Notes under the pieces: generated by a model
Seen by the model: the letters and a program-made list of their open reading frames with translations, nothing else
Database searches by the model: none
What the model was told of the DNA's origin: nothing
Assembly (NCBI GenBank): GCA_025963775.1
Contig: JAOQAD010000015.1
Location: forward strand, 1-64,000
Length of the DNA: 64,000 bases
Reading direction: 5' to 3'
Origin: Bacteroidota bacterium
GTDB lineage: Bacteria; Bacteroidota; Bacteroidia; 2-12-FULL-35-15
Position numbers and translations under genes: made by a program
Shown: in pieces, positions 1-64,000 of the stretch
Layout: each line of letters begins with the position of its first letter
How positions within the stretch are numbered: position 1 is the stretch's first letter

Positions 1-58
1 GCTCTTGCTGCTTCAGTATCGAAACAATCTGAGCTTCTGTAAATCTTGATTTTTTCAT
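1..58 (-). CDS. IS3-family transposase OrfA, N-terminal fragment at window edge
   Basis: Only the first 19 codons are in the window. They read MKKSRFTEAQIVSILKQQE, the typical opening of the IS3-family OrfA helix-turn-helix DNA-binding protein (K-S-R-F-T-x-x-Q-I followed by a helix). The ATG complement lies at 56-58. In this family OrfA is normally fused by -1 frameshifting to the DDE integrase OrfB to give the active transposase. The gene runs off the left edge, so its integrity is unknown. Confidence 0.75.
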   Translation of the reverse strand, partial: MKKSRFTEAQIVSILKQQE

Positions 59-126
59 GGCTTTGTTTTTTAAAATTAAAGATTTTTTCTCTAATTTTAA
101 ATGGCCAACTTTTAGGTAAGCTTACA
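1..126 (-). mobile_element. IS3-family insertion sequence, left part cut by window edge
   Basis: The minus strand carries the start of an IS3-type orfA. Upstream of it the element appears to end near position 126, where the minus strand reads TGTAAGCTTACC followed by TAAAAGTTGGCCA, a TG-starting terminal repeat of the kind IS3 elements have. Beyond 126 the sequence switches directly into the tail of another transposase gene, which supports 126 as the junction. The other end and orfB lie outside the window, so the target-site duplication cannot be tested. Confidence 0.65.
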
Positions 127-196
127 AGAGTACCTGGAGCTGCTCCGGAAATTTGAGGTGGAGTACAAAGAAGAATATCTTTTTGAATGGGCCTGA
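127..196 (+). pseudogene. C-terminal remnant of a REP-associated (IS200-like) tyrosine transposase
   Basis: An open frame ending in TGA at 194-196 encodes EYLELLRKFEVEYKEEYLFE and two further residues. This matches the end of the complete transposase at 2833-3297 (EYLAFLQENEIEFKEEYLFD). The frame is cut off at the IS3 terminus near 126. I infer that an IS3 element inserted into, or deleted up to, a second copy of this gene family, leaving about 22 codons. The His-hydrophobic-His motif and catalytic Tyr are absent here, so it cannot be functional. Confidence 0.65.
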
Positions 197-204
197 TCCG
201 GGAG

Positions 205-597
205 CTATATTCCTATATCCACATAATAGGTATAATTCAGGATCATATACCGCTGCCCGGCTTTGATGGTGTCTGCCCGGTCAATAATATCCTGTGTTGC
301 AATTACAGGCGCCTGGTTGATCTCATACCTGCTGTCGGAAACCCATCCGCAAAAAAGGCAGTTCTTTTCAATGTACCATTTTTTGCTGCCCATATGGTCT
401 TCGTAATCAGGCCTGTATACCTTCTGGATATATCCTTTGCCTTTTGAGTCGATGTAAAAAGCCGTATAGGAAGGAAGTGTATTGGCAGGTGTCCTCCACC
501 GGCCTGTGAGCTCAGGCATTATGTTGAGCGCCTTCTCTTTTTTACAGGCTGCCATTACAAGAAGAAAAAGGAGAAGATACACGTGTTTCATAACCAT
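205..597 (-). CDS. small lipoprotein of unknown function
   Basis: A 130-residue protein with a lipoprotein signal: a hydrophobic stretch followed by VMAAC, with Cys18 as the likely lipidated residue and a charged KKEK just after it. The mature part contains a GRWRTP segment and many aromatic residues, as in small beta-rich Bacteroidota lipoproteins, but I recognise no family. A second Met at codon 3 (591) is an equally good start. It is convergent with the RAYT remnant and divergent from the SpoIIE gene. Outer-membrane or periplasmic anchoring is an inference from the lipobox. Confidence 0.75.
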   Translation of the reverse strand: MVMKHVYLLLFLLVMAACKKEKALNIMPELTGRWRTPANTLPSYTAFYIDSKGKGYIQKVYRPDYEDHMGSKKWYIEKNCLFCGWVSDSRYEINQAPVIATQDIIDRADTIKAGQRYMILNYTYYVDIGI

Positions 598-670
598 AAA
601 GGTACTAAAAGGCTTTTTTACGGCAATTATTTTAATGCGAAATGGCGTGTCTCCGTCCTTCTAATTCGAT

Positions 671-678
671 TATATTTG
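671..678 (+). promoter_or_regulatory. Bacteroidota -7 promoter element
   Basis: TATATTTG matches the Bacteroidota TAnnTTTG element and lies 43 bases before the ATG of the TPR-SpoIIE gene at 722. No clear TTTG is seen at the expected upstream spacing. Confidence 0.5.
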
Positions 679-721
679 ATATGAAATTATCTTTTGAAAA
701 AGAAAGAAATCAATGTAAAAA

Positions 722-2674
722 ATGAGAAACAAGCTACTGATCGTATTGTTGTTTATTGCTGCCGGGCTTCCGGCACAGGTAAAAATTGACAGCCTCTTTA
801 AGGTGTGGAAAGACACATCCCGCGCCGATACTGTAAGAATGAAGGCCATGCAGCGGATCTGCATACAGGGTTACCTGTATTCAAAACCTGATAGCGCTTA
901 TTATTATGCGAACGATCTGTACAAGCTGGCGATACAAAGCAATTCAAAAATCTTCCAGGTGATCGCGCTGAACATACAGGGGGCATCCTGTTCCATGAGA
1001 GGGGATAATGTGCATGCTATTGAGTATTTTACGCGAAGCCTTAAAATAACCGAGAACATGGGCGACCAGAAAGGCATGTCTGCCGCCCTGAACAACATCG
1101 GGGTGATCTACGACGGGCAGGAGGAGTATGCAAAGGCAAGGGATTATTATGAACGGGCCCTGAAGATCATTGAAAAGATGGGGAATAAGAGGTCGATCGC
1201 ATTGTCGTATGTGAACCTCGGAAATGTGTCCCGCAGCCTGAAGGAGTATGAGAAGTCAATCGATTATCATGAGCGCAGCCTTGCATTGAGCGAGGAAATA
1301 AAGGATGACGCAGGGATAGGAGTGGCGCTGCATTCGATGGCTGTTGCGTATTACGAGATGGGCAACGACGCTAAAGCGCTTGACCTGAACAGCAGGAGCA
1401 TCCCGTATTATGAAAAGGTTGGCGACCAGCAGGGCCTTATGGAGGTTTATAACAACCTCGGGCAGGTGTACGACCGGAAAGGGGACAATGAAAAGTCGAT
1501 CGCCTACAATAAGCTGGCATTGAAGATCTCGCAGGAAGCGGGCATTGCTGCTTCGGTGAGGGAGGCCAATAAGTCGCTGTACGAAAGCTATAAAAAAACC
1601 GGACGTTACAAGGATGCGCTGGAGATGTACGAATCCTACATCACCATGAGGGACAGTATAAAGAACGAGGAAAGCCAGGAAGAGATGATGAAGCAGGAGC
1701 TCTCCTATAATTTTGAGAAGCAGAAAGCGCTGGATGAAAAAGAGCATGAGAAACAACTGGCAGTTGCAGCTGAAAAGGAGAAAAAGCAAAGAGTGATCAG
1801 CGTGGCCGTGGGCACCGGCTTGTTCCTGGTATTACTGTTCGCCGTGTTTGTGGTGAAGCGCCTGCAATTGACACGCAAGCAGAAATACATCATTGAGCAT
1901 CAGAAAGACCTTGTTGAAGAAAAGCAAAAAGAGATCCTCGCTTCGATCACGTATGCCAAGCGTTTGCAGGAAGCCATCCTTCCCCCTGAAAATGCAGTGA
2001 AAGAACAGTTCCCGGAAAGTTTTATTTTATACAAGCCGAAAGACATTGTTGCCGGCGATTTCTACTGGATGGAAAAGGCCGGTGATGTAGTGCTGATAGC
2101 TGTTGCAGACTGCACCGGGCATGGTGTTCCGGGAGCGATGGTGAGCGTGGTGTGCAGCAATGCCCTGAACCGTGCGGTACTTGAATTCGGGATTACGGAC
2201 CCGGGGAAGATCCTCGATAAAACACGGGAGCTTGTGCTCGATACATTTGCAAAGAGCGATAAGGATGTGAAAGATGGAATGGATATTTCGCTTGCATCTG
2301 TGAATTCAAAAACGCTGGAGATCAAATGGGCCGGTGCGAACAATCCATTGTGGTATATTGAAGGCCCGGAATTCAAAGAGATCACGGCGAACAAACAGCC
2401 TATCGGCAGTTCGATCAACCCGCAGCCATTTACAACGCATACACTCAAGCTCAATAAAGGAGATCAGTTCTTTTTGTTTACTGATGGCTATGCAGATCAG
2501 TTTGGCGGAGATAAGGGAAAGAAATTCAAATCGAAGCCGATCAAGGAATTGCTGCAGCAAAATGCAGGCTTAGCTGCCACTGAACAGAAACAAAAGCTGG
2601 AGCTGATCTTTACGGAATGGAAAACCAATATTGAGCAGGTGGATGATGTGTGTATTCTCGGTGTGAGGCTTTGA
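722..2674 (+). CDS. TPR-domain SpoIIE-family protein serine phosphatase
   Basis: A 650-residue membrane-anchored PP2C-type phosphatase. A signal peptide (about 1-19) is followed by a run of TPR motifs (about 60-330), a charged coiled coil, one membrane span (about 358-378), a second short coiled coil and a C-terminal SpoIIE domain (about 410-650). Metal-binding motifs are intact: GDFYW near 445, ADCTGHGVPGA near 461, a GMD motif near 520 and FTDGYADQFGG near 583. In this architecture periplasmic TPRs sense a partner and control cytoplasmic dephosphorylation, often of anti-sigma antagonists; the substrate is not evident here. A paralogous phosphatase domain occurs in the gene at 16636-19842. 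Confidence 0.88.
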   Translation: MRNKLLIVLLFIAAGLPAQVKIDSLFKVWKDTSRADTVRMKAMQRICIQGYLYSKPDSAYYYANDLYKLAIQSNSKIFQVIALNIQGASCSMRGDNVHAIEYFTRSLKITENMGDQKGMSAALNNIGVIYDGQEEYAKARDYYERALKIIEKMGNKRSIALSYVNLGNVSRSLKEYEKSIDYHERSLALSEEIKDDAGIGVALHSMAVAYYEMGNDAKALDLNSRSIPYYEKVGDQQGLMEVYNNLGQVYDRKGDNEKSIAYNKLALKISQEAGIAASVREANKSLYESYKKTGRYKDALEMYESYITMRDSIKNEESQEEMMKQELSYNFEKQKALDEKEHEKQLAVAAEKEKKQRVISVAVGTGLFLVLLFAVFVVKRLQLTRKQKYIIEHQKDLVEEKQKEILASITYAKRLQEAILPPENAVKEQFPESFILYKPKDIVAGDFYWMEKAGDVVLIAVADCTGHGVPGAMVSVVCSNALNRAVLEFGITDPGKILDKTRELVLDTFAKSDKDVKDGMDISLASVNSKTLEIKWAGANNPLWYIEGPEFKEITANKQPIGSSINPQPFTTHTLKLNKGDQFFLFTDGYADQFGGDKGKKFKSKPIKELLQQNAGLAATEQKQKLELIFTEWKTNIEQVDDVCILGVRL

Positions 2675-2753
2675 CGATTTCAAAGGACGAAGGTCAGGGA
2701 ATGCCATCCGATAGCAAAAATTAAACAGAATGACATTGGATGTTCGGTTTGAT

Positions 2754-2823
2754 AGCCCCGGAGGGGCTCAACATCTTTAGAGATCAATTAATAAAAATGA
2801 TAGTAATTGCCCCGGAGGGGCAA
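2754..2823. repeat. inverted copy of the RAYT-associated palindrome unit, 5' flank
   Basis: Two perfect palindromic cores, GCCCCGGAGGGGC, sit at 2755-2767 and 2809-2821, joined by a segment containing AACATCTTTAGA. Read on the minus strand this block matches one unit of the array downstream of the transposase (core, spacer, TCTAAAGATGTT, second core). The transposase at 2833 is therefore bracketed by oppositely oriented units. The outer core here is of the CCCC/GGGG type, where the downstream units have a GGCCTC/GAGGCC palindrome. Confidence 0.75.
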
Positions 2824-2832
2824 AATAAATTT

Positions 2833-3297
2833 ATGGCAGATACCTTCACCCAGATCTTTTATCATGTTGTTTTTGCAGTCAGGAATAGGGAATCCCTTAT
2901 CACACCGGAAATTAAAGATGATTTGTATAAGTATATATCCGGGATCATTACAAATCAAAAGCAAAAAGTATTTATTATAAACGGCATGCCTGACCACGTT
3001 CATATTTTAATGAACTGCAAGCCAAACATGAATTTATCCGATAATGTTCGTGAAATAAAAGAGCATTCAACAAAATTTATTAATGACAAGAAAGTTCTTC
3101 GCGGACAATTTTATTGGCAGGGAGGATTTGGTGCGTTTACAGTTTCTAAAAAAGATGTTCCGATGGTTTTGAATTATATTCAAAATCAGGAAGAGCATCA
3201 TAAGCAGAAAACGTTCAGGGAGGAATATTTAGCTTTTCTCCAGGAAAATGAAATTGAATTTAAAGAGGAATATCTTTTTGATTTTGAGTTGACATAA
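2833..3297 (+). CDS. REP-associated tyrosine transposase (IS200/IS605 Y1-like)
   Basis: A 154-residue single-domain Y1 HUH nuclease. It shows the HUH motif (His55-Val-His57 in PDHVHIL) and the catalytic Tyr115 in NYIQNQEEHH, the arrangement seen in IS200-like and REP-associated transposases. Start: the frame is open from 2740, but the leader would be encoded by the palindromic repeat, and family members begin MADTFTQI-like, so ATG 2833 is preferred. No accessory TnpB is present. Inverted palindromic repeats lie on both sides, which is the hallmark of RAYT rather than a complete IS200. It is expected to cut and join single-stranded DNA at such hairpins. Confidence 0.88.
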   Translation: MADTFTQIFYHVVFAVRNRESLITPEIKDDLYKYISGIITNQKQKVFIINGMPDHVHILMNCKPNMNLSDNVREIKEHSTKFINDKKVLRGQFYWQGGFGAFTVSKKDVPMVLNYIQNQEEHHKQKTFREEYLAFLQENEIEFKEEYLFDFELT

Positions 3298-3313
3298 TGC
3301 TTAGGAAGGAATG

Positions 3314-3715
3314 TTTTGCCCCTCCGGGGCAATTGGAATCGGTTTAGGGCTATTGTTTCTAAAGATGTTTGGCCTCTCTGAGGCCATTGCATTTTTTGAT
3401 TATAACTCAACAATACTAACTTTTGACCTGTTTTAAAATGCTTGGTTTCTCTGAGACCATGTATAATTTGTTTTGCCCCTCCGGGGCAATTGGAATCGGT
3501 TTAGGATTATTGTTTCTAAAGATGTTTGGCCTCTCTGAGGCCATTGTGTTTTTTATTGTAACTCAGCAATACTAACTTTTGACCTGTTTTAAAATGCCTG
3601 GTTTCTCTGAGACCATATATAATTGTTTTGCCCGGGGCAATTGGAATCGGTTTAGGGCTATAGTTTCTATAGATGTTTGGCCTCTCTGAGGCCATTGTTT
3701 ACAGAGGATGTTTCT
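3314..3715. repeat. REP/BIME-like array: three tandem units of about 156 bp
   Basis: Units begin at 3314, 3471 and 3626 (spacing 157 and 155). Each full unit has three hairpins: A (GCCCCTCCGGGGC at 3318-3330 and 3475-3487; shortened GCCCGGGGC at 3630-3638), B (GGCCTCTCTGAGGCC at 3371-3385, 3528-3542, 3679-3693) and C (GGTTTCTCTGAGACC at 3444-3458, 3600-3614). The third unit stops after B. The array starts 17 bases after the transposase stop and contains no open reading frame of note. It is most likely mobilised by the adjacent RAYT. Confidence 0.85.
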
Positions 3716-3843
3716 GCCCCTGCGTGGCGGCAATGTCCTCCCGACAATTATATAATTGTTTTTTGCTAAAGACCTTTGGTTTCTCCGGGGCCTGACATTT
3801 TTAGAAATACCGTTTCAACACCTTCAACGGCCTCAGAGAGGCC
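3716..3843. repeat. degenerate end of the palindrome array
   Basis: After the third unit there are decayed hairpins: GCCCCTGCGTGGCGGC near 3716-3731 and GGTTTCTCCGGGGCC at 3778-3792. The region then ends in an inverted B palindrome, GGCCTCAGAGAGGCC at 3829-3843, which runs into the 3' end of the dehydrogenase gene on the minus strand. Nothing else is evident between 3716 and 3829. Confidence 0.6.
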
Positions 3844-4777
3844 GAGCATCTCTAAGGATCTTCTCCGCCAGCACCTTCGCAATCTTCTCATTGCTCTCGT
3901 GTGTCCAGCCCGCGATATGTGAACTCAGGATCACTCTATCGCTTTTGATCAGTTGTTGAAAAGCTTCCGGTAAGGTATGGATCTCAAGGTTCTCAAAAGA
4001 TACCATTTCGTATTCCAGCACATCGAGGCAGGCCCCTGCTACTTTACCGGATTGGAGGTGCTTTACAAGGCCTGCAGTATCCAGGCACTTTCCACGTGCA
4101 GTGTTGATGATGTAAATGTTCTTTTTGAATTTGCTGATAAACTCATCATTAATAAGATAATGTGTTGCATCCGTCAGTGGTGTATGAAGGCTCAGCACAT
4201 CCGCCTCTGAAAAGATCTGTTCCATCGAAGCTTCCTGCACCTGTTCATTGCCAAATCCTTTTTTGTATTTATCGTAAGCGAGAACTGTAACACCAAAACC
4301 TTTCAGCCTTTCGGCAAAAGCGCTTCCCATATTTCCATAGCCGATGATGCCTACTGTTTTACCCATCAGCTCTATTCCTCTGTTGCCTTCACGGATCCAT
4401 TTGCCTTCGCGTACTTCGCGGTCGGCGCGGCAGATGTTGTTGAAGAGTGCAAGCAGCATCCCGATGGCATGCTCTGCAACAGCATCGCGGTTTCCTTCCG
4501 GCGCGTGGATGCATTTTATTCCTTTGCTTTCAGCATAGTCCACATCAATATTCTCCATCCCGGCCCCGGCACGTGCGATGAATTTCAGGCGGCTGGCTTT
4601 ATCGATGATCTCTTTCGTGATCTTAATTTTGCTGCGGATCACAATTCCATCGTACAAATGAATGCTGGCAATGATCTCTTCCTTTGTCCAGCTGTAATTC
4701 AGGTCGCAGGTATGCCCGGCCTTCTGCAGTGTTTCGTGCAGCAGGGGATGATTGGAATCAATGAAAAGGATCTTCAT
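3833..4777 (-). CDS. D-2-hydroxyacid dehydrogenase (phosphoglycerate dehydrogenase-like)
   Basis: A 314-residue NAD-dependent D-2-hydroxyacid dehydrogenase. The Rossmann motif GYGNMG is at 146-151, and the family catalytic trio is visible as Arg228 (NTARG), Glu255 (LDVLE) and His287 (SSHIAGW). It lacks the C-terminal ACT domain of classical SerA, so short-form 3-phosphoglycerate dehydrogenase or another 2-hydroxyacid enzyme is possible. It starts 2 bases after mgtE ends on the same strand, suggesting co-transcription. Its last codons (Arg-Pro-Leu-stop) are read from a REP-like palindrome, so the native C-terminus may have been replaced. Confidence 0.88.
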   Translation of the reverse strand: MKILFIDSNHPLLHETLQKAGHTCDLNYSWTKEEIIASIHLYDGIVIRSKIKITKEIIDKASRLKFIARAGAGMENIDVDYAESKGIKCIHAPEGNRDAVAEHAIGMLLALFNNICRADREVREGKWIREGNRGIELMGKTVGIIGYGNMGSAFAERLKGFGVTVLAYDKYKKGFGNEQVQEASMEQIFSEADVLSLHTPLTDATHYLINDEFISKFKKNIYIINTARGKCLDTAGLVKHLQSGKVAGACLDVLEYEMVSFENLEIHTLPEAFQQLIKSDRVILSSHIAGWTHESNEKIAKVLAEKILRDARPL

Positions 4778-4779
4778 TT

Positions 4780-6174
4780 TTATAAGAGTGTTCCTTTGAG
4801 AAATATGATGGAAAAGGTAAAGTAGATGATCAGCCCGGTAACATCAACAAGCGTTGCTACGAAAGGAGCGGAGGATACTGCCGGGTCAAGGCCGACACGC
4901 TTCAGGGCAAGGGGAAGCAGCGAGCCCATCAGCGTTCCCCACATCACCACGCCAACAAGTGCGCAGCCAACAGTCAATGCGATCATGTGCCAGTGCGGGC
5001 CGTAGCTGCTGATAAAATACGACCAGAGCGCAACCCTTGCAAATCCGATAAAGCCAAGTATAACGCCGATCACCATTCCGGTGGAGAATTCTTTTTTAAC
5101 GATCTTCCACCAGTCGCGCACAGTGATCTCGCCCAGTGCAAGCGCACGGATGATCAGTGTGGAAGCCTGGGAGCCGCTGTTACCGCCGCTGGAGATAATA
5201 AGCGGGATAAAAAGGGCAAGGATCACCGCTTTCGCGATCTGGTCCTCAAAAAAGCTCATCGCCGTAGCGGTAAGTGTTTCACCAAGAAAAAGGATAATGA
5301 GCCATCCGACCCGCTTTTTAATCATCTGCCGGAAAGGCGTGCTCATGTATGGCTCTTCAAGGGCTTCCATCGCACCCATCTTCTGCACGTCCTCTGTTTC
5401 CTCTTCCCTTCTTACATCCGCAACGTCATCCACCGTGATGCGTCCTACAAGCCTTCCGAGGGCATCCACAACGGGCAGTACAACCAGGTTGTACTTGTCC
5501 ATGATGTTGGCAACCTCTTCCGTATCCGTATTTGTTTTTACAGAGATCACTTTCGGATCATAAATATCGGCGATCCTGGAGCGGGTAGGGGAGATCACCA
5601 GCTTTTTCAGCGACAGTAATCCAACCAGCCGTTCATTATCATCCACCACATAAATGGCGTAAATATTTTCTACTTCATCTGCCTGCTCGCGGATCTCGCG
5701 CACACACTCGATGGAGTTGCTGTTCACATGCACCCGCACAAGCTCGGTAGCCATTAAGCCGCCGGCAGTGTTCTCATCATAATTTAAAAGCTCTACAATG
5801 TCGCTGGCCTGCTCGCTGTCCTCCATGTGCGACAATACCTCGTCCTGCACATCATCCGGTAATTCCGCGATCACATCGGCGGCATCATCCGAATCCATGT
5901 TGTCGATCAGCTGTTCCGCGATCTCCTTGGGAGTAAGCGAAGAGAGGATCTCTTCACGCACATCTTCTTCCAGCTCCACCAGCACATCGGCGGCGATCTG
6001 TTCATCAAGATAATTGTAAAGGAATTTTACCTGCTCAATGGAAAGCTCGTTGAAAATTTCGGCAATATCAGGCGGGTACAGCTCTTTCAGCTGCGTTTCC
6101 ACGAAGGCTGTGTCCTTGATGTCGATCGCATCCTGCAGCCTTGTTAAAAATTCGTTTGTTAATTCAAATTGCAC
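4780..6174 (-). CDS. mgtE: magnesium transporter MgtE
   Basis: A 464-residue Mg2+ channel/transporter in the inner membrane. It has the superhelical MgtE N domain (about 1-130, rich in acidic residues, with repeated DDAADVIAELPDD-type helices), two CBS domains (about 135-255) and a five-helix membrane domain (about 280-460) containing the conserved GGNSGSQAS signature of the pore region. Length and order fit the family. In known MgtE proteins Mg2+ binding to the N and CBS domains closes the pore. It is probably first in a two-gene unit with the downstream dehydrogenase. Confidence 0.95.
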   Translation of the reverse strand: MQFELTNEFLTRLQDAIDIKDTAFVETQLKELYPPDIAEIFNELSIEQVKFLYNYLDEQIAADVLVELEEDVREEILSSLTPKEIAEQLIDNMDSDDAADVIAELPDDVQDEVLSHMEDSEQASDIVELLNYDENTAGGLMATELVRVHVNSNSIECVREIREQADEVENIYAIYVVDDNERLVGLLSLKKLVISPTRSRIADIYDPKVISVKTNTDTEEVANIMDKYNLVVLPVVDALGRLVGRITVDDVADVRREEETEDVQKMGAMEALEEPYMSTPFRQMIKKRVGWLIILFLGETLTATAMSFFEDQIAKAVILALFIPLIISSGGNSGSQASTLIIRALALGEITVRDWWKIVKKEFSTGMVIGVILGFIGFARVALWSYFISSYGPHWHMIALTVGCALVGVVMWGTLMGSLLPLALKRVGLDPAVSSAPFVATLVDVTGLIIYFTFSIIFLKGTLL

Positions 6175-6204
6175 CTGTTTGCCTTATTTAGTGTTTTCCG
6201 CGGG

Positions 6205-6212
6205 CAAAGGTA
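6205..6212 (-). promoter_or_regulatory. Bacteroidota -7 promoter element for mgtE
   Basis: On the minus strand TACCTTTG matches TAnnTTTG and lies about 30 bases before the mgtE start codon. A good -33 TTTG is not seen. Confidence 0.45.
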
Positions 6213-6277
6213 CGGTTTATCCTAAATTGGGAGCGAATCGGGGAGAAATTTAATCGGGACGGGCGGGCAAGAAAAAA

Positions 6278-6303
6278 CCACTTCCCGCGCCTGCAGGAAG
6301 TGG
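6278..6303 (-). terminator. rho-independent terminator after the LipL32-like gene
   Basis: CCACTTCC at 6278-6285 pairs with GGAAGTGG at 6296-6303. On the minus strand the hairpin is followed by a run of six T (A-run at 6272-6277), 18 bases after the stop codon of the gene at 6322. Confidence 0.75.
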
Positions 6304-6321
6304 CCCTTCAATGAATACTGC

Positions 6322-7020
6322 TTACTGTGCAGCAACAAGCTTCATCAGCTCGTCAATTGTTTGTGCGATCTTAACTCCCGGCAGTTTTACCGGTGCGCCA
6401 ACCTGTGCAACAAAGCTGCCCTGCACTTCACCTGTTTTGTAGGTGGTGAAGCCAATGCGGTACAGGCCTGCAACAAGTGCTTTCTTTGGATTGCTCACTT
6501 CGCTGGTGATGCGCATCAGTGAATTGTATTTGCTTCCCGATGGCTGTGCGGGCATTTCAGATGAATCATCATTCTGGTCGTACACGTTCCAGCTTGCTGT
6601 TTTTCCTTTTCCAAGGTCAGCAGCGCTTGTGATGCCTTCAGCCCTTTCAAGGGAGATCCAGGTATCGAAATAATTTGTTTTGTCGGCAGCGTTCGCTGTG
6701 TAGTCAGCCGACACGATGTCTGTTTTCTCCGGCGTCATCTTGTCAACCGGTGAAGCCATGCGCACGCCAACTTCCGGTGCAGCAGCAGGGATCCAGATGT
6801 AGATGTAGTAATACTTTTTACCACCGCGCTCTTCATCCGGCTTTGCTCCCGGCTTGATATAGCCATAGTATGTAAGCAGGTCCGTGTAAGGTATGCGCAC
6901 TTCTTTTCCCATTACGGATTTTTTCCCCAGGTCTGCGCCGAACTTATCGAGCTTCTGGGCTGTGATTGTGGAAGTTGCTGTAATAGCAAGCACTCCAAGC
7001 AATGCGATCATTTTTTTCAT
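6322..7020 (-). CDS. secreted LipL32-family surface protein homologue
   Basis: A 232-residue exported protein resembling LipL32/Hap1, the major surface lipoprotein of pathogenic Leptospira. Matching blocks from memory of that family are YYGYIKPG (51-58), IYIWIPA..PEVGVRM (73-88), FDTWI..ER (118-126), KYNSL.RI (164-171) and LYRIGFTTYKTGEVQGSFVA (186-205). The residues aligned with the LipL32 Ca2+ site (Asp132, Thr133, Asp164, Asp165, Tyr178) appear kept as Asp119, Thr120, Asp151, Asp152 and Tyr165. Unlike LipL32 there is no lipobox cysteine: the signal peptide ends ...STITAQ, so the product should be cleaved by signal peptidase I and be soluble or non-lipidated. It is a single-gene unit with its own promoter and terminator. 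Confidence 0.85.
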   Translation of the reverse strand: MKKMIALLGVLAITATSTITAQKLDKFGADLGKKSVMGKEVRIPYTDLLTYYGYIKPGAKPDEERGGKKYYYIYIWIPAAAPEVGVRMASPVDKMTPEKTDIVSADYTANAADKTNYFDTWISLERAEGITSAADLGKGKTASWNVYDQNDDSSEMPAQPSGSKYNSLMRITSEVSNPKKALVAGLYRIGFTTYKTGEVQGSFVAQVGAPVKLPGVKIAQTIDELMKLVAAQ

Positions 7021-7059
7021 TTGTCTGTTAATTTAGTTTAGATGTTCTGTTTTTGTGAT

Positions 7060-7090
7060 CAAATGTAGAAAGGAATAGCTCAAACGCAAA
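7060..7090 (-). promoter_or_regulatory. Bacteroidota promoter (-33 TTTG, 19-base spacer, -7 TACATTTG)
   Basis: On the minus strand TTTG (complement of 7087-7090) is followed after exactly 19 bases by TACATTTG (complement of 7060-7067). This is the full Bacteroidota sigma consensus, about 40 bases before the LipL32-like gene. The quality of the match suggests strong expression. Confidence 0.7.
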
Positions 7091-7216
7091 CAATCCGGAC
7101 AAGCGGCGGGCTTGAGTTACCATGTGGCGGCGTACGGTTATTATTCGTATGGGAGATGCAGCAATTTTAGAGCAGCGGCATATTCATTTGAGAAGAAAAA
7201 TATTCCTGGGAACTGC

Positions 7217-7996
7217 TCAGGCAGTTTCCACCATGTTGGTGAGCGCCACAAAATCGGCAACGGATAATTCTTCCGCGCGTTGTGTAAGATATTTGTGATC
7301 GAGGAACTCCGGCTTTAATTTAAAGGCACGGATGGAATTGCGGAGTGTTTTTCTTCGCTGGTTGAAGCCCGCTTTCACGAGCTGCTTGAAAAGCTTCTCA
7401 TCGCAATCCAGCTTCGCAACAGCATTTCGCCGCAGCCGGATCACTGCCGACTTCACACGCGGTGGCGGGATGAATTCATTTTCAGCCACAGTGAAAAGGT
7501 AATCGATATCATAAAAAGCCTGCAGCAATACGCTCGTGATGCCGTATGTCTTATTTCTTGGCTTGGCTGCAATGCGCTCTGCCACTTCCTTCTGGAACAT
7601 GCCAACCACTTCGGGCACATGGTCCTTATGGTCCATTACCTTGAATAAAATTTCGGTGGAGATGTTGTAGGGGAAATTGCCGATCACTGCAAAAGGGCCG
7701 GGGAAAAGCTTTTCAAGGTCCAGCTCAAGAAAATCGCCATCGATGATGTTCTTCTCCAGCGAAGGGAAATTGACTTTCAGATATGCGATCGATTCCTTGT
7801 CAATGTCGATCACATGTGTTTCGTAATTGGTATGGGCGATGAGGTATTTTGTCAGTACACCCATTCCCGGGCCCACTTCCAGCACATGCGCGTATTCGGA
7901 AGTGCGCGACAGGCTCTCCACGATCTTTTGAGCAATGTCCTCATTCTTCAGAAAATGCTGTCCTAATTTTTTCTTTGCCCTTACAAAATCGCTCAT
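7217..7996 (-). CDS. rsmA: 16S rRNA (adenine1518/1519-N6)-dimethyltransferase RsmA (KsgA)
   Basis: A 259-residue SAM-dependent enzyme that dimethylates the two adjacent adenines in the 3' terminal hairpin of 16S rRNA during small-subunit maturation. The opening KKKLGQHFL is diagnostic. The SAM-binding motif GPGMG is at 42-46 and catalytic motif IV is NFPYNIS (107-113). The C-terminal helical domain contains the RRKTLRN signature. Length is normal. It is last in a minus-strand run of closely spaced genes; the gap to the preceding DUF4286 gene is 32 bases. Confidence 0.97.
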   Translation of the reverse strand: MSDFVRAKKKLGQHFLKNEDIAQKIVESLSRTSEYAHVLEVGPGMGVLTKYLIAHTNYETHVIDIDKESIAYLKVNFPSLEKNIIDGDFLELDLEKLFPGPFAVIGNFPYNISTEILFKVMDHKDHVPEVVGMFQKEVAERIAAKPRNKTYGITSVLLQAFYDIDYLFTVAENEFIPPPRVKSAVIRLRRNAVAKLDCDEKLFKQLVKAGFNQRRKTLRNSIRAFKLKPEFLDHKYLTQRAEELSVADFVALTNMVETA

Positions 7997-8028
7997 CTTA
8001 TTTTTTTAACGTATGTATTTCTTTACAA

Positions 8029-8328
8029 TTAAATAACTTCCAGGAGTGTGCGGAAGGCAACGGTCTTACTTGCGTAGCGGTCATTGTGCTCTTTTTGCAG
8101 CCGCGGTGAGTGCAGCCGCTGGTAATCCTCGAGCTGCTTCATGCTCTCGGCAGTGTACTGGATCGAGTAGGTAGTGCCCTGTTCTTCATCCACCAGCACT
8201 TTGCAGACCTTGTTCTCGATAAAATATCCCGTGGCCATTACGTCGGGAATATGAACTGTTTTCATCCAGTTCAGCCACTCTTCACGCACATCGTTCTCGA
8301 TGTTCACTGTTACATTGTAAATGATCAT
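8029..8328 (-). CDS. DUF4286 family protein
   Basis: A 99-residue cytoplasmic protein beginning MIIYNVTVNIENDVREEWL, with a WMKTVHIPDVMATGYF block typical of DUF4286, a small ferredoxin-like alpha/beta family common in Bacteroidota. Its function is unknown. The ATG overlaps the stop of the upstream lipoprotein gene by 4 bases (ATGA), so the two are translationally coupled. It lies just upstream of rsmA, an arrangement I believe is common in this phylum. Confidence 0.85.
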   Translation of the reverse strand: MIIYNVTVNIENDVREEWLNWMKTVHIPDVMATGYFIENKVCKVLVDEEQGTTYSIQYTAESMKQLEDYQRLHSPRLQKEHNDRYASKTVAFRTLLEVI

Positions 8329-8798
8329 TTCCTGAAAAAATTAGTTAAATACTTAGCGTCGATGTCGACCGTGCTTTGCAGCTGCGGCGTATCTGCACCG
8401 TTATATAAGTAGAGTGCCCACCAGAGCTCCTCGGAAGCGGAGCGGTTAACAAGCAGGTGCTTATCGTTCGCGAGTGAAAAGTCAAGGTACTTTGAGCTGG
8501 TGCTGTAATTTTTTATTTTAAGAGAATCCGCAAGGTCCATCAGCTGCGAATTGTAAAAGCTGTAATCATCGGCAATGGTGTAAAAAGCATCGGAATCCTC
8601 GCTTTTCATTTGTTCCGCCTGCAGGCTGTCGGGCCACATGAAAAGCACTGCCGGGCCATACAGCTTCAGTGTATCACCCGAAGTTTGAGGATCGATGGAA
8701 ACACTTGCCAGCTTTGTTTTTTTCTCTTCCACCGAAGGCGAAGAGCAGGCTGCTGCAAGTACCGACAGGAGAAATAGTATGGATAATGTTCTGTTCAT
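8325..8798 (-). CDS. lipoprotein of unknown function
   Basis: A 157-residue protein with a clear lipobox (LAAAC, Cys18) after a 17-residue hydrophobic signal, then a short Ser/Lys linker. The mature domain contains the segment LYGPAVLFMWPDSLQ and a YDDYSFYNSQ-like stretch; I recognise no named family. It starts 2 bases after the upstream TPR gene ends and overlaps the DUF4286 gene by 4 bases, so it belongs to the same transcript. Anchoring to the outer or inner membrane by its lipid is inferred. Confidence 0.8.
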   Translation of the reverse strand: MNRTLSILFLLSVLAAACSSPSVEEKKTKLASVSIDPQTSGDTLKLYGPAVLFMWPDSLQAEQMKSEDSDAFYTIADDYSFYNSQLMDLADSLKIKNYSTSSKYLDFSLANDKHLLVNRSASEELWWALYLYNGADTPQLQSTVDIDAKYLTNFFRK

Positions 8799-8800
8799 TT

Positions 8801-10624
8801 TTAGTTGACCATATCGCCCCTCAGCTTCCGAAAGCGCTTGCGTGCTTCCACCACATAGAGGCTTCCGGGATATTTTTCGAGTAATTCCTGGTACAGCTCT
8901 TTTGCCTTGTCAGGATTTTTAAACTGGTTCTCGTTGAGGTCGGCCAGCTTGAACAGCGCGTCATCAGCGAGGATCTCTTCGCTGTAATTTTTTGCGATCG
9001 TGTCGTAATACGCTGCGGCTTCGGTGAACCTGCCATGCTTCAGCTCCAGCTGCGCTTTTTTATAAAGGATGTCATCTGCGAGGGCATGGTTCGGGTAAAG
9101 CTTGTTGATGGAGTCGAGTGTGAGCTTTGCTAAATCATCCTTGTTCTGGAAAGCAAGCAGTTCGGCCCTTGCAAAGATCAGCAGCGGCGCTTCATTGGTA
9201 TCGATCGCCAGCGCATCGCTGATCGTCAGCGATAATTCAAGCGCATCATTCGCGATCAGCTTGGAAGTGGCGCCCTTCAATACATCCAGCTGTGCCTGTG
9301 CCCATTTGAAATCGCCGGTGTAATAAGAGATCCTTGCCACCCTGAATTTTGCTTCCTGCCCGATCGCATCGTACTTGAATGATTTTTCCACCTGTGAATA
9401 GCGCAGGGAAGCTTCCCATACGTCGCCTGTCATCAGGAGAATATCAGCCAGCTCCAGCTTGCATTCCGCCTGTGTGACGGCCGACAGCTGCGGCAATGCA
9501 ATTGTTTCTTCGAGCAATGCGATGGCATCGTTCGGTTTGTTCAGGAAAAATGCCTGCAGGTGTGCAAAGTTCTTCAGCAAAGGCGCAGTGGCAGCTGATT
9601 TGCCAAGCTCCGCAATGGTAATGTTAAAATTCTTTTCCAGCTCGCTGAGATCGGTTGCCGTATAATTTCCTTTGGAAACAACCTTCTGGTAGGAAACATT
9701 CAGCAGTTCCATGCGTGCATTCGTGTAATAATAAGTATCTTTTCCTTTCGCGATCACATACTGGTAGGCCCTGATCGCAAGGTCGTAGCTTTCGTTCTGC
9801 GCAAACAGCTGTGCAAGCCCCATCACACGTGTGCCTTCTTCTTTCTTCCGCTTGTCAAGCGCTTTTGCCTGCACAAATGCGCCTTCAAAATCTTTCAGCT
9901 GGATCTCCATCCAGATCAGGAACTCCGAAAGGATCGTCTTGTCAGGGCTTTTCGCGATGCGCTTTAACAGTTCGTTTTTTAACAGCTCATTCTGTTTGCT
10001 GTCGGCCTCGTTTCCAAAGCTCGTCTGCAAGGCGTTCTGCACGCTCTGGATATAGGAATCACTGGTTTCGAGCACATCAAGGTATTCATTGATCATCGCC
10101 TGCTTGTTGCCCTGCGTGCGGTACACATCGGCAAGCTCGAAGCTGAAGGGATAATTGGTCTGCGAAATTTTTCTTCCCCTTAAATACGTATCAACAGCAT
10201 AATTGTATTCGCGGACGGCAATGAATGCATTTGCCAGCGGAAATACCTGGTCATCCGCTTTTACCTGTTTGATCGCGTTCTCCCATTCTTTTTTTGCTTT
10301 CTCAGGCTCTTCGGAACGCAGGTATACCATTCCAAGATCGACGTTGAAATTAAGCTCTTCCGGGTGATTCCGCATTTGCTTCTTTACGATCTTTTCCGCT
10401 TTCTTGAAGTCCTTCGTTTCCAGCAGGCAATTCAGGTAAGGAGCGTAAAACTGGTCGGGTGATTTTTTGTTGTACAGCTTTTCGTAGTAATCCAGCGCTT
10501 TGTCAAATTCCTTGTTCTGGTAGAACTGCTGCGCCAGCTGCTCATCGGTGCTTACCTGCGCAGCAATGTGCAGGTGCAGGAATACACATGCGAAAAGGAT
10601 GAATATGTTTTTCAGTTTAATCAA
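8801..10624 (-). CDS. exported tetratricopeptide-repeat protein
   Basis: A 607-residue protein with a signal peptide (MIKLKNIFILFACVFL, cleavage near AAQ23) and TPR-like helix pairs along its whole length. The last repeats (about 520-600) are of the Tol-Pal-system YbgF/BamD type, for example DDALFKLADL and AKELYQELLEKYPGS. Such proteins act as periplasmic scaffolds. Between kmo and the 157-residue lipoprotein gene it sits in an apparent operon without obvious functional connection. No catalytic motif is visible. Confidence 0.85.
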   Translation of the reverse strand: MIKLKNIFILFACVFLHLHIAAQVSTDEQLAQQFYQNKEFDKALDYYEKLYNKKSPDQFYAPYLNCLLETKDFKKAEKIVKKQMRNHPEELNFNVDLGMVYLRSEEPEKAKKEWENAIKQVKADDQVFPLANAFIAVREYNYAVDTYLRGRKISQTNYPFSFELADVYRTQGNKQAMINEYLDVLETSDSYIQSVQNALQTSFGNEADSKQNELLKNELLKRIAKSPDKTILSEFLIWMEIQLKDFEGAFVQAKALDKRKKEEGTRVMGLAQLFAQNESYDLAIRAYQYVIAKGKDTYYYTNARMELLNVSYQKVVSKGNYTATDLSELEKNFNITIAELGKSAATAPLLKNFAHLQAFFLNKPNDAIALLEETIALPQLSAVTQAECKLELADILLMTGDVWEASLRYSQVEKSFKYDAIGQEAKFRVARISYYTGDFKWAQAQLDVLKGATSKLIANDALELSLTISDALAIDTNEAPLLIFARAELLAFQNKDDLAKLTLDSINKLYPNHALADDILYKKAQLELKHGRFTEAAAYYDTIAKNYSEEILADDALFKLADLNENQFKNPDKAKELYQELLEKYPGSLYVVEARKRFRKLRGDMVN

Positions 10625-10666
10625 AGGATCAGCACGGTTTGTTTTGTAAGATTTGCAAGGCCTCGT

Positions 10667-10969
10667 TTACTTATACCCGATTATTTCCAGCACCACTGCT
10701 TTTGCCTCGATATCCAATCCGTTCCGTAAAGTTAGCAAACTTCCTTGTTTTAAATGGTCTCCGAAGCCTAAAGGATTTAAAAGCACAGCATTCAGCACTT
10801 CAGACTTGCCGGGCTCGATGGGCTTTTTGTACAATTCGATCTGGCATTCGCAGCTGTACCCTTTTGCTCCCTTGCAGTAGGCCTGCGGGCGGTAAATGCC
10901 CATCAGCTCATACTTGCCCAGGTTCTCTATGAGCAGCTTCACAACCAGGTATTTTTTATGATAGATCAA
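10667..10969 (-). CDS. small cytoplasmic protein of unknown function (EF-Tu-like barrel possible)
   Basis: A 100-residue protein. Beta-strand-rich sequence such as GYSCECQIELYKKPIEPGKSE and LLTLRNGLDIEAKAVVLEII is reminiscent of the small beta barrel in EF-Tu domains 2/3, but this is pattern resemblance only. Two cysteines lie in KGYSCEC. Its ATG overlaps the kmo stop by 4 bases, so translation is probably coupled to kmo. I do not assign a function. Confidence 0.75.
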   Translation of the reverse strand: MIYHKKYLVVKLLIENLGKYELMGIYRPQAYCKGAKGYSCECQIELYKKPIEPGKSEVLNAVLLNPLGFGDHLKQGSLLTLRNGLDIEAKAVVLEIIGYK

Positions 10970-12309
10970 AGGTATTTCAGCATTTCCTTTTCCACTTCCT
11001 CACTGTCCCATTTTTTTTCGATATCCGGCATCGCCATTACCTTCTGCATGATCTCTTCCTGCTTCATCCCGCTTTTAAGGGCGGTGGAGTAGCGGATGTG
11101 CGGACTGTAGGTCACCATGGAATACAGCGGGATCCATTTGCCGGGATGCTTGCTGCTGAAGTTCGCTTCGATCTTCTTCTGCAGCAGGAATTTCGGATCG
11201 CCGGTCTTGTCGCGCATTTCCACGAAGTTCATCACAGCAAGGTCGGCAATCGCATCAGCATCCGGCTTTCTTAACGTTTGGTATTCCTCTAAAATTGCAG
11301 GCCAGCTCTCTTTATGCTGATCGATCAGGTCATTCAGCACCACGCAGTCTTCAAAGCCGCAGTTCATGCCCTGCCCGTAGAAAGGCACAATAGCATGTGC
11401 AGCATCCCCGATCAGCGCGATCTTGTCATCGAAGGTCCAGGGAAAGCATTTCACCGTGACAAGCGAAGATGTGGGGTTGTTCATGTAATCATCCACCAGT
11501 GTTGGCATCAAAGGCACAGCATCGGGAAACTCTTCCTTAAAGAATTTCTCAACGTCATCGCGGGTATTGATGCTTGCAAATGATTTTTCTCCTTCGAAAG
11601 GAAAAAAGAGCGTGCATGTAAAATTACCGTCGGTGTTGGGTAATGCGATCATCATAAAGCTGCCGCGTGGCCAGATGTGCAGCGCATTTTTTTCGATCAT
11701 GAATTCCCCGTTTGGCCCGGGAGGAATGATCAGTTCTTTATAGCCGGCAGAAATATAATGCTGGTTGTATTCGAAGCGGTCGCTGCTCAGCTGCATGTTG
11801 AGCCTTGAAGCCGCGAATGCCCCATCGGAGCCGAACAGCAGGTCGCTTTGAACAGCAGTCGCTTTATGTGTTTCCGCGTTTTCAAAATGTGCTTCCAGCT
11901 TTTGCCTGTCGATGGTAGTGCAGCGCTCATTGAAATGAATGTTCACATTTTCCTGCTGCTCTGCAAGGTCCATCAGGCGCATGTTGATCTCCGCGCGGGA
12001 AACGGAATAGATCGCCTGGTTGTCCTTTCCGTAAGGCTGAAAAGCCGTTGATCCGTCCTTGTGGTGAATGTAGCGGCCATACATCGGGATCGCGATCTTT
12101 TTGATCTCATCCGCAATGCCGACGCCTTCCAGTCCTTTCCAGCCGCGGTCGCTCAGGGCAAGGTTGATCGATTTTCCAGCCGCGATCTTTGCCGTCCGCA
12201 TATCCGGGCGGCGCTCAAAAAGATCAATTTTATATCCGCGTTTCGCTAAATAAATGGATAAAAGCGAACCTACCAAACCTGCTCCTACTACTGTTACTTT
12301 TTTTGTCAT
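10966..12309 (-). CDS. kmo: kynurenine 3-monooxygenase
   Basis: A 447-residue FAD-dependent monooxygenase that hydroxylates L-kynurenine to 3-hydroxykynurenine using NADPH and O2. The N-terminal FAD motif GAGLVGSLLSIYLAKRGY is at 8-25, a DG-like block (LFGSDGAFAA) is near 157, and the second FAD motif GDAAHAIVPFYGQGMNCG is near 300. The C-terminus has the NFVEMRDKTGDP segment typical of KMO. Kynureninase, the next enzyme, is encoded upstream at 13060-14328 on the same strand. Together they give 3-hydroxyanthranilate, the precursor of quinolinate and NAD; tryptophan dioxygenase, formamidase and HAAO are not in the window. Confidence 0.95.
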   Translation of the reverse strand: MTKKVTVVGAGLVGSLLSIYLAKRGYKIDLFERRPDMRTAKIAAGKSINLALSDRGWKGLEGVGIADEIKKIAIPMYGRYIHHKDGSTAFQPYGKDNQAIYSVSRAEINMRLMDLAEQQENVNIHFNERCTTIDRQKLEAHFENAETHKATAVQSDLLFGSDGAFAASRLNMQLSSDRFEYNQHYISAGYKELIIPPGPNGEFMIEKNALHIWPRGSFMMIALPNTDGNFTCTLFFPFEGEKSFASINTRDDVEKFFKEEFPDAVPLMPTLVDDYMNNPTSSLVTVKCFPWTFDDKIALIGDAAHAIVPFYGQGMNCGFEDCVVLNDLIDQHKESWPAILEEYQTLRKPDADAIADLAVMNFVEMRDKTGDPKFLLQKKIEANFSSKHPGKWIPLYSMVTYSPHIRYSTALKSGMKQEEIMQKVMAMPDIEKKWDSEEVEKEMLKYL

Positions 12310-12540
12310 GTTGTTTTTCTCGCAAAGGCCGCAAAGGCCGCAAAGTTTTTATGAGTTATTTACAATTTTTACCTGTCGCAACAACCTGAAATTAGTGTAA
12401 CAGCAGCATTTTAACCAGAAACTTAACACACCAGGTTCGTCAATTTTAAACCTGAAACTCTTTTTTTTAAATAATGATCGCATCGGGATTGTGCTTTACT
12501 TTTGATTTTTTTACCACGGGTTTCACGGATTCACACCGAT
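12310..12540. other. intergenic region with REP-like direct repeats
   Basis: No gene is seen in these 231 bases. The kmo-proximal end has a short direct repeat (CGCAAAGGC in tandem near 12320-12340). The other end, near 12512-12535, reads ACCACGGGTTTCACGG then ATTCACACCGATT, akin to the ACCACAG...CACAGAT repeat family seen at 47035-47093. A TACTTTTG element near 12493 points away from any gene and is probably chance. Confidence 0.45.
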
Positions 12541-13032
12541 TTATTTTTTCTTTTTACTGATCCCTGCAGCATTTTTTTCTGCATACAGTTTCTCCAATTT
12601 AAGAACTGTTGCAACAGCCCGGTTTTCTCTTGTTTCTTTTTTCTTTCCTTCGGAAATGTACCTGCAATGCTCCCGCTGCATGGAAGCGCTGTAGGAATCA
12701 AACATTTTTTTTGCCTCCTTGCTCGCCCTGAAAGCGCCTGTTAATTCAGAAGGCACTTCAACAACAGGTTTGTCGTGATCCTGTTCGAGCACTACGCTCA
12801 CCGGATCCCCGGAATTTTTCCCGATCGCTTTGCGCAGCTCCGCTTTTACAGGAAAGCAGTGAACGCCTTCGCCCATCGGCATCAGGGAAATGCTGAACGG
12901 TACATGATCGATCGTTCCTTTTACTCTCGTATGTCCGGCAGACCCGAAAATTTTTTTCGCGTCAAAAGGAACTTTCACGATCGTCCAGGAACCGATCTTT
13001 TCCAGCTTTGATTTGAATTTCTGCATGCTCAT
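12541..13032 (-). CDS. DUF1905 / YdeI-OmdA-like protein
   Basis: A 163-residue cytoplasmic protein. An N-terminal DUF1905 domain (about 5-95; KVPFDAKKIFGSAGHTRVKG and MPMGEGVHCFPVKAELRKAIG blocks) is followed by a short YdeI/OmpD-associated C-terminal helical segment (PSELTGAF..S..AKKMFDS). This family has been loosely linked to bacteriocin or stress resistance, without biochemical clarity. Met3 (13026) is an alternative start. It sits between kynU and kmo on the same strand, but with 231 bases to kmo it need not be co-transcribed with it. Confidence 0.82.
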   Translation of the reverse strand: MSMQKFKSKLEKIGSWTIVKVPFDAKKIFGSAGHTRVKGTIDHVPFSISLMPMGEGVHCFPVKAELRKAIGKNSGDPVSVVLEQDHDKPVVEVPSELTGAFRASKEAKKMFDSYSASMQREHCRYISEGKKKETRENRAVATVLKLEKLYAEKNAAGISKKKK

Positions 13033-13059
13033 GTCTTAAAAAAATCTCGTGAGTTAATG

Positions 13060-14328
13060 CTACAATGCGCCTTTCAGGATCTCCCCGAAGCGGAACACAT
13101 CTTCAAATGAATTGTACAAGGGAACAGGCGCACAGCGGATCACGTTCGGCTCGCGCCAGTCGCTGATCACACCAGCCTCTGTTAATTTATTGAACAGGTC
13201 TTTTCCTCTTCCGTGCGCCACAATGGAAAGCTGGCAGCCTCTCTGTTTTTTATCGCGCGGGGTGATGATCTCCAGCTTTTGCTCCAGCCCTTTATTGATC
13301 TCATCGATCACGAATTCAAGATAGCCGGTGAGCTTTTCTGTTTTCGCCACTAATGCATCCATTCCTGCAGCATCAAAAATATCCACGGCCGCTTTATGAG
13401 CAGCCATCGATAATACAGGGGCATTGCTCATCTGCCAGGCTTCCGCAGTTGGCATTGGTACAAATCCCTTTTCCATTTTAAAGCGCGATGCCTTATCGTG
13501 TCCCCACCAGCCGGCAAAGCGGATGATCCCGGGATTGTTCAGGTGGCGCCTGTTGATGAACACCCCGGAAACACCTCCCGGCCCTGAGTTTAAATATTTA
13601 TAGCTGCACCAGCAGGCAAAATCAACGTTCCAGTTATGCAGCTCCAGCTTCAGGTTTCCTGCGGCATGGGCAAGGTCGAAGCCGACAAGGGCGCCTGCCT
13701 GGTGCCCTGCTTCGGTGATCGCTTCCATATCGAACACCTGTCCGTTGTAATAGTTCACGCCACCTATCATGATCACAGCAAGCGATTCGTGATGCTTTTC
13801 GATCGCTTCCATAATGTCTTCATGACGGATGCAGTGCTCGCCTTCACGTGCTGCGATCTCGATGACCGCATCTTCCGGCCGGAGGTTGTGAAATTTCACC
13901 TGTGATTCGATCGCATACTGGTCGGAAGGAAATGCTTTTGCTTCGCAGAGGATCTTGTAGCGCGTTTTGGTCGGGCGGTAAAAGCTTACCAGCAGCAGGT
14001 GCAGGTTCACCGTCAGCTGGTTCATCACCACTACTTCTTCCGGTGTTGCACCTACGATCTTCGCAACAGGCGCTGCAAACTGCTCGTGGTACGAAAGCCA
14101 TGGCTTGCGTGCATGAAAGTGTCCTTCCACGCCGTATGTTGCCCAGTCTTCCAGCTCATTCAGCACATAATCCTGTGTTGTTTTCGGTTGCAGCCCCAGC
14201 GAATTGCCGGTGAAATAAACTGTTTCCCGGCCATGCATCATTGGGAAGTAAAACATGCTGCGGTAGCTTTTCAGTGGATCAGCTGCGTCTTGTTGCTTTG
14301 CAAATTCTAATGTGTTTTCGTAATTCAT
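13060..14328 (-). CDS. kynU: kynureninase
   Basis: A 422-residue PLP enzyme that cleaves (3-hydroxy)kynurenine to (3-hydroxy)anthranilate and alanine. The fold-type-I signature includes the PLP-binding Asp in GFDLAHAAGN (215-224) and the Schiff-base Lys244 in CSYKYLNSGPGG. The N-terminal YFTGNSLGLQPK block is characteristic. Length is normal for the family. It lies 27 bases upstream of the DUF1905 gene and about 750 bases upstream of kmo, forming a small tryptophan-catabolic cluster. Confidence 0.96.
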   Translation of the reverse strand: MNYENTLEFAKQQDAADPLKSYRSMFYFPMMHGRETVYFTGNSLGLQPKTTQDYVLNELEDWATYGVEGHFHARKPWLSYHEQFAAPVAKIVGATPEEVVVMNQLTVNLHLLLVSFYRPTKTRYKILCEAKAFPSDQYAIESQVKFHNLRPEDAVIEIAAREGEHCIRHEDIMEAIEKHHESLAVIMIGGVNYYNGQVFDMEAITEAGHQAGALVGFDLAHAAGNLKLELHNWNVDFACWCSYKYLNSGPGGVSGVFINRRHLNNPGIIRFAGWWGHDKASRFKMEKGFVPMPTAEAWQMSNAPVLSMAAHKAAVDIFDAAGMDALVAKTEKLTGYLEFVIDEINKGLEQKLEIITPRDKKQRGCQLSIVAHGRGKDLFNKLTEAGVISDWREPNVIRCAPVPLYNSFEDVFRFGEILKGAL

Positions 14329-14349
14329 ATTTCTCGCTGTGTATCTTTT

Positions 14350-14402
14350 CTCGCAGAGGCGCAGGGCTCGCAGAGTTGTGCTGGTTGATTATTAATTGGA
14401 GC
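14350..14402. repeat. left flanking repeat of the GxxExxY gene
   Basis: TTCTCGCAGAGGCGCAGG followed by GCTCGCAGAG near 14355-14378, with a partial GCGCAGAGG near 14401. On the opposite strand this reads CTCTGCGAG...CTGCGCCTCTGCGAGAA, the same motif found in direct orientation at 14806-14836 and 14920-14950. The gene at 14410 is thus bracketed by inverted copies. Confidence 0.65.
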
Positions 14403-14409
14403 GCAGAGG

Positions 14410-14787
14410 TTAAAATTTGTTTACAATTCTTACAATGCCATCCTTAACAAGATTAACATTAAAGTTTACCAGTAATCCCACTCTTTTATCAGTCAGCTTT
14501 AAATAGGTCAGTAGTTGTTTGTGATGAACAGGAGCAAGCTGCTCAACTGATTTTATTTCAACAATGACCTTATTTCCGACAATTAAGTCAGCCCTGAAGC
14601 CAAGATCCATCTTAATTTCATCATAAACGACAGCAATGCCATGTTGCCGGCTATAATTAAGTTCTCTTTTTCTTAATTCATGGCAGATGATTTCTTCATA
14701 GACGCTTTCAAGTAATCCCGGCCCAAGTTGAGAATGTACTTTTATAAAAATGTCAATTAAAATACCTGTGATATCATTTTCCTGCAT
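14410..14787 (-). CDS. GxxExxY protein
   Basis: A 125-residue member of the GxxExxY family. The naming motif appears as GPGLLESVYE (about 18-27), followed by a PD-(D/E)XK-like core: DLGFRADLIVGNKVIVEIKS, with Asp, Glu and Lys in the order expected for a nuclease-like fold, then a VHHKQLLTYLKL block. Function in the family is unproven. These genes are commonly embedded in short repeats, and here inverted CTCTGCG repeats flank the gene. A decayed second copy of its 5' end lies at 14856-14950. Start at the ATG complement 14787, matching family members that begin MxEND/MQEN. Confidence 0.85.
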   Translation of the reverse strand: MQENDITGILIDIFIKVHSQLGPGLLESVYEEIICHELRKRELNYSRQHGIAVVYDEIKMDLGFRADLIVGNKVIVEIKSVEQLAPVHHKQLLTYLKLTDKRVGLLVNFNVNLVKDGIVRIVNKF

Positions 14788-14950
14788 AAATGCTTAAATA
14801 AATAACCTCTCTGCGTTCTCTGCGCCTCTCGAGAAATAATTAAATTGTGAATGAGTTTTTAAAAATGTTGATTAAAATTTTTTATATCATTTTTTTCATA
14901 TAATGCCTAAAAATAATAATCTCTGCGTTCTCTGCGCCTCTGCGAGAAAT
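14741..14950. repeat. tandem duplication of the GxxExxY 5' end plus its flanking repeat
   Basis: The segment 14741-14837 (first codons of the GxxExxY gene plus the CTCTGCGTTCTCTGCGCCTC repeat) recurs at 14856-14950, shifted by 113-115 bases. The second copy, on the minus strand, would encode M-K-K-M-I-stop-K-I-L-I-N-I-F, aligned to MQENDITGILIDIF of the intact gene, so it is a decayed coding remnant. It ends 15 bases before the hemL promoter element. Confidence 0.7.
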
Positions 14951-14965
14951 CTGATTTCAAAGATA

Positions 14966-14973
14966 TATATTTG
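14966..14973 (+). promoter_or_regulatory. Bacteroidota -7 promoter element for hemL
   Basis: TATATTTG lies 19 bases before the hemL ATG, immediately after the GxxExxY-associated repeat. The region expected to hold the -33 box falls at the repeat boundary and has no clear TTTG. Confidence 0.5.
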
Positions 14974-14992
14974 CAGCCTAATTTATTCAATA

Positions 14993-16297
14993 ATGAAGAG
15001 AGAAAAATCAGAGGCTTTATTTGAGAAAGCGAAAAAATATTTTCCCGGCGGAGTGAACAGTCCGGTGCGCGCTTTCCGCTCCGTTGGCGGTACACCTTTG
15101 TTCATACAAAAAGGCAAAGGCTCACACATCTGGGATGCAGACGGCAATGAGTTCATTGATTATTGCGGCTCCTGGGGCCCGCTGATCCTTGGGCATGCAA
15201 ACGATAAAGTGGTGGATGCGATCAAAAAAACGGTGGAGAACGGCAGCTCTTTTGGCGCACCGACAGCGCTTGAGAACGAGCTTGCAGAGCTGATCCTGGA
15301 CAACAACAAATATATTCAGAAGATCCGTTTTGTAAGCTCCGGTACGGAAGCCGTGATGAGTGCGATCCGCCTGGCGCGGGGCTATACTCAAAGAAACAAG
15401 ATCCTCAAATTTGAAGGCTGCTATCACGGGCACAGCGATTCATTGCTGGTGAAGGCCGGTTCGGGGCTGGTGACATTCGGGAATACTTCTTCTGCCGGTG
15501 TTCCGGAAAGCTTTGTGAATGAAACGATCGTGGTATCGCTGAATAATGAAGAAGCCGTGAAACAGGCATTTGCGGAGTTCAAAGATCAGATCGCATGCGT
15601 GATCATTGAGCCGATCCCCGCGAATAACGGCTTGCTGTTGCAGCGCAAAGAGTATTTACAATTTCTTCGTGAGATCTGCACCGAGAATAAAACGCTGCTG
15701 ATCTTTGATGAAGTGATCAATGGCTTTCGTATTGGCTTTGAAGGTGCAGCGGGCTATTATAAGATCCAGCCTGACATCATCACGTATGGCAAGATCATTG
15801 GCGGCGGCTTGCCGGTGGGCATGTACGGCGCAAGTGCCGAGATCATGAGCTGCATTTCCCCGGAAGGAAATGTGTACCAGGCAGGGACGCTGAGCGGAAA
15901 CCCCGTTGCAATGGCAGCAGGCATCGCGCAATTAACGGAATGCCTCAAGCCGGGATTTTATGAAGGGCTCGAATCAAAAACACAGTTCTTAATTCAGCAG
16001 ATTTTTAAGCACACAGAACAGCTTAACCTTAAGCCTTTAAACCTGAAACTTTTTTCTGTCGGTTCCATTTTCTGGATCGCCTTCACCGATAAGGAAGTGA
16101 TCCGTTCGGCAGAAGAGGTCGATGCAGATTCCATGAAGTATTTCAGGGTATTGCACAAAGAGCTGCTGGAACGCGGCATTTACCTTGGGCCCTCCGGCTA
16201 CGAAGTGGGATTTGTATGTGAAGCGCATACCGAAGATGACCTTCTGAAAACTGCAAAGGCATTTGCTGAAGCATTGGCAATTGCTGTGAAAGCATGA
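14993..16297 (+). CDS. hemL: glutamate-1-semialdehyde 2,1-aminomutase
   Basis: A 434-residue PLP enzyme of the C5 heme pathway that converts glutamate-1-semialdehyde to 5-aminolevulinate. The N-terminal FPGGVNSPVRAF motif is diagnostic, as is the aminotransferase class III block with Schiff-base Lys267 in TYGKIIGGGLPVG. FVSSGTEA (phosphate binding) is also intact. The frame is open upstream to 14903, but that stretch is repeat sequence, so ATG 14993 following the promoter is chosen. The stop overlaps the start of the next gene by 4 bases. Confidence 0.96.
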   Translation: MKREKSEALFEKAKKYFPGGVNSPVRAFRSVGGTPLFIQKGKGSHIWDADGNEFIDYCGSWGPLILGHANDKVVDAIKKTVENGSSFGAPTALENELAELILDNNKYIQKIRFVSSGTEAVMSAIRLARGYTQRNKILKFEGCYHGHSDSLLVKAGSGLVTFGNTSSAGVPESFVNETIVVSLNNEEAVKQAFAEFKDQIACVIIEPIPANNGLLLQRKEYLQFLREICTENKTLLIFDEVINGFRIGFEGAAGYYKIQPDIITYGKIIGGGLPVGMYGASAEIMSCISPEGNVYQAGTLSGNPVAMAAGIAQLTECLKPGFYEGLESKTQFLIQQIFKHTEQLNLKPLNLKLFSVGSIFWIAFTDKEVIRSAEEVDADSMKYFRVLHKELLERGIYLGPSGYEVGFVCEAHTEDDLLKTAKAFAEALAIAVKA

Positions 16298-16605
16298 AAG
16301 TAGTCATCTGCCTTCTCCTTGTACACCTGCTTTTAAATTACCTGCTGGATGCAACCGGGATCTTAAAAAAGCACTTCAGCAGCAATGGTGCTTTTTTAGT
16401 GTGTGTATCCACGGTGCTTTGGCTTTTCTGCTCCCTCTTCATTTTTACAGATGTGTTTGCGGGTTTCTTTGAAGCAGATTTCTGGGTATTTTTCGTTTTG
16501 CCTTTATGGTTTGTTACTGCAGCTGCAGGGCCGGTGCTGATCATACTCACACAGCTGCTCTATTCGTTTGTTATCAGAAAGTTCCTGATTAAACCCCGTA
16601 AATAG
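16294..16605 (+). CDS. small integral membrane protein of unknown function
   Basis: A 103-residue protein with three or four hydrophobic segments (about 1-16, 29-52, 60-95). A short basic loop (LKKH) lies near 24 and the tail is basic (KFLIKPRK). No known domain is recognised. The ATG overlaps the hemL stop (ATGA), so it is translationally coupled to hemL. The gap to the next gene is 30 bases, but a promoter-like TATATTTG lies there. Confidence 0.75.
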   Translation: MKVVICLLLVHLLLNYLLDATGILKKHFSSNGAFLVCVSTVLWLFCSLFIFTDVFAGFFEADFWVFFVLPLWFVTAAAGPVLIILTQLLYSFVIRKFLIKPRK

Positions 16606-16616
16606 GAAGAGCTTGC

Positions 16617-16624
16617 TATATTTG
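16617..16624 (+). promoter_or_regulatory. Bacteroidota -7 promoter element
   Basis: TATATTTG lies only 11 bases before the ATG at 16636. If it is used, the transcript would have an almost absent leader; alternatively the gene is read through from hemL. Confidence 0.35.
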
Positions 16625-16635
16625 CCTATAGCTCA

Positions 16636-19600
16636 ATGAAAAGAAAGTTCCTACATAGCATCATCTTTTTCCTCTTCCAGGTTGTTTCGCATGCGCAATC
16701 ACCCGGCTACTTTATAAAAAATTACCTTCCGAAAGAATACAAAGGCTTTAACCAGATGTGGAGCGCCATCCAGGACAAGAATGGATTGCTCTATTTTGCA
16801 AGCACCTCCAACGTATTCATCTTTTCAGGAAAACACTGGGAAAGCGTTCCTGTGAAATCCGGTTCCGCTATCCGGCAGATGGCGATCGATCCGGCTACAG
16901 GAATAATCTACCTTGGCGTTGCCGGCGACCTTGGCTATCTCGAGCGCAACAAGCTGGGCAAGTTCCATTTTGTTTCGATGAGCGGACAGCTCACAAAGAG
17001 CCAGAAAGAATTCAATGACCTCTGGAAGATCATGGCCCTCAACGGCAATATTTATTTTCAAAGCTCAGAGCGGATCTTCGTGGTGCACGATAAGAAAGTG
17101 ACCGATGTGATCGAAGCGCCTGCCGAGCACAAATTTGCTTTGGCCTTTGTTGCGAACAACCGCCTGTATGTGCGGCAGCGCACTGTCGGACTGGTGGAAA
17201 TACGCGAGAACAGGATGGCGCTGATACCCGGCGGAGAACTGTTCGCCGATAAAAGAATCCTTGCGATCATGCCTTTTCAGAAAGGGGAAAACCTCATCCT
17301 TACCGGTGCTGAAGGCTTTTTCAGGATGTCCACTGAAGCGGAACCTGTTCAAAAATCAACAGCCCCCCGGTTTTTTAAAAGCGATAAATTCCTGGAAGAA
17401 GCGGGAGTGCTCGGCTGCCAGTGGGTGAACGATTCTGTGTTCTCCGTGCATTCACGCGCAGGGATCGCATTTTATGATAAGGAAAGCAACCAGAAAGAAG
17501 TGGTCAACAAAGCATTGGGCTTAAGCGATGAAGTGATCGCGGAAGTGTTTGTAGACCGTGAAAAGAATATATGGCTGATGCACAACAACGGCCTGAGCTG
17601 CCTCGGGTACAACAGCGCATCCTTTGTGTATGATGATAATACAGGCTTTAAAGGAACAGTAGAGTACATCAAAAAATGTAATGGAACACTTTATCTTGCC
17701 TGCGGGGGCGGGCTGTTCAAGTTAAGGCTGGATCCGTTTTCACATGCCATTTCTGCCATCCCCACGGAAGTAACCAACACAGAAGTCTGGGACCTGTATG
17801 AATTGAACAATGTTCTTTTTGCCGCCACCAGCAACGGGCTTATAAGAATGAACGGCGATAAGGCCGAGCTGATCACGCCGGACCTTACCAACCGCATCAC
17901 TTCCGTTCCGGGGATGAACAAGCTGGTAACCGCAGAAAAAGGCGGCTTCAGCGTGATCAGCGTGGAGCCGGGAAAAGCTGCCGCCAGCCAGCAGTTCTAT
18001 GAGATCGTTGGGCAGGAATTGCTCAAGCTTGGCCGCGTGGATAAATGCAAAGGGGAAGACGACCTCTATGAAACATGGGCTGTTTCCCGCCAGAAAAAGG
18101 TGTTCCACGTAAAATTCGGTGTGACACAAAAAAAGCTCGAGATCCACCAGTACGATACGCTGAACGGAGTTCCTGCCGATGAGAACTATATTGTTTATGT
18201 CGGCGACAGCACCTTTGTCTGCAATATAAACAGCTGTTACCGCTACATCCCGGAAAAGGATGTTTCGGCGGGTTCTGCCTGCTTTGAAAATGCTCCCCGG
18301 ATCTATGAAATGCTCTCCGAGGGAAAGTGTGAAAGCCTGCAAGCGCCTTTTGATTTCCGCCTTTGTTTTGCTCCCCTGAATCCAGCTTATACCACCTGCT
18401 TCGGCTACGATCGCAATGGAAAGCTGATTTCGCGGAAAGTAAAGCTGGGCTCGTTGTTCATTGAGAACAACCTGCAATGCGCTGTGATCGAACCGGACGG
18501 ACTGCTCTGGGCGCTCACGCATGAATATTTTGCAACGTACAATCTCGCTGCAGGCAATGATCCATCAGCCGGTTTCAGGTCCATTGTGCAAACGGTGGCC
18601 ATTGGAAAAGATTCGCTCATCTTTATGGGAAGCGGTGATCCTGCCGTTGTTAATCCTGATGCGGTCCGCTACAGGGACAATTCCATTTCCTTCAGCTTCG
18701 ACGCCCCTGTTTTCAGGCAGAACAACCAGGTTTATTTCAGCTGCCGGCTCGACGGCTACGATACCACCTGGTCGAAACCCTCGGTGGTAACGGATAAGAA
18801 CTATACGAACCTGTATGAGGGCAGCTACACGTTCAGGGTGCGCAGCATCGATTCCTTTGGCAACATGAGCGAAGAAGGCACTTACAGCTTTACGGTCTCG
18901 CCTCCCTGGTACCGCACGTATTTTGCATATTTCCTGTATTTCCTGCTGTTCATCATCATCATTTATCTCGCCATCAGGGTTACGGTAATGCGTTTGCGAA
19001 GGCAGAAGGAAAAGCTGGAGATGATCGTGAAGGAACGGACTGCAGAGGTAGTGGCACAGAAACAAATGCTGGAAACCGCTTATGTCGAGATCAAGGACAG
19101 CATTCGCTATGCAAAGCGGATCCAGAACGCCTTGCTTGCCAGCGATAAATTACTGGGAGAGCATCTTCCCGAATATTTTATTTATTACAAGCCGAAGGAC
19201 ATTGTAAGCGGTGATTTTTACTGGGCACAGCCCAAGGGCGATTGGCTGTACATGATCACTGCAGATTGCACCGGGCATGGCGTTCCGGGCGCATTCATGA
19301 GCCTGCTGAACATCTCCTTTTTAAATGAAGCGATCAGCACAACGGCATTTGTTTCACCTGCTGAAATTCTCGGGGAAGTGCGTGCGCAGATCATTGAAGT
19401 GCTGCGTTCCGACGGAAGCGAAGAAGGAGGAAAAGACGGGATGGATTGCGTGCTCTGCGCCTATAACTTCAACACAAGGCAGCTGCTTTTCTCCGCAGCC
19501 AACAATCCTTTGTGGATCTGCCGCGATCGGACGATCCTCGAATTCAAGGCGGATAAATATCCTGTAGGAAAGCATATCAGGGAGAATGAGCCTTTCAGGC

Positions 19601-19842
19601 TGCAGGAGGTAATGCTGCTGCCGGGAGACATTGTGTACACTTTCACCGATGGTTACGCAGATCAGTTCGGAGGCCCGGACGGAAAAAAATTCAAGGTAAA
19701 ACAGCTGAAGGAGCTCCTGCTTTCCATTGCGCACCTGCCAATGAATGAGCAGAAGGATGTGGTTTCAAAGACCCTCCGCAAATGGAAAAAAGGCATCGAG
19801 CAGATTGATGATATCCTCGTTTTAGGCGTAAAAATTCAATAA
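16636..19842 (+). CDS. Reg_prop/Y_Y_Y sensor SpoIIE-family phosphatase
   Basis: A 1068-residue single-span sensor phosphatase. A signal peptide (1-21) precedes an extracytoplasmic beta-propeller of two-component-regulator type (about 30-650, with repeats such as VEVFVDREKNIWLMHNNGLS), a Y_Y_Y domain (about 690-755), one membrane span (about 765-785), a coiled coil and a SpoIIE PP2C domain (about 830-1068). Metal motifs are intact: GDFYW near 858, ADCTGHGVPGA near 877, KDGMD near 935 and FTDGYADQFGG near 1003. The sensor half resembles hybrid two-component sensors, but the output is a phosphatase instead of a kinase. Ligand and target are unknown. Confidence 0.9.
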   Translation: MKRKFLHSIIFFLFQVVSHAQSPGYFIKNYLPKEYKGFNQMWSAIQDKNGLLYFASTSNVFIFSGKHWESVPVKSGSAIRQMAIDPATGIIYLGVAGDLGYLERNKLGKFHFVSMSGQLTKSQKEFNDLWKIMALNGNIYFQSSERIFVVHDKKVTDVIEAPAEHKFALAFVANNRLYVRQRTVGLVEIRENRMALIPGGELFADKRILAIMPFQKGENLILTGAEGFFRMSTEAEPVQKSTAPRFFKSDKFLEEAGVLGCQWVNDSVFSVHSRAGIAFYDKESNQKEVVNKALGLSDEVIAEVFVDREKNIWLMHNNGLSCLGYNSASFVYDDNTGFKGTVEYIKKCNGTLYLACGGGLFKLRLDPFSHAISAIPTEVTNTEVWDLYELNNVLFAATSNGLIRMNGDKAELITPDLTNRITSVPGMNKLVTAEKGGFSVISVEPGKAAASQQFYEIVGQELLKLGRVDKCKGEDDLYETWAVSRQKKVFHVKFGVTQKKLEIHQYDTLNGVPADENYIVYVGDSTFVCNINSCYRYIPEKDVSAGSACFENAPRIYEMLSEGKCESLQAPFDFRLCFAPLNPAYTTCFGYDRNGKLISRKVKLGSLFIENNLQCAVIEPDGLLWALTHEYFATYNLAAGNDPSAGFRSIVQTVAIGKDSLIFMGSGDPAVVNPDAVRYRDNSISFSFDAPVFRQNNQVYFSCRLDGYDTTWSKPSVVTDKNYTNLYEGSYTFRVRSIDSFGNMSEEGTYSFTVSPPWYRTYFAYFLYFLLFIIIIYLAIRVTVMRLRRQKEKLEMIVKERTAEVVAQKQMLETAYVEIKDSIRYAKRIQNALLASDKLLGEHLPEYFIYYKPKDIVSGDFYWAQPKGDWLYMITADCTGHGVPGAFMSLLNISFLNEAISTTAFVSPAEILGEVRAQIIEVLRSDGSEEGGKDGMDCVLCAYNFNTRQLLFSAANNPLWICRDRTILEFKADKYPVGKHIRENEPFRLQEVMLLPGDIVYTFTDGYADQFGGPDGKKFKVKQLKELLLSIAHLPMNEQKDVVSKTLRKWKKGIEQIDDILVLGVKIQ

Positions 19843-19852
19843 ACCGGTGTGA

Positions 19853-20512
19853 TTATTTCCAGGGATCGTTGCCGGTTTCCTTCAGCACTTCGTAAGTGCC
19901 AAAGCCAACAACCAGCCCCAGTCCGCCGCCGATCAGCGATTTCAGCTTTCTCTTTTTGCGGGCAACACGCTCATATCCCATCAGGTAGGGATCGTGTTTT
20001 AAAAACTCGGGATTGGAAACGGTGTTCAGTTTGATCTTTACTTTCGGAATGCCTGATAATGCTGTGAATGCAAAAGGCGGAATAGGGCAGAAGAAGCTGC
20101 CTGTGAAACCTGACAGTACTCCGACAACCGCGCCCAGTGCAAGGCATCCGTTCGCCTTGAATTTTTTATCCGCATCCTGCTCGCCGTAAATAAAGTAACG
20201 CATCTCATCCACTGTGAACTCATTCCCGATCAGCGTATCGTAGGTGTACATCACGCTTTCGCCCCTCTGGCTCTTGATGGAAAAGATCCTGTCGTTCTCG
20301 ATCAGGATATTCTTCCTCGGGTTCTTTGGATTCTTTATGCTGGTCAGCCCATTGGTGGTATCGAGCACGGTGCAGATCACCGCATCGCCGTTCAGCAGGA
20401 TCAGCGTATCGCGGTTATCCTGCGCAAATGCCTTTCCGGTAAGGATTAAAATGATGAATGCGGCGACTGAAAGTGAACGGAGCATAAACGGGCTGTTGTT
20501 TGATTTCTTCAA
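19853..20512 (-). CDS. exported protein of unknown function with glycine-rich membrane segments
   Basis: A 219-residue protein. The signal peptide (ending GKAFAQ near 31) fits better with the Met at codon 10 (20485). The mature part starts with a small beta-rich domain ([19 protein letters not shown]), followed by two hydrophobic Gly-rich segments (about 126-150 and 194-210) separated by a basic region ([11 protein letters not shown]). I recognise no family. It is convergent with the SpoIIE gene (10 bases apart) and divergent from gcvP. Confidence 0.75.
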
Positions 20513-20591
20513 AGATAACCATTCTCTGTCAACGCAACATTTTTCTTCTTTACTTGTTGATAATTTGGGGAAAACAAAGCTGTTTTCTGAC

Positions 20592-20599
20592 TATATTTG
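20592..20599 (+). promoter_or_regulatory. Bacteroidota -7 promoter element for gcvP
   Basis: TATATTTG lies 20 bases before the gcvP ATG. A TTTG at 20564-20567 is 24 bases upstream, slightly longer than the usual spacing. Confidence 0.55.
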
Positions 20600-20619
20600 C
20601 ATTCCTAAAATTTTCTGAC

Positions 20620-23505
20620 ATGATCACTACCGATAAATTTGTAAACCGTCATAACGGTCCGCGCGCAAACGATGTAACAGCAATGCTTGCAAAAATAAAT
20701 GCAGCATCGGTTGATGCACTGATCGATCAAACCATCCCTTCTGCCATCAGGCTTAAAAAACCACTGAACCTTGCCAAAGGGATGACGGAATATGAGTACC
20801 ATAAACACCTCCGCGAAATTGCCGCTAAAAACAAGGTTTTCAGGTCGTACATCGGCCTCGGCTACAGCGGAACGATCATTCCTCCTGTGATCCAGCGGAA
20901 CATCCTTGAAAACCCGGGCTGGTACACAGCCTACACGCCTTACCAGGCGGAGATCGCACAGGGGCGGCTGGAAGCTTTGCTGAATTTCCAGACCATGGTG
21001 ATGGATCTCACCGGGATGGAGATCGCCAATGCATCCCTGCTGGATGAAGCCACAGCTGCCGCTGAAGCGATGTCGATGCTGTACAGCAACCGTACACGCG
21101 AGCAGGTGAAAGCGAATGTGGTAAAATTCTTTGTTTCCAATGAATGCTATCCTCAAACCATCGACCTGCTGAAAACCCGCTCCAAGCCGCTGGGCATCGA
21201 GCTGGTGATCGGCAACTGGAAGCAGGAAAAACCGGATGCCTCCTTTTACGGGATGTTGCTCCAGTATCCTTCTGCCGATGGAAAAGTGCATGATTACTCC
21301 GCTTTTGCGAAAGAGGCGAAAGCAAACAATATAGCAATTGCAGTTGCTGCCGATGTATTGAGCCTTGTGCTCCTCACGCCTCCGGGCGAATGGGGCGCAG
21401 ATGTAGTGGTTGGAAATACGCAGCGATTCGGTGTTCCGATGGGCTACGGCGGCCCTCATGCTGCCTTCTTTGCCTGCCGCGAAGAATACAAACGCATTCT
21501 CCCGGGCCGGATCATTGGCGTTTCCGTGGATGCACAGGGAAATCCTGCATTGCGCATGGCCCTGCAAACACGCGAGCAGCACATCCGCCGCGACAAAGCA
21601 ACGTCCAACATTTGTACAGCACAGGCCCTGCTGGCGATCATGGCAGGGATGTATGCCGTGTACCATGGCCCTGAAGGCATCAAAGGCATTGCGCAGCAGG
21701 TACATTTTTCTGCTGTGGCACTGGCTGCTGAGCTTAAAAAACTGGGATATACCATCGAAGGCGAGCAGTTCTTCGATACCATTAAAGTGGTGCTTCCTGC
21801 GGGCGTTTCCGAAGGAATGATCCATAACCTGGCGATCGGCGCTCACATCAATTTCCGCTATGTGGATAATTGCTGCGTGTGTATCGCGCTTGATCAAACC
21901 ACCGGTGCAGATGATCTTAATGCGGTCATTGAGATCTTCGCGAAAGCAGCCGGAAAGCCCGCTGTTAAAGTAACACAGGATGCGGTGTTCAGCCTCAAAG
22001 CGGTGATCAGCGAGCGCACATCCGCGATCCTCTCCCATCCTGTGTTCAACTCCTACCATTCCGAATCGGAAATGATGCGCTACATCAAGCGCCTCGAAAA
22101 TAAAGACCTTTCCTTAACACATTCCATGATCTCCCTCGGATCCTGCACCATGAAGCTGAATGCCGCTGCAGAGCTGATGCCGATCACCTGGCCGGAGTTT
22201 GCCAACATCCATCCTTTTGTACCGGTGGAGCAGGCTGCAGGCTATCTCGAGATGATCGATGAGCTCGACCGCAATTTAAGCGAGATCACCGGCTTTGCGA
22301 AAATGAGCTTTCAGCCGAACAGCGGCGCGCAGGGCGAATATGCAGGGCTCCTCGTGATCCAGGCATACCACCAGTCGAGAGGCGACCATCACCGCAACAT
22401 TGCGCTGATCCCGACCTCTGCACATGGTACAAACCCTGCCAGTGCAGCGATGTGCGGCATGAAGATCGTGCTGGTGAAATGTGATGAAAAAGGGAACATC
22501 GATGTGAATGACATGCGCGAAAAGGCAACGCTTCACAGGGATAACCTTTCCTGCCTCATGGTGACGTACCCGAGCACACACGGCGTGTACGAGGAAAGCA
22601 TCATCGAGATCACCGATATTATTCATGAGAACGGCGGACAGGTATACATGGACGGCGCGAATATGAATGCACAGGTTGGATTGACAAGCCCGGGAAACAT
22701 CGGCGCGGATGTATGCCACCTTAACTTACATAAAACATTTGCGATCCCGCATGGCGGCGGCGGCCCCGGGATGGGGCCTATCGGCGTTGCAAAACAGCTG
22801 GTGCCATTCCTGCCATCCCACGTACTGGTGAAAACAGGCGGCGATAAAGGCATTTCCGCGGTATCGGCAGCGCCTTTCGGCAGCTCGCTGATCCTGCTCA
22901 TCTCATACGGCTACATCAAAATGCTCGGTGGCGAAGGCGTTACGGAAGCTACCAGGATGGCGATCCTGAATGCGAACTATATCAAGGAGTCGCTGAGCGG
23001 GCATTACCAGACACTTTACAGCGGGAAGAACGGCCGCTGCGCACATGAAATGATCCTCGACTGCGTTTCGTTCAAGCGCGAAGCCGGCATTGAAGTGGGT
23101 GACATTGCAAAGCGGCTGATGGATTACGGCTTTCATGCACCTACTGTGGCATTCCCGGTGCACGACACCCTGATGGTGGAGCCTACAGAAAGCGAATCGA
23201 AAGAAGAGCTTGACCGTTTCTGCGCTGCCATGATCTCGATCAAACAGGAGATAGATGAGATCATTGCGGGTAAAGCGGATAAGGAAGACAATGTGATCAA
23301 AAATGCGCCGCATACTGCAAAAGCAGTGATCATCAGCGACTGGAAACATACATATTCCCGCGAAAAGGCAGTTTACCCGCTGAAATGGGTGAAAGATGCG
23401 AAATTCTGGCCAAGTGTGGCAAGGGTGGATAATGCGCATGGCGACAGGAACCTCATTTGCGCCTGTCCCCCGATCGAAAGCTATATGGAAGCAGAGCTGG
23501 TTTGA
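20620..23505 (+). CDS. gcvP: glycine dehydrogenase (decarboxylating), P protein of the glycine cleavage system
   Basis: A 961-residue single-chain P protein that decarboxylates glycine and passes the aminomethyl group to lipoyl-GcvH. The N-terminal half carries the [11 protein letters not shown] block; the C-terminal half has the PLP Lys705 in [20 protein letters not shown]. Both halves are fused, as in most Gram-negative bacteria. The frame is open from 20500, but ATG 20620 fits the promoter and the family start (RHNGP near residue 10). gcvT and gcvH are not nearby, so the system is dispersed in this genome. Confidence 0.97.
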
Positions 23506-23628
23506 TTTTGAGGTAAAGTGCTGATTGTCAGTTGTTAGTGTCGGGTCGAATTCCGGTGCAGCTTTGTCCTCGGATTTAAACCGGTTTTTCATGAAGTTTG
23601 GTATATAAACCAATTAAAACCAAAAGCC

Positions 23629-24000
23629 ATGAAAACAACCAGAATTTTTATGTCAGTAACATTACTGGCCATCCTGTTTTCTTTCACGCCTGAAAGAAAT
23701 ACGTTGAAGTTGCGTTGTCCGCTGATCCAGCTTTCAAGTCCTCCGAGCACTTTAAAGACAGGATCAATACACGCCTGCCAAAACACGCTTACCGTGAACA
23801 CCACCGCATGCAGTCCGTTCACCTTCCATTTTACCTGGACGGGGGGAGGCTCTGCTAATTTTACGACCGCTTCGGGTTCGGGGGTGTTGACTTTTAATCT
23901 TCCGGCGATGGCTGCAGGAACAGCTATTTCACTTGTCATTAACGACAGTGGAGGAGGGTCTTCCATTACCTATAATTTTACGGCTGCCGCCAGTTGTTAA
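23629..24000 (+). CDS. small secreted protein of unknown function
   Basis: A 123-residue protein with a signal peptide (MKTTRIFMSVTLLAILFSF) and a Ser/Thr/Gly-rich mature part predicted to be all-beta (FTFHFTWTGGGSANFTTASG). Cysteines near 30, 50, 60 and at the C-terminus could form disulfides. No known domain is recognised and there is no T9SS tail. A strong terminator follows. It may be a small extracellular or periplasmic protein. Confidence 0.7.
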   Translation: MKTTRIFMSVTLLAILFSFTPERNTLKLRCPLIQLSSPPSTLKTGSIHACQNTLTVNTTACSPFTFHFTWTGGGSANFTTASGSGVLTFNLPAMAAGTAISLVINDSGGGSSITYNFTAAASC

Positions 24001-24021
24001 ATAAATGGGTGTTACTGAAAA

Positions 24022-24046
24022 GGCCGCTATTCCAGCGGCCTTTTTT
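24022..24046 (+). terminator. rho-independent terminator
   Basis: GGCCGCT at 24022-24028 pairs with AGCGGCC at 24034-24040, followed by TTTTTTATT. It lies 21 bases after the stop of the small secreted protein gene. Confidence 0.85.
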
Positions 24047-24163
24047 ATTGTGCTTTTCCATGAAAAGTATAAAATCAAGCCTTCTTTTTGCCTCATGATT
24101 TTACCACATCGATAAAATTCCTATTTTTAAGCCCTTATTCAACTCATAACTAAAAACAAAAAA

Positions 24164-25168
24164 ATGAAAAAAATTTACTTAGTAGCTTTAAGTTTCGCTG
24201 CGTTATCAGTGTCAGGTTTAAAAGCACAGGATACGCTGGTTTATGAAAGTTTCAACTTTCAGTCTTTTTATGACAATATCATGACAGGTTTCCCTTCCGG
24301 GTCAACACCTGATGCTTTGTGGTACAACTACGATGGTGACGGTTTATCCGATGGTTCAGGCGCAGGCCGCCCGGGCGAATGGTTCGCTGTATTGCCTTTC
24401 TCGCCTGTTGATACAACTAACAATGTTGCCCTGGGTTCCAACTCATGGTTTGCAACGCCTGCATTGGCTGACAACTGGCTGATCACTCCTTCCTTCACAC
24501 TGGAAGCACATGATACACTGTTCTGGAAATCGGCTCCAAGCCAGACTCCGCGTTACCTTGACGGTTACAAAGTGAAGCTTTCGACTACTGATAATGATGT
24601 GTTGTCGTTCACAACTACATTGTTCACAGCAGCAGAAATGACGGGTTTAGGCAGTGATACAACATTCAGCACATTTACGTTCTCTTCGGGGTTTGTACAC
24701 GGACAGGATGGAACTTACATGGATATTGCTGATCAGGCTCAAATGCTGCACAACGGACAGTTACGTCCGTTCTCTGTGCCTTTGGATGCTTATGCAGGAC
24801 AGACAGTGTTCATCGCTTTTCACCACTCTTCATTTGATGACAACCTGATCTCTATTGATGATTTCATGATCCGCGGAACCAACACTCCAAGCAGCATCAC
24901 TGAAAGCACAGGAGATCTGGGGCTGAATGTATTCCCGAACCCTTCTGCTGACCAGGCACAGGTGAATTACAACCTGTCAGCTGAAACTTCTGTAAGCATC
25001 AGCATTTATGATGTAGCAGGAAAACTGATCTCTGTTGATAACAAAGGGACACAGGCCGCAGGCCGCCACTTTTCAGCTATCAACACAGCAGCAATGGCAC
25101 AGGGTTTCTACACGGTATGTGTACAAACAGGAACAAGCCGCAGCACAGTTAAGCTGATCGTTAAATAA
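24164..25168 (+). CDS. secreted choice-of-anchor-J-like protein with T9SS sorting domain
   Basis: A 334-residue protein. A signal peptide (ending LKAQ near 21) is followed by a cleaved-adhesin/choice-of-anchor-J-like jelly-roll (about 22-240; WFATPALADNWLITPSF and IAFHHSSFDDNLISIDDF blocks) and a T9SS type A sorting domain (about 255-334; VFPNPSADQ...ISIYDVAGKLIS...VKLIVK). It should be exported by Sec, then secreted and attached by the type IX system. It is the first of three consecutive T9SS cargo genes, each separately terminated. Confidence 0.88.
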   Translation: MKKIYLVALSFAALSVSGLKAQDTLVYESFNFQSFYDNIMTGFPSGSTPDALWYNYDGDGLSDGSGAGRPGEWFAVLPFSPVDTTNNVALGSNSWFATPALADNWLITPSFTLEAHDTLFWKSAPSQTPRYLDGYKVKLSTTDNDVLSFTTTLFTAAEMTGLGSDTTFSTFTFSSGFVHGQDGTYMDIADQAQMLHNGQLRPFSVPLDAYAGQTVFIAFHHSSFDDNLISIDDFMIRGTNTPSSITESTGDLGLNVFPNPSADQAQVNYNLSAETSVSISIYDVAGKLISVDNKGTQAAGRHFSAINTAAMAQGFYTVCVQTGTSRSTVKLIVK

Positions 25169-25190
25169 AAACATCTTCTGATTAGAATGA

Positions 25191-25220
25191 AAGCCTTCCC
25201 AATTGCGGAAGGCTTTTTTT
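25191..25220 (+). terminator. rho-independent terminator
   Basis: AAGCCTTCC at 25191-25199 pairs with GGAAGGCTT at 25207-25215, followed by a T-run to 25220; 22 bases after the stop codon. Confidence 0.88.
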
Positions 25221-25236
25221 ATTGATGAAATTCAGG

Positions 25237-25266
25237 ATTCCCGTGATGGACGGGAATTCTTTTTTT
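25237..25266 (+). terminator. second hairpin with T-run
   Basis: ATTCCCG at 25237-25243 pairs with CGGGAAT at 25251-25257, followed by TCTTTTTTT. It may be a back-up terminator to the one at 25191 or a hairpin of a dispersed palindrome family. Confidence 0.5.
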
Positions 25267-25272
25267 CAAAAA

Positions 25273-25303
25273 TTTGTTTTCTCTGAAATAATCCTTAAAT
25301 TTG
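25273..25303 (+). promoter_or_regulatory. Bacteroidota promoter (TTTG, 19-base spacer, TAAATTTG)
   Basis: TTTG at 25273-25276 and TAAATTTG at 25296-25303 are separated by exactly 19 bases, the full consensus, 29 bases before the ATG at 25333. This is the best promoter match in the window. Confidence 0.75.
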
Positions 25304-25332
25304 ATGCTATTAAAAATTTAAACAAAAACCTC

Positions 25333-26352
25333 ATGAAAAAAATTTACACTTTAGTTGCGGCTACGGCAATTGTGTTTTCTGCCTCTGCTCAAAGGTCAAT
25401 GACCAATGCAAATAACCCTGCAAACAAATTAACCGGTTTTGCTCCCAAGTACAAACCAGCTGTAAACGCTGACCGGATGGCGGGCGATTCTTTATTCTGG
25501 ACCACTATGGATTATTATGGCGGAACAGGTATCGATGGTACCTTCAACTTAATGACAGAAGACCTTGACGGAAAAAACTGTGCTACTGCTTTGGCAGGAA
25601 CAGGTTTTGACCCTACTTCTGACTTCGTTTATTATTATGAATTATTGCCAACTCCCGGTGATACAAACATCTACGTTGCTGCTAACTCCTATTTCAACCC
25701 GGTTGGACAGGCTGATGACTGGTTCGAATTCGGGCCTGTAATGATCCCGGCTGCCGGTGCAACATTCCATTTCGGACACGTATATAACGATCCTTCTTAC
25801 AGGGATGGTTATGAGATCCTTGTTTCTACAACAGGTATGAGCAATGTAACTGACTTCACTGATCCTGCGATCTTCACGATCAATGACAATGATGCAAGCA
25901 CTGCAACAGATACAGCTCAGTGGCCAAACAACCAGTTCTCTGACAATACCGTTAGCTTATCTGCATACGCCGGTCAGTCGATCTACCTTGCTGTTCACCA
26001 CAATGCAGATGACATGTTCATCTACAACATGGATAACTTCTACATCATCGAAAACGGTGCTGGTGTTGGTATCGGTGAGTTCGTGAATGGTGCTAAAGTT
26101 GCTCAGAACGCTCCAAACCCTTTCGGAACGATCACTGCAGTTACTTACGAATTAGAGAAAAATGCAGCTGTTTCAATGTCGGTTTATGATGTAACAGGCA
26201 AAAAAGTTGCTTCCCAGTATGAAGGCGAGCAAGCTGCCGGAGTTCATGTATTGAAATTCAATGCTGAAAACCTTCCTGCAGGTGTTTACTATTACTCACT
26301 TACAGTTGGTCAGAATGCAGTATCTACCATGAAAATGGTGGTTGTGAAGTAA
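25333..26352 (+). CDS. secreted protein with jelly-roll domain and T9SS sorting domain
   Basis: A 339-residue protein. The frame is open from 25222, but the promoter and signal peptide (MKKIYTLVAATAIVFSASAQ) fix the start at 25333. The central part resembles the upstream cargo protein (DSLFWTTMDYYGGTGIDG, then SLSAYAGQSIYLAVHHNADD). The C-terminal 80 residues are a T9SS type A domain (APNPFGT...MSVYDVTGKKVA...TMKMVVVK). The specific ligand or substrate is unknown. The two neighbours look like diverged paralogues, which suggests local gene duplication. Confidence 0.87.
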   Translation: MKKIYTLVAATAIVFSASAQRSMTNANNPANKLTGFAPKYKPAVNADRMAGDSLFWTTMDYYGGTGIDGTFNLMTEDLDGKNCATALAGTGFDPTSDFVYYYELLPTPGDTNIYVAANSYFNPVGQADDWFEFGPVMIPAAGATFHFGHVYNDPSYRDGYEILVSTTGMSNVTDFTDPAIFTINDNDASTATDTAQWPNNQFSDNTVSLSAYAGQSIYLAVHHNADDMFIYNMDNFYIIENGAGVGIGEFVNGAKVAQNAPNPFGTITAVTYELEKNAAVSMSVYDVTGKKVASQYEGEQAAGVHVLKFNAENLPAGVYYYSLTVGQNAVSTMKMVVVK

Positions 26353-26379
26353 TTTTCACCAGCTTACAATTTTTCACGG

Positions 26380-26417
26380 AATCCCCAAAAACATATGCTT
26401 TTTGGGGATTTCTTGTT
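26380..26417 (+). terminator. rho-independent terminator
   Basis: AATCCCCAAAAA at 26380-26391 pairs with TTTTTGGGGATT at 26399-26410, followed by TCTTGTTTTTT. It lies 28 bases after the stop. Confidence 0.85.
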
Positions 26418-26435
26418 TTTTAACAAGTATGAGCA

Positions 26436-26466
26436 TTTGTTTTTTATAAATAAATGTTTACTTTAG
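26436..26466 (+). promoter_or_regulatory. Bacteroidota promoter (TTTG, 19-base spacer, TACTTTAG)
   Basis: TTTG at 26436-26439 and TACTTTAG at 26459-26466 are 19 bases apart. The -7 element differs from TAnnTTTG at one position. It lies 43 bases before the ATG at 26510. Confidence 0.6.
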
Positions 26467-26509
26467 TAGTTCTAATCAATAGTTTTAAATTTTTAAAAAC
26501 ACAAAGCCG

Positions 26510-27595
26510 ATGAAAAAAATTTACTTTATGGCGGGTGCAGCTTTACTTTCTGTAAACGCATTTGCGCAAACTTCTGAAGCAGGAAAAGCAACAGTAACTG
26601 GCAGCAAGCCATTTGTTCATGCAACTTCTCCTGATCGTATTACAAGCCCTGACACTACAGGTATTGTGAATGTAACTGAATTCCTTCCTGAGTTCTTACC
26701 CGGAGGAGGCGCTGCTTCTATCTACGGATACACAGGTGGTGGTTATATTTACGGAAACAACGTAAGTGGAAACAACTTAAGAATTGTTGCACAGGGTTAT
26801 GATAACTTAAACGTTATCCCGGTTCACGTTGAAGGCGTTATCCTTTGGTTCGGTGCACAGGAAAGTGATGCAGGAAGCTCTGCAACTTCTAAAGTTGTGA
26901 TCTCTGCATACAACATGGCTCCTAACAAAGCTAAAAACACAAACGGTTCAGGAACATTCAACTCTTCTACCAACAACTGGGAAGGGCCATCCGGAACTGC
27001 TCAGTCTACAGCAAACCTGTTGTTCTCCGACATCGATACATTAGGATGGAACTATGTTGCATTTCCTACTCCTGCAACATTCGTGGATGATTTCGCGCTT
27101 GTAATGGACGTGACCGCTTTAGCTGCAGGTGATACTGTAGGTTTAGTGAGCGACAACCAGAACGATGCAGGTAACATCGATTTAACGTACCACAAGATCG
27201 GTACAAGCTGGTATGTAACTGACCAATTGTTCAGTAATGCTGCTTCTCCTGATTTCGGTTCAGGCGGATTGGATAACAACATCGCAATGTGGGCTGTTAT
27301 CGAAGATGCAACCGGTGTTAACGAATTCTTCAACGGAATGAAATTAACTACTTACCCTAACCCTGTGGTTTCTAAAACAACAATTGAGTACACACTGGAA
27401 AAATCTTCCAGCAATGTAACATTGACTGTTTATGACCAGCACGGTAAAAAAGTGGTAAATAACTCTTACGAGAAACAGGATGCAGGTACTTACAAAGTAG
27501 AAGTTGATGCTTCTAACCTTGCTGCAGGTACTTACATTTACCAGTTAAGGGCTAACGGCCGTAACTTCACTAAGAAATTGGTTGTTACAAAATAA
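26510..27595 (+). CDS. secreted protein with T9SS sorting domain
   Basis: A 361-residue protein with a signal peptide (MKKIYFMAGAALLSVNAFAQ), a Gly/Asn/Ser-rich beta domain of unknown family (about 30-270) and a C-terminal T9SS type A domain (about 280-361; TYPNPVVSKTTIEY, TVYDQHGKKVV, FTKKLVVTK). The codon choice is AT-richer at wobble positions (many -TTA, -ACA, -GCT) than neighbouring housekeeping genes, as often seen for abundant secreted proteins. It is the last of three T9SS cargo genes in a row. Confidence 0.85.
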   Translation: MKKIYFMAGAALLSVNAFAQTSEAGKATVTGSKPFVHATSPDRITSPDTTGIVNVTEFLPEFLPGGGAASIYGYTGGGYIYGNNVSGNNLRIVAQGYDNLNVIPVHVEGVILWFGAQESDAGSSATSKVVISAYNMAPNKAKNTNGSGTFNSSTNNWEGPSGTAQSTANLLFSDIDTLGWNYVAFPTPATFVDDFALVMDVTALAAGDTVGLVSDNQNDAGNIDLTYHKIGTSWYVTDQLFSNAASPDFGSGGLDNNIAMWAVIEDATGVNEFFNGMKLTTYPNPVVSKTTIEYTLEKSSSNVTLTVYDQHGKKVVNNSYEKQDAGTYKVEVDASNLAAGTYIYQLRANGRNFTKKLVVTK

Positions 27596-27615
27596 TAGCT
27601 GATTCAGCATGTAAA

Positions 27616-27646
27616 AAGCCGCTCCGGATCCCGGAGCGGCTTTTTT
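27616..27646 (+). terminator. strong rho-independent terminator
   Basis: AAGCCGCTCCGG pairs with CCGGAGCGGCTT across a three-base loop (27616-27642), followed by TTTT. It lies 20 bases after the stop codon. Confidence 0.9.
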
Positions 27647-27655
27647 ATTATCAGG

Positions 27656-27692
27656 AGATTGCTTCTCCGCCGTGGCGGATCGCAATGAGGTG
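27656..27692. repeat. GAGATTGC...GCAATGA palindromic dispersed element
   Basis: GAGATTGCTTC, a small hairpin TCCGCCGTGGCGGA and TCGCAATGAGG form a short imperfect inverted repeat between two convergent genes. A GAGATTGC half also occurs near 48471, within another repeat element, so it may belong to a dispersed family. Confidence 0.45.
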
Positions 27693-27702
27693 AAATCAGA
27701 AA

Positions 27703-28455
27703 TCAGAATTTGGTTTTCAGGTCTTTCATGAACTGTGTGGCATACACAAAATCGCATACTTCCGGGTTATCCGTTTTCAGGATCTGGTGTTTGCTGCCTT
27801 CCCAGTGTTTGTTGCCTTTGTAGATGAACATGATGTTGTCGCCGATCTCGATCACCGAGTTCATGTCATGCGTGATCACAACAGTGGTGATGTTGTATTC
27901 TTCCGTGATCTCTTTGATCAGGTTATCGATCACGATGGAGGTCTTCGGGTCCAGCCCGGAGTTGGGCTCATCACAGAATAAATATTTCGGCTGCACCGCA
28001 ATTGCCCTTGCAATGGCTACGCGCTTTTTCATCCCGCCGCTGATCTCCGAAGGGAAAAGATTATTGGCATTGGAAAGGTTCACGCGCTGCAGGCAAAAGT
28101 TGGCGCGGTCGCGCTTTTCGCTTTCGCTGAGGTCGGTGAACATCGAGAGCGGGAACACCACATTCTCTTCCACCGTTTTGGAATCGAACAATGCACCACC
28201 CTGGAACAGCATCCCGATCTCTTTCCGGATGTCTTTCTTTTCTTTGAAATCCAATTCGGTAAAGCTTCTTCCGTCATACAGGATCTGCCCGGCATCGGTC
28301 TCGTTCAGTCCTACCATGCATTTGAGCAGGGTGGTCTTTCCCGAGCCGCTTTCGCCGATGATCATGTTGGTCTTGCCCGTTTCGAACCTGAACGAAATAT
28401 CATTCAGGACGCTTCGTCCCGAAAAAGATTTGGATATGTTTCTGATCTCGATCAA
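27703..28455 (-). CDS. mlaF: ABC transporter ATP-binding protein, MlaF-like
   Basis: A 250-residue ATPase of the lipid-transporting Mla/MCE ABC family. Walker A is GESGSGKTTLL (about 34-44), the Q-loop is MLFQGGALFDS, the signature is ISGGMKKRVAIARA, and Walker B is YLFCDEPNSGLDP. The SGGMKKR signature and FQ-GALFD block are characteristic of MlaF. Its ATG overlaps the mlaE stop by 4 bases. It should power phospholipid movement between inner and outer membranes. The usual third gene, an MCE-domain mlaD, does not follow. Confidence 0.92.
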   Translation of the reverse strand: MIEIRNISKSFSGRSVLNDISFRFETGKTNMIIGESGSGKTTLLKCMVGLNETDAGQILYDGRSFTELDFKEKKDIRKEIGMLFQGGALFDSKTVEENVVFPLSMFTDLSESEKRDRANFCLQRVNLSNANNLFPSEISGGMKKRVAIARAIAVQPKYLFCDEPNSGLDPKTSIVIDNLIKEITEEYNITTVVITHDMNSVIEIGDNIMFIYKGNKHWEGSKHQILKTDNPEVCDFVYATQFMKDLKTKF

Positions 28456-29192
28456 ACAAGTAATAATTGAGTAAGGATTAAATCGAATGCAAGGATGAGC
28501 ACGCTGCTGTATACAACGCCTTTGGTGCTCGAGCGGCCCACTTCCAGCGCTCCGCCGCTTGTGTAATATCCGTGGTAGGCAGGCACCGAAGCAATGATGA
28601 ATGCGAACACGATGGATTTGATCAGCGCGTACACCACGTTGTACGGGTGGAATTCATAGGTGATCCCGTACACATACTCATAATCGCTCACAACGCCGGC
28701 CATCAGCCCGAAAACATATCCGCCGAGGATCCCGAGAAACATGGAGAACACTACAAGAATGGGATTGAACAGCATGGAGGCAATGATCTTCGGAAAGATG
28801 AGATATCCTGCAGAGTTGATCCCCATGATCTCCAGTGCATCGATCTGCTCGGAAACGCGCATGGTGCCTATTTCGGAGGCAATGCTGGAGCCGACCTTGC
28901 CGGCGAGGATAAGGCTTACGATGGCAGGGGAGAACTCGAGGATCATGGAATCCCTTACAGCCACGCCAACTGCATACAATGGAATTAAAGGGCTTTCGAA
29001 GTTGAATGCCGACTGGATAGTAATAACGGCGCCCATGAAAACGGAAATGATGGCTACGATCCCGAGTGAACCGATCCCCAAAAGATTCATTTCTTCAAAA
29101 ATACGGCTGATGTAGATCGAGATCTTTTCAGGCTTACCGAAGGCACGCTTTATAAGAATGAAATACCTGCCGAAATGGAAAAAAATTTTCAT
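28452..29192 (-). CDS. mlaE: MlaE-family lipid ABC transporter permease
   Basis: A 246-residue permease with five or six membrane segments and the MlaE signatures VGSSIASEIGTMRVSEQIDAL (a conserved cytoplasmic coupling helix) and GIT..FHPYNV. It forms the membrane part of the MCE lipid transporter with MlaF, encoded immediately downstream with a 4-base overlap. Length fits the family. It is divergent from the Feo locus. Confidence 0.92.
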   Translation of the reverse strand: MKIFFHFGRYFILIKRAFGKPEKISIYISRIFEEMNLLGIGSLGIVAIISVFMGAVITIQSAFNFESPLIPLYAVGVAVRDSMILEFSPAIVSLILAGKVGSSIASEIGTMRVSEQIDALEIMGINSAGYLIFPKIIASMLFNPILVVFSMFLGILGGYVFGLMAGVVSDYEYVYGITYEFHPYNVVYALIKSIVFAFIIASVPAYHGYYTSGGALEVGRSSTKGVVYSSVLILAFDLILTQLLLV

Positions 29193-29274
29193 TTACGTTT
29201 AAAAAATTTTCATAAAAATAAGAATAAATAACGAACGGCAACCCAGGCCGCCTGCGAATGAGGAAAGTAATTCG

Positions 29275-29282
29275 TATATTTG
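29275..29282 (+). promoter_or_regulatory. Bacteroidota -7 promoter element for the small lipoprotein / feo locus
   Basis: TATATTTG lies 20 bases before the ATG of the 39-residue lipoprotein gene. Confidence 0.5.
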
Positions 29283-29302
29283 TGGGACAAGCACTGGAAC
29301 CC

Positions 29303-29422
29303 ATGAATCTACGTTTTTCCAAATACCTCTTATTGCTCGCCCTTCTTACAGTTACTGTATCTTCTTCAGGATGTTATGCCAATAAAAAGAACCGCTGCGG
29401 GGATTGCCCGAAATGGAAGTAA
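29303..29422 (+). CDS. 39-residue Cys-rich lipoprotein upstream of feoAB
   Basis: A 40-codon frame from ATG 29303 to TAA 29422. It encodes a basic N-terminus, a hydrophobic stretch (YLLLLALLTVTV), a lipobox-like SSGC (Cys24) and a 15-residue mature peptide with RCGDCPKW, a CxxC pair. A promoter element sits at the right place upstream and feoA follows 74 bases later. I infer a tiny lipid-anchored peptide that could bind metal or act at the envelope; I cannot name a family. Confidence 0.65.
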   Translation: MNLRFSKYLLLLALLTVTVSSSGCYANKKNRCGDCPKWK

Positions 29423-29473
29423 AATACCCTCTTTTAGGTATCGGTTTTATTTCGGTAAGGCTTAAAAAAGCCG

Positions 29474-29481
29474 TAAATTTG
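29474..29481 (+). promoter_or_regulatory. Bacteroidota -7 promoter element for feoA
   Basis: TAAATTTG lies 15 bases before the feoA ATG. The corresponding -33 position is only T-rich. It may give feoAB its own transcript separate from the small lipoprotein. Confidence 0.45.
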
Positions 29482-29496
29482 TGTACAATCCAAATT

Positions 29497-29745
29497 ATGA
29501 AGGTCAAATTGAAAAATCTATCTCAATTAGAAGTTGGGCAGAGTGCTGTTATTGATTCGTTTACGGATAAGGCCATGGCATTGAAGCTGCTGGAAATGGG
29601 CTGTACGCCCGGCGAAATAGTGAAGCTTGACCGTGTTGCCCCTTTGGGTGATCCTATCGCGATCTCCGTTTCGGGATACCTGCTGAGCCTCCGCAAGGAA
29701 GAGGCTTCCACGATCCTGGTCTCGACCGTAAAACAGAAAAAATAG
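29497..29745 (+). CDS. feoA: ferrous iron transport protein A
   Basis: An 82-residue SH3-like FeoA protein that supports FeoB in Fe2+ uptake. Core blocks are LEVGQSAVI, LLEMGCTPGEIVKL and GDPIAISVSGYLLSLRKEEA. The frame is open from 29404, but ATG 29497 follows the promoter and matches the family length. feoB begins 12 bases after its stop. No separate feoC is seen. Confidence 0.93.
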   Translation: MKVKLKNLSQLEVGQSAVIDSFTDKAMALKLLEMGCTPGEIVKLDRVAPLGDPIAISVSGYLLSLRKEEASTILVSTVKQKK

Positions 29746-29757
29746 TACTTTCAGGAA

Positions 29758-31911
29758 GTGGAACCCATTCAATCCCTCGTTAACTTTTCTGAAAAAAACA
29801 CCATAAAGATCGCGCTTGTTGGAAACCCCAACAGCGGGAAATCCACTCTTTTTAATGCACTCACGGGTATGAACCAGCGTACGGGAAATTTTCCCGGCGT
29901 TACGGTCGATAAAAAGGTGGGGACCGCCAGGCTGAGCGACTCTGTAATAGCCAATTTCATTGACCTTCCCGGAACCTACAGCCTGTACCCCAAATCACTG
30001 GATGAGCGCGTGGCCTTTGATGTGCTCTGTAATGAAGATAACGAGGAGCATCCCGACCTGGTGATCATTGTGGCGGACGCGAGCAATCTCAAACGGAATT
30101 TATTTTTGGTTTCCCAGATCATCGACCTGAAGATTCCCGTGATCCTTGCCCTGAACATGATGGACATGGTGGAGAAGGATGGCGATACGATAGATCTGGT
30201 GCGACTTTCGGAGCGCCTTGGCGTGAAGGTGGTTGGCCTCAGCGCAAGGAACAAAATCGGCATCGAGGAGTTGAAGCAGGCTTTGCTGCAGCCATTGCCG
30301 ATCCCTGCCTATGATTTCATCGACATAAAAAAAATAGCACCGGAGATCATCGAGCGTGTAAAAACGGTGGTGAAGGTGAAAAGCGATTTCATGGCTTTCC
30401 AGATGGCAAACAACCTGGAGGACATGAACGCTGATATCCGGAACAGGCAGTCGCAAAAGATCGCCGATGCACTGAACACGCTGATCGTTGATAAAAACAA
30501 GCTGCAGGCGCTGGAAAGCGTGGAGCGCTATAAAATGATCAACCGGATCGTGGAAGAATGCATCACGCGCAAAACAGCAGTGCAGTCCAGGTCGTTCACG
30601 CAAAAGCTGGATGGGATACTGACGCACCGCGTATGGGGATATGCTATTTTCCTGGCGATCCTCTTTCTTATTTTCCAGACCATATTTTTTCTTGCCGCCT
30701 TCCCGATGGAATGGATCGAAACGATGTTCGTTACGCTGTCCGACTGGGCCACAAAGGCACTTCCGCAGGGCGAGCTCACCAGCCTTCTTGTGAACGGGAT
30801 CTTAGCCGGATTAAGCGGCGTGGTGGTGTTTGTTCCGCAGATCGCATTGCTGTTCGCATTCATTGCCATCCTTGAAGATACAGGCTACATGGCGCGCGTA
30901 AGCTTTATCATGGATAAGCTGCTGCGCAAGTTCGGGCTGAACGGCCGCTCCGTGATCCCGCTGATGAGCGGCGTTGCCTGTGCAGTGCCTGCCATCATGA
31001 GCGCCCGCACCATCAGCAACTGGAAAGAGCGGATCATCACCATTATGGTGACACCGTTGATGAGCTGCTCTGCACGTTTGCCGGTATACACGCTGCTGAT
31101 CTCGCTGGTGATCCCGAAAGACAAGCACCTGGGCTTTTTCAATTACCAGGGATTGATCCTGATGGCGCTTTACCTTGTAGGATTTTTAGCTGCCATCGGT
31201 GCTGCCATCGTGATGAAGTGGATCCTGAAAGCAAGGGAGAAAAGTTATTTCATCATGGAGCTGCCGGTGTACCGCAGTCCGCAATGGAGAACGGTAGGCC
31301 TTACCATTTTCGACAAGGTGAAAATGTTCCTCTGGGATGCCGGAAAGATCATTGTTGCCATTTCCATCATCCTCTGGTTCCTTTCCTCACATGCTCCGGG
31401 TAACCGTTTCGAGACGATCGAAAAAAAGTACGAAGAGCCTGCTTACGTTGAATCCCTCTCTTCCAAAACTCCCGGGCAGGTGAATGCACAGATCGCTTCC
31501 GAAAAGCTGGAAGCTTCCTATGCGGGCATCCTTGGAAAAGCCATAGAGCCTGCCATTGCGCCCTTGGGCTTCGACTGGAAAATAGGCATTGCACTGGTCA
31601 CATCCTTTGCAGCGCGTGAAGTGTTTGTCGGGACCATGGCAACGATCTACAGTGTGGGCGATGCAGACAACACACAATCCATACAGGATAAGATGCGTGC
31701 GGAAATAAATCCCGGAACAGGCCTGCCGAAATTTTCAATGGCTGTCGGCTTTTCATTGCTGATCTTTTATGCCTTCGCCATGCAGTGTATGAGTACGCTT
31801 GCGATCGTGTACCGCGAAACAAAAAAGATCAAGTGGCCGCTCATCCAGTTCTTTTACATGAGTGCGCTGGCATATTTGGCGAGTTTGCTGGTTTATAATT
31901 TGCTGAAATAG
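29758..31911 (+). CDS. feoB: ferrous iron transporter FeoB
   Basis: A 717-residue inner-membrane Fe2+ transporter with an N-terminal GTPase. G1 GNPNSGKST is at 22-30, G2 includes TGNFPGVTV, G3 is DLPGTYSL (about 69-76) and G4 is NMMD (about 127). A GDI-like helical region is followed by two Gate motifs and about eight to eleven membrane segments; GVACAVPAIMSAR and MSCSARLPVYTLL are the Cys-containing gate blocks. The start is GTG at 29758, preceded by AGGAA; no nearby ATG would keep the G1 motif. It is co-transcribed with feoA. Confidence 0.96.
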   Translation: MEPIQSLVNFSEKNTIKIALVGNPNSGKSTLFNALTGMNQRTGNFPGVTVDKKVGTARLSDSVIANFIDLPGTYSLYPKSLDERVAFDVLCNEDNEEHPDLVIIVADASNLKRNLFLVSQIIDLKIPVILALNMMDMVEKDGDTIDLVRLSERLGVKVVGLSARNKIGIEELKQALLQPLPIPAYDFIDIKKIAPEIIERVKTVVKVKSDFMAFQMANNLEDMNADIRNRQSQKIADALNTLIVDKNKLQALESVERYKMINRIVEECITRKTAVQSRSFTQKLDGILTHRVWGYAIFLAILFLIFQTIFFLAAFPMEWIETMFVTLSDWATKALPQGELTSLLVNGILAGLSGVVVFVPQIALLFAFIAILEDTGYMARVSFIMDKLLRKFGLNGRSVIPLMSGVACAVPAIMSARTISNWKERIITIMVTPLMSCSARLPVYTLLISLVIPKDKHLGFFNYQGLILMALYLVGFLAAIGAAIVMKWILKAREKSYFIMELPVYRSPQWRTVGLTIFDKVKMFLWDAGKIIVAISIILWFLSSHAPGNRFETIEKKYEEPAYVESLSSKTPGQVNAQIASEKLEASYAGILGKAIEPAIAPLGFDWKIGIALVTSFAAREVFVGTMATIYSVGDADNTQSIQDKMRAEINPGTGLPKFSMAVGFSLLIFYAFAMQCMSTLAIVYRETKKIKWPLIQFFYMSALAYLASLLVYNLLK

Positions 31912-31948
31912 CCAAGGTCATAATTGTTTTTTTACTGTACCACCCCAA

Positions 31949-32150
31949 CCCTCCTAAGAGGAGGGAGCAGATCCTGCGAGTCATTTAAAAAGGATTCTTA
32001 TTTACGCTTCAGCTAATTTTAGCAGTAAGTAGTCACGGAGCCGCGCGTGAGCCCTGAAAGCCTGCGATGCCGTGTTGCACGCGGGGAGCGATCAGGCTTT
32101 CTTGATTTTTTGTTTCTTTTTTATCAAGAAAAAAGAAAAGAAACCTCAAA
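31949..32150. other. intergenic region with three stacked hairpins
   Basis: No gene is seen. CCCTCCT (31949-31955) pairs with AGGAGGG (31959-31965). GAAAGCCTG (32056-32064) pairs perfectly with CAGGCTTTC (32093-32101) around a GC-rich loop. CTTGAT (32101-32106) pairs with ATCAAG (32123-32128), overlapping a T10/A10 inverted repeat (TTTCTTTTTT with AAAAAAGAAA). The region lies between the convergent feoB and MBL genes and could terminate both; the long middle hairpin is more than a terminator needs. Confidence 0.5.
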
Positions 32151-32152
32151 AG

Positions 32153-32791
32153 CTACTTTAAGAATGGATTATTTTTCCTCTCAAACCCAATGTTCGTAGC
32201 AGGCCCATGCCCGCTGTACACTTTAAAGTCATCCCCCAAAGGAAAGAGCTTGGTATTTATACTGCTGATCAGCGTTTCAAAGCTTCCTCCCGGAAGATCG
32301 GTCCGGCCGATGCTCCCGTAAAACAGTACATCACCCGCGATCATAAACTTTTCGTCCGTATTGTAAAAGGTGATGCTTCCCGGCGAATGCCCCGGTGTAA
32401 AAACGATCCCGAGGCTTGAATTTCCGAACTTCACCACATCGCCTTCTTCCAGGTAATTCCCGGCAGGAGGCGAAGGATCACAATTCAACCCGTACAGATT
32501 GCAGGTAGCCGCAAAAGCCTCAAATACAGGCAGGTCTTTTTTGTTGAATTCGGGCTTTAGGTTGTATTTGCCTGAAACAAAGCCATTTCCGAAGATGTGA
32601 TCGAGGTGGCAATGGGTGTTCAGAAGCTTTACCGGGCGCAGCTTTTTTTCTTCAATAAATGCAGCCAGTTCGGCGCGTTCGGCTTCATCGTAGCAGCCGG
32701 GATCAATAATAACACATTCGCCGCTTTCATCGTACAGCACATACGTGTTTTCCTGGATCGGGTTAAAAGTAAAAGAGTGGATAGAGATCAT
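32153..32791 (-). CDS. MBL-fold metal-dependent hydrolase (glyoxalase II-like)
   Basis: A 212-residue metallo-beta-lactamase-fold protein. The THCHLDH motif (HxHxDH, about 60-66), the Asp in GDVLF and the later His in YSGHGP supply two metal sites. Glyoxalase II or a persulfide dioxygenase-like enzyme is possible; the domain is shorter than GloB and lacks its C-terminal helical substrate domain. The frame is open from 32863, but MISIHSFTFNPIQENTYVL at 32791 is the standard start for this family. Confidence 0.88.
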   Translation of the reverse strand: MISIHSFTFNPIQENTYVLYDESGECVIIDPGCYDEAERAELAAFIEEKKLRPVKLLNTHCHLDHIFGNGFVSGKYNLKPEFNKKDLPVFEAFAATCNLYGLNCDPSPPAGNYLEEGDVVKFGNSSLGIVFTPGHSPGSITFYNTDEKFMIAGDVLFYGSIGRTDLPGGSFETLISSINTKLFPLGDDFKVYSGHGPATNIGFERKNNPFLK

Positions 32792-32896
32792 AATAAAAGC
32801 ATCTAAAAAACGTTGCCAAATTAGCGAAAATAAGCGCTCCATAATGCTTGTAAATGGCATCATAATTTAGTATTTTAGCATTCTAATATTTGAATC

Positions 32897-35800
32897 GTGC
32901 AGTTATTACCTACTTCAGTACTTAAAAGATCCCCGCTCATTATTTTAGCATTGTGCCTCTTTGCCTTGAACGGCAATGCGCAGTTCTATAATGGTTCCCA
33001 GATGGATTTTGGTAAGAACCGCGTGAAATACGAGAACTTCTTCTGGACCTATTACATTTACGACCGTTACGATGTGTATTTCTACGAAGAAGGAAAGGAC
33101 CTCGCGAATTATGTTTCCAGGTCGGCCAAAAAGCAGATGGAAGCCGTGGAGCGCCTGTTCGATTATTCCTTCGATGGAAAGATCCAGTTCATCTGTTACA
33201 ACAAACAATCGGATTTCAAGCAAAGCAACATCGGCCTTTCTTCCGAAGACCAGTACAATACAGGCGGCGTAACCCGCATTGCCGGCTCCAAGATCATTCT
33301 CTATTATGAAGGCGATCATGAAAAGCTGGATGCGCAGATCCGTGCCGGGCTTGCAGAAGTGCTTATCGACCAGATGATGTACGGCGGCAATGTACGCGAG
33401 ATGCTGAAGAATAACACCCTGCTCAATCTTCCTGAATGGTATACCAAAGGCCTGATCGATTATGTGTCGACCGACTGGAACTCCGACATTGACAACCGCG
33501 TGAAGGATGGCATCATGAGCGGAAGGTATAAGAACATCAACCGCCTCGAAGGTGTGGATGCCGTTTATGCAGGCCATGCTTTGTGGAAGCACATTGCGGA
33601 TAACTATGGAGAAGCAGTGATCTCCAACCTGCTTTATATGACCAAGGTGAGCCGCAATATTGATAACTCCGCGCTTTTTGTACTGGGCATCTCCATCAAA
33701 AATTTATGGAACGATTGCTACAACACCTACCAGAAAAAATATACCGATACCGATGCTACAAAGGTGCTTCCGGCATCTGCCCCGGTTGTGCTGAAACCAA
33801 AAGCATCCCGCGTGTACAGCAACTTAAAGGTAAGCCCCGATGGAAATTACATTTTGTACAGTACCAATGAAATGGGGCAGTACAAGATCTGGCTGTACGA
33901 TGTGCAGAACAAGAAGACAAAGCGCATCTTAAAATCCGGTGTGAAGATCGACCGCATCAACGATTATTCTTTCCCTTTGCTGGCATGGCATCCGAGTGGG
34001 AAGATCTTTACATACATGGAAGAGCGCAAGGGAATTATTGTGATGACGACTTACGATATGGAATCGAAGGAAAAAACACAGCGTAATATTTTCGGCTTCG
34101 AAAAGATCCTTGATTATTCCTATAATGACGACGGAAAAAAGTTCGTAATGTCAGCAGTGCAGAAGGGACAAACGGATATCTTTATTTTTACTGCTGCATC
34201 AAACGGCTACGACCAGATCACGAAAGATCTGTATGATGACCTGAGCCCGCGCTTTGTGCATAATTCAAAAGAAATTGTATTCGCTTCCAACAGGCCGGTG
34301 GATACCTTGTTCTTCGATTCAAAGCGCAAATACGAAGAGCCGCAGCCGCACAGGGATTTGTTCGTGTTCGATAACGTCAGCAAATCGCATGTGCTGAAGC
34401 GCATCACCAACACCCCGGGCATCGATGAGATGTATCCTGCGGATTATGACAGCACGCACATCTCTTACCTGAGCGATCTGAATGGGATAAGGAACCGTTA
34501 CATTGCACGCTTCGACAGCGCCATTGCCTACGTGGATACAGCCGCGCATTATAAAACGGTTACCACTACTTTCCCCGTTACCAATTATTCGCGCAGCATT
34601 TTACAACAGGATGTGAATGTAAAGGCACACAAATACACCGAGATCATTTTTGAGAATGGCAAATACAAAATGTACGTTTTGCCAATCGCAAGTGCCGCTT
34701 CCTTAACACCGCTTAACCTGAAAAACACTTCTTACCGCGATTACCGCGACAGAGTTGAGAAAAAAGAACAGGTGGAAGCTGAGGCGAAGAGCAAAGTGAT
34801 CAATGATTCGCCGCCTGCAGAAGATGTGAAAACAGTGATCGAGATCCAGGAGAAGAAAGACAGCAGCGAAGTGGACATTAACAACTACACCTTCCAGGAT
34901 GAAAAGCCGAAAACAACAAAGGAGCAGCCGAAAATAGAAATAAAGAATTCCACCGATACTGCTTCATCGCAGCAAAACAAGCCGGCAGAATTTGTGCTGG
35001 GCAAGCAGCGTAATTACAATACGAACTATTCGGTGGATTACGTAGTATCGCAGCTCGACAACTCTTTCCTCAACAGCTCCTACCAGAAATTTACCGGCGG
35101 CGGAAGCCCGATCTATTTGAATCCCGGGCTGAATGCATTCTTCAAAATAGGGATGAGCGACCTGTTCGAGGATTACCGGATCACGGGCGGCATGCGCTTT
35201 TCCGGCGATTTCAACAGTAACGAGTTTTTTCTCAGCTACGAGAACAGGATGAAGAACATCGACAAGCAGGTGGTGGTTCACCGCCAGGGACTGCTGAATG
35301 TATCCGGCGCCGGTTCGCTGGTGAAAGTGCATACACATGACATCCGCTACATTCTCAAATATCCTTTTTCGGAAGTGGCGAGCTTACGCGGATCACTTTC
35401 TTACCGCAACGACAGGACCGTTTTCCTTGCAACCGATATCAACAACCTGAAGAAGCGGAACGAGTATGAGAACTGGGGCTCTGCCAAACTGGAATATGTG
35501 TATGACAATACCATCAAGCGCGGATTGAATTTGTACAACGGCCTGCGCGGAAAGTTGTTTGCAGAATATTATCGCCAGATCGACAAAGCGGAAACAGATT
35601 TTTATGTGCTGGGAATGGACTGGAGATATTACAAAAAAATTCACCGCGACCTTATCTGGGCAAACCGTATTGCAGCAAGCACTTCCTTCGGAAAGCAAAA
35701 GCTTATTTATTACATGGGCGGCGTGGACAACTGGTTTGGCGCCAAATTCGACAACACCACCAACATTGCTACCGACCAGCATTATGCTTACCAGACGCTG

Positions 35801-36202
35801 GCGACCAACATGCGCGGCTTTTACCAGAATGTGCGAAACGGTAACAGCTTCGCGGTGCTCAACAGCGAGCTTCGTTTCCCGATCTTCAAGTATTTATACA
35901 AGCGCCCGATCCGCGCCGATTTCATCCAGAACTTCCAGATCATCGTGTTTGGAGATGTTGGAACTGCATGGACCGGCCCGAACCCGTACTCGGATAAGAA
36001 CTCGCTGAACACCCAGGTCATTTACCAGGATCCGCTGGAGATCACCCTGAAAACACAGCACAATCCGATTGTCGGCGGCTACGGCTGGGGCATCAGGAGC
36101 CGGTTGTTCGGTTACTTCATCCGCCTCGACAGGGCATGGGGAGTGCAGGATGGCATTGTGCTGAAACCGATCTGGCACCTTTCACTGAGTCTCGACTTTT
36201 AA
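32897..36202 (+). CDS. large outer-membrane protein: peptidase-MA-like domain, PD40 propeller and C-terminal barrel
   Basis: A 1101-residue exported protein. A signal peptide (ending GNAQ near 28) is followed by a gluzincin-like domain (about 30-290): its LPEWYTKGLIDYVS helix matches the second motif of MA peptidases, but the HExxH helix is replaced by AGLAEVLIDQMM, so it is probably inactive. PD40/TolB-like propeller repeats (about 305-560; LKVSPDGNYILYSTNEMG) and a Lys/Glu-rich linker come next. The last 400 residues resemble an Omp85/BamA-type surface-antigen barrel ending in Phe (LSLSLDF), the BAM recognition pattern. Such proteins are widespread in Bacteroidota, but the function is undefined. 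Confidence 0.78.
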   Translation: MQLLPTSVLKRSPLIILALCLFALNGNAQFYNGSQMDFGKNRVKYENFFWTYYIYDRYDVYFYEEGKDLANYVSRSAKKQMEAVERLFDYSFDGKIQFICYNKQSDFKQSNIGLSSEDQYNTGGVTRIAGSKIILYYEGDHEKLDAQIRAGLAEVLIDQMMYGGNVREMLKNNTLLNLPEWYTKGLIDYVSTDWNSDIDNRVKDGIMSGRYKNINRLEGVDAVYAGHALWKHIADNYGEAVISNLLYMTKVSRNIDNSALFVLGISIKNLWNDCYNTYQKKYTDTDATKVLPASAPVVLKPKASRVYSNLKVSPDGNYILYSTNEMGQYKIWLYDVQNKKTKRILKSGVKIDRINDYSFPLLAWHPSGKIFTYMEERKGIIVMTTYDMESKEKTQRNIFGFEKILDYSYNDDGKKFVMSAVQKGQTDIFIFTAASNGYDQITKDLYDDLSPRFVHNSKEIVFASNRPVDTLFFDSKRKYEEPQPHRDLFVFDNVSKSHVLKRITNTPGIDEMYPADYDSTHISYLSDLNGIRNRYIARFDSAIAYVDTAAHYKTVTTTFPVTNYSRSILQQDVNVKAHKYTEIIFENGKYKMYVLPIASAASLTPLNLKNTSYRDYRDRVEKKEQVEAEAKSKVINDSPPAEDVKTVIEIQEKKDSSEVDINNYTFQDEKPKTTKEQPKIEIKNSTDTASSQQNKPAEFVLGKQRNYNTNYSVDYVVSQLDNSFLNSSYQKFTGGGSPIYLNPGLNAFFKIGMSDLFEDYRITGGMRFSGDFNSNEFFLSYENRMKNIDKQVVVHRQGLLNVSGAGSLVKVHTHDIRYILKYPFSEVASLRGSLSYRNDRTVFLATDINNLKKRNEYENWGSAKLEYVYDNTIKRGLNLYNGLRGKLFAEYYRQIDKAETDFYVLGMDWRYYKKIHRDLIWANRIAASTSFGKQKLIYYMGGVDNWFGAKFDNTTNIATDQHYAYQTLATNMRGFYQNVRNGNSFAVLNSELRFPIFKYLYKRPIRADFIQNFQIIVFGDVGTAWTGPNPYSDKNSLNTQVIYQDPLEITLKTQHNPIVGGYGWGIRSRLFGYFIRLDRAWGVQDGIVLKPIWHLSLSLDF

Positions 36203-36234
36203 AAAATCCATTCTTGAAAAACTCTTCTTCAAAT

Positions 36235-36597
36235 ATGACAACAATAATGATTTTGCTTGGTGTCGGCTTAATGGCCGGCATTCTTAGCGGTATGGTAGGA
36301 GTTGGAGGCGGAATTATCATTGTTCCTGCATTGGTATACTTCATGGCAATGAGCCAGCACCAGGCGCAGGGCACATCGCTTGCCGTATTGTTGTTGCCGG
36401 TGGGGATCTTTGCCGTGATGAACTATTACAAAGCCGGTTTTGTGGATGTGCGCTCCACGCTGATCATTGCCAGTACATTCCTGATCGGTGGATTTATCGG
36501 CTCCAAGATCGCGATCGCGATCGACCAGAACATGGTGAAAAAAATATTCGGAGTGGTGCTGCTGCTGGTAGCATTTAAAATGATCCTTGGAAAATAA
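36235..36597 (+). CDS. half-size TSUP (TauE/SafE) family permease
   Basis: A 120-residue membrane protein with four helices and the TSUP signature GILSGMVGVGGGIIIVPAL near the N-terminus, plus GTSLAVLLLPVG. Full-length TauE/SafE permeases have two such halves (about 250 residues); this is one half with an intact start and stop and would need to dimerise. The frame is open from 36136, but that part overlaps the upstream gene out of frame, so ATG 36235 is chosen. The transported anion is unknown. It overlaps or abuts the next gene. Confidence 0.85.
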   Translation: MTTIMILLGVGLMAGILSGMVGVGGGIIIVPALVYFMAMSQHQAQGTSLAVLLLPVGIFAVMNYYKAGFVDVRSTLIIASTFLIGGFIGSKIAIAIDQNMVKKIFGVVLLLVAFKMILGK

Positions 36598-36607
36598 TCC
36601 CGCGTGC

Positions 36608-37798
36608 ATGCATCAGCTCATTACAAAGATCAAAGCACTTTCCGCACAGTACCTGCCCGAGATGATCGCCATCCGCAGGCATCTGCATGCACACCCGGAG
36701 ATCTCGTTCGAGGAATACAATACATCAGCAAGCATCGTTTCGAAACTGATCGAATACGGGATTCCTTACCGGGATGGAATTGTAAATACCGGTATCGTGG
36801 CGGTTATCGAAGGAAAGAATCCCTCAAAAAAAACAGTGGCGCTTCGTGCCGATATGGATGCATTGCCTATAACCGAAATGAATAACTGCGAGTACAAATC
36901 GGTGAACGTGGGGCTGATGCATGCCTGCGGGCACGATGTGCACAGCGCTTCACTGCTCGGCACTGCAAAAATACTGAATGAATTAAAGAACGAATTTGAA
37001 GGGACTGTAAAGCTGATCTTTCAGCCGGGTGAAGAAAAATTACCGGGAGGCGCTTCGCTGATGATAAAGGAAGGCGTGCTTGAAAATCCAAGTCCGCAGC
37101 GGATCTTCGGGCAGCATGTTTTTCCGAGCATGGAGACAGGCAAAGTTGGTTTCCGGAGCGGAATGTACATGGCGAGCACGGATGAGCTCTATCTTACTGT
37201 AAAAGGCAAAGGAGGGCATGCTGCAATGGTGAATGAATATGTGAACCCGCTGCTGATCGCTTCAAAGGTACTAACGGAGCTGAACAATGCATTCATGGTG
37301 AAAGAACAAACCATTCCAACGGTGCTTGCATTCGGGAAGATCACAGGCAGTGGTGCCACCAATGTGATCCCGGATGAGGTGAAGATAGAAGGGACCTTCC
37401 GTACAATGAACGAAAAATGGAGAGCGGAAGCACATGAAAAAATGAAAAGGATGGCAGAAGAGATCGCGGTGCAAATGGGTGGAAGCTGCGAATTCAGGGT
37501 CGCGCACGGATATCCTTTTTTGGTGAACGATGAGCAAACTACCGATGCTGCCCGCCGGGCGGCTGAACAATATGTAGGCAAAGAGAATGTGGAAGAGCTC
37601 CCGATGCGCATGACAGCTGAGGACTTTGCATTTTTCTCACAGCAGCTGCCTGCCTGCTTTTACCGCCTGGGTACTGGCAATAAAGCAAAAGGTATCACCA
37701 GCGGCGTGCATACATCCACCTTCGACATTGATGAAAATGCGCTGGAGACCGGTGCCGGCCTCATGGCATGGCTTACGCTGAATGAGCTGGGAGCCTGA
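36608..37798 (+). CDS. M20 family metallopeptidase (N-acyl-L-amino acid amidohydrolase type)
   Basis: A 396-residue amidohydrolase of the IAL/ILR1 branch of M20. Metal ligands are visible in MHACGHDVH (Cys and His), PGEEKLPGG (Glu pair), IFGQHVFPS (His) and TSGVHTSTF (His near the end). ADMDALPI and RRHLHAHPE are family signatures. A small dimerisation domain is inserted near 185-300. Start: ATG 36608 is preferred to ATG 36587, which overlaps the TSUP gene. It probably hydrolyses N-acylated amino acids or peptides in the cytoplasm. Confidence 0.92.
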   Translation: MHQLITKIKALSAQYLPEMIAIRRHLHAHPEISFEEYNTSASIVSKLIEYGIPYRDGIVNTGIVAVIEGKNPSKKTVALRADMDALPITEMNNCEYKSVNVGLMHACGHDVHSASLLGTAKILNELKNEFEGTVKLIFQPGEEKLPGGASLMIKEGVLENPSPQRIFGQHVFPSMETGKVGFRSGMYMASTDELYLTVKGKGGHAAMVNEYVNPLLIASKVLTELNNAFMVKEQTIPTVLAFGKITGSGATNVIPDEVKIEGTFRTMNEKWRAEAHEKMKRMAEEIAVQMGGSCEFRVAHGYPFLVNDEQTTDAARRAAEQYVGKENVEELPMRMTAEDFAFFSQQLPACFYRLGTGNKAKGITSGVHTSTFDIDENALETGAGLMAWLTLNELGA

Positions 37799-37902
37799 TC
37801 CAAATCTCTTTTAACGGAATAATAATTAAATTAAAACGCTGCCAAAGGCATCCTTCCGGGTCTTTTAGCGTCTAAAGAATAGAATAAAGAATAGCATAGC
37901 AC

Positions 37903-39336
37903 ATGATCAAAGAGCTTAAAACATTACCCTTCTGGTTACTCACCTTCGCATTAATCATCATACTCACTTTATCGCAGCTTCTCCGGGATGGCATATTCAT
38001 GGATGGAATGCTGTACATCAGCGTAAGCAAGAACCTTGCAGAGGGCATCGGAACTTTCTGGGATCCCTGCTTCAGCGCAACGAACATGCCTTCGTTCCAT
38101 GAACAGCCGCCGCTGTATTTCGGACTGCTTGCCTTGTTCTACAAAGTGTTCGGCACGGGCATGTACGTGGAGCGCCTGTTTTGCTTTTTATGCTTCGGTA
38201 CGGTTACATTTTACATTCACCTGCTGTGGCGGAAGATCTATAGCGATGACCAGCAGGCTGCCGTGAACAGCTGGCTGCCTGTATTGTTCTGGTCTGTCAT
38301 TCCTGTCTGCTTCTGGGCTTATGCCAATCATGTGGAAGAAACACTGATGGCTGTTTTTGCCGTTGCAGCGGTCTATCATGTTTGCTGTGCATTGTTCCGG
38401 AATGAAAAAGTGCTGCTGAACCTGGTGCTGGCAGGCGTGTTCGTTTTTCTTGCTACCCTCACAAAAGGCATCCAGGGAGCTTTCCCGCTGGTGTCTGTCG
38501 GCATCTACTGGCTTGTAACGCGGAACATTTCCTTTAAAAAAATGATCACTTGTTCGCTTGTGCTTTTAGCTGTTCCTGTGTGCATCTATTCCTTTCTGCT
38601 GATCAGCGATCCCGACGTGTACATGAGCTTTCAGAAGTATTTCAATGCCCGGATTGTAGAAACATTTAACAATGTGCGGCCAACCACCGACTCGCGCTTT
38701 GAGCTGCTGATCAAGCTTTTTTCCGAGATGCTGCCGGTGCTGTTGCTGAGCGGGATTATTCTGTTGCTCACAAAAATAAACAGGAAGGATATTGCCTTAA
38801 CAGGAAAGCACAAACAGGCAGCGCTGTGGTTCCTGCTGATCGGGCTTTCCGGCTCATTGCCGCTGATGGTCACATTTGAACAGCGGAGATTTTATCTGGT
38901 CACCGCATTGCCATTTTTTGTACTGGCGATCAGCATGCTTACTGTGCCGGGCATCAGTCACTGGATCAACAAGGCGGACGCATCTTCCAAAGGTTTTAAA
39001 TGGTTCAGGATCTCGCAGGTGACAGTGCTGCTTGTTGCTGTGGTGTATAGCTTCAGCGGGATGAAAGAGCCGAAGCGCGATAAGGACCTCCTGTCCGACA
39101 TTTATTATATCGGTAAAATCGTACCTCCGGGGGAGATCATGAGCATCCCGGTTGAAATGTACAACGACTGGAACCTAAAGGCATACATGATGCGGAATTT
39201 CCGGATCAGCCTGGATGAAAAAAATGCGAAAAAATATTTTCTTGTGAGAAAGGAATATTCCGCGAAGGTGCCGGCAAACTACAGGCTGTGTTCAAAAGGC
39301 ACAAAGGAGATCGACCTGTATGAAGCCTCTTTTTAA
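37903..39336 (+). CDS. GT39/ArnT-like membrane glycosyltransferase
   Basis: A 477-residue polytopic protein with about ten membrane helices. The N-terminal periplasmic loop reads RDGIFMDGMLYISVSKNLAEG, with the acidic pair and Tyr typical of GT-C enzymes related to ArnT and PMT, then MPSFHEQPPLYFGL. The soluble C-terminus is short. It is expected to transfer a sugar from a polyprenyl-phosphate donor on the periplasmic side; the acceptor is unknown. It stands alone between an M20 peptidase and small genes. Confidence 0.82.
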   Translation: MIKELKTLPFWLLTFALIIILTLSQLLRDGIFMDGMLYISVSKNLAEGIGTFWDPCFSATNMPSFHEQPPLYFGLLALFYKVFGTGMYVERLFCFLCFGTVTFYIHLLWRKIYSDDQQAAVNSWLPVLFWSVIPVCFWAYANHVEETLMAVFAVAAVYHVCCALFRNEKVLLNLVLAGVFVFLATLTKGIQGAFPLVSVGIYWLVTRNISFKKMITCSLVLLAVPVCIYSFLLISDPDVYMSFQKYFNARIVETFNNVRPTTDSRFELLIKLFSEMLPVLLLSGIILLLTKINRKDIALTGKHKQAALWFLLIGLSGSLPLMVTFEQRRFYLVTALPFFVLAISMLTVPGISHWINKADASSKGFKWFRISQVTVLLVAVVYSFSGMKEPKRDKDLLSDIYYIGKIVPPGEIMSIPVEMYNDWNLKAYMMRNFRISLDEKNAKKYFLVRKEYSAKVPANYRLCSKGTKEIDLYEASF

Positions 39337-39509
39337 CGTCCTGTCCTGATCCATCCTTGCGTTTTCAACTTTGTATCGTCCGGATTTGAGTGGTTGTCTA
39401 TCAATAACCACGGTTCGGAGATAAAATCCCCGGTGCCCGTTAATAGCCTGTTTTTACTGGCATATCCTTTGAATGCCTGTTGAAAAATGGTGAATAAGTC
39501 GGCTTTCAA
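39333..39509 (-). CDS. possible small gene or coding remnant, TTG start
   Basis: A 58-codon open frame on the minus strand with protein-like composition: KADLFTIFQQAFKGYAS, then a TGTGDFISEPWLLIDNHSNP block and KTQGWIRTGR. The stop (39333-39335) overlaps the stop of the convergent glycosyltransferase gene. No ATG is available; the in-frame stop above lies about 10 codons before the TTG. It occupies an otherwise empty 280-base gap. It may be a short protein or the 3' end of a decayed gene; I recognise no family. Confidence 0.3.
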   Translation of the reverse strand: MKADLFTIFQQAFKGYASKNRLLTGTGDFISEPWLLIDNHSNPDDTKLKTQGWIRTGR

Positions 39510-39526
39510 AAAACACTTTTTCCATT

Positions 39527-39534
39527 TATATTTG
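39527..39534 (+). promoter_or_regulatory. Bacteroidota -7 promoter element
   Basis: TATATTTG lies 83 bases before the ATG of the 81-residue protein at 39618, leaving a long 5' leader. Confidence 0.4.
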
Positions 39535-39617
39535 TTTTAGCACAGAAACAGAAACACATTTGCGGCTTGTTCTTTTTACACAGGGAATTGCCAAAAAAAG
39601 ATCTCAAATTTATTGCA

Positions 39618-39863
39618 ATGGACAAAAGAGAAAAGTTCGAAGTATTGACCATGGATCAACAGGTTGATATTACCTGGAAAGGTGAATTCGTGAGCAGCAT
39701 TAAAGTGAAGAATTACTGCCTCCTGCTTTACCTCGTGGAAGATTCCTATTATGTGGAAGTGTTTTATAACTCCCACAAAAAGGAGATCATTTCGATCAAG
39801 CTGCTGGATGATTCCCGCCTGCCGCTGTATGCGGATGATATTTCGCTGGAGGCGCTGTATTAA
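39618..39863 (+). CDS. small protein of unknown function
   Basis: An 81-residue acidic protein (MDKREKFEVLTMDQQV at the start) with alternating hydrophobic strands, such as SIKVKNYCLLLYLVEDSYYVEVFY and KKEIISIKLL. It lacks a signal peptide and looks like a small beta-sheet protein. The frame is open from 39567, but ATG 39618 is the first good start. No family recognised. It is followed 27 bases later by a convergent membrane-protein gene. Confidence 0.65.
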   Translation: MDKREKFEVLTMDQQVDITWKGEFVSSIKVKNYCLLLYLVEDSYYVEVFYNSHKKEIISIKLLDDSRLPLYADDISLEALY

Positions 39864-39890
39864 CAATGAACTATAAATTTTGCGAATATT

Positions 39891-41324
39891 CTACTTCATT
39901 AACATGCTTCCCGAAGCGGGATATTCATGTATGACCTTTTTTTCCGGCGGTACTTTTGCCTGGCTGTCTTTCTCTATATAGTAAAAATCGAATTCGCCTG
40001 AAACTTCAGCTCTTGTTACTGTTTCCAGCCAGTCGAGCTTTTTTGTTTCACGGTAAAAGTTAATTCCCGGCTCAAAAAGCCAGGTCACTCCCAGTTTTAT
40101 TTTTTGTTTCCCCGAAGTATTCTTTTCCTTTTCAAGATCCTGGAGCATTTTTTTTGTGTCGGCATCAAAATTCCAGTTGCTGGCATAGCTGAGGTTCGCG
40201 CATGTTGAAAAATGAAAGGCCATTCCTGCTGTCAGCATGATCAGGAGTGCGAAGCCCGTGATCTTCAGTGCAGGCCCTTTTTCTGTTAATGCACTTAGCA
40301 AATGCACCAGCACCAGCATGTACAATGGCGTGATGAACAGCGCGAAACGCTCTACAATGTATGGGCTTCCGAGGAGGTAATGCTGCATGGCATTGAAAAA
40401 AAGGATAAGAAGCAGGGTAGAGAAAATGAAAAGCCCCCTGCGGTCCTGCTGCTGCATTTTCCCCCGGAAGAGCTTTGTAAGCAGCAGTGCCGCATAAGCA
40501 ATTACCGAGACAAGCACAAATGCATCGATGACGCGGAATACAGTGAAATCGTATGGCTGCTCATACAGGAACACATTGATCTGCGATGCGACCGTATCTT
40601 CCCAAAGGCCTTCCATGCCTCCAAAATCAATGCAGTTGAATCGGATGAGCTTCCTCACCGGTTCATAGCAGATCACAGCAAGAATGAGAACGGTAAAAAT
40701 AACGGTTCTGCTTTTCTGAAAATTTGTTTTGAGATCGCGGTACTTCAGGTAGGTCATCAGCTGGTGAATAACAATCACTGCAGCAAGGTAATTGAGCAGG
40801 GCAAAATTTGAAAGCACCGCAAGCGAGGCTGTGATCATGCAGTAGAAAAGCTGCCTGTCTTTTTCCTCTTTCATGTAGCAAATGAAGTAATACATGCTCA
40901 CCAGCATGAATGAAATGGCAAGTGCATAACCGCGTGCAAGTGAGAAAAACTCAAGCAGGTAAGGATTGATGTTCAGCAGGATGAATCCCGTGATGATCAC
41001 AAAACCCGAACGAAAATCCTTCAGCAAAAGAAAAGTGAACAGCAGGTATACTGCATGTGCAAGAATGCTGTGCAGGCGCAATGCTATTTCGGAGCTGCCG
41101 GTGGAATTGTCCCAAAGCTTCATGAACAGCGTGTTCAGGATATGATTGTTCGCCGACACCTGCGTAGTGCGGTTGGAGACGATCTCCATGAATGAGTCGT
41201 GTGAGCAGTACAGGTAAGTATAGCTTTCATCATGCGTGAAAGGGACATGGCATGCACGCAGCACTGTATAGCTAAGCAATGCTAAAGAAATAAGCAGGCA
41301 AGAAAGTTTTACAGCAGGATTCAT
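39891..41324 (-). CDS. polytopic membrane protein, GT-C-like glycosyltransferase
   Basis: A 477-residue protein with about ten to eleven hydrophobic segments. Its first periplasmic loop reads VPFTHDESYTYLYCSHDS, with the Asp-Glu pair placed as in GT-C glycosyltransferases, and the second loop has NNHILNTLFMKLW, common in Bacteroidota members of this type. The C-terminal soluble tail (about 390-477) ends in an SGSMLMK stretch. Sugar donor and acceptor are unknown. It may belong with the GT39-like enzyme at 37903 and the GT2 at 46316 in surface glycan or glycoprotein synthesis, but they are not in one operon. Confidence 0.75.
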   Translation of the reverse strand: MNPAVKLSCLLISLALLSYTVLRACHVPFTHDESYTYLYCSHDSFMEIVSNRTTQVSANNHILNTLFMKLWDNSTGSSEIALRLHSILAHAVYLLFTFLLLKDFRSGFVIITGFILLNINPYLLEFFSLARGYALAISFMLVSMYYFICYMKEEKDRQLFYCMITASLAVLSNFALLNYLAAVIVIHQLMTYLKYRDLKTNFQKSRTVIFTVLILAVICYEPVRKLIRFNCIDFGGMEGLWEDTVASQINVFLYEQPYDFTVFRVIDAFVLVSVIAYAALLLTKLFRGKMQQQDRRGLFIFSTLLLILFFNAMQHYLLGSPYIVERFALFITPLYMLVLVHLLSALTEKGPALKITGFALLIMLTAGMAFHFSTCANLSYASNWNFDADTKKMLQDLEKEKNTSGKQKIKLGVTWLFEPGINFYRETKKLDWLETVTRAEVSGEFDFYYIEKDSQAKVPPEKKVIHEYPASGSMLMK

Positions 41325-41342
41325 AAAACAGATTACGATCTA

Positions 41343-41375
41343 AAGATAAAAAAAAGCCCCGGAATGCGGGGCTTT
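41343..41375 (-). terminator. rho-independent terminator
   Basis: AAAGCCCCG (41353-41361) pairs with CGGGGCTTT (41367-41375); on the minus strand it is followed by a T-run from the A-rich 41343-41355. It lies 22 bases after the stop of the T9SS gene at 41398. Confidence 0.8.
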
Positions 41376-41397
41376 CGTATGGATAAACAAGGGCTTG

Positions 41398-42723
41398 TTA
41401 CTTGCTGATGATGATCTTCCGCTGCGCTACGCCTTTGTCGCTGCGAAGCTTAATGATGTAATAACCGTTTGCAAGTGAGCTCACATCGAGCTTTGCAGAG
41501 GATACATTCGAATAGCTGTTCGCCAGGATCTGTTTCCCTGTCACATCACAGATCGACATGTCAAGGCTGCTGAGATTCTTTCCGAAATCAACATTCAGCT
41601 CGTTTGCCGCAGGGTTCGGGCTGACCAGGAAATTACTAAGCTGTGTATCAGAAATTCCGGTAGTGAGGAATGCTGTTACATTGGAAAGGCTGTAATGGTT
41701 CATGGCACGCGAAGGCTGGCAGGGCGCGGGAGGAAATACAGCCACTGCATAATAGATCATTCCTGCTGCCGGGCTTACGTCAGTATAAGTAGTGAAAGAA
41801 GCGGCGATGGAATCGTACAGGACAAGTGTTCCGGGCGAAGTGCCGCGATAAATAAAATACGTGGAATAGCTGAAGCCGGAATAGGCATTCCATGAAAGCT
41901 GCGCATAAGCTGTACCCAATGCTGTTGTGGTGAGCAAGTGAATGGTCTCATGGCTCGGGCCGTAAAATAAATTCCCGCAGGTGTCATTTGTGGCGATGCG
42001 GTATTTGAAGGATTGCACCATTGGATTTGAAACCGTGTCCACATACACTGAAGTGTCGGAGTTCATTACAGTAGCGATTGTAGTGTAAGCTCCTATTGTA
42101 GCGGTTTCTTTCTGAATGATGTAGGAGCCGGTGTACATCGTGTCTTTTTCCCAGATGATGATGTTCTGGTTCGCAGCAGCATCGGTGGTCACCTGGCAGA
42201 TCGCCTGTGGGCTTACAATGGTTCCCGGGCAGCCGGTTGAGCAGGCATTCCCGGGTCCGCCTGTTTGTGCTATGGTAACCGTTCCGGGCTGGCCGGAATA
42301 ATTACTGATCATGATCTTATAATATTCGCCGGCAAGGGTAGAGGAGAGATTCACAAATTCGGTAGAGCCGGTTGAATAGCCGCAATCAACGATCTGTGAA
42401 GAATCAAGTCCGCAGTCAGCAGGTGTTGACAAAGGCCCCCATGCAACAAAGTCTACATCAACCGTGGAGCTTCCGCTGGTGGAGATCGTCAGGTCGATCT
42501 GGCCGGGATTACATACCCTGAGATACAGCCATGTTACATTGGCTTGATTGAGCAGGCAGCCATAGTCGTTGGTGCTGTCGGCATTGGGTGTGCCGGTGAT
42601 CAGCGGATACATGCTGGTAGTAGCGCTGACAAACTGGTAGGGTGTGGAACAATCATTCTGTGCAGTTGCGCTTTGGGCAATGAACAGGATCATCAGTAAA
42701 AAAAGGGAGTAAATTTTTTTCAT
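41398..42723 (-). CDS. secreted fibronectin-like protein with T9SS sorting domain
   Basis: A 441-residue protein. The signal peptide (MKKIYSLFLLMILFIAQSATAQ) sets the start at 42723, although the frame is open to 42777. The N-terminal region (about 25-165) contains LNQANVTWLYLRVCNPGQID, resembling Bacteroidota domains that describe events such as 'gel' or pre-peptidase beta domains. Fibronectin-III-like modules (about 180-350; ATNDTCGNLF) follow, then a T9SS type A domain (about 365-441; VSPNPAANELNVDF, SICDVTGKQIL, QRKIIISK). It is expected on the cell surface. Confidence 0.85.
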   Translation of the reverse strand: MKKIYSLFLLMILFIAQSATAQNDCSTPYQFVSATTSMYPLITGTPNADSTNDYGCLLNQANVTWLYLRVCNPGQIDLTISTSGSSTVDVDFVAWGPLSTPADCGLDSSQIVDCGYSTGSTEFVNLSSTLAGEYYKIMISNYSGQPGTVTIAQTGGPGNACSTGCPGTIVSPQAICQVTTDAAANQNIIIWEKDTMYTGSYIIQKETATIGAYTTIATVMNSDTSVYVDTVSNPMVQSFKYRIATNDTCGNLFYGPSHETIHLLTTTALGTAYAQLSWNAYSGFSYSTYFIYRGTSPGTLVLYDSIAASFTTYTDVSPAAGMIYYAVAVFPPAPCQPSRAMNHYSLSNVTAFLTTGISDTQLSNFLVSPNPAANELNVDFGKNLSSLDMSICDVTGKQILANSYSNVSSAKLDVSSLANGYYIIKLRSDKGVAQRKIIISK

Positions 42724-42780
42724 GTGGCGGAGTGTTTTTGAGTATATCAAATATAAGATAAAACAAGAGAAAAGCAATAA

Positions 42781-42811
42781 AAAAAGCCTCCCGGAATTTC
42801 CGGAAGGCTTA
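42781..42811 (-). terminator. rho-independent terminator after recQ
   Basis: AAGCCTCCCGGAA and TTCCGGAAGGCTT (42784-42810) form a hairpin; on the minus strand it ends in a T-run (A5 at 42781-42785). It lies about 20 bases after the recQ stop. Confidence 0.75.
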
Positions 42812-42829
42812 TAAATTGTTCAATTAAGT

Positions 42830-45046
42830 TTAGTTGCCGAACTCGCTCATGAATTTGATGCGCATCAGGCGGATCTCTTCTTCGGTATACTCATCTTCTC
42901 CTAATTCTTTCAGCGCGATCGCTACCGAATCGGTATCCGATTCCTTGAAGTATTCCATTGCTTCTTCCTGCTTGTCCTCATCAATGATATCATTGATGTA
43001 ATAGGTGATGTTCACTTTCGTTCCCGAGTGCACGATGCTTTCGATCTCTGTGATAAGGTCTGTCAGGGAAAGTCCCTTGGAGCTGGCAATATCTTCCAGC
43101 GGCAGCTTGCGGTCAATGTTCTGGATCACATACACTTTTAATCCTGATTTATTGATGATGGATTTCACCACCATATCGAGCGGGCGTTCGATCTCATTCT
43201 CATCCACATATTTCGAGATGAGGTCGAGGAAGGGCTTGCCGAACTTCTGTGCTTTTCCTTGCCCCACGCCGGTGATATTCACCAGCTCATCCATTTTGAT
43301 CGGGTACTGGATCGCCATCTCTTCGAGGGAAACTTCCTGGAAGATCACGTATGGAGGAAGTTTCAGCTTGTGTGCTGTTTGCTTCAGCAGGTCTTTCAGG
43401 GCAGAGAACAATACTTCATCTGCTCCCGATCCTCCTTTGTTTCCACCGCCGCCGCCTTCTTCATCATCTTCGGTTTCCGTGCCTTCGTAATCATGATCCT
43501 TTGTAACCATCATGCTGTAAGGCTCTTCGAGGTATGCTTTACCTTCCTTCGTTACTTTCAGCAATCCGTAGTTTTCAATATCCTTCGCCAGCAGGCTTGA
43601 CACCAAGGCCTGGCGGATCACGGCATTCCAGTATTTTTCCGTTTTGTCATCTTCCGCACCTTTGCCGAAACATTCCAGCTCATTGTGCTTGTATGATTTG
43701 GTGATGGATGTAACATTGCCAAGCAGCACGTTGATCACATCCTTTGTTTTGAATTTCTCTTTCACATCCAGCACCGCTTCGATCGCCAGTGCGATGTCGT
43801 CCATGCCCTCGAATTTCTGCTTCGGGTTCCGGCAGTTGTCGCACATTCCGCCACATCCTGCTTCATCGTATTCTTCGCCGAAATAGTGCAGTAAGAATTT
43901 CCTGCGGCAGCTGGAAGTCTCCGCATAGGAAACTGTTTCGAGCAGCAATTGCTTGCCGATCTCCTGTTCTGCAACCGGTTTTCCTTTCATGAACTTCTCC
44001 AGCTTCACGATATCATCGTATGCATAAAAGGTAAGGCAGTTTCCTTCTCCGCCGTCACGGCCTGCGCGGCCTGTTTCCTGGTAATATCCTTCGAGTGATT
44101 TAGGAATGTCGTGGTGGATCACAAAGCGGACATCCGGCTTATCGATCCCCATTCCGAAAGCGATAGTTGCAACGATCACATCAATGTCTTCCATAAGAAA
44201 AGCATCCTGTGTTTTCGCGCGTTCTTTTGCTTCGAGCCCTGCATGATAAGGAAGCGCTTTCACGCCGTTCACGCGAAGCGTTTCCGCAAGCTCTTCCACT
44301 TTTTTGCGGGAGAGGCAGTACACGATGCCTGATTTTCCATGCTGTCCTTTAATGTATTTGATCACCTCTTTCACAACGTTCTGTTTCGGGCGAACCTCGT
44401 AATACAGGTTGGAGCGGTTGAAGGATGATTTATAAAGATTGGCAGCGGTCATTCCAAGGTTCTTCTGGATATCCTGCTGCACTTTAGGAGTTGCTGTTGC
44501 AGTTAATGCGATGATAGGCACTTTACCGATCTGTTCGATGATCGGGCGCAAACGCCTGTATTCAGGGCGGAAGTCATGTCCCCATTCGGAGATGCAATGT
44601 GCTTCATCGATCGCGAAAAATGAGATCTTGATCTCGTTGAAGAAAGCGATGTTGTCTTCTTTCGTAAGGCTTTCTGGTGCAACGTACAATAATTTTGTTT
44701 TCCCTGCTTTGATATCCTGTTTAACAGTGGCGATCTCCGCCTTTGTTAATGATGAGTTCAGAAAATGTGCAATGCCGTCCTCATTCCCAAAATTGCGCAA
44801 TGCATCCACCTGGTTCTTCATTAATGCGATCAGTGGTGAAATGATGATCGCTGTTCCTTCGCTTACCAGAGCAGGCAGCTGGTAACATAATGATTTTCCT
44901 CCGCCTGTAGGCATGATCACGAACGTGTCCTTCCCTTCAAGTAAACTTGTAATGATCGCTTCCTGTTGTCCCTTAAAGCTATCGAATCCGAAAAATTTTT
45001 GTAAGCATTCGTGAAGCGATGTTTCTACCTCGAGCATTGTTTTCAA
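42830..45046 (-). CDS. recQ: ATP-dependent DNA helicase RecQ
   Basis: A 738-residue 3'-5' helicase for recombinational repair. Walker A is MPTGGGKS (45-52) and the DEAH box is IDEAHCISEWG (near 143). A zinc-binding RQC region has four Cys (CRRKFLLHYFGE..., CGGMCDNC, near 385-408). An HRDC domain follows (about 550-620), and a C-terminal helix-turn-helix extension reaches 738. A Gly-rich acidic linker (EDDEEGGGGGNKGG) lies before HRDC. Length fits the long Bacteroidota form. Met4 (45037) is an alternative start. It is divergent from kdsD. Confidence 0.96.
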   Translation of the reverse strand: MKTMLEVETSLHECLQKFFGFDSFKGQQEAIITSLLEGKDTFVIMPTGGGKSLCYQLPALVSEGTAIIISPLIALMKNQVDALRNFGNEDGIAHFLNSSLTKAEIATVKQDIKAGKTKLLYVAPESLTKEDNIAFFNEIKISFFAIDEAHCISEWGHDFRPEYRRLRPIIEQIGKVPIIALTATATPKVQQDIQKNLGMTAANLYKSSFNRSNLYYEVRPKQNVVKEVIKYIKGQHGKSGIVYCLSRKKVEELAETLRVNGVKALPYHAGLEAKERAKTQDAFLMEDIDVIVATIAFGMGIDKPDVRFVIHHDIPKSLEGYYQETGRAGRDGGEGNCLTFYAYDDIVKLEKFMKGKPVAEQEIGKQLLLETVSYAETSSCRRKFLLHYFGEEYDEAGCGGMCDNCRNPKQKFEGMDDIALAIEAVLDVKEKFKTKDVINVLLGNVTSITKSYKHNELECFGKGAEDDKTEKYWNAVIRQALVSSLLAKDIENYGLLKVTKEGKAYLEEPYSMMVTKDHDYEGTETEDDEEGGGGGNKGGSGADEVLFSALKDLLKQTAHKLKLPPYVIFQEVSLEEMAIQYPIKMDELVNITGVGQGKAQKFGKPFLDLISKYVDENEIERPLDMVVKSIINKSGLKVYVIQNIDRKLPLEDIASSKGLSLTDLITEIESIVHSGTKVNITYYINDIIDEDKQEEAMEYFKESDTDSVAIALKELGEDEYTEEEIRLMRIKFMSEFGN

Positions 45047-45216
45047 TGTTTTCTTCCGTTTTAAAAATTAATAATGTTTTATGATGGTTCGTGTAAAAAA
45101 ACTAAATTTATACCGTTAAATACAAATGGAGTTTTGCTGATTCCTACTGTAAATATATAATAAAAAATTGTTACAAAGCCAAACATTTCTCTACTTTAAA
45201 TCAAATAATCTACGAA

Positions 45217-46185
45217 GTGAATAAATCCATCGATAAAATAATTGAGCTTGCAAAAACTACCTTAATTATTGAGGCAGATTCCATCCGTAACTTACAAAAC
45301 TTCATTAATGAGGACTTTATTGCAACGGTAAAGCTGATTTATGCTTCAAAGGGCAGAGTGGTGGTTACAGGCATCGGAAAAAGCGCAATTATTGCCCAGA
45401 AGATTGTGGCTACGATGAATTCCACAGGTACGCCTGCCACTTTCATGCATGCTGCCGATGCCATTCACGGTGACCTTGGAACTATTCAGCAGGAAGATGT
45501 GGTGATCTGCATTTCGAAGAGCGGGAACACACCGGAGATCAAAGTGCTGGTGCCATTATTAAAGCATGGCGGAAATAAATTGATAGCGCTTGTTGGCAAT
45601 ACGGATTCCTACCTTGCACAGCAGGCTGATCATATATTGAATTGCAGCGTGGAGAAGGAAGCCTGCCCGAACAATCTTGCACCTACATCCAGCACAGCAG
45701 CGCAGATGGCAATGGGCGATGCGCTGGCGGTATGCCTGCTCGACTGCAGGGAATTCACCAGCAAGGATTTCGCGAAGTATCATCCCGGCGGCGCACTTGG
45801 CAAAAAATTGTACCTGAAGGTTGGCGACATTGCTTCGCAGCATCAGAAGCCGCAGGTGAGGCCGGATGATACGATCAGGGCTGTTATCAGCGAGATCTCA
45901 TCAAAGCGCCTCGGTGCAACGGCTGTGGTGGAGAACGATGTGCTGGTTGGCGTGATCACCGATGGCGATGTGAGAAGAATGCTCGAAAAAACAGACGTGA
46001 TCAGCTCGCTGAAGGCCGCTGACATCATGAATAAAACACCCAAGCAGATCGATGCGGCCGAGCTTGCGGTAAATGCGATGCAGCTGCTGGAGAGATACAA
46101 CATCAGCCAGCTGATCGTGACTGACAATGGTAACTACCACGGCTTTGTGCATTTGCATGACTTGCTGAAAGAAGGCATCATGTAA
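45217..46185 (+). CDS. kdsD: arabinose-5-phosphate isomerase (KpsF/GutQ family)
   Basis: A 322-residue enzyme with an N-terminal SIS domain (about 35-170; VVTGIGKSAIIAQKI, ISKSGNTPE, NNLAPTSSTAAQMAMGDALA) and two C-terminal CBS domains (about 205-322). It converts ribulose-5-phosphate to arabinose-5-phosphate for Kdo synthesis in lipopolysaccharide. The start appears to be GTG at 45217; no ATG is available nearby in frame. It heads a plus-strand group with a GT2 glycosyltransferase, though a repeat element intervenes. Confidence 0.94.
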   Translation: MNKSIDKIIELAKTTLIIEADSIRNLQNFINEDFIATVKLIYASKGRVVVTGIGKSAIIAQKIVATMNSTGTPATFMHAADAIHGDLGTIQQEDVVICISKSGNTPEIKVLVPLLKHGGNKLIALVGNTDSYLAQQADHILNCSVEKEACPNNLAPTSSTAAQMAMGDALAVCLLDCREFTSKDFAKYHPGGALGKKLYLKVGDIASQHQKPQVRPDDTIRAVISEISSKRLGATAVVENDVLVGVITDGDVRRMLEKTDVISSLKAADIMNKTPKQIDAAELAVNAMQLLERYNISQLIVTDNGNYHGFVHLHDLLKEGIM

Positions 46186-46205
46186 TCAAATGAACTTTAA
46201 TTGAC

Positions 46206-46288
46206 CGTCATCCCGTGCCCCGATACGGGATCTGTCAAATAAAAAACTGCTTGTATTATGAGATCCCGTGTCGTAGCACGGGATGACG
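46206..46288. repeat. 83-bp inverted-repeat element, copy A
   Basis: Begins CGTCATCCCGTG and ends CACGGGATGACG, exact inverted ends. Each end carries a further small hairpin (CCCGTGCCCCGATACGGG and CCCGTGTCGTAGCACGGG). The middle is AT-rich. It has the same length and ends as the copy at 47485-47567. It fills most of the kdsD-GT2 gap. Confidence 0.75.
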
Positions 46289-46315
46289 TATAGAACGCAA
46301 AGCCTGCAACAATTT

Positions 46316-47029
46316 ATGAAAATAGCAATCATAGTCCCTGCATTCAACGAGGAGAAAGCCATTCCGGCTGTGGTGAACGGCCTGAATGCTGTTGCGAAGG
46401 AGCATCAGCTGAACCTGCAGGTGATCGTTGTGAATGATTGCTCCACCGATACAACCTCAGAAGTAATTTCATCACTGAACTGCATTGCATTGAACCTGCC
46501 GGTTAACCTTGGCATTGGCGGTGCCGTTCAAACAGGCTTCAAATACGCATTTGAAAATGATTTTGATTATGCATTCCAGGTGGATGGCGACGGGCAGCAT
46601 CCCGCTTCGGAAATTCCCGGGATGATCAAAACGGCGATTGAGCAACAGGCGGATGTGGTGATCGGCTCGCGCTTCATTGATAAGGAAGGATTCCAGTCAT
46701 CGGCTTTACGCAGGTTCGGGATCAGTTATTTCAAGAAACTGAACAGGATGCTGGTCGGGATCACGGTGAACGACAGCACTTCCGGGTTTCGTATGATCAG
46801 CCGGAGAGTGCTTGAAACAGTGAGCGATTATTACCCGGATGAATACCCGGAGCCGGAATCAATTATTTTATATTCGCTGAAAGGATTTAAAATAGTGGAA
46901 GTGCCCGTGAGCATGCTGGAAAGGCAGGGCGGTGTTTCTTCGATCGGGGCGCTTGCTTCGGTGTATTATATGTTTAAAGTAACGCTTGCAATTATTTATA
47001 CGTTTATAAGAATTAAATTCAGGAAATAG
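46316..47029 (+). CDS. family 2 glycosyltransferase (polyprenyl-phosphate sugar transferase type)
   Basis: A 237-residue GT2 enzyme starting MKIAIIVPAFNEEKAI. It has the NDCSTDTT loop, the metal-binding DGDGQH motif (near 90) and an SRFID block, close to DPM1-like/GtrB-like transferases but without C-terminal membrane helices. The frame is open from 46283, but that part reads through the repeat. Its partner is probably the DUF2304 protein encoded at 47108, a pairing often seen for prenyl-phosphate glycosyltransferases. Confidence 0.92.
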   Translation: MKIAIIVPAFNEEKAIPAVVNGLNAVAKEHQLNLQVIVVNDCSTDTTSEVISSLNCIALNLPVNLGIGGAVQTGFKYAFENDFDYAFQVDGDGQHPASEIPGMIKTAIEQQADVVIGSRFIDKEGFQSSALRRFGISYFKKLNRMLVGITVNDSTSGFRMISRRVLETVSDYYPDEYPEPESIILYSLKGFKIVEVPVSMLERQGGVSSIGALASVYYMFKVTLAIIYTFIRIKFRK

Positions 47030-47034
47030 AAATC

Positions 47035-47093
47035 ACCACAGGTAACACAGATGAATACCGAAATAATTAAAAAGATCTGTGAGAATCTGTGGT
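47035..47093. repeat. ACCACAG/CTGTGGT imperfect palindrome
   Basis: CCACAGGTAACACAGAT at 47036-47052 and ATCTGTGAGAATCTGTGG at 47075-47092 are near-inverted copies around an AT-rich centre. The element lies between the GT2 and DUF2304 genes. A related half occurs near 12512-12535. Confidence 0.6.
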
Positions 47094-47107
47094 AAAACAA
47101 AAATCAC

Positions 47108-47440
47108 ATGGCAAAAATCCAGATCATTGCAATTGCAGTCAGCCTGCTCTTCCTGTTTTACATTGTCCGCCTGATCGTAAAAGGAAAACTGCGCGAAGAA
47201 TATTCCATCATCTGGATCGCATGCACGCTTGTGCTTATTGTATTTTCATTCTGGCGCGACGGGCTGGAAGTGATGGCGCATCTTGTTGGGGTTTATGAAG
47301 CACCTAACCTTGTGTTCACGGGTGCGATCTTCGCGGTGTTCATTTACCTGCTGCATTTGTCGGTGGTGGTTTCGAAGCTGCATTCGCAGAATAAGCAGCT
47401 GGCGCAGGAGATTGCGTTGCTGAAGGAGAAGTTGAAATAG
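47108..47440 (+). CDS. DUF2304 membrane protein
   Basis: A 110-residue protein with three membrane helices (about 4-21, 34-50, 70-90) and a charged coiled-coil tail (LHSQNKQLAQEIALLKEKLK), the normal DUF2304 layout. The REEYSIIWI block is characteristic. These proteins commonly accompany GT2 polyprenyl-phosphate glycosyltransferases and may assist or anchor them; that role is an inference from context. A repeat element separates it from the GT2 gene by 78 bases. Confidence 0.88.
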   Translation: MAKIQIIAIAVSLLFLFYIVRLIVKGKLREEYSIIWIACTLVLIVFSFWRDGLEVMAHLVGVYEAPNLVFTGAIFAVFIYLLHLSVVVSKLHSQNKQLAQEIALLKEKLK

Positions 47441-47479
47441 TTCCAGGTTCCAGGTCGGGAAAGGTTTCAGGTTCTGTGT

Positions 47480-47572
47480 GGATCCGTCATCCCGTGCTGC
47501 GACACGGGGCCTGCTAATTAGGAATTGCTAACATTTATGAGATCCCGTGTCGTAACACGGGATGACGGATCC
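47480..47572. repeat. 83-bp inverted-repeat element, copy B, with GGATCC extensions
   Basis: The core 47485-47567 has the same ends (CGTCATCCCGTG / CACGGGATGACG) and length as copy A at 46206. Here the symmetry extends outwards to GGATCC on both sides (47480-47485 and 47567-47572). It separates the DUF2304 gene from the convergent SDR gene. Confidence 0.78.
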
Positions 47573-47611
47573 TCGGGAACTTTCAACCTGAAATTTTCAA
47601 CCTGCAAATCT

Positions 47612-48295
47612 TTAAACCAAGCCCCCGTTCAGGTCAATGCAGGATCCTGTTAAGTAACCCGTTTCGCGGATGTATTGAATGGTATTTAAAATGTTTTCCG
47701 GATCACCGAATTCCTTTACTGCGATCTTGTTTTTGATCTGTTCCTGCATTTCTTTCGGAACGGTATCGATCATTCCCACTTTAAAATAACCGAGATTGAT
47801 GTTGTTGATGGTGATGTTCTTCTGTGCATTCTCCAGCGCAATGCTTTTGATCATCCCGTTGATACCGGCTTTGGAAGCTGCGTATGCGCTGGTGCCGATC
47901 ACGCCGGTATTTGCTACAACAGAAGAGAGGTTAATGATCCTGCCGGAATTTTGTTCACGCATCAATGGAAGGATCGCGCGTATAAGGTAGAATGTACCTG
48001 TAAGGTTTACGTTGATCACCTGCGTCCATTCCGTAACATCCGATTTGTGTGCGAATGAATTGTAGGAAATTCCCGCACAGTTGACCAGCGTGATATTCTT
48101 TGATGCAGCCGGAATGCTTTTTACAAATGTTTCCACTTCCTCCGGATCGGTGATGTCGAGCTGTTTGCAGCCGCTGTATTGCTTGCCTTCCGGTTTGTTC
48201 AGGTGGTAGGTGCCAATCACTTCTTCCCCTTTTTCTGAAAAAGCATTGAAGAGGTAATTCCCTATCCCGCCTGTGATGCCTGTGATGATGATCAT
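47612..48295 (-). CDS. SDR family oxidoreductase (FabG-like)
   Basis: A 227-residue short-chain dehydrogenase. The cofactor motif TGITGGIGNYL (5-15), NCAGIS, the catalytic Ser in NLSSVV and the YAASK motif (Tyr/Lys near 138-142) are all present. ITVNNINLGYFKVGM and the C-terminal GSCIDLNGG are typical of FabG-like 3-oxoacyl reductases. The frame is open to 48340, but the start MIIITG at 48295 is standard. The substrate is unknown: a 3-oxoacyl thioester or a nucleotide sugar are possible. Confidence 0.9.
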   Translation of the reverse strand: MIIITGITGGIGNYLFNAFSEKGEEVIGTYHLNKPEGKQYSGCKQLDITDPEEVETFVKSIPAASKNITLVNCAGISYNSFAHKSDVTEWTQVINVNLTGTFYLIRAILPLMREQNSGRIINLSSVVANTGVIGTSAYAASKAGINGMIKSIALENAQKNITINNINLGYFKVGMIDTVPKEMQEQIKNKIAVKEFGDPENILNTIQYIRETGYLTGSCIDLNGGLV

Positions 48296-48339
48296 TTTGT
48301 TTTTATTTACAATTTTTATCGTTGAGATTCTTCGCTGCA

Positions 48340-48490
48340 TTTCATTCCGCCCAGAATGACAAACGATGTGCTTTTGTTTAAAGTTAAACTAATGATCCGT
48401 CATTCCGTGCCACGACACGGAATCTCTCCGGAATCACCAGGTGACTTTATGTTCAATTATCTATTAATTAAGAGATTGCTTCACATGACG
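48340..48490. repeat. mixed palindromic repeats, diverged copy C
   Basis: CATTCCGCCCAGAATG near 48343-48358 is a short palindrome. CGTCATTCCGTG at 48398-48409, its hairpin partner CACGGAAT near 48417-48423, and ACATGACG at 48483-48490 look like a diverged and longer (93 bp) version of the 83-bp element, with a GAGATTGC half near 48471. No gene is seen in the gap 48296-48507. Confidence 0.5.
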
Positions 48491-48507
48491 TTGTAATTGT
48501 CAATTGC

Positions 48508-50880
48508 CTATTGCTTCGCCTTCTCTTCCTTCGCCCAGTTCAGGTTACCCTTTGCCAGCTTGTGCTGCGGGTCGATCTGCAATGCTTTGCTGCATGCTTC
48601 AATCGCTTTATCCCATTGCTTCAATTGGTTGTACGATGCACCCATATTGCTGTATGCATCGGCGTAATCCGGCTTTAATTTCAGCGCATTGTTGCAGGCT
48701 TCGATGCATTTTTCATACTGCCCCTGCTGGTAATAATTTAAGCTTAGGTCGAGGTAGGCTTCTGCTGTCGGCTTTTCCTTTGCTGCCTTCTCTGCGTTTG
48801 CAAGCGCATCGCGATTGTTGAGCGCGAGCAGCAGGTTGTTCTTTGCCAGCGCGTAATCCGGTTTTAATTCAAGCGCTTTTTTGCAGGCTGCGATCGCTTT
48901 ATCGTATTGCTTCAGCATGTTGTAGGAAGAACCGATGTTGTTGTAAGCCTCCGCATAATCCGGTTTTAGTTTCAGCGCTTCTGTCGCCGCTGCAATGCAT
49001 TTGTTATAGTCGGCAGACTGGTAATACCCAAGACTCAGGTTGAGATATTTTTCTGCGCTGGGAGCTTTCTTCACTTCTTCTTCGGAGATCTGCGGGGCAG
49101 CAACATTCCCGGTTTTGTTCCGGGAAGCATTGAGGTAATTCAATGCATTCTGATTTCCCGGGATGATCTGCAGGGTGCTCTGTGCCAGCTCGTGCAGCTT
49201 TTCCCAATCGCCGGTATCGGAGTATGCTTTCATCAGCAGCTCATGCGCGCCGATGTGTGCCGGGGAGAGTTCGATCACTTTGATCAGCATCGGGATCGCT
49301 TCATTGTAGCGCCCCTGGTTCACAAGAAAGCGGCTGTAGAAATACCAGGTGTCAGGATAGCCCGGGCCATATTGCAGCGCGCTTTTTAAATAATTTTCCG
49401 CACTTATTTTATCGCCGGTCGCTTCCTTTAAAACTCCCATGTTAATGTAGAGGAAGGAATAGGTTGGCCACATCTGCAATGCTTTTGAAAAATAGCTTTC
49501 CGCATCCTTGTAATTTCCCTTCGACATCTGCGCAAGTCCGTAGTTCATCAGCCCGCGTGCATTTCCGGGGCTTTTGATGGTCACATCCTTCCACAATGTT
49601 TCTTCAGACTTCCATACCTTGTTGCGTGCATAAGCGCCATAGGCATAGCCTGAAAGCAGCACTAAAACAGTCGCTGCAGCGATGATGCTGTATTTTTTCA
49701 ATGAAGCTGCATCGCCTTTTCTGTACTTCAGCAGGGTTAGCCCGATCACCCATGATACACTGATCACTAATCCGACATACGGAAAAAAGATCCGGTGGTC
49801 GTTGAGCACTTCCGCAAAGGGAATAATGCTGGAGGAAGGGATGAGTGCAAGGAAGAACCAGATGATCCCGAAGCTGACCGGGCGCAACCGTGAATCGCGG
49901 GAAAAAAGAAATGCAATAAAGATCATACAGGCGATGAAGGCGCACCCTACAAAAAAGCGTAGGTCCATGATAGAGCTGAGCGGTGTCCAGTCGGTATCGG
50001 CGCTTAACCCGAATGGTAAAAAGAACGTTGTGAAATAATGCAGGATCACAAATGGCTGCGTGATCAGGAAATGAAAGCGCGATGTTCCGCCCGATTGCCA
50101 GGAAGGCGGCGTGAAATGATCGATCAGCAGGTACATGCCCGCGCAGAATACAAATGCCGGAAGCACGCCTTTGATAGCCTGCCATACTTTAGGAAAATTT
50201 TGTTTCCTGGATACATCCATCAGGCTAAGCCCCTGTTCAAAAAGCAGGATGTAAAAGAACAGCATGGGCGCAAACATTACCGCAGGCGGTTTTGCGAGCG
50301 CACCGATCCCTACTGGGATGAGATAAAGAAAGGTTCTTTTGCAGAAAGGCGAGAAGATGTAAAGCACAAAACCGAGGATCACAAAAAAGGTGGACTGAAG
50401 GTCGGAGCGTGCAATGATGTAATTGATCGTTTCTGCATTTGCCGGGTGAAGCATGTACCAAGCGGTTGCGGCATAAGCAATGAAAAAGTTCCAGTCGTTC
50501 TTATATGCACGTTCGAATAACCTGAACAGCAGGAAGAACATGAGGATGCCCTGCAGCAGGTAGATGATAAAAGAGGAGAGGTGAAAGTAAAACAGGTTGT
50601 AACCACTTCCCATCCAGTAGTCGATCGCGAGCGAAGTGCTCACAAGCGGGCGGTACGACTGGTTTGAAGGCAATGAACTGAATGTGCTGCCATCCTTAAA
50701 GAATAAGGGAATGTTCTTTAGATCCTGGATATACAGGTTGTTCTGGATCGTATGCGAATCATCGAAATGAAATGAATTTCCAAAATGATTGGAATAGGTG
50801 ATGGTGGTTACAAGTACCAGCACCAGCAGGTAGATAAGTGTTTTTCGGATGGATAAGCCTTCAGAGAGTTGCCGGATCAT
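48508..50880 (-). CDS. TMTC-like membrane protein with C-terminal TPRs (DUF1736 type)
   Basis: A 790-residue protein. The N-terminal half (about 1-430) has about ten membrane helices with the first loop NHFGNSFHFDDSHTIQNN, the DD motif of GT-C/TMTC-type O-mannosyltransferase-like proteins. The C-terminal half (about 440-790) contains at least eight TPRs, e.g. PDYAEAYNNIGSSYNMLKQY and KPDYADAYSNMGASYNQLKQW. It may glycosylate exported proteins recognised by the TPRs, an inference from architecture. Divergent from a TPR gene carrying the same TPR module. Confidence 0.82.
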   Translation of the reverse strand: MIRQLSEGLSIRKTLIYLLVLVLVTTITYSNHFGNSFHFDDSHTIQNNLYIQDLKNIPLFFKDGSTFSSLPSNQSYRPLVSTSLAIDYWMGSGYNLFYFHLSSFIIYLLQGILMFFLLFRLFERAYKNDWNFFIAYAATAWYMLHPANAETINYIIARSDLQSTFFVILGFVLYIFSPFCKRTFLYLIPVGIGALAKPPAVMFAPMLFFYILLFEQGLSLMDVSRKQNFPKVWQAIKGVLPAFVFCAGMYLLIDHFTPPSWQSGGTSRFHFLITQPFVILHYFTTFFLPFGLSADTDWTPLSSIMDLRFFVGCAFIACMIFIAFLFSRDSRLRPVSFGIIWFFLALIPSSSIIPFAEVLNDHRIFFPYVGLVISVSWVIGLTLLKYRKGDAASLKKYSIIAAATVLVLLSGYAYGAYARNKVWKSEETLWKDVTIKSPGNARGLMNYGLAQMSKGNYKDAESYFSKALQMWPTYSFLYINMGVLKEATGDKISAENYLKSALQYGPGYPDTWYFYSRFLVNQGRYNEAIPMLIKVIELSPAHIGAHELLMKAYSDTGDWEKLHELAQSTLQIIPGNQNALNYLNASRNKTGNVAAPQISEEEVKKAPSAEKYLNLSLGYYQSADYNKCIAAATEALKLKPDYAEAYNNIGSSYNMLKQYDKAIAACKKALELKPDYALAKNNLLLALNNRDALANAEKAAKEKPTAEAYLDLSLNYYQQGQYEKCIEACNNALKLKPDYADAYSNMGASYNQLKQWDKAIEACSKALQIDPQHKLAKGNLNWAKEEKAKQ

Positions 50881-50942
50881 GTTCTGTTTTGCGTTCTTCC
50901 CGCTAAAATTACTAAAAATAAACTAATTTAGCGGCAGCCGGA

Positions 50943-50950
50943 TATATTTG
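50943..50950 (+). promoter_or_regulatory. Bacteroidota -7 promoter element
   Basis: TATATTTG lies 46 bases before the ATG at 50997, in the gap between the divergent TPR genes. Confidence 0.45.
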
Positions 50951-50996
50951 TTAACCGCCTGAAATACCATGTTTAATTCAATTGTTTAAGCTGAAA

Positions 50997-51758
50997 ATGG
51001 AACAAAAAAACACACAGGCAAAAAAGATCAGGATCGCGGCGCTTGTGATCCTGATGCTGTTTCCCCTGATCTACCTTTTTTATAAAACGAAAGGCCTGCC
51101 TGAAAATGCCCTGGCTATTGAAACTGCAACGGTGCAGGCGCCGTCATCCGACATTGCAGTGCTTGAAAAAGCTGTTGCGGAAAAACCGACGTTTGATAAT
51201 CTTGTTAATCTTTCGATGGCATACATCAACAATAAAATGCCGGGAAAAAGCATCGATCACCTGGACAGGGCGATAGAGCTGAATCCCACGAGCGCTATTG
51301 CTTATAACAATCTCGGCGTGGCATATACGATGATGCAGCAGTACCAGAACGGGATAGATGCCTGCACAAAGGCGCTGCAGCTGGACTCAACCTTCCAGCT
51401 TGCAAAGAACAATCTCAAATGGGCAGGCGATGAAAAAAGAAAAGTGCTGGAAGCGATCAAAACGGAAGAACAAATCCCTCAAAACAAAAGGGATGTAGCC
51501 TTCTGGTCGGAATACGGCTTGAATTATTTTAAGATAGGAGAGTATGATAAAAGCATTGAAGCCTGGAATAAGATCTTTGAGCTCGATGTGAAAAATACGG
51601 GAGCACTCAACAGCATTGGTACGGCCTTCATGATGAAGAAACAGGTGGACGATGCAATTGCCTTATACAAAAAAGCGTTGGAGCTGGAACCGGGCAACCA
51701 GCTTGCTAAAAATAACTTTGCATGGGCATTGGAAGAGAAAGAGAAGACGGCTAAATAA
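50997..51758 (+). CDS. membrane-anchored TPR protein
   Basis: A 253-residue protein with a basic N-terminus, one membrane anchor (about 13-29; AALVILMLFPLIYLFY) and four to five TPRs facing the periplasm (AIAYNNLGVAYTMMQQYQNG, TGALNSIGTAFMMKKQ). The tail LAKNNFAWALEEKEK closely parallels LAKGNLNWAKEEKAK at the end of the 790-residue TPR protein on the other side of the promoter region. The upstream extension MFKLK would need a non-ATG start, so ATG 50997 is used. Its stop overlaps the convergent hydrolase gene by 8 bases. Confidence 0.83.
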   Translation: MEQKNTQAKKIRIAALVILMLFPLIYLFYKTKGLPENALAIETATVQAPSSDIAVLEKAVAEKPTFDNLVNLSMAYINNKMPGKSIDHLDRAIELNPTSAIAYNNLGVAYTMMQQYQNGIDACTKALQLDSTFQLAKNNLKWAGDEKRKVLEAIKTEEQIPQNKRDVAFWSEYGLNYFKIGEYDKSIEAWNKIFELDVKNTGALNSIGTAFMMKKQVDDAIALYKKALELEPGNQLAKNNFAWALEEKEKTAK

Positions 51759-52725
51759 CTGTCTTTTTCTGAAGGAATGTGAGGATCTGTTCATCAACAA
51801 TCACAGGCTGATCAAAAGAAACAAAGTGCCCCGATCTTTTGATGATCGCTGTTTCCACGTTTGAAATAAGCTCTTTTGCACGGTCGGTGCTTTTGCTGTT
51901 GTTGAAAATATCATGATCCCCGATCAGCACCATTACCGGCATCTTCAGTGATTGTAATTCCTTGTCGGAATACACATCCATTTTCAGAAAGCCTGCATCC
52001 ATTTTCATGTTTTCCTGGCAAAGGTAATACTGCTCTACAAAAGGAGCCTCCAGCTTATCCACATTGTAGGAAAGTGTTTTCAGCGTGCTTCTTAAATTTT
52101 TTCGTTCCGGCCTCATGGAGAAAAAGAAATTTTTCAGTACGGATTTTTTCGGCTTTACCTGTATAAAGGATTGTGCAGGGCTCAGCAGTACAATGTGATT
52201 TATTTTTTTCCTGCTGTGCATAGCAAGCTGCAGTGCGATCCAACCGCCGCGTGAAGCAGCCACAATATCCATCTTTTTTAAATGAAGTTTCTCAAAAACT
52301 TCGTCATACCATTTCACAAGGTCTTCATTGGTCTTAATATCTTTCCGGAGGACCGATTTTCCAGGTTCGGCAATAAAGTCGATCGCATAGATCCTGTTGG
52401 TTGCAGACAATTCCTTTACATTCGGGTACCACATGGTGGAGCTTGCATTCATTCCATGCAACAACACCAGCGGGTTTCCTCTTTCCGGCCCGCTGATGAT
52501 GACATGTGCTTTTCCAAAACTTGTTTTAAGGTCAACTTCACTGTACTTCACCGGCCATAAAGCCAGGGACTTCGAATATGCTTCGAGATACCGTTTTTCT
52601 CCTTCCTTCGTTTTGAACAGGGAAGAGTCCCCCTTGGCTGCGGTTTTGTCACAGGTAAAGCTTTCAAGACTGTAAGCGATACCTGCCGCAATAAGCAGGA
52701 CGAGCAATTTGAATGTTGGTTTCAT
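51751..52725 (-). CDS. exported alpha/beta-fold hydrolase
   Basis: A 324-residue hydrolase with a signal peptide or N-terminal anchor (about 1-21). The oxyanion block is LLHGMNASSTMWYPN, the nucleophile elbow is AASRGGW (Ala in place of the first Gly of GxSxG), the acid is in LIGDHD and the His is in SGHFV. It resembles esterase/carboxylesterase or haloalkane-dehalogenase-like hydrolases; the substrate is unknown. The 3' end overlaps the convergent TPR gene by 8 bases. Confidence 0.85.
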   Translation of the reverse strand: MKPTFKLLVLLIAAGIAYSLESFTCDKTAAKGDSSLFKTKEGEKRYLEAYSKSLALWPVKYSEVDLKTSFGKAHVIISGPERGNPLVLLHGMNASSTMWYPNVKELSATNRIYAIDFIAEPGKSVLRKDIKTNEDLVKWYDEVFEKLHLKKMDIVAASRGGWIALQLAMHSRKKINHIVLLSPAQSFIQVKPKKSVLKNFFFSMRPERKNLRSTLKTLSYNVDKLEAPFVEQYYLCQENMKMDAGFLKMDVYSDKELQSLKMPVMVLIGDHDIFNNSKSTDRAKELISNVETAIIKRSGHFVSFDQPVIVDEQILTFLQKKTVI

Positions 52726-52853
52726 GGCCTCATTTTCTTAAAACTGTTTTTGTTTGTAAACAGATTTTAAAAGCTTGTGCCAGCATGGCCTGAAATGGGT
52801 ACTATTACCGGGTGTTGAAGGGTAGCCGGACAAAAGTCCCGGTTAAAAGGTTC

Positions 52854-53426
52854 TTAATTGTAGCTGAGTGATTTGATCTTGCGGCCCGCTTCACTGTCGC
52901 GGATGAGGCTTTCCATCCTCGAAATTTTCGTTTTTTCCTGCTTTGCGCTCATTACCCAATGCAGTGATGCCCGCTGTATGGAAGGCGGAAGCGTTTTGAA
53001 AAAGGCGTATGCTTTTTTATTCGCTTTGAATTGTTTATCAAATTCAGGCGATAATTCTGCAGGAGCATTTTCATAGGAATACACTTCCGAGCGTTTTTCT
53101 TCCCGCTTTTCAAAAGCAGCAATGCCTGCAGGTTTCAGCAGGCCTTTTTCTTTCAATTCGCCCATCTTTTTAATGTTCACCGAGCTCCAGGTGCTTTTTG
53201 GCTTGCGCGGCGTAAAGCGGATCGAATAGCTTTCCTCATCAATGGACCTGCGGACGCCGTCGATCCAGCCGAAGCAAAGGGCCTCATCCACCGATTGCGG
53301 CCAGGTGATGCTGGGCTTCCCGCTTCCCACTTTATAAAAGCCGACCAGCAGCTCTTTTTCTTTCAGGTGATTTTTCTCCAGCCATTTTCTGAACTCGGAT
53401 TGTTTTGCAAAGAAGGTTGGTTTCAT
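52854..53426 (-). CDS. YdeI/OmpD-associated family protein
   Basis: A 190-residue cytoplasmic protein of the YdeI/OmdA family. Typical blocks are W-L-E-K-N-H near the start, ELLVGFYKVGSGKPSITWP, EALCFGWIDGVRR (near 48-60) and RFTPRKPKSTWSSVN. Members have been reported to affect resistance to polymyxin or bacteriocins, without known biochemistry. A second, more distant OmdA-type protein is encoded at 12541. Its neighbours, an esterase and YceI, give no clear clue. Confidence 0.9.
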   Translation of the reverse strand: MKPTFFAKQSEFRKWLEKNHLKEKELLVGFYKVGSGKPSITWPQSVDEALCFGWIDGVRRSIDEESYSIRFTPRKPKSTWSSVNIKKMGELKEKGLLKPAGIAAFEKREEKRSEVYSYENAPAELSPEFDKQFKANKKAYAFFKTLPPSIQRASLHWVMSAKQEKTKISRMESLIRDSEAGRKIKSLSYN

Positions 53427-53466
53427 TGAGCGGTTTTAAGAGCCCCGAATGTACAAAACTAAACGC

Positions 53467-53501
53467 AAAAAAAAGCGCCCCGGGATAAATCCGCGGGACG
53501 C
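53467..53501 (-). terminator. rho-independent terminator after the YceI gene
   Basis: GCGCCCCGGG and CCGCGGGACGC (53475-53501) form an imperfect GC-rich hairpin, followed on the minus strand by a T8 run (A-run 53467-53474). It lies 22 bases after the stop. Confidence 0.7.
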
Positions 53502-53522
53502 CTAACCCAAATTGTTTCGGAA

Positions 53523-54128
53523 TTATTTTGCTGCAGCAACTACATTCACGTTCAGCTCGAAATCATCGCTGATCGCTTTGTCGCCAATGCTTTCGAAGAA
53601 AGATGCAGAGCCGTATTTAATGTCGAATTTGGTGCGGTTCACCATGATCTTCGCAACAGTCACCAGTGTTTTTGCATCCATTTTGATCATTGCAGGGAAG
53701 GTGATCTCATTCGTGATCCCTTTGATGGTAAGCTTTCCGGTCACATCATAATTGTTGCCTTCTTTCAATGTTGCTTTTGTAAGCTCAAATTTTGCAGTTG
53801 GGTTTTTCGTCACAGAGAAAAAATCATCAGACTTCAAATGCCCGACCAGCTTGCCATTGTATTCTGCATCGGTAAGGTCGGTACAGCTGATCGAGTTCAT
53901 GTCGAACTCAAGCGTTCCGCCGGTGATGTTCTTTCCGTCGCTTACAATATTCCCCTGGGAAACATTGATCGCGCCTGTATGCTGCCCGGTTACTTTTTTA
54001 CCCACCCAGGTAGCTGTGGTTGTTTTTGTATCAACATTGTACGTTGTACTTCCTTTTTTTGCAGTTGTAAATGCAAATGCTGTTACTGCAGCTGCTGCAA
54101 TAAAGCCCATGGTAATTTTTCTGATCAT
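53523..54128 (-). CDS. YceI family protein
   Basis: A 201-residue exported lipocalin-like protein. A signal peptide (MIRKITMGFIAAAAVTAFAF) precedes the YceI domain, with VDTKTTTATWVGKKVTGQHTG, GTLEFDMNSISCTDL, HLKSDDFFSV and a KLTIKGIT block. YceI proteins bind isoprenoid-like lipids in the periplasm. The frame is open to 54209, but that would run through the promoter, so ATG complement 54128 is used. A perfect 18-base palindrome overlaps the promoter, suggesting repression by a dimeric regulator. Confidence 0.92.
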   Translation of the reverse strand: MIRKITMGFIAAAAVTAFAFTTAKKGSTTYNVDTKTTTATWVGKKVTGQHTGAINVSQGNIVSDGKNITGGTLEFDMNSISCTDLTDAEYNGKLVGHLKSDDFFSVTKNPTAKFELTKATLKEGNNYDVTGKLTIKGITNEITFPAMIKMDAKTLVTVAKIMVNRTKFDIKYGSASFFESIGDKAISDDFELNVNVVAAAK

Positions 54129-54156
54129 ATTTTTTATTGGTTTTGATTTCACGGTA

Positions 54157-54187
54157 CAAATATATGTATATACATATAATGTTGCAA
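54157..54187 (-). promoter_or_regulatory. promoter of the YceI gene with an overlapping 18-bp palindromic operator
   Basis: On the minus strand TATATTTG (complement of 54157-54164) is preceded by the perfect palindrome TATATGTATATACATATA (54161-54178), which overlaps the -7 element and fills the spacer. A TTG lies near 54185-54187 at the right distance. The position is ideal for a repressor such as a MarR-type dimer; no regulator gene is adjacent. Confidence 0.6.
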
Positions 54188-54262
54188 CAGTTTTGTCGCT
54201 TTTTTTCAAATTTTAACAAAGACCCTCAAGGGTATTGAGTTTCAGCGCCGGGGCATCTGAAC

Positions 54263-54294
54263 GAAAAAGGCCCTGCATTGCTGCAGAGCCTTTC
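54263..54294 (-). terminator. rho-independent terminator after msrB
   Basis: AAGGC-CCTGCA and TGCAGAGCCTT (about 54268-54292) form a hairpin; the minus strand continues into T5 (A-run 54263-54268). It lies 20 bases after the msrB stop. Confidence 0.75.
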
Positions 54295-54312
54295 TTTTCA
54301 CAAACTGTACCA

Positions 54313-54804
54313 TTATTTTTTGAAATCGATCGATACTGAGTTGATGCAGTACCTGAGGCCGGTAGGCGCAGGGCCATCGTCAAACACGTGCCCGAGGTGA
54401 CCGCCGCATTTCGCGCAGGTGATCTCGGTGCGCACCATGCCATGGCTTGTATCCTTGGTGTATACCACTTTGGTTGAGTCCACCACATCCGAGAAGCTCG
54501 GCCATCCGCATCCGGCATCGAATTTTGTGTCGGAGCGGAACAGCTCAGCCCCGCAGGCTGCGCATACATATATGCCTTTTTCCTTATGCAGGTAATATTT
54601 GCCGCTGAAAGGCATTTCAGTCCCTTTTTCTCTCAATACCTGGTATTGCTCAGGGTTCAGGATTTTTTTCCACTCCTCTTCTGTTTTTACAACTTTGTCG
54701 CTCATGGTGCTTTTAGGTTTTTGTGTGCTTGTTGAATTGTTCTGACTGTTGCCATTGCAGGCAATGAAGCTGAATGCAATGACCAATAGGATTAAATTTC
54801 TCAT
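54313..54804 (-). CDS. msrB: peptide-methionine (R)-S-oxide reductase, lipoprotein form
   Basis: A 163-residue MsrB that reduces methionine-R-sulfoxide in proteins. Two zinc-binding CxxC pairs (CAACG near 81; CAKCGG near 130) and the catalytic Cys in RYCINSVSI (near 153) are present, with the GCGWPSF and [10 protein letters not shown] signatures. The N-terminus [16 protein letters not shown] is a lipoprotein signal (Cys16), so the enzyme should be tethered in the envelope and repair exported proteins. The frame is open to 54852, but the lipoprotein start at 54804 is best. Confidence 0.95.
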
Positions 54805-54949
54805 GTTCCGGGTTTTTATAGGATAATTTACTGTCGGTTCGGGGATTCGCATCTCCTAAACCAAACATATATTCGTAATGAATGTTCCCCCGGTTTTAAG
54901 TAAAGATGTTAATTAACGTTAAGCCTTGTTCTTTAAAAATACAGGCCGC

Positions 54950-56578
54950 TTATTTTGAAGGCTTTTTGGCGCCGGGTTTTGGCTTTCCTTTTTTAGGATC
55001 GGGTTTGCCACCCTGTGATCCCGGGCGCAGCAGTACAATGTTTTTTTCCTTTTCCATCACATAATCCGATTTATCGAGGATCGAAACACTTTCCCTGTAT
55101 TCCATAAAATTCTCTGCCACCACTTTTATAATGTATTTGCCCGGCTTGAGCAGGAAGATGTATTTGGTGCTCTCGCCGTCAATGTCCTTGGATGCGATCT
55201 CGGTATTGCCTGCCGCATCGTACAATGTAACCGTTGCTGTAAGGCTTTTGATGGAATCTTCTGTTGTGATCTTTCCTTTCAGGATCGTCTGCCGGATCTC
55301 CACATCGTTAAAGGTTACTTTATACAGGTCGAGATCGCCGTACCCTTCCGGGCGAACCGCTGAAATATAGCCGTCGCGGTGGTTTCCTGCGAATGTAAAT
55401 TCCATGTTATCCTCCGGCGTATTGATGGGGTAGCCCATGTTCACTGCCGGCTCAAAGCTTTTGCTGGTGGAATCGTACACGGATTTAAAGATGTCGAATC
55501 CGCCCATGCTGTTCGGGCCTTCGGATGCAAAATACAGTGTATGGCTTTCTTCATCGTACACAGGAAATGCTTCACGGTATTTTGTATTGATGTTCGGCCC
55601 GAGGTTTAAAGGCATGGCCCATTTCCCGCTTGGCAGTTGCTTCAAAAGATAAAGATCCGTTTCCCCGAGCCCTCCTTTCCTGTCGCTGGAAATGATCATT
55701 GTTTTCAGGTCGCCGGTGATGCATCCTTCCAGCTCAAGGTCATCCGTGTTCAGCGGCTCATCAAACCCGACCGGCTTTGGAAATGTTTTTCCCTTGCCAA
55801 GCGAGGTTAAAAAAAGGTCGCCGGAAATGTGCAGGCGCTCATTGTCCTGGTACACCACCATGTTCCTGCCATCGGGCGTTACATACACGCATTGTTCATC
55901 TTCCGGTGTATTGACGAGTGTTCCCAGGTTGTGTGCCTTCGTGAAAACGCCATTCACCACCCGCGATGACCAAATGTCGGAAGTGTAATAGCCTTCCCAA
56001 CTGCTGATGTTGCCGGTATTGCTTTCCCTTCGGGATGTATAATAGAGGAGGCCCTCGCTCTGGATCACGAAAGGATAATAATCGGGGTACTTGGAATTGA
56101 CCTCCTTGCCTAAATTCTCGAAAGTCACATTCAGTGGATGTGTGACCATTTCCTTCCCGTTATTGCAGTATGCAATGTACAGGTCGGCCATTTCATAGTT
56201 CTTCGGATTGGTTTTGGAGCGGAATGAAGTAAAATACTTCAGTGCTTCATCAAATTTATAGGCGTACATGTAGGCCTGTCCGAGCATAAAGATCACTTCC
56301 TCGTCGTTCACGCCTTCCCGCAGCAGGTAATGCAGGTAGGGAAGCGCTTTTGTCTTGTCCTCATTCACGCTCAGGTAACAGATGGCAATGTTGCGGTTGA
56401 TCTCGATGTTGCTTTGATCCTTCGGCCAGAGCTTCAGGTAACCAACAAGCGCGCGGTTGTAATCATTGATGTTGAAATAGGTTTTCGGGCTTATTTCATC
56501 ATTGTCCTTGGGGTTCTGGGACAAGGCAGCTGTACAGATACAAATGCAGAAGAATGAAAGAAGACAGGTTTTATTCAT
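54950..56578 (-). CDS. exported TPR/PD40 protein (PorE-like, without OmpA domain)
   Basis: A 542-residue exported protein. The signal peptide (ends ALSQ near 21) is followed by TPR-type helices (about 30-145), a PD40/WD40-like beta-propeller (about 150-420; LYFASEGPNSMGGFDIFKS, ISSDRKGGLGETDLYLLK), a carboxypeptidase-regulatory-like beta domain (about 430-515) and a basic Pro/Lys/Gly tail. The order matches PorE-type T9SS-associated proteins, but the C-terminal OmpA peptidoglycan-binding domain is absent; the basic tail could interact with the cell wall instead. Confidence 0.8.
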   Translation of the reverse strand: MNKTCLLSFFCICICTAALSQNPKDNDEISPKTYFNINDYNRALVGYLKLWPKDQSNIEINRNIAICYLSVNEDKTKALPYLHYLLREGVNDEEVIFMLGQAYMYAYKFDEALKYFTSFRSKTNPKNYEMADLYIAYCNNGKEMVTHPLNVTFENLGKEVNSKYPDYYPFVIQSEGLLYYTSRRESNTGNISSWEGYYTSDIWSSRVVNGVFTKAHNLGTLVNTPEDEQCVYVTPDGRNMVVYQDNERLHISGDLFLTSLGKGKTFPKPVGFDEPLNTDDLELEGCITGDLKTMIISSDRKGGLGETDLYLLKQLPSGKWAMPLNLGPNINTKYREAFPVYDEESHTLYFASEGPNSMGGFDIFKSVYDSTSKSFEPAVNMGYPINTPEDNMEFTFAGNHRDGYISAVRPEGYGDLDLYKVTFNDVEIRQTILKGKITTEDSIKSLTATVTLYDAAGNTEIASKDIDGESTKYIFLLKPGKYIIKVVAENFMEYRESVSILDKSDYVMEKEKNIVLLRPGSQGGKPDPKKGKPKPGAKKPSK

Positions 56579-56682
56579 TTAAAGTATTGTAATTGAACGT
56601 ATTCAAAAGTATGAAAATTCCCTTGCAAATTCCTGTCGCCGGAAAAAGCTTTATAACAGGGAAGTGTTGATACTTAAATCCT

Positions 56683-56690
56683 TATATTTG
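56683..56690 (+). promoter_or_regulatory. Bacteroidota -7 promoter element for the CbrC gene
   Basis: TATATTTG lies 48 bases before the ATG at 56739. Confidence 0.45.
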
Positions 56691-56738
56691 AAATGAGAGG
56701 AATCATTCCCGGTTTTCCTGCCGGGAATAGCAACAACA

Positions 56739-57353
56739 ATGCCTATGTTATTTAAATATTTTGAGAACCCTGAAGTGATCACCGGCTTGCGTAAAAGCAA
56801 AACAAAATGTGATACCTGTAAGGAAGAAAAGCTTTGCTTTGATGCAGAAGCATATTATGGCGGAGAGAATATTAGTTCTGTTTGCCCGGAATGCCTTGCA
56901 AATGGAGAATTATATGATCTTGATGTTTTTACCTGTGAAGGGGATGCTGAAGAGCTGAAGCGCCAGTTGAAAATAACAGATCCTTCATTGACGGAATCAA
57001 AAATTGAAGAGCTCGCAGATCAAAAAACGAGGGAATTAGAAAAAACAACCCCAAAGATCATTTCCTGGCAGGACTGGAGCTGGCCTTGCGCTGATGGAGA
57101 TTACTGCAGGTTTATCGGTTATGGCTCAAAGCCATTTTACAACAGGCTTGCTCCGGATGGCAATGGCAAAAAACTATTTGCAGATTCTTTTTATTACAGG
57201 ATCAGGGATGTAAGCGATGAAGGCTTATGGGATGGGCTTTTGCCGGATAAAGAAATTAAGGATTATGAAGACAGTGGCTACTACAGCGCTCTTTTTTATG
57301 TATTTAAAAGTTTGAACTCTGATAAAATTATAACCATGTGGGATTGTGATTAA
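56739..57353 (+). CDS. CbrC family protein (UPF0167)
   Basis: A 204-residue cytoplasmic protein of the CbrC family, named for colicin E2 tolerance in Escherichia coli. The opening FKYFENPEVITG, a zinc-like Cys pair pattern (CDTCKEEK, CPECLANG) and the WQDWSWPCADGDYCRFIGY block are characteristic. Biochemical role unknown. Met3 (56745) is an alternative start. It is followed after 9 bases by a DUF1801 gene and probably forms a two-gene unit with it. Confidence 0.9.
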   Translation: MPMLFKYFENPEVITGLRKSKTKCDTCKEEKLCFDAEAYYGGENISSVCPECLANGELYDLDVFTCEGDAEELKRQLKITDPSLTESKIEELADQKTRELEKTTPKIISWQDWSWPCADGDYCRFIGYGSKPFYNRLAPDGNGKKLFADSFYYRIRDVSDEGLWDGLLPDKEIKDYEDSGYYSALFYVFKSLNSDKIITMWDCD

Positions 57354-57362
57354 ACCAAATTC

Positions 57363-57752
57363 ATGATGACAACATCTAAAGACATTGACCATTACATCGC
57401 CGCTTTCCCTCCGGAAACACGGGTGCTTTTAGAAAAAATCCGGGCGATCATACAAAAGACTGCGCCAAAAGCAGAAGAAGTGATCAGCTACAAAATGCCT
57501 GCTTACCAACAGGATGGTGGCATACTGGTTTATTTTGCAGGCTATGCAAAGCACATCGGATTTTATCCAACGGGAGCGGGAATCGAGGCATTTAAAAAAG
57601 AGATAGCAGCTTACAAAAATTCGAAAGGCGCGGTTCAGTTCCCGCTCGATAAGCGTTTGCCTGTGGGACTGATCACGAAGATGGTAAAGTTCAGGGTAAA
57701 GAAAAATGCAGAGAATGCAAAAGTTAAAAAGAAAAAAGGCGCTGCGGATTGA
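57363..57752 (+). CDS. DUF1801 (YdhG-like) protein
   Basis: A 129-residue protein of the DUF1801/YdhG family, related to frataxin-like iron chaperone Fra/YdhG proteins. Typical blocks are IDHYIAAFP near the start, APKAEEVISYKMPAYQ and YFAGYAKHIGFYPTGAGIE, with GAVQFPLDKRLP near the end. The C-terminus is a Lys-rich tail. Met2 is an equal start. The stop codon falls in the loop of the terminator hairpin that follows. Confidence 0.9.
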   Translation: MMTTSKDIDHYIAAFPPETRVLLEKIRAIIQKTAPKAEEVISYKMPAYQQDGGILVYFAGYAKHIGFYPTGAGIEAFKKEIAAYKNSKGAVQFPLDKRLPVGLITKMVKFRVKKNAENAKVKKKKGAAD

Positions 57753-57767
57753 CCGTAGCGCCCTTTG
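57738..57767 (+). terminator. rho-independent terminator overlapping the stop codon
   Basis: GGCGCTGCGG (57738-57747) pairs with CCGTAGCGCC (57753-57762), followed by CTTTG. The TGA at 57750-57752 lies in the loop, so translation termination and hairpin formation may compete. Confidence 0.6.
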
Positions 57768-57781
57768 TATGTTTAATGGTT

Positions 57782-60700
57782 TTACTGGATAATTAATTTT
57801 TGAACTGTTACATCAGTCGCAGTGCTGAACCGGATATAATAAATTCCTTTTGCAATGCCATCCATGCTAATTGTTTTTTTGTAACCGACTGTCATATTCT
57901 GTTCAACAGAATTGTGAACTTCTTTTCCCTGGAGATCTGTAATGCTGATCCGCATCTCTGGAACACCTGCATTATTTATTTCAATGGTCAACGTCCCATT
58001 GTTTGGGTTCGGATAGATAAGAATCCCCGGAGATGAGGTATTACCTGAAAGCCCCGTGCAAACAGTAACTGTTATAGAAGCAGTATCTGAGCCCATGCAG
58101 GAATTCACATCTGAAACAGTGTATGTAATTATGTGCATTCCCGCTCCAGCAGCAGTTGGGTCAAACATGCTTCCGCTTACTGAAGTTCCGGAATAAGAGC
58201 CTCCGGCCGGTGATCCACCACTTAATGTAAAGGCTAAAGCATCATCACATACAGGGGAAGTGAAGGGAGTGAATGAAACTGCCGGTAAGGAATTTACAGT
58301 AACTGTTACAGTTGCCGTATTCATACATCCGTTCACATCCGTACCTGTTACCGTATAAGTAGCAGTTGAAGCCGGGGCAAATGCAACGTTATCCGTTACA
58401 CCACCTGTCCAGGTATAGCTGGATGCTCCCATGCCCGTGAGTGTTGCATTGTCGCCGGCGCAAACTGCAGCCGGGCTTGCCATTGCTGTTACAACTGGCA
58501 ATGTATTTACAGTAACCGTTGCAGTTGCTGTATTCATACATCCATTCACATCCGTACCTGTCACGGTATAAGTAGCAGTTGAAGCAGGGCTGAACGCAAC
58601 GTTATCCGTTACACCACCCGTCCATGTATAGCCTGATGCTCCCGTACCTGTGAATGTTGTGTTGTCGCCGGCACAAACTGCAGCCGGGCTTGCCATTGCT
58701 GTTACGGCTGGCAATGTATTTACAGTAACTATTGCAGTTCCTGTATTCATACATCCGTTCACATCCGTACCTGTCACCGTATAAGTAGCGGTTGAAGCCG
58801 GAGTAAATGCAACGTTATCCGTTACGCCACCTGTCCATGTGTATGTTGATGCTCCCATGCCCGTGAGTGTTGCGTTATCACCGGCACAAACAGTAGTTGG
58901 GCTTGCCATTGCGGTTACAGTCGGTAATGTATTTACAGTGATTGTTGCAGTTGCTGTATTCATACATCCATTCACATCCGTACCTGTCACCGTATAAGTA
59001 GCAGTTGAAGCAGGGACAAATGAAACTGCGTTTGTTACTCCTCCGGTCCATGCATATGTATTTGCGCCTGTTCCGCTGAGTACAGCGCTTGTTCCTGAGC
59101 AAACAATACCCGAAACCGGGCTTGTTGCAGCACCAACAGTTGGCAGTGCGTTCATGGAAACGGTGATCCCGCTGGCCGCAGAGTCACTGCAGCCTGAGAG
59201 ATTTGTTTTGATCATGTTGTAAGTGCCTGGAGATGTTACCGCATACGTGTTGCTTGTTGCACCGGCGATCAGGGAATCGTTCACATACCACTGGGATGTT
59301 CCGCCACTTGTGCCTGTTAACAAAACGCTGCCGCCTGCACAAAAACTGGTTCCCCCGCTTAGTGTTACAACAGGCACAACGTTCGCTATTACACTCACTT
59401 CATTTGATAATCCTGTTAAAGGCCCGAATGAACAGGTGGTTTGGAGTACATAATATTTTGTTCCCGAGGTTAAGGCAGGTGTTGTATACGATACGGTATT
59501 TGCTCCTGTTCCGCCTGTTACATTTGAATATGGCCCTCCGGCTGTTGAGGAGATCATCCACTGATACGTTACACCCACAGCATTCGTAGCTCCTGTTGAT
59601 GTAAGCATAACGGTTTGCCCGATGCAGGACGAATAGGAAGAAGGCGTGATCGTTCCACCGCTTGCCGCAAGACACGACGGTACGGTAAACTCATCGGCAC
59701 CGATATCAGGATTTGTTGTAGATGCGCTCGGGCGGGTGTCACCGTCAATATCCGTCAGTACACCCACTGAAGCTGTTCCCTTCTGGTCGATGTTGGTAAA
59801 CTCGGAAGATGCAAAGCTGATGTGAAGGTTGGTTGGAGCAACTACCGGTGTTCCGTTTGAAGAAGCGTAGGATACATTATCATTCGTTCCTGTGCCGGCA
59901 AGGTTATTTGTGTACGACCTGAAATTGTTAGCAGGAGCAGTAGCTGCGGCATTAAAATTTATCGCCTTATATAAGTTGGCAGCACTTCCCGTATTTCCCA
60001 CCTGTGCTATTCCACCCTGGCTTAATGATCCCTGGTAATAGGTATTGTTGTTCATTGTCAGGTTCATCGCGCTTGTAGCCCCGGAAGGTAAATACACGCT
60101 TACAAGAACCGTATTGTACAATGATGGATTGCCGCCTGTTACCTGGTTGGAAAATATATTGTTCCTGACATCAAGTCCTGTAGCAGTTAATGAGCTGATG
60201 ACAAAAGCAGCTACTATGTTCTTTCCTGTTGTTCCCGGGATATTGCCTGTTAAATGCACAGTGTTATGATACACCTGGTGCCCTGTGCCTCCAAGGATCC
60301 TGATCCCGGCAACTCCGTTGGTGGTATTAAAAGTACTGGTTCCGGCAACCTGGCTGTTGATGCACTGCCCCACAAAGTTGTTCCTGATCACGTGGTTATT
60401 CCCTCCCGAAATATCGATCCCGATAGCAGCATGGGTCTTCACGTGGTTATTATAATTTTTTTCAATGATGTTTTTTTCAATGATCATTCCCGATACTCCT
60501 GCCGTGCTTAACAAGCCGACATTAATAGCGCGGTTTGTAGCGCTGGATAAGATATATCCTTCGATGCGCACGGTATTGCCTGAAATGGTTCCGTTGGAAG
60601 TGCCCTGTGCAGTGATCCCAATGCCGGTCACCTGGTCAGCAGCCCCGATCACCGGATTCCCGATCATGTTATCGGAGATCATTAAAGAAGCAGCGACGCT

Positions 60701-61441
60701 TGTGGCCGATCCGTTTACCGAGACTCCCCTCGAAACCGTTTGAATACTATTGTTTGAAATGGTCAGGCCGGTACATGTTTGTCCGCCCGGTACCAGCGTG
60801 GCAGAAGAAGTTAAAGATCCAGGCGCAGTTGTGGCCGATACGGTGGATGCGTTTCCTGAAGCGATCACGCCCCAGCTTACTACTTCTGAAGTATATGCCC
60901 CGGTATTTCTGCCAACACCGCTTCCGTTCAGGTTTAGGTTCCTCATGATAACATTGTCGCAGCTCGTTACCAATGTAGAGGTGGCAAGGCGGATGCAGGA
61001 AGTGAACGACAGGTTGATCGCCGCCGTATTCCTGATCGTTAAGTTCCTGTTGGTGCCCGCAGTGTTCGGGTTATCACCGTTAATGGTAACATTGTCAGCG
61101 CCGTTAAGCTCAATAAGTCCCCGGCCTGAGCCTGTTGCGCCGGAAACGGTTACACCATCCGCTGAAGGGGCAATCGCTATGGCTGTATAGCTTGCAGCGC
61201 CTGCACCACTTCCATTTAATACGCATGGTGCGGTTTCCGTTGTGTTTGCTGAAACAGCAACTGCAATTGTTCCTGTGTGAGTGCCTGCATTGATCGCGTT
61301 AAAAGCTGTCCTGAGCGTTGTATAGGAAGCTGTGGCAGTTCCTCCTGTGGAGTTTACCGTGACCTGTGCAAAGCTGCCTGCACTTATGATACATAGAAAA
61401 GAAGAAATGATGATGCGGGGCATCCGGGTAATTTTTTTCAT
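57782..61441 (-). CDS. very large secreted beta-helix/Ig-repeat protein with T9SS sorting domain
   Basis: A 1219-residue T9SS cargo. A signal peptide (ending GSFAQ near 26) precedes a right-handed parallel beta-helix (about 60-560; repeated N-x-I-x-x-N turns, e.g. GLTISNNSIQTV), an Ig-like segment (about 590-690) and four almost identical 71-residue modules (about 767-1052; each with TYTWTGGVTDNVAF and TYTVTGTDVNGCMNT). A last domain and a T9SS type A tail (about 1140-1219; IYPNPNNGTLTIEI, VQKLIIQ) follow. It is probably a surface adhesin or matrix protein. The repeats could expand or contract by recombination. Confidence 0.87.
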   Translation of the reverse strand: MKKITRMPRIIISSFLCIISAGSFAQVTVNSTGGTATASYTTLRTAFNAINAGTHTGTIAVAVSANTTETAPCVLNGSGAGAASYTAIAIAPSADGVTVSGATGSGRGLIELNGADNVTINGDNPNTAGTNRNLTIRNTAAINLSFTSCIRLATSTLVTSCDNVIMRNLNLNGSGVGRNTGAYTSEVVSWGVIASGNASTVSATTAPGSLTSSATLVPGGQTCTGLTISNNSIQTVSRGVSVNGSATSVAASLMISDNMIGNPVIGAADQVTGIGITAQGTSNGTISGNTVRIEGYILSSATNRAINVGLLSTAGVSGMIIEKNIIEKNYNNHVKTHAAIGIDISGGNNHVIRNNFVGQCINSQVAGTSTFNTTNGVAGIRILGGTGHQVYHNTVHLTGNIPGTTGKNIVAAFVISSLTATGLDVRNNIFSNQVTGGNPSLYNTVLVSVYLPSGATSAMNLTMNNNTYYQGSLSQGGIAQVGNTGSAANLYKAINFNAAATAPANNFRSYTNNLAGTGTNDNVSYASSNGTPVVAPTNLHISFASSEFTNIDQKGTASVGVLTDIDGDTRPSASTTNPDIGADEFTVPSCLAASGGTITPSSYSSCIGQTVMLTSTGATNAVGVTYQWMISSTAGGPYSNVTGGTGANTVSYTTPALTSGTKYYVLQTTCSFGPLTGLSNEVSVIANVVPVVTLSGGTSFCAGGSVLLTGTSGGTSQWYVNDSLIAGATSNTYAVTSPGTYNMIKTNLSGCSDSAASGITVSMNALPTVGAATSPVSGIVCSGTSAVLSGTGANTYAWTGGVTNAVSFVPASTATYTVTGTDVNGCMNTATATITVNTLPTVTAMASPTTVCAGDNATLTGMGASTYTWTGGVTDNVAFTPASTATYTVTGTDVNGCMNTGTAIVTVNTLPAVTAMASPAAVCAGDNTTFTGTGASGYTWTGGVTDNVAFSPASTATYTVTGTDVNGCMNTATATVTVNTLPVVTAMASPAAVCAGDNATLTGMGASSYTWTGGVTDNVAFAPASTATYTVTGTDVNGCMNTATVTVTVNSLPAVSFTPFTSPVCDDALAFTLSGGSPAGGSYSGTSVSGSMFDPTAAGAGMHIITYTVSDVNSCMGSDTASITVTVCTGLSGNTSSPGILIYPNPNNGTLTIEINNAGVPEMRISITDLQGKEVHNSVEQNMTVGYKKTISMDGIAKGIYYIRFSTATDVTVQKLIIQ
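58285..59140. repeat. four in-frame 213-bp tandem repeats
   Basis: The motif ATTTACAGT recurs at 58292, 58505, 58718 and 58931, a constant 213-base (71-codon) period. The copies are nearly identical, in particular around ATTCATACATCC and the CCGGCGCAAAC-type Cys codon. They encode the PKD/Ig-like modules of the large T9SS protein. Confidence 0.85.
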
Positions 61442-61517
61442 GTGTTGCGTTTTATCTGTGATGTCTGAGGGGGACTCAAATATAGAAATAAATACGGCTA
61501 AAACACATGCCCGCCCA

Positions 61518-63056
61518 TTATCCTGCCCAGCCTTCCCTGTCTAAGCTCCTGTATTGGATCGCTTCCGCGAGATGGCCTGTTTCAATATGTTCGCTTGCAT
61601 CGAGATCGGCAACCGTGCGCGCCACTTTGAGAATACGGTCGTAAGCCCTTGCCGACAAGCCCAGCCGCTCCATTGCGGTTTTCAATAACTGGTTTCCCGC
61701 TTCATCGATCCTGCATACTTCACGTAATTGTTTGGAGCTGATCTGTGCATTGCAGTGAACGCCTTCATTATTTTCATAGCGCCTGCTTTGGATCTCCCTT
61801 GCTTTGATCACGCGCTCACGCACCGAATTGCTTTTCTCCGAAATACGCTCAGCAGCCAGTTCACTGTATGATACCGGCGTTACTTCCACGTGAATGTCGA
61901 TCCGGTCGAGCAGGGGGCCGGAAATTTTGTTCAGGTATTTTTGCACTACGCCCGGAGGACAAACGCAATCCTTTTCGGGATGGTTATAGAACCCGCAGGG
62001 ACAAGGATTCATAGAGGCAATGAGCATGAAGCTTGCAGGATATTCCACAGAAAATTTTGCGCGGGAAACAGTAACGACCCTGTCCTCCAAAGGCTGACGC
62101 ATCACTTCCAGCACCGTTCGTTTGAACTCCGGCAATTCATCAAGGAACAATACTCCATTGTGTGAAAGCGAGATCTCGCCCGGCTGCGGAACGCTTCCAC
62201 CGCCCACGAGGGCAACATCGCTGATCGTGTGATGAGGGCTCCTGAATGGCCTTACAGACACCAGTCCTGTGTTCTTTCCCATCTTCCCGGCCACGCTGTG
62301 GATCTTTGTTGTTTCGAGCGCTTCGTGCAGGTTCATCGGTGGCAAAATGGTCGGCAGGCGTTTTGCGAGCATCGTCTTTCCCGCTCCGGGAGGGCCGATC
62401 AGGATCACATTGTGCCCGCCCGCTGCTGCGATCTCGAGTGCCCGCTTAATGTTCTCCTGTCCTTTTACATCCGAGAAATCGAATTCCGCTTCATTGAGCT
62501 TCGTGTAAAAATCATCTTCAGTATTGATCACAGTCGGCTGCAGGCAGGAAGTGTCATTAAAGAAATCAATCACTTCGCTGATGTTCTCCACACCGTACAC
62601 ATCCAGCCCGCTGACGATCGCAGCTTCCTTTACATTCTGCACCGGAAGTATAATGCCTTTGAATTTTTCTTCGCGTGCTTTGAGGGCGATTGGCAGCACG
62701 CCTTTAACAGGCTGCAGTCCGCCATCCAGCGAAAGCTCGCCCATAATGATGTAATCGCCGACTTTTTCTGAAGGGATCTGCCCGGAAGCAGCAAGAATGC
62801 CGACGGCAAGCGTAAGGTCGTAAGCAGAGCCTTCTTTGCGGATATCGGCGGGAGCCATGTTAATCACAATACTTTTACCGGGGATCCTGTAGCCGTTGTT
62901 CTTGAGTGCGGCATCGATGCGCTGCTGGCTTTCTTTAACGGCGCTGTCGGGCAGGCCTACGAGGAGAAAATTGATCCCGGGACTGATGTTCGTTTCAACG
63001 GTTACGGTGGTTGCATTGATCCCGTACACGGCACTTCCAAATGTTTTTATCAGCAT
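61518..63056 (-). CDS. comM: YifB/ComM family Mg-chelatase-like AAA ATPase
   Basis: A 512-residue protein with an N-terminal Lon-protease-like ChlI domain (about 1-165; GLPDSAVKESQQRID), an AAA+ core (Walker A GPPGAGKTML near 220; LFLDELPEF Walker B near 303), a Cys-rich insertion (PCPCGFYN, CVCPPG) and a C-terminal Mg_chelatase_C domain. ComM is a helicase that promotes branch migration during natural transformation, so the gene hints at competence potential. Normal length. It is convergent neither with nor close to DNA-uptake genes here. Confidence 0.94.
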   Translation of the reverse strand: MLIKTFGSAVYGINATTVTVETNISPGINFLLVGLPDSAVKESQQRIDAALKNNGYRIPGKSIVINMAPADIRKEGSAYDLTLAVGILAASGQIPSEKVGDYIIMGELSLDGGLQPVKGVLPIALKAREEKFKGIILPVQNVKEAAIVSGLDVYGVENISEVIDFFNDTSCLQPTVINTEDDFYTKLNEAEFDFSDVKGQENIKRALEIAAAGGHNVILIGPPGAGKTMLAKRLPTILPPMNLHEALETTKIHSVAGKMGKNTGLVSVRPFRSPHHTISDVALVGGGSVPQPGEISLSHNGVLFLDELPEFKRTVLEVMRQPLEDRVVTVSRAKFSVEYPASFMLIASMNPCPCGFYNHPEKDCVCPPGVVQKYLNKISGPLLDRIDIHVEVTPVSYSELAAERISEKSNSVRERVIKAREIQSRRYENNEGVHCNAQISSKQLREVCRIDEAGNQLLKTAMERLGLSARAYDRILKVARTVADLDASEHIETGHLAEAIQYRSLDREGWAG

Positions 63057-63119
63057 AGGTCATTCTTAAAACAGTTTTGGAGCAGAGCGGCAAAAATACA
63101 AAAGCAGGTGAAACGACAA

Positions 63120-63260
63120 AATATTTTTTTAGCCAGGGCTTTTTTAAAAGCGTCAGTTCGTTGCGAGGTACAAGCGTATCGGGAACATGCCCATCATTAT
63201 GCTGTCCGCTATTTCCGATACTCTCCTACGGTCGAACCGAAGCGACTTCCTCTATCGATT
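63120..63260. other. intergenic region with a long imperfect hairpin
   Basis: No gene is seen between 63057 and 63342. GTATCGG (63176-63182) pairs with CCGATAC (63215-63221) around ATGCCCATCATTATG, with further short complementary stretches outside (TTCG/CGAA). It resembles a dispersed structured repeat, but only one copy is in the window. Confidence 0.35.
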
Positions 63261-63342
63261 GCTAATAATAATTCGATTTTTACTTCTCTTTTTTCCTGTT
63301 TTGTGGTATATTAGCTTTCGTAAATAATTTAATATCATAAAA

Positions 63343-64000
63343 ATGAAAAAAGCTACACTATTGATTGCCTGCATTTGTTTTGCTTTCGGGGCAAATGCTC
63401 AAACCTTCTCTGACGATTTTGAAGCCTATACGTCAGGAATAAAATTAGGGCCGCAGTCGCCAAACTGGGGAACCTGGAGCGGTGCAGGAGGCGGTACCGA
63501 TGATGTGAACGTGGTAACAACCGACAATCACACAACAGGCGGGACCAAGTCCATCTATTTCCAATCGACCAGCGCTACAGGCGGGCCATCTGATGTGGTG
63601 TTGCCATTTGGTGCTTCGCCATTAACAACAGGACAGTTCTCATTCACTTCCTGGTTTAAGATCCCTACAGGAAAAACAGCTTATTTTAACTTCCAGGGAA
63701 ATGCAACAATGGGTAATATGTACACATTGGATTGCTTCATGGACAATGCAGGTAACATCGCGATCCAGAACAGCGGTACCACTGTATTAACAGCCACGCA
63801 TCCTTTCGGTGCATGGTTCGAGCTGAAGATCAACGCAAACCTGAACACCAACACATGGGAATTACTGATCGACGGAGTATCTGCGGGTACATGGTCGAAC
63901 GCTAACAACCAGGTGTATGCAATTGATATCTATCCTGCCGATGCAAGCGCAAGGTATTGGGTGGATGATGTTTCCTATAATGTTGTTCCTTATACACTGC
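63343..64000 (+). CDS. secreted protein, N-terminal part, cut by window edge
   Basis: An ATG at 63343 opens a frame that stays open to the last base (219 codons). The signal peptide is MKKATLLIACICFAFGANAQ. The mature part starts TFSDDFEAYTSG, then NWGTWSGAGGGTDDVNVV and continues through a LamG/concanavalin-like jelly-roll (WFKIPTGKTAYFNFQG, then WFELKINANLNTNTWELLID). The start pattern and the neighbouring T9SS proteins suggest a T9SS cargo, but the C-terminus is not in view. Upstream TATATTAG at 63307-63314 may be its -7 element. Confidence 0.8.
   Translation, partial: MKKATLLIACICFAFGANAQTFSDDFEAYTSGIKLGPQSPNWGTWSGAGGGTDDVNVVTTDNHTTGGTKSIYFQSTSATGGPSDVVLPFGASPLTTGQFSFTSWFKIPTGKTAYFNFQGNATMGNMYTLDCFMDNAGNIAIQNSGTTVLTATHPFGAWFELKINANLNTNTWELLIDGVSAGTWSNANNQVYAIDIYPADASARYWVDDVSYNVVPYTL

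Follow-up and report, generated by a model that had tools for sequence, protein, structure and literature searches.

The gene at positions 6322-7020 of the analysed stretch of DNA (64,000 nucleotides of a contig from an environmental Bacteroidota bacterium, hereafter the window) encodes a genuine member of the LipL32 family. With a probability of about 60% we read its product as a beta-sandwich protein that would be exported by Sec, soluble and probably periplasmic, in which Ca2+ would shape a ligand-binding face, and which would be made from a one-gene unit gained a single time. LipL32 itself is a much-investigated lipoprotein of the leptospiral outer membrane. In pathogenic Leptospira it is reported to exceed all other proteins in abundance, to be dispensable for acute and chronic infection by L. 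interrogans, and to be mostly subsurface, its primary functions being largely unknown (PMC3544172).

6322..7020, minus strand: LipL32-family protein gene (232 amino acids, ATG start; PF12103)

The Pfam profile PF12103 (Lipl32) matched the protein over its entire length (positions 1-179 of 179) with E 2.2e-76 and 255.9 bits, the cut-off being 25, so the membership along the whole length that the original prediction had claimed was borne out. The three distinct sequences of solved LipL32 structures also matched at E about 1e-35, the predicted fold was the LipL32 beta-sandwich (jelly-roll) as had been anticipated, and every one of the 43 sequences in the diverse alignment A1 was recognized by PF12103. 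The NCBIfam equivalog model of LipL32 (NF038394) gave 138.7 bits, under its cut-off of 300; since the full Pfam match goes together with this low score, the gene product is, judged from its sequence, a LipL32-family member and not LipL32 proper. Compared with the Leptospira protein (PF12103; NF038394; PDB 2ZZ8, 3FRL, 2WFK) it is about 40% identical, shorter (232 instead of 272 amino acids), free of the lipobox Cys and located on another of the deep branches of the tree. Additionally, no second domain was found by Pfam up to E 10, so there was no sign of a type IX secretion domain.

The family is much larger than expected. Few homologues had been supposed to exist outside the spirochaetes, a view that is contradicted by the 1171 protein clusters matching the window protein at E <= 0.001 and by the Bacteroidetes orthologues tabulated, together with a proposal of transfer, as early as 2014 (PMC4080168); Cellulophaga, Formosa and Ulvibacter are among the genera named there (Gardiner 2014). 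The window protein is one of a Bacteroidota kind already named in public records, and as such an ordinary addition: P0006 and P0018, whose records carry the name 'LipL32 family surface lipoprotein', share its A|Q signal peptide and its branch.

6958..7020, minus strand: signal peptide, codons 1-21; predicted signal peptidase I cleavage at A21|Q22; no lipobox

The N-terminus agrees with the plain signal peptide that had been proposed: there is no Cys in residues 1-40, hence neither a lipobox nor the N-terminal Cys at which LipL32 proper is lipidated, and the generic NCBIfam lipoprotein model NF038029 made a weak contact of 13.1 bits with residues 1-21 (cut-off 24). The signal peptide apparently ends as ITA|QKL, and the predicted cleavage site A21|Q22, placed by eye, has Gln directly behind it, in line with the Q-rule described for signal peptidase I substrates of Bacteroidetes (PMC5837995). 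Of the 120 nearest homologue clusters 104 show an [AGS]Q site; the other 16 comprise ten FIGGDD- or APGGG-type N-termini, one ending in AD and five truncated or doubtful starts. When one genome per species was scanned, relatives were found in 228 stretches; among the best 80 of these, 79 of which yielded an ORF (L073 was cut off), the site was seen in all 5 Ignavibacteriota loci and in 67 of the 71 from Bacteroidota, and the four exceptions among the latter include L027 and L030, both with doubtful starts. The match counted in L077 is a false one, its AQ lying inside the mature part. In the window, 13 of the 27 ORFs with a hydrophobic N-terminus carry an [AGS]Q site (a rough count, which includes the LipL32-family gene and at least one false match, ORF 37903-39336), which suggests that the Q-rule holds in this organism.

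Several Cys residues that fit the lipobox pattern were judged by eye to stand by chance before an ordinary cleavage site, namely those of P0034, P0064, P0065 and P0080 (4 of the 120 nearest clusters) and of L011 and L070 (2 of the 71 Bacteroidota loci). Since the Bacteroidota members are likewise seen without an anchor, the anchor is not oddly missing here; as far as the sequences tell, its lack is the ordinary Bacteroidota condition and not a peculiarity of the window protein. The A|Q ending was also observed in the Ignavibacteriota homologues L061, L068, L069, L071 and L074. The Q-rule is described as restricted to Bacteroidetes and not extending to the entire FCB group (PMC5837995), and transfer from Bacteroidota could account for this ending.

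The original prediction had left it to a phylogeny whether the Bacteroidota proteins form a clade of their own or nest within the spirochaetes. In an unrooted tree of 97 rows, built from the mature-domain columns, three groups were distinguished: a Leptospira clade of 8 rows (support 100/97), a gamma-type clade of 15 rows (100/99) and, beyond a branch of 0.95, a group of 70 rows (100/100) containing the window protein, other Bacteroidota, Ignavibacteriota and three named Spirochaetota loci. The window protein, standing in this separate group, does not nest with Leptospira LipL32. A set of 32 Bacteroidota and Ignavibacteriota rows lies within the 70-row group with support of 92/86, which is under the tool's star, and the Bacteroidota locus L072 falls outside it; a single clade of the 27 named Bacteroidota and Ignavibacteriota rows is thus absent from the free tree, yet it is tolerated as a constraint (p-AU 0.208). 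Spirochaetota as one clade was rejected, because this constraint on 11 rows (the 8 of the Leptospira clade, 4 of them so named, with L076, L077 and L078) costs 173 log-likelihood units (p-AU 8e-05); a study of 2014 had already placed a Treponema protein apart from Leptospira (PMC4080168).

The gamma-type rows, two of which are named (Pseudoalteromonas and Photobacterium), resemble the window protein in belonging to the family, in the Ca2+ ligands of the fetched rows and in having no clear lipobox, the pattern matches of P0160, P0167, P0168 and P0172 being likely chance Cys by eye; they differ in forming a clade outside its 70-row group. PtlL32 of Pseudoalteromonas tunicata, which clusters with Leptospira in the published tree (PMC4080168), was itself not identified among these rows.

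The presence of the anchor was followed through the clades. In the Leptospira clade all 14 rows counted for it, 6 of which bear the Leptospira name, carry a lipobox, recognized by pattern in 13 and by eye in P0123; among the three named Spirochaetota loci outside this clade it is present in L077 and L078 and absent from L076. When the Bacteroidota and Ignavibacteriota set is subtracted from the 70-row group, 38 rows remain: 28 of these carry a lipobox (25 recognized by pattern and 3 by eye), 9 lack it, and the last one was dropped because its start was doubtful. The Treponema-type lipidated members (L077, L078 and others) share with the window protein the deep branch, the Ca2+ ligands and, behind the N-terminus, an FGA[DE]-like motif, and differ from it in a lipobox Cys followed by a Gly/Ser-rich tether. 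The motif Phe follows the Cys at a distance of 7-10 residues in 22 of the 26 rows measured, whereas in 27 of 30 Q-type rows it follows the Gln at a distance of 5. P0188, P0190 and P0212 make up a small clade outside the Bacteroidota set, in which the signal peptide ends as AE before KLP and not as AQ before KLD. With three lipobox states set by eye on 95 rows (two were dropped) at least 8 changes are needed on the tree, against 24-35 in 200 shuffles of the labels, thus the anchor state follows the clades; by pattern alone 11 changes are needed. From these sequences the lipid anchor is a changeable, lineage-linked feature of the LipL32 family. The suggestion that the window protein is close to an ancestral non-lipidated form found no support on the unrooted tree, where the non-lipidated 32-row set is nested inside a group whose other rows mostly bear the lipobox. 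This family-level picture of anchor exchange is modestly new: among the matches listed from the open-licence literature, no title deals with anchor exchange across the LipL32 family.

In LipL32 the Ca2+ ligands are Asp132, Thr133, Asp164, Asp165 and Tyr178 (PMC5566480, PMC8951592). All five have the same residue at the aligned position of the window protein, in agreement with the original prediction, and were compared in 227 homologues (120 listed nearest the window protein and 120 listed nearest LipL32, 13 of them shared, out of the 1171 clusters) and in the 79 named genome loci.

6661..6666, minus strand: Asp119-Thr120 codons, aligned with Asp132-Thr133; kept in 227/227 and 225/227 homologues, both in 79/79 loci
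6565..6570, minus strand: Asp151-Asp152 codons, aligned with Asp164-Asp165; both kept in 227/227 homologues and 79/79 loci
6526..6528, minus strand: Tyr165 codon, aligned with Tyr178; kept in 223/227 homologues and 78/79 loci

The sole exception among the loci is L060, where Phe replaces the equivalent of Tyr165. On the strength of this conservation the window protein most likely binds Ca2+. According to the literature Ca2+ is important for the stability of LipL32 (PMC5566480), and a title cited there (Tung 2010) states that it modulates fibronectin binding by LipL32. In the mechanism we propose, Ca2+ would be held by Asp119, Thr120, Asp151, Asp152 and Tyr165 and would make the acidic loop rigid, and the rigid loop would shape a ligand-binding face, as has been proposed for LipL32. 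It might be argued instead that the product serves the envelope as a structural or storage protein, with a Ca2+ site for stability only and with no specific ligand, a possibility to which the lack of a conserved partner gene outside the shared Flavobacterium synteny blocks would lend itself. We regard it as quite improbable: the ligands are among 37 columns conserved at >= 97%, and are therefore part of a larger conserved core, and 32 of these 37 columns are other than Ca2+ ligands, an indication that conservation extends past the metal site to a core or a face.

As for the location, the protein would be exported by Sec, signal peptidase I would cut it at A21|Q22, and the mature form would be soluble, its N-terminal Gln being converted to pyroglutamate, and would reside most likely in the periplasm. 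We favour such a soluble Ca2+-binding protein, probably a periplasmic one, because neither an anchor nor a second Pfam domain is present, and the soluble, probably Ca2+-binding relative envisaged at the outset is supported as a probable form by the missing anchor and the conserved ligands. The main rival, by analogy, is a released or surface-bound Ca2+-dependent adhesin, a soluble protein that might get to the cell surface or into the medium and there attach to matrix polymers from algae, from detritus or from other cells. PtlL32, which is thought to act in this manner for P. tunicata, is reported to affect extracellular-matrix binding and algal colonisation (PMC4080168), effects that argue for a surface or released role and against the periplasmic one. 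We consider such an adhesin rather unlikely, and prefer the periplasmic Ca2+-binding protein.

Two genes flank the site.

7217..7996, minus strand: ksgA (rRNA adenine dimethylase), upstream neighbour; PF00398 E 1.2e-45 and synteny
4780..6174, minus strand: mgtE (divalent cation transporter), downstream neighbour; PF01769 E 6.2e-39 and synteny

In a sample of the phylum the family was met in 1 of 395 genomes, the window's own, and in genus g22 in 16 of 299. Within the window's genus the gene was found in 2 of 36 genomes, at the single site between ksgA and mgtE, in a search that matched nowhere, controls included, in 11 of the 36, and that for the same family matched G000 and G010 in another run. 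At the 30 MgtE loci of the genus, ksgA stands beside mgtE without the gene in 18, the gene lies between them in 2, and ksgA was not seen in 10. On the MgtE tree (29 rows; 7 of the 36 genomes are off it) the two carriers are sisters, so one change suffices. The presence in two genomes at one site points to a single local gain between ksgA and mgtE, probably in the common ancestor of the two sister species, two sister genomes being a small sample for this reading and the window's genome being 65% complete.

The opposite course, in which the gene is ancestral to the genus and was lost in 34 of 36 species, concerns the origin and not the function. P0005-P0010, 84-88% identical to the window protein, could be further members of the genus, which would make losses likelier, and broken-looking copies occur in another genus, where the family matches of G580 (contig C54) and G491 (contig C123) are split into several pieces, those of G580 containing stop codons, and look decaying or misassembled. 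Against this course speak the MgtE tree, on which one change suffices, and the genomes G436 and G434, which are close to the carrier pair on that tree and have ksgA beside mgtE without the gene; we hold it to be unlikely and retain the local gain. The acquisition by transfer that had been suggested is consistent with the single site in the genus; the composition is equivocal in this respect, since the GC content (0.494) is inside the range of seven neighbours (0.466-0.511) and GC3 (0.524) is just under theirs (0.537-0.612). The boundaries of an insertion could not be placed, the intergenic DNA aligning too poorly. An IS200-like Y1 transposase gene is located at 2740-3297 on the plus strand (PF01797 E 1.8e-27), about 3 kb from the LipL32-family gene, and a different ORF occupies its position in the sister locus L003.

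Many Flavobacterium copies have a different site. In 29 of the best 80 loci a DnaN-like neighbour is found, usually just upstream, and 23 of these 29 are titled Flavobacterium; L040, the one locus where the recurrent neighbours of this synteny (GldF, GldG, DnaN and MnmE) were identified, reads gldF-gldG-dnaN-gene with mnmE downstream. The copy beside dnaN looks long resident in Flavobacterium, and with the gain between ksgA and mgtE alongside it both vertical keeping and local gain seem to occur. Apart from this shared synteny, the fetched loci showed no conserved partner within about 8 kb of the gene. Two assemblies have two copies each, on different contigs and in different neighbourhoods (L017/L044 of Flavobacterium sp. 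UBA7665 and L015/L037 of isolate USDV_maxbin.055), in both cases one after dnaN and the other beside SDR and mannose-1-phosphate guanylyltransferase-like genes; Aquimarina algiphila L081 has two within about 5 kb (3700-4383 and 7992-8675).

Two features bear on transcription.

6262..6321, minus strand: intrinsic-terminator-like hairpin and T run after the stop codon (-26.6 kcal/mol, z -3.15, 0/200 shuffles as stable)
7060..7090, minus strand: promoter-like match TTTG-N19-TACATTTG, weak evidence (3 in the window, 2.87 expected by chance)

The hairpin with its T run, a similar one of which was recognized by eye in the alignment with the sister genome G010, suggests from the sequence a one-gene transcript, and the gene would work as a single-gene unit without fixed partners. 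TTTG-N19-TACATTTG follows the Bacteroidota-type promoter consensus. The strong expression formerly deduced from a consensus promoter found no support: besides its chance frequency in the window, the pattern is not enriched upstream of the relatives (4 of 76, window included, versus 43 of 797 control ORFs, from which overlapping ORFs were not cleared).

For the family as a whole, the tree is a warning that a protein with the database name 'LipL32' need not be a lipoprotein, lie at the surface or be closely tied to Leptospira. The window protein is of use mainly for questions on the role of the LipL32 family in non-pathogens; culturable Flavobacterium species have members with the same Ca2+ site, in which the role of the domain can be studied away from a pathogen. 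As a tentative and still doubtful proposal, the family may have been at its root a subsurface Ca2+-binding protein of the envelope and not a pathogen surface adhesin, with a constant Ca2+ core and an N-terminal attachment swapped according to the host phylum (acyl-Cys and Gly/Ser tether in Leptospira and most Treponema-type members, pyroglutamate and no anchor in Bacteroidota). If this were true, the core function of leptospiral LipL32 could be found in its Flavobacterium relatives.
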